Shown here in pieces: positions 1 to 30,836 of a stretch of 30,836 bases of DNA. This DNA comes from Saccoglossus kowalevskii. Lineage: Eukaryota; Hemichordata; Enteropneusta; Harrimaniidae. Position 1 is the stretch's first letter. The number at the start of each line of letters is the position of its first letter. The notes under the pieces are model-generated. The model was given only the letters and a program-made list of their open reading frames with translations, was not told the origin of the DNA and made no database searches. The stretch is from positions 60,786 through 91,621 of the forward strand of contig NW_003124896.1 in NCBI RefSeq assembly GCF_000003605.2, in the 5' to 3' direction. A program made the translations under genes and the position numbers.

Positions 1-270
1 TGCACTACCTATTTGTTCAAATTTACATTCTATGCTCACCATGATGTTTTTTTGATGTGTTGCAACCCAGTTGAATGCAGAATGACATACATTTGTGATT
101 CAAGACTGAATTCATGACAACCAAACCTCCTCTGCAAATATTGTCGCTATACCTGAATTAGTACATACTCCAAAAAGTATACCAAAATGTCATTCACACT
201 GTAGTCCAGACCTTTTGATTTTTTTTAGCAGAGTGAAACATAAAAATATAGTCCACTCTCGATTTGTGTC

Positions 271-460
271 CTGAATTAACTCCTCCTCCCTCAAAGAATT
301 ATTCAGCCTTCAATATGAGCCATAAATTATACCTCCTCACACAGAGATAATTTTATGTCCTCAATATGTGTAATTATACTGTTCCCAGTATGAATTATAC
401 CCCCCCAAACATATTTTCTGCACTCAATGTGTGATGTCAATATGTGAATTAGACCCCCTC
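271..460. repeat. Degenerate tandem repeat
   Basis: Four loose copies of a GAATTATACC-CCTCACA..TCAATATGTG unit begin near 272, 323, 391 and 445. Spacing is irregular (about 50-70 bp). No coding function seen. Confidence 0.6.
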
Positions 461-496
461 ACAGACTATGACTAATAATTCCCTTGATATATGGAT

Positions 497-745
497 CCAA
501 AACTGCATTCTTTAAAGTAAAATGGCCACCAACCCAATCCTTCCACACACATTCTGTGAGGACGAAAATGTGTGACTTTGATGCATTTTTGATCTTTAAA
601 TGGCTGCCATTCGGCCATCTTGAATTGAATCATGAAACAAAACCAAATGTCTGATACAATGTTTGATGTATGTGTTAAGTTTGAACCCGATTGGTCCAAG
701 CATGTGAAATACTGACTCATTGAGGTCAAGCCATAAGTTTTCGTT
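497..745 (-). repeat. Reversed fragment of repeat family E
   Basis: Read on the - strand it contains GGACCAATC..TTCAAACTTAACACATACATC, then TTTCATGATTCAATTCAAGATGGCCGAATGG split by short gaps, matching 8420-8535. Confidence 0.75.
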
Positions 746-1207
746 CGAATGGAGACTAAAAACTGATCTTGGTCATTTAGAACATTAGATGTAAGGGCTA
801 ATTGTCATATATACATACTTTCATATGGAAGTTTATGTTCAAAGACGAGTAGAACTGGTGAACAGTGAGATCAGTACTGCCTGAGTGAACATTTTGCGGT
901 ATTCTCATGATAACCATATTTTTCCATTTTTTCCTTTAGTTTTGTGAAATATAAAAGAAATGGCTGTGAAAAAACAATTTACAAGATTCCTGCCTGCACA
1001 AGAAAATTATTCTATTTTCATCGCATGCTACACTGTTGCAGTATCTAATGATATTTGTAATGCAGTCAAACACTTTCAGACACATCCATGTTGGTTTTTT
1101 ACAAACTGTTACATTCTATGGTTTTACCCACCTGATGTAAAAATATAAATAATGAATGAGTTCTACAAACACTAACCACAAGTGTTTTTGTCCACTTTAT
1201 TTCACAG

Positions 1208-1369
1208 TATGTACGTTTATCGAATGACACTCCACTGGGTGATTTGATGGATCTGTTTATTCATTGGAAGTTACCTCGGCCGAATCTTGTGATTTCAATC
1301 ACTGGTGGTGCTAAGAATTATAAACTTGGTAAACAACATGTGGATGTTTTCAGTAGGGGATTGATAAAT
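1208..1369 (+). CDS. TRPM exon 1 of window: start of SLOG/MHR1
   Basis: 162 nt, 54 codons, phase 0 at both ends. It starts after TTTCACAG and ends before GTAAGT. It encodes YVRLSNDTPLGDL, then LPRPNLVISITGGAKNYKL, the first beta strand and glycine-rich turn of the TRPM SLOG fold, which binds ADP-ribose-like ligands in TRPM2. Confidence 0.93.
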
Positions 1370-4300
1370 GTAAGTACAGGGTTCTGAAGTTTTATTTTAC
1401 CAGTTTTGTTATGATATAAACTGATTTAAAGCGGGATGGTCATCACCTGCGCACATGCAGGAATTGGGTCCCAAGCGACGATAACAACACATGCTAAAAA
1501 CGCATAGGCTCATGGGTAGACCCCTGTTTGTAAACAATGAAACACTATGGCCATCTGATGCATGCGCAGGTGACGACTCCCCCGCTTTAACCTCAACTTG
1601 TTTGAAGAAAGTTCACATTAATTGTTATAAGGGTTGTGACAGACAAGTAGTATGACGAAATTCTGTATGACTGAGAACTTTATTTTGTTTATTTCGTAGG
1701 AAATAAATCACTGACTTTCGAAAAATATCTTTCGCATGTCAATGCCCTCAATTTATCAAATTGTAAAAATTTCTGGTAGCAAAAAATATATTTGCCCAAT
1801 GAATATTATTGGATTTAGCGAATTTTTAATGTTAATCAAAAGTTGTGTTTGGAAGATGATAATTTGACTACTTTTGACAATTTGTCATTGCAACATTTGT
1901 TTGTTGTGTTTAACAGGCTGCACAGAAGACAACTACATGGCTATTAACTGCCGGTACAAATCTTGGAATCGTCAAGGCAGTGGGAGATGCTGTCCAGGAA
2001 GGACAGCGTATGCAGTGGGTCGGCGGTAAGGTTAAACGAACTCTACGATGCCTTGGTATTGCATCATGGGGATACACTGAAGACCATGATTGTTTAATCA
2101 GTCCAAACAGCAAGGTAACTTTAATGGATTTATGCTGTCTATCGACAGTTGTATTGTAGTAAGTCTTGATTTTGGCAATTGGAATATGAAACCCGGACAG
2201 GTTTTCATTAAGGGCAAGGCGTTGATAGTTTGACTATGTTCTAATTTCAGGGACTATACCAAGCAAATGTTACACTAACATCTGCTGGCCAAAATGCATA
2301 ATCCTGACATGATTTCATTAAGGGCAAGGCGTTGATAGTTTGACTATGCTCTAATTTCAGGGACTATACCAAGCAAATGTTACACTAACATCTGCTGGCC
2401 AAAATGCATAATCCTGACATGATTTCATTAAGGGCAAGGCGTTGATAGTTTGACTATGTTCTAATTTCAGGGACTATACCAAGCAAATGTTACACTAACA
2501 TCTGCTGGCCAAAATGCAAAATTCTGACATGGTTTCATTAAGGGCAAGGCATTGATAGTTTGACTATGCTCTAATTTCAGGGACTTTATCCAGCAAATTA
2601 CAAAGTGAACCCTGTAATAAAGCGAAACCATCCTGTTCCACTGAATCCGGAACACACTCATTTTATTCTAGTAGACGATGGAACTGACTTGAATTATAGC
2701 GTTGAACTGAATCTTCGAGCCGAGATAGAGAAAATTATTGCTGCACCGATCAATCCAGATGACCCTGAAGGTATGTAAATAAAAATAGATGAAATGATTG
2801 TATTCCAATTGAAGGTTTGGTTTCAGAAACAAGGAAGAAGAAGAAGAGAAGGTAACATTTAATTTTTGGGGGATGAACTACAAATAATGGTCTTTATTAC
2901 CAATTGCCAAATACATACATGCCCTGCCAATTTACCTTGTACGATATGTTGATCATATTTGCATAAATGTGACTATGGTTTGGTCATCAGTTCCCATGGT
3001 TTGGTCGTTGGTAACCATGGTTATACCATAGGCAAGCATGCATGTGGTTGGGTCATAGGTAACCATGGTTGGGTCAATGGATTGACACAAAGTGTATTTC
3101 TTTCTGATGTTTCTTTATAAAATAATATACTTACCTGTGTAATTATCAACTTAACCATCACATTTCCATGACTTTTGCAACATTATTTTTTTATTTCATT
3201 TATATATATATATTTTGTATCATATAATATCTCAAAATTTTGTTTGCTTATATATTTTGTAAAATTATCTGGTTATAAGATATCAACATTTGATTGTCAC
3301 CAATTAATAGAAAATCTGGTGAATACGTTTGATATTAAATGGATAATACCAGTGTTGAATATTGTAAAATTACAAACTTTCAGTTTTCTTTAATAGTTCA
3401 ACTTTGTATATTTTGTAAAGGATCGGGATTGGGTGTTCCTGTTGCTATGTTATTGGTCGAAGGTGGTGTAGACGCCATACGTACTGTCTGTCAAGCGATA
3501 TCCCGTGGTATTCCTACGGTTATCTGTGAAGGTACCGGTAGAGCGGCTGATATACTGGCATATGCACACAATAATTGTGTTGTAATGAAGTAAGTTGATT
3601 TTTCCCTTTTTTCTTGGCATTATTTGTCTGTAATTTTTGTTGATTTTGTTTAAATTTATGGTGGTTGAGTTAATGGTAATTACAGTTTTAAACCAACTTA
3701 CCATATTTTCTCCATTATTAGTGCTCACCAACCCAAAATTCCAAAACAGGGACTTCACTTCTGTGTGTGTGACTGCATGTGTACGACAATAGCTGTAGCT
3801 ATCTATTTTTTTTCCTTCTGATTTATGTTTTAAATAAAATATTTCCTGTGTCGTCGGGGTCAATTTGTTATGGTCGTTATGGACTATGAAAGCATAGCAT
3901 ATTTAGCTTTTTACCAATGTCATACATCACTTGCAAGTAAAAAAAGATGGCTGGGATGTTGCACCCAGGTCTACAGAGGGCGCCATCTATTGAAATCAAA
4001 TTTAGTCAAGCAAACGTCAGGAATTACAGTACAAAATGACAACATACCACGACCCTGGGCGAAATGTATACTTTGCCACTGTAGAGGCTGAATCCCTTTC
4101 TAACAGCAACTCACTGATAATTTTTTGTGTCATTTAATTTAATAGTGTGTGTTGTGCATCTTAATATTCTATGACTGATTTCAACAAAATGGTGACTACT
4201 CGACCCTTAGTTTTCACATAACATTTTATGTGCAGGTGTGAACTTGTGTACGATCACTTTGCCTATGCATTTGTGTCTAAAATAATATGTTGATAAGTGG

Positions 4301-7300
4301 TCATATTCAAAGATGCATTTTGCTTTAAATATCTACACAGTGAAGTAAGACAAATAAAACCAAGCAAGATTTCCACAGTGAAGGAGAAGTTGAAAAGTGC
4401 TTATGGCAATGAAAAGTCTGATGAACAGTTAAAAGATGTGTTGAAAAATATTCAGACAACTGTCAGTGAAGAGAAACTGGTGAGTGTTTGTTCTCATTAT
4501 TGAAATCTATCTGTGATAATTAGTATCATCAATATTACTACTGAGATAACAGTATGTACAATTAAAATAAAGTCAACAAAATAAAAAAAAAAAATTTTGT
4601 CATTTTAACCTTGATTGCAAACTTCTGACAACAAAATATACGAATAATGTGAAACATGCAATAATTTGCACAATTTGGCCCTGAAAGGTTAAATTATTTT
4701 AAATTAATTATTTGAGTTTGTAATTTGATTTTTGGCAGTTAACTGTGTTTGATATGGATTGTGGTGAAAATGCTGACATGGATTTGGCAATTCTCACTGC
4801 TCTTTTGAAAGGTATGTTATCAGTGTCCATGTCTATACAGGCCTGTTGCGTTTAATTTAGTAAATGTATGTATAATGCAAGTCTGTATAATTAACAGAAT
4901 TTATCATATGCAAGTGATGTTATATGCGATGAAGTTCTTACAAGAATTGTTGATGCATGGTCACAAAATTGAAAAACAAGCCTACATTTTGAGAGATTAA
5001 TTCTGATGCAAATTAGTGTGTCTGTGAAAAAAAATTTTTGTGTTTATCTCAGACCATTTTTGATAGTCTACGTCCTTGCTTATTCGCAAAGCTTACAATA
5101 CAATCTGTGTATTTAAATGCGATGATAATCTTGTCTTTCTCATTTCTGTTTATGCTGTCAAACCCGCCACGTGTTTACTGCATTCTTTGATTCAATTCAA
5201 TACAAATATGTTTGATTGGTGCGCATGGAATGGAATCGCTTTCAAATGCTCACAAAGCAAAAAAATTTGCTTTTCGTGAGGTTGCATATATATCATCATA
5301 GATGGTTATGAATGTTACATGCCCTTCTGTAACCTTTTCACCAACAGACTTCCTCACCTAGATTATTCTGCACTTTTTTGTTTATATTCTTCAATAATTC
5401 TGGAAATGAACCCTAATTTTGGAGCCAACTGGCTATTTTTGTGCTAATCATCTGAAGGAAAGTGCAGACTATAAACAGGACTATAATTTTGTGAATTTGT
5501 GATGAAAAGAGGGAATTGGCGATGAAAAGATTAATATAAATTTATGTTGACAGACATGTCACATTGATTGTTAAAGTAGAATATGGTAAACCATTTAATT
5601 TTTTAAAATTTCACAATTTGCCAACATTCATGGGAATCAAACTTAGCAAAAGTCACTGTGACATAAAGATTCAAAATGAAACATTCATTGTTACTATAAC
5701 AATATATTTCACATTTTCACTGACTTGTGAACACATCTCTTCCTAAATCAAAGTTGTTTACATTATCCACAATTATTCGTTTAATACAAACAAATGACAT
5801 AATTATCATGCATACCAATATCAAACAATAGTCATTTGTATTATAAAAAAACACCAGATCATGAAATTTGTTTTATCATAAACTGTAGAGAATCTCCTTC
5901 ATGGTCTATTGTTTAATGTTCAATTCTTGTATTTAGGGGCTGCAGTTAACTGGCAACATCAGATAGAATTAGCATTGTCATGGAACTGTATTGATGTGGC
6001 TAGGGAGAGAATCTTCAGTGAAGACAATACTTGGAAGGTATAGTAGTTCACACAAAAACGCTATTGCCTTGGTTTTTTCTTGTTTTTTGATTGATACATT
6101 CAGAAATTTTAATATTTCACTTTTCCCACTGGTAATTGTAAAGGATGTTGACATTCAGGGTGAAATGTCTATGGTAATGTCAGTCGTTATCATCGACATC
6201 ATAGTTAACAATTTTCCTGTGGCTACTATACCACACAATGTTTTATTCAAACCTCCTCTGCATGCATTGCATGTTTTCAATAAACTTTTAGTCACAGTTT
6301 CTCGTAAAGTATATTGACAATAGTAGGCGCCAATTTAGATGGCAAAAAAAACAATGATGGCATTGGCCTAGATGTTGAAGAAAGAGGACAACATCACAGA
6401 AGCACTTTGCCACGAGATGGTGACATATCACTAGAGGGCAACATCACAGTAGCACTTTGACACTAGAGGGCACAATTTATTATAAAATGTTATTGACAGA
6501 CTATATTCTTAATATATATCTTTCTATTTATAGGGAGAGCAGCTTCATGATTTTATGACTGCAGCATTAGTCGATGATAAAGTAGATTTTGTTCAGTTGT
6601 TTTTAGAGAACGGAGTCATTATGCAAGAGTACTTGACCGTATCAAGACTTAGGTATCTCTATAATTCTGTAAGTAATAGTATACTCTGTATTTTAAAAGT
6701 ACTTTTGGTACTTTTGCCATGTGCATATGTTTTGTCATCAAAAATCAAATAAAAAATTTCAAATATTGAAAAAGAAAAAAAGAAGACAATGCTGTAAGTT
6801 TTGGTTATAGGTGTCTTGAATGTGTAATCAAAAAATAAAAATAAAAAAAAAATATTTTTGGACTGTTACTTTAATAAAGGGATTCCTATCTGTATTTTGA
6901 AACTCCCATTGTGCATCTCACTTTAACCCTTTAAATAGCAGAGTAAATTTTATCATTTTACAAATCAAAGCTTCAGTTTTTTTTTTTTAAATCTTGATTA
7001 AGACCTACAGCTGATGTATTGTAACTACTGTGGCATACTTTATTTTCGCTGGAATTAATTTTTGCTGAAAAAGCTTTTGGGGCGATTGGTTGGAATTTAT
7101 TTTCACTGATTTTTAATGAGTTTAAATGTGAAATATAGGAAAAAAGTATATTCACTGGATTTTATTTTCACGGAATCATCCCTTCAGCGAAAATAGCGAA
7201 AATAAATTCCAAGCGAAAATAAAGTATTCTACAGTATTGTAGATAAATACTTTGAAGATGAGCATAATGATGCACAAACATTTTGGTTAGAAAATAAGGG

Positions 7301-10300
7301 TGAATAAAAAGATTACCTCATTCATTACATTGGTGGATATGACTAATATTAATAATATAATATCCTTACAGTGTGAAGCAGACAGCAACTTTAGAAAAAT
7401 TATGAGATCACTTACAAATTCTAAGGTAAGAATGAATAAGGCGAGTGAGTGTATTTACTGTGAACCCAATTAATTATTCGCTGGTTTTAAATTTCGCTAT
7501 TTTTGTTAATAAGTGAAATTCGCTGAATTAAATCTATGTGAATTTGTACAATAACAAAAGAACTCATTGTTATCTTGCCAAGTTCATGAACAGAAAATCT
7601 AGTGAAATTACTCTAAACTTCAAAATTGTGAAATTAAATGTCAGTAAGGCTTCACAGTATTAGTAGTATGTATATTTGCGTAAATGATAGAGGTGAGTAC
7701 TTTAATGATCCAACATACAATAAAATATATTTTTAGTACCCGGTACTAGTATATTGCGTACTTTTATTTGAAATGCATTTCTAATAGAGCAAAGACACTA
7801 CCGGGGTATATACTGTTTTCCCCTTGGGTATTCGTTCCGCTGTCGTGATGATATCTTCAATTCTCTAATTTATAATAGTATTGACTTCTTGTTAAAAACC
7901 ACAAGTTCGATTACTTCGATATTATACATATAGGTACCTCAGGTGGAATTTTCTCAGATTTGTTTATTTCATGATAATATCTTCAATTCTCTAATTTATA
8001 ATATTATTGACTTCTTGAACCACAAGTTTGATTGCTTTGTTATTATATTATGCATATAGGCACCTCAGGTAGATCTCTCTCAGATTTGTTCATTTCATGA
8101 TGATATCTTCAATTATCTAATTTATATAATATTTTTGTCATTTTTAGTAAAAAGTGATATTTTTGACTTCTTGTTAAAAACCACAAATCAGTTTGCTTTG
8201 ATATTATACATCTAGGTACCTCGAATGGACCTCTCTCAGATTTAGTCATTTTGTGATGATATCTTCAATTCTCTAGTTTTGATGAATATTTGTCATTTTT
8301 GGTATAAAGTGATGTTTTTAGTCCCCGGGGACTTATGTTTTGACCTCCGTGTGTCTGTGCGTGCATCTGTGTGTGTGTGTGTGCGTGCGTGCATCTGTGT
8401 GTGTGTCCGGACCTATATCTTAGAAATGCCTGGACCAATCACAATCAAACTTCGCACATACATCGTTCATGATATTGTACATATGCACGTCAATTTGTTT
8501 CACGATCTGATTCAAGATGGCCGAATGGCGGCCATTTTTGTGCTAAAAATCATCAAAATCAAGCGTTCCTCGGCTGTTTACAGATGGATTTTGTTCAAAC
8601 TTGGTTTATACATTATACATTATAGGATTTTGATGCACATCATTTTGTTTCACGATCTGAATAAAGATGGCCAAATGGTGGTCATTTTTGTGCTAAAAAA
8701 TCCTACAAATCAAGCATTTCTCAGCTGTTTACAGATGGATTTTGTTCAAACTTGGTATATAAATTTGACATTATAAGACCTTGATGCAAATAATTTTCTT
8801 TTTCAGATAAGATTCAAAATGGCCGTATTTTGTATTAATGAATGTGGTTCTCGTGCCATATCGCTGACTTGCTTTCACTGATTATGTTCAAATTTTAAAT
8901 ATTCATTATACATCATGTCATAGATAGACAGATGTATTGGTTTGATGATCCTATTCAAAATGGCCAAATGGTGGCCATTTTTGTGCTAAAAAAAATCATC
9001 AAATATCAAGCATTTCTGGCATTTATGAATGGATTTCATTCAAACTTGGTACATGCATTACACATTACGGGTTCCTGATGCACGTCATTTTATTTGTCAG
9101 ATTAAATTCAAAATGGCTGACTGGCGGCCATTTTGTTTTAATGATTGGGCTTCTAAAGCCATATCTCTTAAATGCTTTGACTGATTATATTAAAATTTTG
9201 TATATTCGTTATACATCATGTTATATATATACATGTATTCAAAATGGCTGATTTTGAATGCTGTTTCAGAGCAATATCTCTCAATATGGACAAGTACTTG
9301 TTTTACGATCAGATACAAATGTCAATGTTAGAAAATAATATTCCTGACATGGGTATATTCCAACTATATTACTATAAACAAAACTATATATCTTAAATTT
9401 GATAACTAACGGGGACTGTGCCATGCATGGCTAGTTGAATTCTTGTTAAAAACCACAAGTCCGATTGCTATGATATTATATTATGCATATAGGCACCTCA
9501 GGTGGACCACTTTCATATTTGTTCATTTTGTGATGATATCTTCAATTCTCTAATTGGAATGTGCATTGCTAACAGCGGAGCTATCTCAGCCAAGAAACTG
9601 CTTGTTTTCATACATTATAAAAGTTTTTCATTTTCATCCAACATACACCTGAGATATCAGTGTGTAAGTGTTCTATAAAGTTGTAAAATATATTAAGGTA
9701 GAGGCCTGCTCATGAATGCAAATACAAAGAATGCAAAGAATTTATTCATTTTTCAATAAATTGTTCTTCTGGGCAATATAATTATATTGACTTGTGTTTG
9801 GGGTCATCAGCTTATTTTTCGAGAAAAATGATGGTTGTATTTTAGTGGATAGTGGCCATTTTGGCAGTACAGTGTATTATTATAATAATAGTGATTTTAC
9901 CATAGGTTCCTATGACAGAGATATTATGCCATATCTCAAACTGTAGGCTGAAAATTATATAATGGGGTACTTTCTGTTGTCCTCAATAATTTAAAAAATC
10001 TGGGGTTGAAAAGTGTCAATAAATGCAATTATTAGTGATTTTTGAAGAATACTAGTTTCTCAAAAATACGTCACTGTAACATACAAAATAATGCTATTTC
10101 ACAGTGCCATGAGACATTAACTTAATGATTTTACATAATAAACTAATTAACATTCGCATGTGATTTATGACAAACTTCCTCAAAAATTAGGAGTAGGCTC
10201 CTACCTTAAGTGGTTATTCCGTAAGTACAAAATGCTGAACTATGCTGTATTATATTTAATTCAATACTTGAACTTAAACATTACCAGAAAAGCTTGATTC

Positions 10301-13300
10301 TTTTGGCTGGTTGATGTAAATATTTAACAAACTGACACATTTTACCCAAATATTAATTAATACTGTGATATTATCTTAAACGGATAAATGTATTTTTCAA
10401 ATGGTAGAAAAAAGGTCCCTTTACTCTACGTGATGTTGGTCAATGTATTAGAAAAATTGTGGGTGCACATTACGAGCCACTGTATTTGAGAGACAGGAAA
10501 TTTAGAGGCACCAGGCGAGATGTGAAGGCATTGGTAGCACTGTCAGTCAACTTAACAGGTAGGAATTTTAAAGTACATGTGTTTACAATAGTTTTGTCAT
10601 ATCCTCTCTAATAAATCCATGCAACTTACAGGTCAGGTGACATATCATGTCCAATGCATTTTAATCTGTATGTGAATGACTTGAATGATACATTAAAAGA
10701 TTCAGTAAACCAGGTAGCATTAAATAATTATAAAATTAACTTTCTACTTCATGCGGATGGCCTAGTATTGATTTCAACAACACAATTAGATTTGCAAAAT
10801 GCATTAAATAAATTATCTGTGTACTGCCACAAACTCTAGGTAAATCTTAATAAAACCAAAACATCTTTAGAAGACAGAATCTGTAAGCAATGTTCCCAGA
10901 TCAAAATTGAAAATGAAATGAAATGAAGGTACCGAACAGAAAGACAAAAGTTATTTAATAATATCAATATTCCAGAAGAATTAAAAAGTGTTGTTCAGAT
11001 ATTTAAATATATTATGAGTTCATGAGAAGACGTACTAATAAGACAAGTTGGTCAATACAAAATATTTGAAATCAGAAATAACAAACTGACATTTTACTTT
11101 AGTTTTATATGTATTGTACTTTATTACTAACATTTTGTTGCTGTCTATCAATGGAAACTATTTCTAGGGATGCAATAAATTCATTATTATTATATTATGT
11201 GAAAAGTCAGGTGACATCATTTCAAGCAAGAATATAAAATACTGTTGTTCAAAAACACATCTGAATCTGAATCTTGCTCATCAGAATTTCAAGCTCGAAA
11301 AGTAGGTCCAGAAAGTAACAGACAGATTTTAATGAAACTTGGTATAAACAAAAAAAAAAGCATTTTATTGTTAAATTTGCATATTCATTTTTAATTTAGC
11401 AATCTGCAAAATAAAAAACCCAGCAAATAATTAAGTCTTATTATTTGACCTTTGACCCTTTCAGGTATGGGAATTGTGCACAAAGCTCAGCAGGAATACC
11501 TCAAATCAGAGAAGATGGAAGAGAGACATACCGAGGAGGATGATGATGATGATGATGATGATGACTTGGAATATCTCAGTTCATTTCAACTTACTAATCC
11601 AGGCATGAATTTTGAAAAACCATATCGAGAATTGTTCATATGGGCTGTACTCATGGGCAGGTAGGATATTTTCAGCTTTTCTCGAAAATGAATGACAGAT
11701 TCATTATTGGGTGAAATTATGCAGGATATTAACAAGTTTATTCTAATTTTATGTTCTGTAAACCACTCAATTGTTGCCGCTATCATCAAAATTTGGGAGT
11801 TTTGAAGGGTTTTTGGATACAACATTTCACAAATATTTCTCATACTTGCTGTCTGAATAATCAAAATGAAATGTTCACTGATGCAAAATGTTGTCATTTT
11901 CTTTAATTTGTGAAATTTGCATAAAAAATGTACAGTTTATTAGAGTGGATTTTAGAATTTCCATAAAAGTGATATTGTCTGGAAAATCGTGTGCAACCAC
12001 ACATACAGTGGAAATCAATTCAACTTGGTAGTTCAATATTAGCAGCATACAGCACTTTGTTTTGTTTGGTGATTAACTTAAACAATAATCGGAAGCTTGG
12101 AAGTTCACTCGGAGAGAGAGTATCAATGAGGATCTGTCATCAAACAGGTGGTGCATGTTTATCAACACCGAGTGACAACTAGTGTGATTTCTTACATTAA
12201 GAGTAATCAACTTCAACCATGGTATTAATAATTATCATCATTGTAATTTATCATATGATTTATTACCATAGAGATGTAGCAATATAGCTCGCAATTGCTT
12301 TTGTTTACTTGTATTGTAATTAATTATTCACTGGGTATTAATTACACTATTTTTGCTGATAGGTAAAATCCACTAAATCAAATCTATGTGAAAATGTAAA
12401 ATAAAAGTCATTGTTTCTTTGACAAATTTGTGAACTTGAAACCCAGTAAATATGCTCAAGATAGAGAAAATACATTTTTGACTTTTATATAGTTTCATAT
12501 ATCCACCTAAACCTTGTATTATCACTCACATTACATAATATAGAATGGATTTGGCGGAATTTCTGTGGGAGTATGGTGATGAAGCAATATCTTCTGCCAT
12601 TGCTGCTGTGAAAATCTTTTCTGATATGGCTTATTTGATGAGCAATCCAGAAGATAAACAAAGTTATCTAGAGAATGCTAAGTAAGTAATACTTCAATTA
12701 AAATAAAAATTACATGCTGAAAAATAAATATGAATTAATAACCGTTATACCTATTTTCTGCTAGAAAATTTGAGCAGCTGGCTGTGAATGTGTTAGATGA
12801 AAGTTACAATTGCGATGAAACTTTAGCTGGGATGTTGATTGAGAGGAGACATACAAACTGGGGTGGTATGAATATATTAAATATGGCTGCCGAGGCTGGA
12901 TGCAAGGTGAATACTTCAATGATAGACATCACATTTTAGTTTTTATCGCACTTTTGTTTATAATTAAAGGATTCAACAGCATATTAACAACATCAACCAA
13001 CATATAGTAGATGCATACGTACTGTCTGAGTTGTTTTGAAACATGTCCACCATTTTGAAAATACAGGTCTGTGTTATTTTGTGATACACTGTGGATGCAA
13101 AATATCAATTTATAATGATTTTAGTGATAATAAGTCAACACAAACCCTGTATTATACTCACATACTTAATTGCCACCATAAAATTAAATTAAATATTTTT
13201 AACTTTGCAGGCATTTGTATCCCACCCGTGCTGTCAAAATCTTCTGAATCAGATATGGCAAGGTGGTATATGTTCATCTCCGACTGAGGTAAGCAATAGA

Positions 13301-16300
13301 TCCAACACATGTTTGAGTTTATGATATATTGCATTTTAGAGATCAATTTACATTAAAGGGCAGTAATAAGTACATTATGTATATTAATGCTTAACTGTTG
13401 TATGGCACCAATATTGAATAAGCACGCTGTCTGCTGCCTTTAAAATAGCAGCACAAATAAGAGACAACCGAAAATCATAATTATTCATAACACTACAAAT
13501 GACTCATTAAATCAGTTATGCTTCTATTCGTCTTCATTCCTCACTGGTTGGTAAACTCTGCCTCAATGCTCACTATTAAATTAAATTGTACTTTTTCTCA
13601 AATGTTTCTTAATATTCCTTTTCTGCAGCCTGCAATCACCTTTTTAATCTGTCTTTCTTGAAACCATCTCTGCTCCAAGGTATGATTCTATATTTTCCAA
13701 GCTTGTATATTAATTTTTTCAAAGGTGGATACATTTTGAGGAGTTACTTTTTATAACAAATAACTTGTTGGTAATAAACTTCTATATTAATACAATTAAT
13801 ATCATCCACAAAAGTACATGACTATAGTTAATTTTGTGCCCTTAAATTTATCCGCCTTTGATATTTGATTATATATCCTTCTATCAGTCCTATTTTCCAA
13901 CATATATTTTTATAATATTCATTTCTGAGAAATTGACCTGCATGTACCGGTACATACAAAATTATGTTTGCACATGAACTGTAAAATACCTTATTTTAGC
14001 TGAAATTAATTTTTGATGAAAAGACATTTGACTGTTTTGTATCAAGTTTATTTTCACCGATTTTTGATGAGTTGGATGTAAAATATAGGAACAAAAGGTA
14101 TTTTCACAAGATTTTATTTCCAAGTGAAAATAAAGTACTTTACAATAATTATAAAAGCACTCAATTATCTAAGATTGCTGAAGTTGAATAAAAAATTATT
14201 GGTTCTAATAATTTGGAAAGTGTCATATTACCGGTAATAATAAAATCCTAGTTCTAGTATGGTATGTTTAATACAGATTGATATTGTAAAAAAACTGGCT
14301 TTTTAGTCTATTTTTAATTTGTTTGAATACTCTCCAGGTTATTCTAGCCAGTATTTTCCCTCCATGGTTGTTAAATTTAAAGTACAAGGATAATACAGGT
14401 GAAGTTTTGACGAGGTTCCAGAAGACTAAAATATTTATAAATGCACCAGTTGCCAAATTTTGGGGTGGAACGGTAAGTCTTAAGTATCTTCATATGATAA
14501 TGCAATTAGTTTGATAGATATTTTCCACTACTTGGAATTCTCAGTACTTTGAATATAGCACGTACGTTTGCTTGATTAAACTGTGACTAAGTTACTTTTG
14601 AACTTCTGGGGTTGACACATTTTGTGTTTTGCATTACAAATTGCACACAGAGTACAATGTTTTGTACAGAATACTGATTAGAAAATGCACTGAACTATCA
14701 GTCAAGTCATCATTGTAGTAAAGTCCTTTTCAACTTAATTTCTGTATGTAAATTTTTACAATTGCAAATAAATTTGTCACCTGTATTTGAAATCTTGATG
14801 TATGAATAAGATTAATATTTGCATCCAGCTGAAACATAGCAAAAAATTTCCAAAGTCGCATGCATTCACTCTCAAGGTACTGAGAATTGCTCAAGGTACA
14901 TTCTCTCATATTATCAATTTTCCTTTGCTAATATTTCACATTTTATGTCTGTTACAACAATGTTACACCATCATTTGCTCTACAATGTTACTACCTGTAG
15001 TAGGGCCACTAAAGATGTCTGCAGAACATCCAGCTTATTACCACATATCATTTGCTAACACACATTTTTCTCTGCCGTTCACCATATCATATCAGTTACA
15101 TATGTTTTAAAAATGCAAAGCAACTCACTGATTCATGACTGAGTTTGATTAGTTTTAAAAAAATCACCAAATCTTCTTTACCAATTATGACTGTGCTGTA
15201 TAGTCAAAATATTAAATTGTAAATTTTGGCAGTTTAGTTTATTTACTATTAATACCCTGTACTGGATTTCCAGGTAACATAAATAATACTGCATTAATGA
15301 ACAGCGCCCTCAATCACTTATAAAGTGATCATTAACTTCAATCATTTATTTACTATAACTGCATGTATATTGTTTCCTTTCAGTTTTTATACATAATATT
15401 TCTACTGTGGTACAGCTATGCTATTCTCTTTAACTTTGGTTCTACTCCTGACATTGGTGATATTCTTCTCTTTGGCTGGATTTGTACACTTATGGTAGAA
15501 GAATTCAGACAGGTATATTTCAATCCCAAACAGTATTAATGTAGATTTGTTCACATTCTGATATTGGGGACCCTCTTGGAGTCTTGTCTTCAGACACCAT
15601 GTAGAATATGTTATGGTACATACATGGTTTTTCATGCACCAGCTGCTGATGTAGCATTTCCCTTCACATCTTGAATTCAGTTCACAATTAATATAGTCAT
15701 ATCATAATCTTTGTGTAAGTTAATGTATTCAATGATAAAATAATCGCACAAGTTTAGGATTGTAAACACCACAGTTGTGTTCAGTTGTATGTAAACACAT
15801 GAAGCCATGGCTGAGTTAAGTGTTTATAAGACATGATAAAACACATTGTGATAACAATTATAAATTACTGGCTACACCAAAATGGTAAAATTGAAAGATT
15901 CAATTGCCTGGCACACTGTATCGCGACAAACTAAGCCTAATGTGCCTAACAAAAGGCTTGTTGTAGACCTTGTGATTTTCTCATTATAAGTTCAATGCAT
16001 ACCACCTGACGTTGAAAGGTCCATTCTAATGCATGTAGTAGTCAATCGGTATTTGTTAGAGGCTCTATGTGATGCTGCTGGTTTGTAAACCCATGCTGGA
16101 CCATCATTTTTAATAGTTAAGGAAGAACTCTATCTTGCACATTTGCTATAAGCTACATAGTCTTAACCAAGGTGCAAGAGCTGCACATATTAGTGTAGGT
16201 TTTCAAAATATGTGAGATTTACTACAATATAATTTAATACTGCTTACAAAATATTTGATCAGTAGAATTAATATCAGTTATGTACTTATTAGCTACTTTT

Positions 16301-19300
16301 TGGCTTGTTGTTATTATTCTAACAGTCTGCTAACTTTCTTTAACGAATGGTTTTTCTTCAGCATTTACTAGGAAAGTACTCTTTATTTGTTCCAACAATA
16401 CTGATTTACGAGGAAAACAACTGTTTTTCAGAATTTTTTCAGAACATGACTCAAGTAAAGAGTGCAACATTTCCCTCAATATTAAAAATAATTCAATTTT
16501 TAAACAACACTCTGGATTCAAACCAATGATTTTCAGATCAGATAACGTGCATGCATGTTCACTCGACTGAATGAGCTGAGCAGTGGTTTGTGGTTGAAAA
16601 GCATACATGTAGTTTTAATACTATGATATGTATATGAATCAGGTGTGATTTCTACAGGTCATTGGTTTATTCTTCTATGCAAAAAGAGTTACATAAAAAA
16701 ATGTACGCAACACGCAACCCGTTGACTGCAAAAAAAAAACTCTTAAAAGCCACTACATTGGCAGTATTACTTTGTTAAAGTACGGCAACTTTAATGCTTA
16801 TGGTAGTTAACAGGGTTGAGGTTCTAGTAAATGTCTGTGGCACACTTAACAGAAATTAAAAATTTAGGGCAGGGCTTGACTGTTTACTAGAACCTCAACT
16901 TCAAACAAGACATTATTAAACTACTGTTAGTGTGCCTCATAGCCGTATTTTAACTATCAGTTAACTGTTACATGTACATTAGTAATTACACTCACAATAT
17001 GAATACAACCATTACATTAGCATTTTACGCTGCATTAAACACAGAGATATTGTTTTCTCATCACAAATTCACAAAATAGTCCCGTTTATAGTCTGCACTT
17101 TCCATAAAAAAATTGGGGCAAAAATACCAAATTTTTTTGAGTAAAAACTGAAAATGGACTCAAATTTTGTCTGTAGGCTCCAAAATTTTATTTCCAGAAA
17201 TATTGAAGAAGATAAGAAAAAAGTGCAGACAAATTTGGGCAAGAAAGTCTGGTGGTGAAAAAAAAGGAATAAATGTATGGGTCACATGGTTAAGAATGAT
17301 ATAACTCGCATAATAATTAAATTAACAATTTGTTTATATCATTTAACAGTCACTGATACCGGAAGAGCATGAATCTGTTGACCAAAATCTCAAGAAGTGG
17401 GCCAGTAGTTGGTGGAATATAATGGACTTTCTGTCAATAGCACTGGCAATTAGCGGTTTCACTCTACGATGGTTTGAACCCACATTTGAAGCAGCAAGGG
17501 CTCTGTATGCTGTCAACTGTTCCCTGTTTATTCTGCGCATCATGAGGATGTTTTCACTGAACAGTACACTTGGTCCAAAACTCATCATGATTGGCAAGAT
17601 GGTAGGTTGTCCACTGAAACTATTGCCTTGTTATGAGCTGGCTCAAACTTAAAAATACAAATTTTTATTCATTTATTTCTATCAACACAACAAACTAATT
17701 CTTTTTATTTATATAAATATCTATAAATGTCAATGGCTGTTGAAATCCAACCAGCCTACTAATGAACATGTGACATATTGACATTACTTGAAAATGTTCC
17801 AATGTTTATTTCATGGGCCAATAGAAACCTCTTGTTTCAGTTTGGATTTTGAAATTTATAAATATTTGTTTGAAAGCAATGATATTTTTGACTTTTTCTT
17901 GAAAACTATAGCTCAATTGAATTGATATGTTGGTACCTTGGATGGACTTCTATTAGATTAGTTTCTTCTGTGCATCAGGGGAACACTCCAGGCAGGCTCT
18001 GCTGAAACATCAGAGCTATTTTGACGATCAGGTTACTTGTTTACTATAGCAAAAAAGAATTTAAAGTTTAGAAAATTTAGTGTGTTTGTTTCTTTCAGTT
18101 AATAGAGATGATGTTGTTCCTTGTCATACTACTGGTGTTCCTCATCAGCTATGGCGTGGCATCACAGGCATTGCTATACCCAAATAGACGCACTGCATAC
18201 TGGGGAATATTCAGAGATGTTGTGTATATGCCATATTTTCAAATCTATGGAGAGTTATTCCTTGAAGAGCTTGATCCTCATTTCGGTGAGCTTTACAGTG
18301 TACCGGTATATCATTTTCAACATTTTATACAACTTGAGTTTGAGTGATGAAAGTTACATCCAGGATGAGCTGCAAACTTATGATCTTCCAGTGATGAGCT
18401 TTTAGTTATTCAACTTTGCAGTTAAAAAATTATGAACTAGGTGATATACTACCAGTATTGGATTAGTTTAGTGCATATTCGCTAATGTTATGTACATGTA
18501 CATGGCCCACAACTCAAGCAATCACAAATTTACAACAAGTGACTACTGTAAAATACTTTATTTCCCTTGGAATTAAATTTTCGCTAATTTCACTGAAGAA
18601 ATGGTTCAGTGAAAATAAAATCCAGCGAATATACCTTTTTTTCTATATTTTATATTCAACTCGTCAGAAATCAGTGAAATAAATTCTATAAAAAACACCC
18701 AAAAAGTTTTTTCAGCAAAAATTAATTCCAGCTATTAAAATAAAGTATTTTACAGTAATTGGTCAGCACTTCAAATACTGGTACTCAATAATTCTTCATC
18801 ATCATCAATTATTCATATAATTAAATATGGTTCAAATTTAAATGTACTGTAAATGCATTAATTATTCACAGTTTTTTTATTTCAATATTTCTGTTGATAA
18901 GTAAAATTTGCTAAATTGAATCCATGTGAAAATGTGGAATAATAACAGAACTCATTGTTTCCCTGTAAATGTCCATGATTTTAAAAGCCAAGAATATTGC
19001 TAAAAACATCAAATTAGTGAAATTAAATTGCAGTAAAAAAAAAAATTTACAGAATTGCTTTAAATTGAATTTAAATATTATTTTTTTTCTGTTTTAGTTG
19101 ATGGCGAGAACCCAGTATGTGATGCCAGTAGTGTAGACCCCACACAGAGCTGTTCTACGGGACACCCGTTAGTCCCTCTATTATTGGCTGGTTATCTAAT
19201 TGTCGGGAATGTATTGTTACTTAATTTGCTTATTGCTATATTCAGGTAAGTGTAAACTCCTCCGATCAAACAAATAAAAAAGATTTTGTATTTTTTTTTG

Positions 19301-22300
19301 CATGTGGCCACTAAGGCTGAAAAAATAGTTTTGCTTTCCGTTACAGGGAAAATTGAAAAATGATTTTTTTTTGTAATAAGAATAACATAACAATAAGATA
19401 TATTCAATATTTAACATTCATGAAATGAGACTTTCAAATGTTTGCATTAAAGATTGATTGATATCAACAAAACATTTTCTGAAACGGAAAACAATTCCCG
19501 TACTCTACCATTATATAGGGCACGTCATTGGTATGTTAAATTCTAACAGAAAATGTGTAGGCAACAGATTTCAACCTGACACATACAATGACGAGAAGCA
19601 AAACTTTTTTTGGGCTCAAATGGTGATGAGCAGCAGAATTATAGAATTTAAACTTAATTTGCATATACGATCTACCCTTGTTAGCTAAGCCAATAAGAGA
19701 CCAACTTGATGATTATCAGCGCAGTACACACATACCTGCATATGATATTTAGGCAAACTTCACTATGGCAGATCAGAGTTTAATTGTCATGTCAAGTTGA
19801 ACATACACCTTTACATAAATATTTTAAGTATGACCATTGTGATGTGTTAATTCTTTCAGTTTTGTGTTCGAGGAAATTCAAACCAACTCTTTACAAGTTT
19901 GGAAGTATGACGTTTATCAACTTGTTATGGAATTTGACGACAGGCCGCCATTGGCCCCACCATTTATTATCTTCAGTCATATATATTTGCTGTTTAAATG
20001 GTTTTTCAGGAGAATGAAAAAGCGAACTGTAACAGGTAAGCTAGAACACTTGTCCTTATTATGTAGTCACTTTGTTTCGTCACAAGAAGTGCTGTCTCAG
20101 CACAGACCTGTGTCATATGACTCCTTACTAGCCGATTTTCGCTAAAATAGCACTTTGTCGCCATTTACGCCAGTGTTTATACACAAAACTTGATAAGTCT
20201 TTTAACAATTTAAGTTACTTTTCAATCACTTATTTTAGTGAAATATTGTTTAGTGAGTGAAATATTAATGTCATACATAATTCAATCTTTGGAACAGAAA
20301 AAACTAAGACATAATATACAATAATAAAATTTGTGTTTGAAATTCGTAATTTGCCGCGTAATTTCAGGTTTCAACTATCTTGACATAGAACATCCTTGAA
20401 CGCAATAAAATCATGTGAGGAATGCCTTCTGGAACAGCAACTAGCAGCGTAAACTGATTGCAAATTGTACGCATTTTTAGATTCAGTTCATTTTTACAGT
20501 ACATGTATTACAAGTTTCATTTATTATTATTTAGTAAAGAAATCACTAAAACGCTTTATAATATGTGTAAAATTTCGAAATGTTCAAAGTTTTTAACAAA
20601 CTCCCGGCACTCCTTGCATATTACGGTATGCATCAGATGAGTATTGAGAGGACGCCACCTTGCATCGTCAATGATGTCATCCTCACAATGATCATTTCAT
20701 ATGCATTGGTGATCTGTTATTGTATTGTTTATTTCATTTTCAGCCCAAACATATTCCAGTAAACATCTGGAGATATTATGGCTACTTGAAAAAGATTCGG
20801 CAGCCAGCTATCGAAAGAAAAAAATGCACGAAGAGAAAGCTACTATTGAAGAAAAAATTAATAAAATAGAAAAAAAGTGAGTTGCTCTTTGTTGATTGAA
20901 GTACTGACAATTGGATAACAAGTACTGGATAAGTTACTCAACAAATTTAAGCACATGACAGTAATATTATTGCAAACTCACTTTGACCTTTTCACCACAA
21001 GTTCCCTCTTTTTCAGCAAAAATTCACAGAATAGTTCCATTTATAGTCTGCGCTTTCTTTCAGAAGATTGAGACAAAAATAGCTGAATTTTAAATTGAAA
21101 GATGGCTCCAAAATTATTTTCAGAAACATTAAAGAATATGTTGAACTTCAGCATGCAAAATTGTCAAAGAAAGTACTTTCCGTAAATTGGTGTCTGTTCA
21201 AAATACAAGCAGCCTCTCGGCTGAGATAGCTCCGCTGTTAGCAATGCACGTTTCAATTAAAGAACTGAAGATATCATTAGAAAATGTACAAATCTGAGAG
21301 AAGTCTACCTGAGATACCTATAAGTATAACATCAATTGGACTTTTGGTTTCTAACAAGATTTTGAAAATATCACTTTTTACCAAAAATTGACAAAATTTT
21401 CATCAAAATTAGAGAATTGAAAATATCATCACGAAATGAACAAATCTGAGAGAGGTCTGCCCAAGGTACATATACACCAAGTATCAAAACGATAAGAATT
21501 GTAGTTTTCAAGAAGAAGTCGAAGAAGTAAAAAGTTGACTCGGACGACGGACATCGACTGACCCCAACGGATAATCACTCGTATGATAAGCTCTGCTCGG
21601 CAAAGTCAACAAAGGAGCTAAAAATAAAAAAAAATGTCATCAATACTTTATTCACTTATGAACAATGTTTTTTTTTGCAGATTGGACATGATTTTAAAAT
21701 ACAATGAAACAAAGCTGCAGAAAAAGGAGATGAGGAGAGAGGGGCGACCGAGAAAGGAAGCGGGAAGAGGTAGATCTGATGGAGATGACCAAGGAAGAGA
21801 ACTTTGTAAGAGGAAAAACTCTCAACCTGCCACCAGGAATGGTGTTGGTGTTATACTGCCCACTATTAGTAAGCGCCATGATAATGCCATTGCGGGTCCA
21901 AGTGGGCATGATGTTACAGATGGTCACCATGGCAACATGGAAAATGCAACACAGTTGAAATATAAATATCAGAAACTGAAGGAGAGGTTTTCATCAGATG
22001 ATGAGGACAGAGTGAAAGCTAAGAAAAATAAAACCCGCAAATTTGAAAGAAAAGAAACTGGGGATGGAGAGAGAGGGATACAAATCGTGGTAGGAGAGCT
22101 AAGTGATCAAGATCAGAAGGATCACTATGTGCAGAAGAAAAGAAGACATAAGCATGAACAGAGAGATCATCACATGGATATTGTGAGGGCCCCAAGCCCA
22201 AGAAGTTCTTTGAGATTAGGCAACAGAAAGGGTGCGTCTCCAGACAGAGACCCCGATAGAAGGGTACACTTTAGTGAAGAAGATGTCTGGAAAGCAGAAG

Positions 22301-22494
22301 AAGATGATATCATCCTTGAAAAGTTGACGAAGGGTTATTATGATGCTCCTTTGTTGCTAGACAATGTTGTGGATTTGGGAGATGATGGTAATGCTGTTGC
22401 CATGGAAATGGATGAGGAAGAACGACGACAAAAAAGAAGGAAGAAGAAAAAGGCAAGACATCACAAGAAGCTACTGGATTCTGACTCTGAGTAG
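1208..22494 (+). CDS. TRPM: TRPM-type (melastatin) cation channel gene, 22 exons, N-terminus outside the window
   Basis: Twenty-two exons, all bounded by AG and GT, join without a phase clash into 1,299 codons plus stop. Seen in order: SLOG/MHR1-2 region (residues about 1-240; motifs ISITGGAKNY and FILVDDGT), helical MHR3/4 region (about 240-687; LAILTALLKG, LFLENGV), six membrane helices (about 688-926), pore motif YMPYFQIYGELF, two pore-loop cysteines, S6 ending LLNLLIAIF, TRP helix VWKYDVYQLV, coiled coil (about 1010-1040) and a charged tail. Family knowledge: TRPM proteins are tetrameric plasma-membrane or organelle cation channels. The melastatin assignment is secure. The subfamily is not: MHR4 and the S2/S3 Ca2+-site residues resemble TRPM2/8, the pore resembles TRPM1/3/6/7, and a soromelastatin (ced-11-like) identity is possible. 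There is no C-terminal enzyme domain. Roughly the first 100-170 residues of a typical family member are missing to the left. Confidence 0.93.
1426..1590. mobile_element. 165-bp terminal-inverted-repeat element (TTAAAGCGGG ends)
   Basis: The left end TTAAAGCGGG and right end CCCGCTTTAA are exact inverted repeats. The match continues inward through TCACCTGCGCA and TGCGCAGGTGA. There is no coding capacity. It is a MITE-like nonautonomous DNA transposon by structure; the family is not identified. It lies in intron 1. Confidence 0.8.
1917..2114 (+). CDS. TRPM exon 2: SLOG/MHR1
   Basis: 198 nt, 66 codons, phase 0 to 0, from TTTAACAG to GTAACT. It encodes AAQKTTTWLLTAGTNLGIV, matching the family's W-[IL]-[IFL]-TGG..TGV block, and later CLGIASWGYTEDHDCLI, matching the family's I-G-[IV]-A-x-WG segment. 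The second Gly of the usual TGG is Ala here. Confidence 0.93.
2201..2580 (+). repeat. 110-bp tandem array, 3.5 copies, each with a 3' splice acceptor
   Basis: Units start at 2201, 2311, 2421 and 2531. Each carries about 50 bp of intron end (TTCATTAAGGGCAAGG..CTAATTTCAG), then GGACTATACCAAGCAAAT and about 40 bp more. Units 1 and 2 differ at only two or so positions. The last unit runs into true exon 3, which starts GGACTTTATCCAGCAAAT. The array is therefore a duplication of the intron 2/exon 3 boundary, recently expanded. Confidence 0.95.
2581..2770 (+). CDS. TRPM exon 3: SLOG/MHR1-2, behind four duplicated acceptors
   Basis: 190 nt, phase 0 in and phase 1 out, after CTAATTTCAG. It encodes GLYPANYKVNPVIKRN and then HTHFILVDDGTDLNYSVEL, the family's conserved HFILVDDGT block. 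Its acceptor is the last of four near-identical sites 110 bp apart. Only this copy opens into a long coding frame. Confidence 0.93.
2968..3085. repeat. Short imperfect repeats of a CCATGGTTGGGTCA motif
   Basis: The motif GGTTTGGTC or GGTTGGGTC recurs five times, three of them next to CCATGG, in about 110 bp of intron 3. Confidence 0.5.
3421..3589 (+). CDS. TRPM exon 4: end of SLOG region
   Basis: 169 nt, phase 1 in and phase 2 out; the donor is AA then GTAAGT. It encodes GLGVPVAMLLVEGGVDAI and IPTVICEGTGRAADILAYA, matching the TRPM pattern G[VI]P[VI]..[LV][VI]EGG..[VI] then [VC]V.[DE]GSGR.AD..A. One TACCGGTA octamer lies in this exon. Confidence 0.94.
3590..4340 (+). other. Intron 4, no exon seen
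   Basis: Noncoding. It contains AGAGGGCGC at 3975-3983. A 73-codon frame at 3870-4091 overlaps nothing TRPM-like. Confidence 0.7.
4341..4479 (+). CDS. TRPM exon 5: linker to MHR3
   Basis: 139 nt, phase 2 in and phase 0 out, from CTACACAG to GTGAGT. It encodes a polar helical segment (EVRQIKPSKISTVKEKL, later NIQTTVSEEKL). The segment is variable across the family. The call rests on phase, splice signals and continuity with the next exon, where EEKL|LTVF matches the family's [KR].LLTVF. Confidence 0.88.
4739..4811 (+). CDS. TRPM exon 6: MHR3 core
   Basis: 73 nt, phase 0 in and phase 1 out. It encodes LTVFDMDCGENADMDLAIL followed by TALLK. The DMDLAILTALLKG block is a close match to TRPM2, TRPM3 and TRPM7. 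Confidence 0.94.
4812..5936 (+). other. Intron 6
   Basis: Apart from the family D element at 5331-5532 nothing is recognised. Short open frames at 5076-5279 and 5564-5746 lack splice context or homology. Confidence 0.7.
5331..5532. mobile_element. Family D fold-back element, copy 1
   Basis: The outer ends CTTTTCACCAACAGACTTCC and GATGAAAAG (with GAGGGAATTGGCGATGAAAAG just inside) pair as imperfect inverted repeats. Reverse-complemented, it matches 17051-17269, including ATTCACAAAA.TAGTC and TTTATAGTCTGCACTTTCC. It lies in intron 6. Confidence 0.75.
5937..6037 (+). CDS. TRPM exon 7: MHR3
   Basis: 101 nt, phase 1 in and phase 0 out. It encodes QIELALSWNCIDVARERIF, matching the TRPM segment LA[VL][AS]WNR[VI]DIA[RQ]S.IF. 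The donor GTATAG is weaker than the others in the gene. Confidence 0.92.
6383..6480. repeat. 50-bp direct repeat
   Basis: AGAGGACAACATCACAGAAG from 6383 and AGAGGGCAACATCACAGTAG from 6433 continue into AGCACTTTG. A third partial AGAGGGCACAA follows at about 6475. It lies in intron 7. Confidence 0.75.
6534..6668 (+). CDS. TRPM exon 8: MHR3/4
   Basis: 135 nt, 45 codons, phase 0 to 0, from TTTATAG to GTAAGT. It encodes GEQLHDFMTAALVDDKVDF and QLFLENGVIMQEYLTVSRL. The LH..MTAAL and LFLENGV wording is especially close to TRPM2. Confidence 0.95.
6669..7371 (+). other. Intron 8
   Basis: AT-rich, with A-runs near 6770-6850 and the family B element at 7026-7236. No exon seen. Confidence 0.7.
7026..7236. 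mobile_element. Family B fold-back element, copy 1
   Basis: The left end TACTGTGGCATACTTTATTT and the right end, which reads TACTGTAGAATACTTTATTT on the other strand, are near-perfect inverted repeats. They extend inward through CGCTGGAATTAATTTT and its partner. It is 211 bp, with no coding capacity. Confidence 0.85.
7372..7425 (+). CDS. TRPM exon 9: short linker exon
   Basis: 54 nt, 18 codons, phase 0 to 0, from TCCTTACAG to GTAAGA. It encodes CEADSNFRKIMRSLTNSK. The segment is variable in the family. The call rests on strong splice signals, phase and position. Confidence 0.82.
7456..7659. mobile_element. Family C element, copy 1
   Basis: The ends TACTGTGAACCC and GGCTTCACAGTA are inverted repeats; the element is 204 bp. 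The interior shares TTAATTATTCGCTGG, TTTTTGTTAATAAGTGAAAT and ATCTATGTGAA with the copies at 12313 and 18845. Confidence 0.75.
7847..8320 (+). repeat. Family A tandem repeat, left part (four units)
   Basis: Units begin at about 7847, 7972, 8098 and 8254 with TGATGATATCTTCAATTCTC. They share TTCTTGTTAAAAACCACAAG, ATAGGTACCTCAGGTGGA and CTCTCAGATTTGTTCATTT. Unit 3 is about 30 bp longer, carrying TCATTTTTAGTAAAAAGTG. Confidence 0.85.
8321..9437 (+). repeat. Family E repeat inserted into family A
   Basis: It starts GTCCCCGGGGACTTATG and ends after AACGGGGACTGTGCCATGC. On either side family A sequence stops and resumes (GTGATGTTTTT before, TTCTTGTTAAAAACC after), so E lies inside A. E contains a TG-rich microsatellite (8350-8411) and about six units of a 150-bp repeat. 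A 165-codon frame (8279-8776) runs across the A/E join and is not a known protein. Confidence 0.75.
8350..8411. repeat. (TG)n microsatellite with TGCG and TGCATC interruptions
   Basis: Two similar halves of GTGTGTCTGTGCGTGCATC type are present. They are part of the start of the family E element. Confidence 0.85.
9438..9610 (+). repeat. Family A repeat, right part after the E insertion
   Basis: It resumes with TTCTTGTTAAAAACCACAAG and continues through TGATGATATCTTCAATTCTC (9531). It ends with GCATTGCTAACAGCGGAGC and TATCTCAGCC, a block also found inverted near 21215-21250. Confidence 0.8.
9693..10209. mobile_element. 517-bp TTAA-ended inverted-repeat element
   Basis: The left end TTAAGGTAGAGGCCTGCTC and the right end, which on the other strand reads TTAAGGTAGGAGCCTACTC, are imperfect inverted repeats. 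TTAA lies at each extreme, as expected for a TTAA target duplication (piggyBac type) or for TTAA as part of the ends. No coding frame. Confidence 0.7.
10408..10558 (+). CDS. TRPM exon 10: MHR4
   Basis: 151 nt, phase 0 in and phase 1 out. It encodes KKGPFTLRDVGQCIRKIVG then HYEPLYLRDRKF, matching TRPM2's H.V.QVLRELLG....PLY. The acceptor ATGGTAG has a poor pyrimidine tract. A second AG follows after AAAAA but would break the phase. Confidence 0.87.
10632..11215 (+). mobile_element. Decayed LINE fragment: reverse transcriptase and C-terminal end
   Basis: The frame from 10633 reads SGDISCPMHFNLYVNDLND, then NFLLHADGLVLIS, then LQNALNKLSVYCHKL, and after a stop VNLNKTKT. These match the LINE pattern GD.LSP.LFNLYINDL..LLYADD[LI]VL.S..LQ..L..L..YC..W.L.VN..KTK. 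The catalytic YADD reads HADG. A second piece at 10933-11110 (ERQKLFNNI, FKYIMSS, stop, IRQVGQY) matches the usual C-terminal end. The DNA between is shorter than in full LINEs, so part of the gene is deleted. The 3' end reads AATAAATTCATTATTATTAT. Clade not assigned. It lies in intron 10. Confidence 0.85.
11465..11660 (+). CDS. TRPM exon 11: poly-Asp linker and MHR4
   Basis: 196 nt, phase 1 in and phase 2 out. It encodes a linker with nine consecutive Asp (a GAT microsatellite at about 11540-11566), then EKPYRELFIWAVLMG, matching the family's [PF].[RHE]ELL[IV]WA[VI][LV] block. The acidic linker sits where TRPM3 and TRPM7 also carry charged low-complexity sequence. Confidence 0.93.
11661..12543 (+). 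other. Intron 11
   Basis: No exon seen. It contains family C copy 2 (about 12313-12470). Minus-strand frame 11586-11897 overlaps exon 11 antisense and is a shadow. Confidence 0.7.
12313..12470. mobile_element. Family C element, copy 2 (degenerate)
   Basis: It contains TTAATTATTCACTGGGTATT, TTTTTGCTGATAGGTAAAAT and ATCTATGTGAAAATGTA, in the same order as 7456-7659. The ends are worn. Confidence 0.65.
12544..12681 (+). CDS. TRPM exon 12: MHR4
   Basis: 138 nt, phase 2 in and phase 2 out, from CATAATATAG to GTAAGT. It encodes MDLAEFLWEYGDEAISSAI and KIFSDMAYLM, matching the TRPM pattern .LA.[FI][FI]W..G...[AI]..A[LI]...K.[LC]..[ML]. Confidence 0.93.
12765..12906 (+). CDS. TRPM exon 13: MHR4
   Basis: 142 nt, phase 2 in and phase 0 out. 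It encodes FEQLAVNVLDESYNCDETL then LNMAAEAGCK, matching the family's F..LA[VI].[LV]L[DE]..Y..DE..A..LL and CLQLA..A. The family's usual Cys before the LN/LQ is replaced by Asn-Ile here. Confidence 0.93.
13211..13288 (+). CDS. TRPM exon 14: pre-S1 helical region
   Basis: 78 nt, 26 codons, phase 0 to 0, from AACTTTGCAG to GTAAGC. It encodes AFVSHPCCQNLLNQIWQGG, matching TRPM2's FVSHGGIQAFLTKVWWG and the TRPM pattern FI[AS]H.C.Q..L...W.G. Confidence 0.93.
13289..14337 (+). other. Intron 14
   Basis: No exon seen. It holds family B copy 2 (13978-14147) and two TACCGGTA octamers (13945, 14229). Confidence 0.7.
13978..14147. mobile_element. Family B fold-back element, copy 2
   Basis: ACTGTAAAATACCTTATTTT on the left pairs with AAAATAAAGTACTTTACA on the right. 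The interior TTTATTTTCACCGATTTTTG matches copy 1. Confidence 0.75.
14338..14472 (+). CDS. TRPM exon 15: pre-S1 helix
   Basis: 135 nt, 45 codons, phase 0 to 0, from CTCTCCAG to GTAAGT. It encodes VILASIFPPWLLNLKYKD then KIFINAPVAKFWGGT. NAP[IV][VA]KFW is the TRPM signature just before S1. The long insert that TRPM3 carries between these motifs is absent. Confidence 0.95.
14473..15383 (+). other. Intron 15
   Basis: No exon or repeat family recognised. A 102-codon frame at 14802-15110 shows no homology and no matching splice sites. Confidence 0.65.
15384..15512 (+). CDS. TRPM exon 16: S1 and S2
   Basis: 129 nt, 43 codons, phase 0 to 0. Two hydrophobic segments are encoded: FLYIIFLLWYSYAILFNF (S1) and ILLFGWICTLMVEEFRQ (S2). 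The ending E-x-x-Q (codons at 15501-15503 and 15510-15512) matches the S2 half of the Ca2+ site known from TRPM2, TRPM4, TRPM5 and TRPM8. Confidence 0.95.
16774..16953. mobile_element. Inverted-repeat element with nested hairpin
   Basis: The outer ends GTTAAAGTACGGC and GCCGTATTTTAAC pair. An inner pair, GTTGAGGTTCTAGTAAA (about 16814) and TTTACTAGAACCTCAACT (about 16885), forms a second hairpin. No coding capacity; family unknown. Confidence 0.6.
17051..17269. mobile_element. Family D fold-back element, copy 2
   Basis: It contains TTTTCTCATCACAAATTCAC, TAGTCCCGTTTATAGTCTGC, GGCTCCAAAATTTTATTTCC and CTGGTGGTGAAAA, in the same order as the reversed copy 1. Confidence 0.75.
17350..17601 (+). 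CDS. TRPM exon 17: S2-S3 loop, S3, S4, S4-S5 linker
   Basis: 252 nt, 84 codons, phase 0 to 0, from CATTTAACAG to GTAGGT. It encodes SWWNIMDFLSIALAISGF (S3), then LFILRIMRMFSLN (S4), then LGPKLIMIGKM (S4-S5 linker, nearly invariant in TRPM). N-x-x-D at 17416-17418 and 17425-17427 is the S3 half of the Ca2+ site. S4 carries only two Arg, as usual for weakly voltage-dependent TRPM channels. Confidence 0.96.
17870..18045 (+). repeat. Degenerate family A repeat
   Basis: It contains TTGACTTTTTCTTGAAAACT, TTGGTACCTTGGATGGA, TCTATTAGATTAGTTTCTTC and GAGCTATTTTGA, an eroded match to 9438-9610. It lies in intron 17. Confidence 0.6.
18099..18285 (+). CDS. TRPM exon 18: S5 and pore helix/selectivity filter
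   Basis: 187 nt, phase 0 in and phase 1 out, from TTCTTTCAG to GTGAGC. It encodes S5 (LFLVILLVFLISYGVASQAL), then PYFQIYGELFLEELDP. Y-G-E at 18246-18254 matches the YGE[VL] filter of TRPM1/3/6/7 and insect TRPM. The TRPM2/4/5/8 filters read FGQ[IV]P. Confidence 0.96.
18544..18757. mobile_element. Family B fold-back element, copy 3 (inverted relative to copy 1)
   Basis: TACTGTAAAATACTTTATTT on the left pairs with AAATAAAGTATTTTACAGTA on the right. The interior runs in the opposite order to copy 1. Confidence 0.85.
18845..19052. mobile_element. Family C element, copy 3
   Basis: It starts TACTGTAAATGCATTAATT and shares TTCTGTTGATAAGTAAAAT, ATCCATGTGAAAATGT and AACAGAACTCATTGTTTCC with copies 1 and 2. 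The right end is blurred by an A-run. Confidence 0.7.
19098..19245 (+). CDS. TRPM exon 19: pore-loop disulfide and S6
   Basis: 148 nt, phase 1 in and phase 2 out. It encodes two Cys eleven residues apart (NPVCDASS and TQSCSTG), matching the pore-loop disulfide seen in TRPM structures. S6 follows: LIVGNVLLLNLLIAIF, close to the family's NILL[LV]NLLIA[MV]F. Confidence 0.96.
19246..19859 (+). other. Intron 19
   Basis: No repeat or exon recognised. Frames on both strands here have no homology. Confidence 0.65.
19860..20035 (+). CDS. TRPM exon 20: end of S6 and TRP helix
   Basis: 176 nt, phase 2 in and phase 1 out, from ATTCTTTCAG to GTAAGC. It encodes NSLQVWKYDVYQLVMEF, matching the TRP helix pattern .[QN][VI]WK[FY]..Y.L[IV], and then RPPLAPPFIIFSHIYLLFK, matching RP.LPPP[LF]I[IL][FL]SH. 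It ends in the basic run RRMKKR. Confidence 0.96.
20036..20743 (+). other. Intron 20
   Basis: No repeat family or exon recognised. Confidence 0.65.
20744..20876 (+). CDS. TRPM exon 21: first part of the C-terminal coiled coil
   Basis: 133 nt, phase 1 in and phase 2 out, from TTTTCAG to GTGAGT. It encodes LEILWLLEKDSAASYRKKK then EEKATIEEKINKIEKK, where hydrophobic residues follow heptad spacing. In TRPM channels the helix after the TRP domain forms a four-stranded coiled coil that holds the tetramer together. Confidence 0.92.
20985..21186. mobile_element. Family D fold-back element, copy 3
   Basis: It contains GACCTTTTCACCACAAG, AATTCACAGAATAGTTCC, TTTATAGTCTGCGCTTTC and GGCTCCAAAATTATTTTC, in the order of copy 2. 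Family A sequence follows directly. Confidence 0.75.
21190..21610 (-). repeat. Family A repeat, reversed copy
   Basis: Read on the - strand it contains GTCCGAGTCAACTTTTTAC, GGTACCTTGGGCAGACCTC, CTCTCAGATTTGTTCATTTC, GTGATGATATTTTCAATTC and TTGCTAACAGCGGAGCTATC. This end of the family is not present in the 7847-9610 copy. It lies in intron 21. Confidence 0.8.
21681..22494 (+). CDS. TRPM last exon: end of coiled coil and long charged tail
   Basis: 814 nt, phase 2 in, ending in TAG at 22492-22494, after TTTTTTTTGCAG. The coiled coil ends with LDMILKYNETKL. About 260 polar residues follow: basic clusters (KKRRHKH; RRQKRRKKKKARHHKK), Ser-Pro sites (APSPRSS, GASPD), an RRVHFSEED segment at about 22258-22284 that fits the RVxF docking pattern for protein phosphatase 1, and an acidic end LLDSDSE. 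No kinase or Nudix motif is present. The open frame runs the full 814 nt, far longer than chance in this DNA. Confidence 0.94.
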
Positions 22495-23720
22495 GTCTCA
22501 ATAGATCTGGCTAGATAGGTTCTTGGAATCATGTCAGTTAACTCCAGCTTTGGAGTTTCAAGTAGACTTTATTACAAGTCTTGTTGAAAAAAATTAAGAG
22601 AAAATGACTACAATATGAGAGAAAAATGAAAGATAATACAAATGACTTGTATTCCTTGCAAATATTCATGAGCTGCAGTTTGCATAGCACAATCAAATGT
22701 ACCGCACCTTCTCTGTGAGTCCAGTATGAGAGCAACCTTATCTTTCCAATGGCAACTCAATGATACACTTATCCCAGGATGTCACAAAAAGTTACAATAA
22801 CAGTGCGAACAGAAAATATAATTAGGAATCATACAATTACGTACATATTAGGCAAATATATTAGTTTCTGATTGGTTAATCTGCTTATTCAAGCAATAGA
22901 TCTACATAGCTACATCTACCTCTGAGGGTGCACGATACAAGTCATTTGCTGTTCCACAATCATTTCATTATTTTTGGTTCTTCATTTCTTCATGTTACTA
23001 TTATCCTACAGTATCGTAATGAAAATGTCTGAAGACTTACATCAGAAATTAGGTGTATCTATGCTATAGATACTGTAAACATCATTTTATTCTACTCCCA
23101 CCACTGTCATTTATGCACCTAATGTGTAATTATGAAGACATCTTTGGCTCATTTAATTTTATTTATATACATATAATAGTATACATGTTCCATGCATCAT
23201 ATTGTGTTTTTTGTAATTTTCCATGTATATACCTATGTCAGAACTCACTCTAGTTTGATCATTTCATGGTCATATCTTTGATTTTCAGTAATGTAATCAG
23301 TTTGACTGCAATCATCAGCATTGGCCAATTTGCTGTGCTTTTATTCATTCATTGTTTTCAACTTTTTTTAAGATTTAGCAAGATTGGTTTGTAAATTTAA
23401 CATGCATTCAAAAAAATTGTAATCACATATCTTAACCGGTATATCACCATACTGTACTGCCCCCCTGGGTGAGTGTGCCACAGACTCAATGACGAAGCCA
23501 AAGCTACTGATTGAGAATCATTCACTAACAGAAGTGACTTTGGGAGAACCTTGGTTAAGGGCTGCAGGTGCTTGTGTTCAACCGAGCCTGCTTGATACAA
23601 TGATAGCACATTAAAATGCTATAAAGATAGTAAAAGACCACTTAGTACAGTTGTCATTGATGTAATCTTTGTTTTTGCGCTGGTTGCTTATATTTATCAG
23701 GTAAATATGTTTATTCAAAT

Positions 23721-23922
23721 TACTGTAAAATACTTTAGTTTAGCTGGAATTAATTTTCGCAGAAATGACTTTTTGGATGTATGGAATTTATTTTCACTGA
23801 TTTTTGACAAGTTTAATGTATTAAAAAAAATGTATATTTGCTAGATTTTATTTTCACTGAATCATTCGTTCAGCGAAAATAGCGAAAATTAATTCCAAGC
23901 TAAAATAAAGTATTCTACAGTG
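23721..23922. mobile_element. Family B fold-back element, copy 4
   Basis: TACTGTAAAATACTTTAGTT on the left pairs with AATAAAGTATTCTACAGT on the right, and the interior aligns with copy 1. It lies downstream of the TRPM stop. Confidence 0.85.
23904..23909 (+). terminator. Candidate TRPM poly(A) signal inside a family B repeat
   Basis: This is the first canonical AATAAA I find on the + strand after the TRPM stop, 1.4 kb downstream. It belongs to the conserved right end (AATAAAGTATTCTACAGT) of a family B element. An ATTAAA variant lies earlier, near 23612. Use as a cleavage site is inference. Confidence 0.35.
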
Positions 23923-26243
23923 TACTTAAACATTCTAACATATTGATATGTAAAGAGAAAATAAATATGCATAGTACTTTGACAATAGAATTGTAGTGGT
24001 AAATTCTTCAATACTATGGATAACCTATTTTATCTAATTCATTTTTACTTGCTGATTTGCCATTATGTTTATGTAATCGGAAGAAAAATCCATGCAAAGA
24101 AAAGTAATTTTATTTGTCTGCCATAGAGGGCGCTATATTAGTTTTTTACTATGATGATGCTGACCTATTACGGTATGCTTCATAATTATTTTGTAAAATG
24201 AAAATCAATTTGCCAGTTTTTTTGCTCAGGATAAAATGACAATGTATTGGTTAATTACCCAACAATATTAAATTAATATAATTAAAGCAGATTTAGTGCT
24301 TGCAGTAAATATATCCCCAATTTTTTTTTTTTTTTTTTTTTCAGAACCGTATATCAAAGAACAACTTTGTACATTTGCACTACTCTTGTCACATTTAATA
24401 TCATCATGCATGTTATCTGTTGAGGTCTTCTACGGTAAAATACTGTTCTCACCTAAAAGACGCTATGATGTAATTCATTTTTAATAATTGTTTCTGTAAT
24501 ACGTATATTTTTTATAAACCCAATGTTAATATCTGTATATGAAGTATGATTTTCTGAATATATTTTTCAATGCATTAACAAATTATCTATTTTTATAAAT
24601 ATTCATGTACAAAGGTTTTAAGTGTATATACAGAGAAGTATACAATCAAAGCTGTGCATGTACTTGCATTTAGTTTTTATTTTCAACTCCATTTTATACA
24701 ATAATATTAAGTTTACAAATTGCATAAATTAAAGGAAAATACAATGCTGTAATTTGTTTGGTGTATGTGTGATTGGACTTTAGAACAAAATCTGGGGGGG
24801 GGGAGTACTCTAAGTCAGACCTGGTACCCATGCTAAAGTATAGCTTTTCAAAAAAGCCTCTAAACACGAACTTATTTTTGTGAAATTATACCCCTTTTCA
24901 AGTGCAGAAACTTAAAATAGATACCCTATATACTTACTAAAATCATACTGTTTCCAAGTTGAGGTAACCTGAATTCATGAGATTCTTTTTTTAACACTTT
25001 ATATATTTTAAAATGTTCGACCCTAAACATGGTACATGTGTCAAATAACATCCTTTTTACGCGTTTTTTTACTTCAGCTTGCATACCATATTTTATTCAG
25101 AGAACCCCACCTGGGAGGAAAATAATCCAAATGTAGCATAGATAAGAGCCATGAACAGAACCACTCTTAAATCATACCTGAGGTCAGTGTGCCCTCTATT
25201 GAGACTGATTTTGATAAGACCCTGAGTTTATTGACTGCTGAAGAAAGATCTTCAAGAAGGTGTAGGTGGCTTACGACAACAACTTAAATATTGTGGTTGT
25301 TGATTTCTATTGTGTTTAGATTTATTTGTTTTAGAAAATTTGAATTTCATTTTAACAAATTCTAAAAATGTAGTATGATGTTGTTAAAAGCCTCTATATA
25401 AATGTGTGATTATTTTTGTCACGTCAATTAATTAGCACAACTAGTTGTGTCACTTAAAACTTTTGTTTTTCAGTGCTGTGTCATATTGGCTTAGAGGGCA
25501 CACTGTCTGGGATTAAAGACCAAAGTGGGTAAGGGTGGGGTGGGGTGGGTACCTGCCATACAATAAAGAGACCAAAGATACTGATTATAATTTGTTCACT
25601 AAAGGAGATCATGCATCCCAAACATAGAATATGGTTTCTTTGACAAAATTCTGGTTCACAATCAGCACTTGCACTAAAATGTACAAAAAATTCAAGAGTG
25701 CAAGTGGCATTCATTGTCTTGTGAACTGTCATCTGGTTTAATTTTGTCAATAAAATGCATCAATACAAATATAAGAGACAGTAGCACAAATATTTTATTA
25801 ATAATTAAAGTACATTTATTTAAAATAAAATTAGATAAATTTTAACACAATAATAAAACTATAATCAAATCAATCGCAGTAATAAATACTTTTGTCTAAA
25901 AATAAATACATAGAAAAATCACTTTAAATTGAAGTAAATAACACCTACATACATTTCAACTGAAGGGCAATTTTTAAAAAACAGAAATTACAATACACAG
26001 TATATTTGTATTTCCATGTACCCTGGATTCAAAAATCTCAAAACACAATATTAAATAAACTCTGCACTTTACAAAATGAGTTATTCGATTGCACAACAAA
26101 TTTCTTTAAAAAACTTGAAATAAATATAGTTCTATAGTATGATGACCATGAATAGCAATGATGACTAATTTAACTGTTAAATATGACTAATAAAAATCAC
26201 ACTCTCTCTCTGGTGTGATTAGATGAGGTACATGTATTATAAT

Positions 26244-26392
26244 GTGGATTACTTATTTTAGCTGGAATTTTATTTTCACTAAACCATAAATAGGAGTTGA
26301 ATTACCGGTACATGTAAATTATTCATGGATTTCAATTCCACTGATTTTACTCTTAGTGAAAATTTCAAACTGAAATAAAGTATTCTACAGTA
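26244..26392. mobile_element. Family B fold-back element, copy 5 (short)
   Basis: TTACTTATTTTAGCTGGAAT on the left, AATAAAGTATTCTACAGTAA on the right. The middle is replaced by unrelated sequence, which includes a TACCGGTA octamer. Confidence 0.7.
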
Positions 26393-27123
26393 ACAATCTC
26401 CAGGCTTAGATAGATGAACATTGCACCATTTGATGAAACAATTACTAATTTAAAGATTTCTACCGGTATTATGAATATATTGCAGTAATTTGTTATTATT
26501 TGACTGATGTATAGCTACCTATATCAACCTATGTGATACATATAGAAACCATTTCTGTGAGAGATGATTTAAGTTTAGGTTCTGCTAAACCTAAAGCTAA
26601 ATCTGAGACCAAAATCTTTGACATCCATAAAAGGTGCTCCCCAAAGAGTTACAAAAACAAGAGTGTTGGGTTGGGTTGTCTGCATCTATTGAATTTTTCA
26701 AGATATCCGGTACTAAAATAGCAGAAATGTCAAGTAGACAGACAGACAATACAACATGGGTTGGTCTGCTGTGGTTGAACTGCATAAGCATTCACTGTTC
26801 TACCGGTAAATGGCTTATAGCCAAAAAAATGAAGTGGTAACATGCATTTCCTTTATTTTTTTTAAATTGATGTATAAATTATTTTACAAATATTTTGTAA
26901 AATATGATGTGACACTCCTCACCTTTCAAACTGACATGATCAATGTCCAGAAACAAATTTATTTTTGTTTTGTTGGCCTGATATGTATTATTAAAAACAT
27001 CCCATACTATTAGGTGAAATTAATAACATACACAAATGTATTAAAATGTAAATGAATTCTGGGAGAATAAAATAATCATTGAATCCCAATAGAATTTCAA
27101 AATTTCTACTCCCATAATAAATA

Positions 27124-27129
27124 TTTATT
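27124..27129 (-). terminator. Candidate poly(A) signal of the small minus-strand gene
   Basis: TTTATT on the + strand reads AATAAA on the - strand, about 400 bp past the stop at 27525. It is half of the palindrome AATAAATATTTATT (27116-27129), which offers the same signal on both strands. Other TTTATT words lie further left. Confidence 0.35.
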
Positions 27130-27524
27130 AGGCAAATAATCTAATATGTAAAAAGCACTGAAGCTGATATAGCTAGCGTACAATTATGAAGATTACTGTA
27201 ATAATATTGAAGGTTAATACAATGTTGGCTAGCCTTCAAAAAATACATGTCTATTATATCTTGGGATACTTGGCCAGTTTTGATCATCAATCCTGTGATC
27301 TGAACTCAGATTACAGTAATTATCAAGACGGAAGCTCCATGATAGTGTTTTTGGTACAAGGAAGATAAATTTTCATTACATATACTAATTCTGCTGTTAT
27401 TCTCATTGCAAAGACTCTGGCTTGTATTCAATGGGATACACAATAACAGTAGTTAAGACCAACATTTTGCCTACAGTAGCAAATAACTGCACATTCCTAC
27501 GACTGTGAAGACTTTTTTCAATCA

Positions 27525-27587
27525 TTATGGATGCTGCATACAATCACAAGCTTCCAGTTCTTTCAACGGTTCATTCAAATTCATTGC
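27525..27587 (-). CDS. Minus-strand gene exon 3: terminal exon with C-x-C
   Basis: 63 nt ending in TAA (27527-27525), phase 0 in. The acceptor is a run of T, then GCTTTCTGTTCAAG. It encodes AMNLNEPLKELEACDCMQHP. It was chosen over two other acceptor-like sites (near 28268 and 25240), which enter with a stop or with the wrong phase. Confidence 0.55.
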   Translation of the reverse strand, partial: AMNLNEPLKELEACDCMQHP

Positions 27588-28963
27588 CTTGAACAGAAAG
27601 CAAAAAAAAAATCATTTCTCAAATCAAAATCTCACATTTTTTTGTATGAAAACAATTTTTTTAATTGTTGAGCAAGACATATACTCGTAGTCCCTGGAAA
27701 ATTACGGCATTTTATTAAAAAATTATAACAAAGGCAAAATGCTGCCTCAAAATTGTTATGAGAAAAATGATGGTGCTACAGAGTTACAGAATTACAATGA
27801 AGTCAACAAACTCATGTTTATATTATAAATATACTTGAATATTTATAAACCCAACTGTTTCCACTTCAAACCAATCTCATTCAACATCAATCGACACAAG
27901 CATTTCAAGAAGCACTGATGCAACATACAGAAATTAGAATTGCCCAAGTCACTGCGCAAGTGCCTACACTGCATTTGAATTTATAAATATTTCAGGTTTA
28001 TAAATATCTGTTATAAAAATACACCAAAGTACATTCATTAAATGATGATAACAAAAATTGCATGTCAAAATTGAATTTAGGATCTTAAAAACCAATAAGC
28101 AACTTGAAGTCGTAATAGATGACCTTTTTTCCAAGATGAGTCACTATCCTAAATATAGACGGTGAGTAATACGTATCCATTACACTTGAAAGGAAGCAAT
28201 CAAGACAGAATGAGTGTGAAATACTGGATATGGATGTAGGATAATTGTAATTAGAGAAATTCTCCTAAAATTCATTGACTTAAAAACAAACGTACCCTTC
28301 TACTCAACCTATTGGCTGTATTCATCATGTCGTCTAGCCTTCCTTTCATCTGATCATGCAATTCACATTCTATGCATGGGTGTTCTGGGAGAGAGGAAGA
28401 AAGTGAAACGAAAAAAATTAAATTTCGGTATTGCGGTGTTTGAGGAGTAATAGCATCCTTGACAAAAAAAAAAAAACACAAATTTATTAAAATTTGTTGC
28501 AGTCATTCAACATGTAGTGACAGCTCGGTTCGGTCAATAAGCTCTGAAAGTGGTTCAATCGATTGTCGTCACTTGCAATCACCAGTCGGTCTGGTCGATT
28601 GAATTAAATTGTCTGATTGAACATTGCGGATACTCGGGTCTATTACACGGTACCGACTGACTGAATATAAAACGTCGTCTGCAACTAGATATTCGTGAAG
28701 TAACGACCAAGAAAACTGCCTAATAAGGTATTTGACAATGAATACAGTGCCACAAAAAAATAGACACCGCTCATATCGTTCCAGTCTTGGGACATGATAA
28801 GAAAACACTATATACAGTATAATAAACAGTAAAACACAGATCGAATCAGTGTCGCTTTCAACCGCAACTGGTTTTTACCTGCTGTCCTGAGAATGGTTTC
28901 TTCGGATTGGCAGTGGTACATACATATTGAGAATGCAACAAGAAACGCGACAACTCGAGACAT
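27525..28963 (-). CDS. Small secreted four-cysteine protein, three exons, unknown family
   Basis: Exons 28963-28879, 28384-28296 and 27587-27525 join in phase (1, then 0) into 79 codons including TAA. The first 20 residues (MSRVVAFLVAFSICMYHCQS) look like a signal peptide. The mature part holds C-x2-C (HPCIECELHD), a charged helical segment (DQMKGRLDDMMNTANRL), a dibasic RR at the second junction, and C-x-C (ELEACDCMQHP). Support comes from three good splice-site pairs, phase agreement, the signal peptide and the stop soon after the last cysteines. I do not recognise the family. It could be a small secreted structural or signalling peptide or a prohormone-like precursor. It may have other 3' exons, or exon 2 may be read through to a TGA at 28274-28272, giving a 65-residue form. 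Confidence 0.6.
28296..28384 (-). CDS. Minus-strand gene exon 2: C-x2-C and charged helix
   Basis: 89 nt, phase 1 in and phase 0 out. It follows a strong pyrimidine tract ending CTCTCTCCCAG and precedes GTACGT. It encodes HPCIECELHDQM, then GRLDDMMNTANRLSRR. Read through the donor, the frame meets TGA within eight codons, which supports splicing here. Confidence 0.65.
28879..28963 (-). CDS. Minus-strand gene exon 1: start codon and signal peptide
   Basis: 85 nt from ATG (28963-28961) to the donor GTAAAA, phase 1 out. It encodes a short basic start, a hydrophobic core VVAFLVAFSICM, then HCQS with a likely cleavage before EET. An upstream ATG in frame exists (open frame from 29070) but would bury the signal sequence in another frame context, so the 28963 start is preferred. 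Confidence 0.65.
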
Positions 28964-29072
28964 GACTGAAATGTGCTTTTGATGAACTGAACAGAATGAA
29001 CTCGGTCAGGGAGATACACACAGTCAATATGACGTACGCGAGTTATTTTATCTGCTCTCCAGAAATTCAATA

Positions 29073-29101
29073 CAGGAAGTGCGAACGTAAATACGGAAGT
29101 G
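29073..29101. promoter_or_regulatory. Paired ETS-like sites, probable promoter of the minus-strand gene
   Basis: CAGGAAGTG (29073-29081) and CGGAAGTG (29094-29101) lie 21 bp apart, 110-140 bp upstream of the start codon at 28963, in a locally CpG-containing stretch. A CCGCCATC word follows at about 29105. GGAAGTG is the known core for ETS-family and GABP factors at TATA-less promoters. Assignment to this gene is inference; the same region could serve a divergent + strand gene. Confidence 0.4.
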
Positions 29102-29299
29102 AATCCGCCATCAGCGGCGAGTATATCTGGGACACAATACGCATGCTCAGTGACTACACCTGTTTGATTTGCCTGGACTGCTCCGTTATTTTGTTTATAT
29201 TATTTCTACTACTATGAAGCCTATTTGGAGGTGATTTTGGAAAATATTTCATGTTATGAACTGATTTTGTCAAGGAAAACAAAGCGTACGACATTCCAG

Positions 29300-29381
29300 G
29301 ATGGATATGCCTCACCATATTTTGTCATCTATGGTGCAAACACGTTCTGTGGAGAGAGTGTTGGCACCCATTGCTGCACAG
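29300..29381 (+). CDS. Weak candidate exon of a cysteine-rich (EGF/fibrillin-like) protein
   Basis: 82 nt between ACATTCCAG and GTACGA, open in phase 0. It encodes YGANTFCGESVGTHCCTG. The pattern G-x-N..C-G-x6-C-C-x-G resembles the GPNVCGSR..YCCPG segment near the start of fibrillin-type proteins. No signal-peptide exon upstream and no following exon could be found in the window, so it may be chance. Confidence 0.25.
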
Positions 29382-29556
29382 GTACGACAATAACAAAGCA
29401 CGATTTTCCGTTACTTTCCCAGGAATTTAATCAGAAACAAGCCTGAAGATAATTATTACTCATGTCTCAACATTCTTGTATGTTATGAGTTACAAAAAGT
29501 TTAGTTTATGAAAAATTCAAACACACTGACTAGAGGTAGGGGGTGACCACCGAACT

Positions 29557-29613
29557 CGGCCAGAATTCTACTCGGCCAGTGACCGATCACGGCCAGTGAC
29601 CGTACTCGGCCAG
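29557..29613. repeat. Four-copy 16-17-bp repeat with CGGCCAG core
   Basis: CGGCCAG starts at 29557, 29573, 29590 and 29607. The flanks GTGACCG and ACTCGGCCAG are shared between copies. Confidence 0.85.
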
Positions 29614-30670
29614 CATATGTGTTAATGGGTTTGTCAAAGGGTGTCGATTGTTAAAAAATAAAATATGGCCACAAGGATTATCGGTTTCAGTGACGCAGTG
29701 CTTTATGGTTAAAAACGTTGGAGTTCGTGTAACCGTGGTGTAACCCTCATGGTTAATTAACACATCTTGCAAGGTGTGATTCTTGTATTAGACGCTTGTT
29801 ATTGTTTCCGTGTCACAAGCGGCAGCAACGAGCACTGCGTTATTTATGTAAAAATAAATACTGCACGGACGGCAAGGGTTTAATCAAGAATGGTGAGAGG
29901 CATGTAGTTCTCTTCAGTGGAAATGAAATACAACAGTTTTGAAACTATGCCATGTTATTGTATATACAAACCAGAAGGCTGTTGGCGATCCACTCCACTC
30001 AAGCAAGCAACATGTTGCCATGACGATCCGGCCCTGGTTTGGACGATCCAAAACAGATTGGGTATAAATTATATTCGATATGCGTTCATATCTGAACAAA
30101 CTGTTTCTTTGCACGTTGTGCTTCTGGTTGTTGAGCAATACATTTCAGGGTCCGCATTTTTGTGGTTTGTTAGGATGTGTTTTCGTGGGGGGGAGATTGC
30201 GTGAATAATTGAGAACTGAAGTCGGAATGTAACAATGTAGCAAGATGTCCCACTCTGTCGCCAAGTTAAATGCCCGACTTCTTGTACTTTATACGCTAAG
30301 TTGCAAACAATGACCTGTCAATTGGCGGCAGATCATTGTTTAAAGAAAAACAATTCACGGCTTAAAGGTGTTAACAACATGAATAGAAGTGAGTACGTAA
30401 TTGATGATGCCGCCTGTACTAAACTTCGACATGTCGCTTTCGAGGCATAGTTTGCAATAGAAAAGGTTACAACAAATAAATAAAATAAAACGAGGTATAA
30501 ACATGAATAAACTGAACAAGCTCAAAGCTTAATTTACATATGAATAGCTGTGAATAATTTATCATCAGCAGAACATTACCGGCAGCGCGCACTGTGCGCC
30601 ATTTTTGAAAACATGTGCTGTGGACTTATTATCGTTGTCGAATTTTTTATTTTGTGTTTGTTATGCTGAC

Positions 30671-30698
30671 ATTAATTGGTCCACATTAATTGGTCCAC
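30671..30698. repeat. Exact 14-bp direct repeat
   Basis: ATTAATTGGTCCAC occurs twice with no gap. Confidence 0.9.
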
Positions 30699-30836
30699 TA
30701 AAGATGCAGTTATGGAACAAAGCAGATGCTGCATGTGTACTTTGATTGTGGGTATTAGAAATAGAAGCGGTGCCGGATTCTGCGGGAGATTCTATGCACC
30801 AGAGTGTAGCTGCAGTTCTGTAGCTCGCTTGGTTTC

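Follow-up and report, generated by a model that had tools for sequence, protein, structure and literature searches.

Tandem copies of a 3' splice site in front of a TRPM exon form a mirage-type minisatellite

Results

A Tandem Array of Acceptors Precedes an Exon of a TRPM-Family Gene

An exon of an animal TRPM-family channel gene is preceded by three near-identical copies of its own splice acceptor, and the resulting array belongs to a kind that has already been named and described, the tandem repeats over intron-exon boundaries called "mirages" in amphioxus (PMC3087553). We consider it likely that this mirage-type minisatellite leaves the true acceptor at 2580 dominant, with the upstream copies little used and the number of copies variable.

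The window, i.e., the whole stretch of 30,836 nucleotides that was analyzed, covers part of the gene, whose start lies outside it. The SLOG in TRPM domain (PF18139) scored above its cut-off in the open stretches 1160-1387, 1914-2114 (E = 4.2e-10), 2575-2772 (E = 3.3e-9), and 3339-3593. The TRPM2-like domain (PF25508) was found above cut-off in 12742-12939 and below it in 11449-11664, and Ion_trans was found just above cut-off in 17347-17652. Seven exons (E1-E7) were modelled with lengths of 73-198 nt, as well as six introns of 259-1125 nt. Exon numbers refer to the window, so that "exon 3" is the third exon there. The GC content of the window is 31-35%, compared with about 41% in amphioxus, which hints at a different animal, and Rfam and tRNA scans of the window yielded no matches. 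The features at the array, all on the forward (+) strand, are the following:

1917..2114, +, upstream TRPM exon ("exon 2"), 198 nt, SLOG (PF18139), donor AAG|GTAACT, boundaries set by eye
2115..2580, +, intron holding the array, 466 nt
2196..2598, +, 110-bp array, mirage-type minisatellite, 3.7 copies (TRF; direct repeats)
2197..2268, +, unit 1: about 54 nt of intron end, acceptor 2250, 18-nt pseudo-exon head; left edge approximate
2269..2306, +, first linker copy, about 38 nt, no homology detected to exon 3 or the left flank
2307..2378, +, unit 2: intron end, acceptor 2360, pseudo-exon head
2379..2416, +, second linker copy
2417..2488, +, unit 3: intron end, acceptor 2470, pseudo-exon head
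2489..2526, +, third linker copy, with changes that shift the stop from codon 17 to codon 19
2527..2598, +, unit 4: true acceptor 2580, then the initial 18 nt of exon 3
2581..2770, +, real TRPM exon ("exon 3"), 190 nt, GLYPANYKVNP... (PF18139; 6co7 alignment)

Several other features were observed in the window. Further tandem arrays with periods of 126, 151, and 303 occupy 7846-9233, in the interval from the TRPM exon at about 6534 to the one at about 10408, and none of them was seen to touch an exon. After the exon at about 10408, an RVT_1-like reverse-transcriptase fragment (10615-10839; E = 4.7e-4, below the curated cut-off) is probably a retroelement remnant. A GAT repeat of 8.7 copies at 11539-11564 lies in frame within the open stretch 11449-11664 and presents a coding microsatellite that encodes an aspartate run.

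The Unit Joins an Intron End, an Exon Start, and a Linker

TRF reported the array with a period of 110, 95% matches, and 0% indels, and its score of 729 is the highest among the 12 TRF rows of the window. Direct repeats at a spacing of 110 were also detected, and the best 110-nt self-match of the window, with offsets of 20-400 compared, was found at offset 110 from position 2203 (109/110). The sequence CTAATTTCAG is present directly before the splice point in four of four copies, ending at 2250, 2360, 2470, and 2580. The duplicated acceptor with 110-bp spacing that a preliminary description of this DNA had proposed is thus confirmed, and its coordinates were exact. Each copy also carries the branch-like motifs TTGAT at -26 and TTGAC at -18, and has 12 pyrimidines in the 18 nt upstream of the AG, compared to 10-16 in 15 other acceptors of the gene.

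The repeated part comprises about 54 nt of intron (to -54) and 18 nt of exon (to +18), whereby a linker of about 38 nt joins the units. Of the 54 intron positions, 4 deviate from the true site in copy 1, 2 in copy 2, and 3 in copy 3. The pseudo-exon heads read GGACTATACCAAGCAAAT in all three upstream copies and GGACTTTATCCAGCAAAT in the real exon, so that 15 of 18 nt are identical; by chance this is expected at about 9e-7, a value that holds for a fixed register and base composition alone and for a test chosen after the match had been seen. Aligned over +1 to +18, head and exon scored 24, whereas the best of 2000 shuffles reached 22. Past +18, 24 of 33 positions in each upstream copy depart from the true site, and thus homology to the exon is not seen beyond this point. 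An alignment of the third linker copy with exon 3 from +19 also detected no homology (p = 0.27, 0.48 [local] and 0.51 [global]). The earlier view that the heads derive from exon 3 therefore holds up to +18, where the resemblance becomes undetectable. The linker (2269-2306) likewise scored no better against the left flank of the array (2115-2201) than shuffled sequence (score 13.0, shuffle mean 13.9, p = 0.64), and the unit was therefore rejected as a plain duplicate of the left flank of the intron. With the array-adjacent part of the flank removed, p rose to 0.99, and 271 of 333 other pieces of the window scored as high. A search for copies of the unit elsewhere in the window gave short, weak matches only.

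Within the last 48 intron nucleotides, the four copies vary only at -30 and at -12, the latter being T, C, T, and C in order, and further upstream they vary at -62, -58, and -49. In the 110-nt register from -74 to +36, units 2 and 3 differ at a single position, whereas against these two, unit 4 shows 18 and 19 differences and unit 1 shows 15 and 14. The unit 1 differences lie, with one exception, upstream of -48, where this unit meets unique flank; from -48 on, copy 1 is identical to copy 3 and differs from copy 2 at -12 alone. The near-identity of inner copies, for which recent expansion or homogenisation had been suggested before, is supported.

Upstream Acceptors Open Short Frames

Among the four acceptors, a TRPM frame that matches known channels is opened from 2580 only. 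This frame (GLYPANYKVNPVIKRN...) aligns to solved TRPM channels, and its best structural match is the TRPM2-like channel 6co7, from the G of the exon onward (E = 4.8e-8). The frame opened by 2250 and 2360 is GLYQANVTLTSAGQNA, with a stop at codon 17 after 16 sense codons, and the one opened by 2470 stops at codon 19 after 18 sense codons. Splicing to these sites would give exons of 520, 410, or 300 nt instead of 190 nt, in which the premature stop lies 469, 359, and 243 nt ahead of the exon end, respectively. Hence, the claims that sites 1-3 run into a stop within 16-18 codons and that they do so within the SLOG region both stand, the premature stops falling between two SLOG domain stretches.

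No good GT donor was found in 2251-2580, where the best score is 0.39, compared to 3.99-12.35 for the 12 modelled donors when each was left out. The donor matrix was built from these 12 hand-read donors, and E8, E9, E10, E13, E15, and E18 were not used. As the copies lack a good GT donor, a cassette-type poison exon is unlikely, and the earlier suggestion of poison exons fails in this sense; a rare GC donor alone could close such an exon. A simple possible consequence of the copies is alternative acceptor use with a premature stop. Just inside intron 2, a cryptic donor GTA|GTAAGT was noticed at 2159 (score 5.54, on a donor matrix with one donor offset by a base), the use of which would place a stop at the junction.

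Local Signals Do Not Favor the True Acceptor

The acceptors were scored with a matrix from 15 hand-read other acceptors of the gene, which is noisy (left-out scores from -4.04 to 9.23). It omits the true E3 acceptor on purpose, as well as E8 and E13, whose boundaries are unclear. Sites 1 and 3 scored 2.91 and sites 2 and 4 scored -1.21, a gap that comes wholly from the T or C at -12. The four sites rank 164th or 469th when set against 1512 AGs that were not used for training, and all four are surpassed by an AG at 2148 (4.9). The matrix is too small for these differences to be pressed, and all that it establishes is that the copies are no weaker than the true site. Nevertheless, since sites 1 and 3 lie ahead of the true site and site 2 is level with it, local strength does not favor the true site, and context must decide if 2580 dominates. 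The likely reasons for such dominance are exon length and exonic enhancers. Under intron definition, the 136-nt intron that ends at site 1 could be preferred, and the lengths of the six modelled introns speak neither for nor against this mode. An RNA structure that would hide the copies was not found in 2115-2620 (fold z = -0.61; 26 of 100 shuffles at least as stable). Recursive splicing was rejected because it needs an acceptor followed by GT, and all four sites read CAG|GGA.

Discussion

Comparison With Amphioxus Mirages and Human Cases

All three features of mirages that can be tested by sequence were found in the TRPM array. It crosses the exon-intron boundary at 2580/2581; it carries the splice signal in every unit, where the cited parts of the mirage papers give this for many units and not for all; and its inner units are homogeneous with distinct boundary units, as in BflGb6. 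As far as the cited passages go, the BflGb6 array has units of 150-160 bp that combine the 3' end of an intron with the 5' part of exon 2, numbers 6 copies in one haplotype and 3 in another, and has homogenised inner units, the boundary units being excluded (PMC3087553). Globin RT-PCR and Adh3 data are said there to suggest that regular splicing is undisturbed (PMC3087553), and the TnC and Adh arrays are said to yield no aberrant mRNA (PMC3902484). Repeats in PGBD5 have been likened to mirages, with units of 60 bp (2 or 7 copies) and 108 bp (3 or 6 copies) in two sequences; normal splicing is the inference of the authors in this case, and one public gene model takes the repeats for an exon (PMC3902484). 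The described amphioxus mirages (BflGb6, BflGb9, Adh3, and TnC, with PGBD5) thus share with the TRPM array the tandem repetition over an intron-exon boundary. A copy number that varies between haplotypes or cells also belongs to the features of mirages. The reported globin and PGBD5 units of 60-160 bp bracket its 110 bp, whereas those of Adh3 are given as shorter (10-72 bp). In contrast to them, the TRPM array lies in another gene and perhaps in another animal group, and is known from the DNA sequence of one haplotype. None of the titles on such arrays among the matches listed names TRPM, which is no proof of absence.

Two human systems are comparable in part. In CBS 844ins68, an intron 7/exon 8 junction is duplicated and the distal site is strongly favored, according to the passage cited (PMC2630376). 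As in the TRPM array, equivalent splice sites stand in series there, two in CBS; the passage speaks of donor sites, whereas a title in its references speaks of a 3' splice site. CBS has one extra copy of 68 bp and the TRPM array three extra copies of 110 bp, and the preference for the distal site is stated for the former, while for the latter it is our inference. In human segmental duplications, novel introns can arise from boundary repeats, and for 66% of the intron modifications due to such repeats there is also a transcript that retains the repeat, as reported in the part cited (PMC2812944); boundary repeats thus need not be silent. These cases resemble the TRPM array in the minisatellite expansion at splice boundaries, but they were scored from intron-gaining transcripts, their units average 30 bp, and splicing was often changed.

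Origin and Use of the Copies

The array suggests that a tandem duplication took in the end of the intron together with the beginning of the following exon, that the duplicated segment then gained the linker of about 38 nt, and that the array was expanded and homogenised via unequal crossing-over or gene conversion. The last copy is still joined to the real exon, and thus the coding sequence is preserved. Acceptor 2580 most likely takes nearly all splicing, because it is the sole site that gives an exon size typical of the gene (190 nt, against 300, 410, and 520 nt) and because coding selection would retain exonic enhancers. The upstream copies would most likely be used at a low level, giving early-stop transcripts that undergo nonsense-mediated decay. 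The array is probably nearly silent in splicing, and its copy number probably varies between individuals.

It might instead be that the extra acceptors are used substantially and that array length, through early-stop transcripts, tunes the amount of TRPM channel. The motifs shared by all four sites, the higher scores of sites 1 and 3, and the stops far ahead of the exon end would suit such a copy-number rheostat, as would the altered splicing at human boundary repeats (PMC2812944). Nevertheless, we regard it as unlikely, since normal mRNA is reported for the published mirages and for CBS 844ins68 in the passages cited (PMC3087553, PMC3902484, PMC2630376), and strong upstream use would presumably be costly and selected against. 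Quite unlikely, too, is the version in which a length-variable acceptor array outside lancelets acts as a rheostat, with more copies giving more premature-stop TRPM transcripts, so that individuals or somatic clones differ in channel dose.

It is very unlikely that the extra copies are an assembly artefact from collapsed or stuttered reads. The single difference between units 2 and 3 would suit such an error, and for BflGb6 a mirage with an aberrant assembly has been reported (PMC3087553, passage cited). However, the copies vary at -62, -58, -49, -30, and -12 and their heads are three bases off the real exon, which stutter would not yield, so that at least one real duplication would be needed.

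The units could also act as poison cassette exons if the acceptor of each were paired with a GC donor. Three GC-donor-like AGG|GCAAGG sites indeed lie in the array units after 2323, 2433, and 2543 (GC from 2324, 2434, and 2544), and would give 73-nt exons with a stop. With no GT donor above 0.39 in this region, this is highly improbable, as GC donors are rare and AGG|GCAAGG departs from their consensus AG|GCAAGT. There is hardly any chance that the copies are decayed whole-exon duplicates reduced to their heads, in the manner of mutually exclusive exons: they start like the exon, but they show no detectable exon 3 homology past +18 and lack a donor of the kind that ends an exon, and with 110 bp the unit falls short of the 190 nt of the exon. 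A whole-exon duplication was rejected because homology past +18 was not detected, and the full-length homologous exons with donors that mark a mutually exclusive exon cluster were not found.

Implications

Four near-identical acceptors behind one donor present a natural experiment on the choice of 3' splice sites, and junction counts at this array would tell whether order, strength, or exon definition governs acceptor choice. Should the animal lie outside the lancelets, the TRPM array would show that arrays of the mirage type also occur beyond the cephalochordates, which would be worth noting, and it would offer an early point on the path from mirage to new intron that is proposed in PMC3087553, in the part cited.
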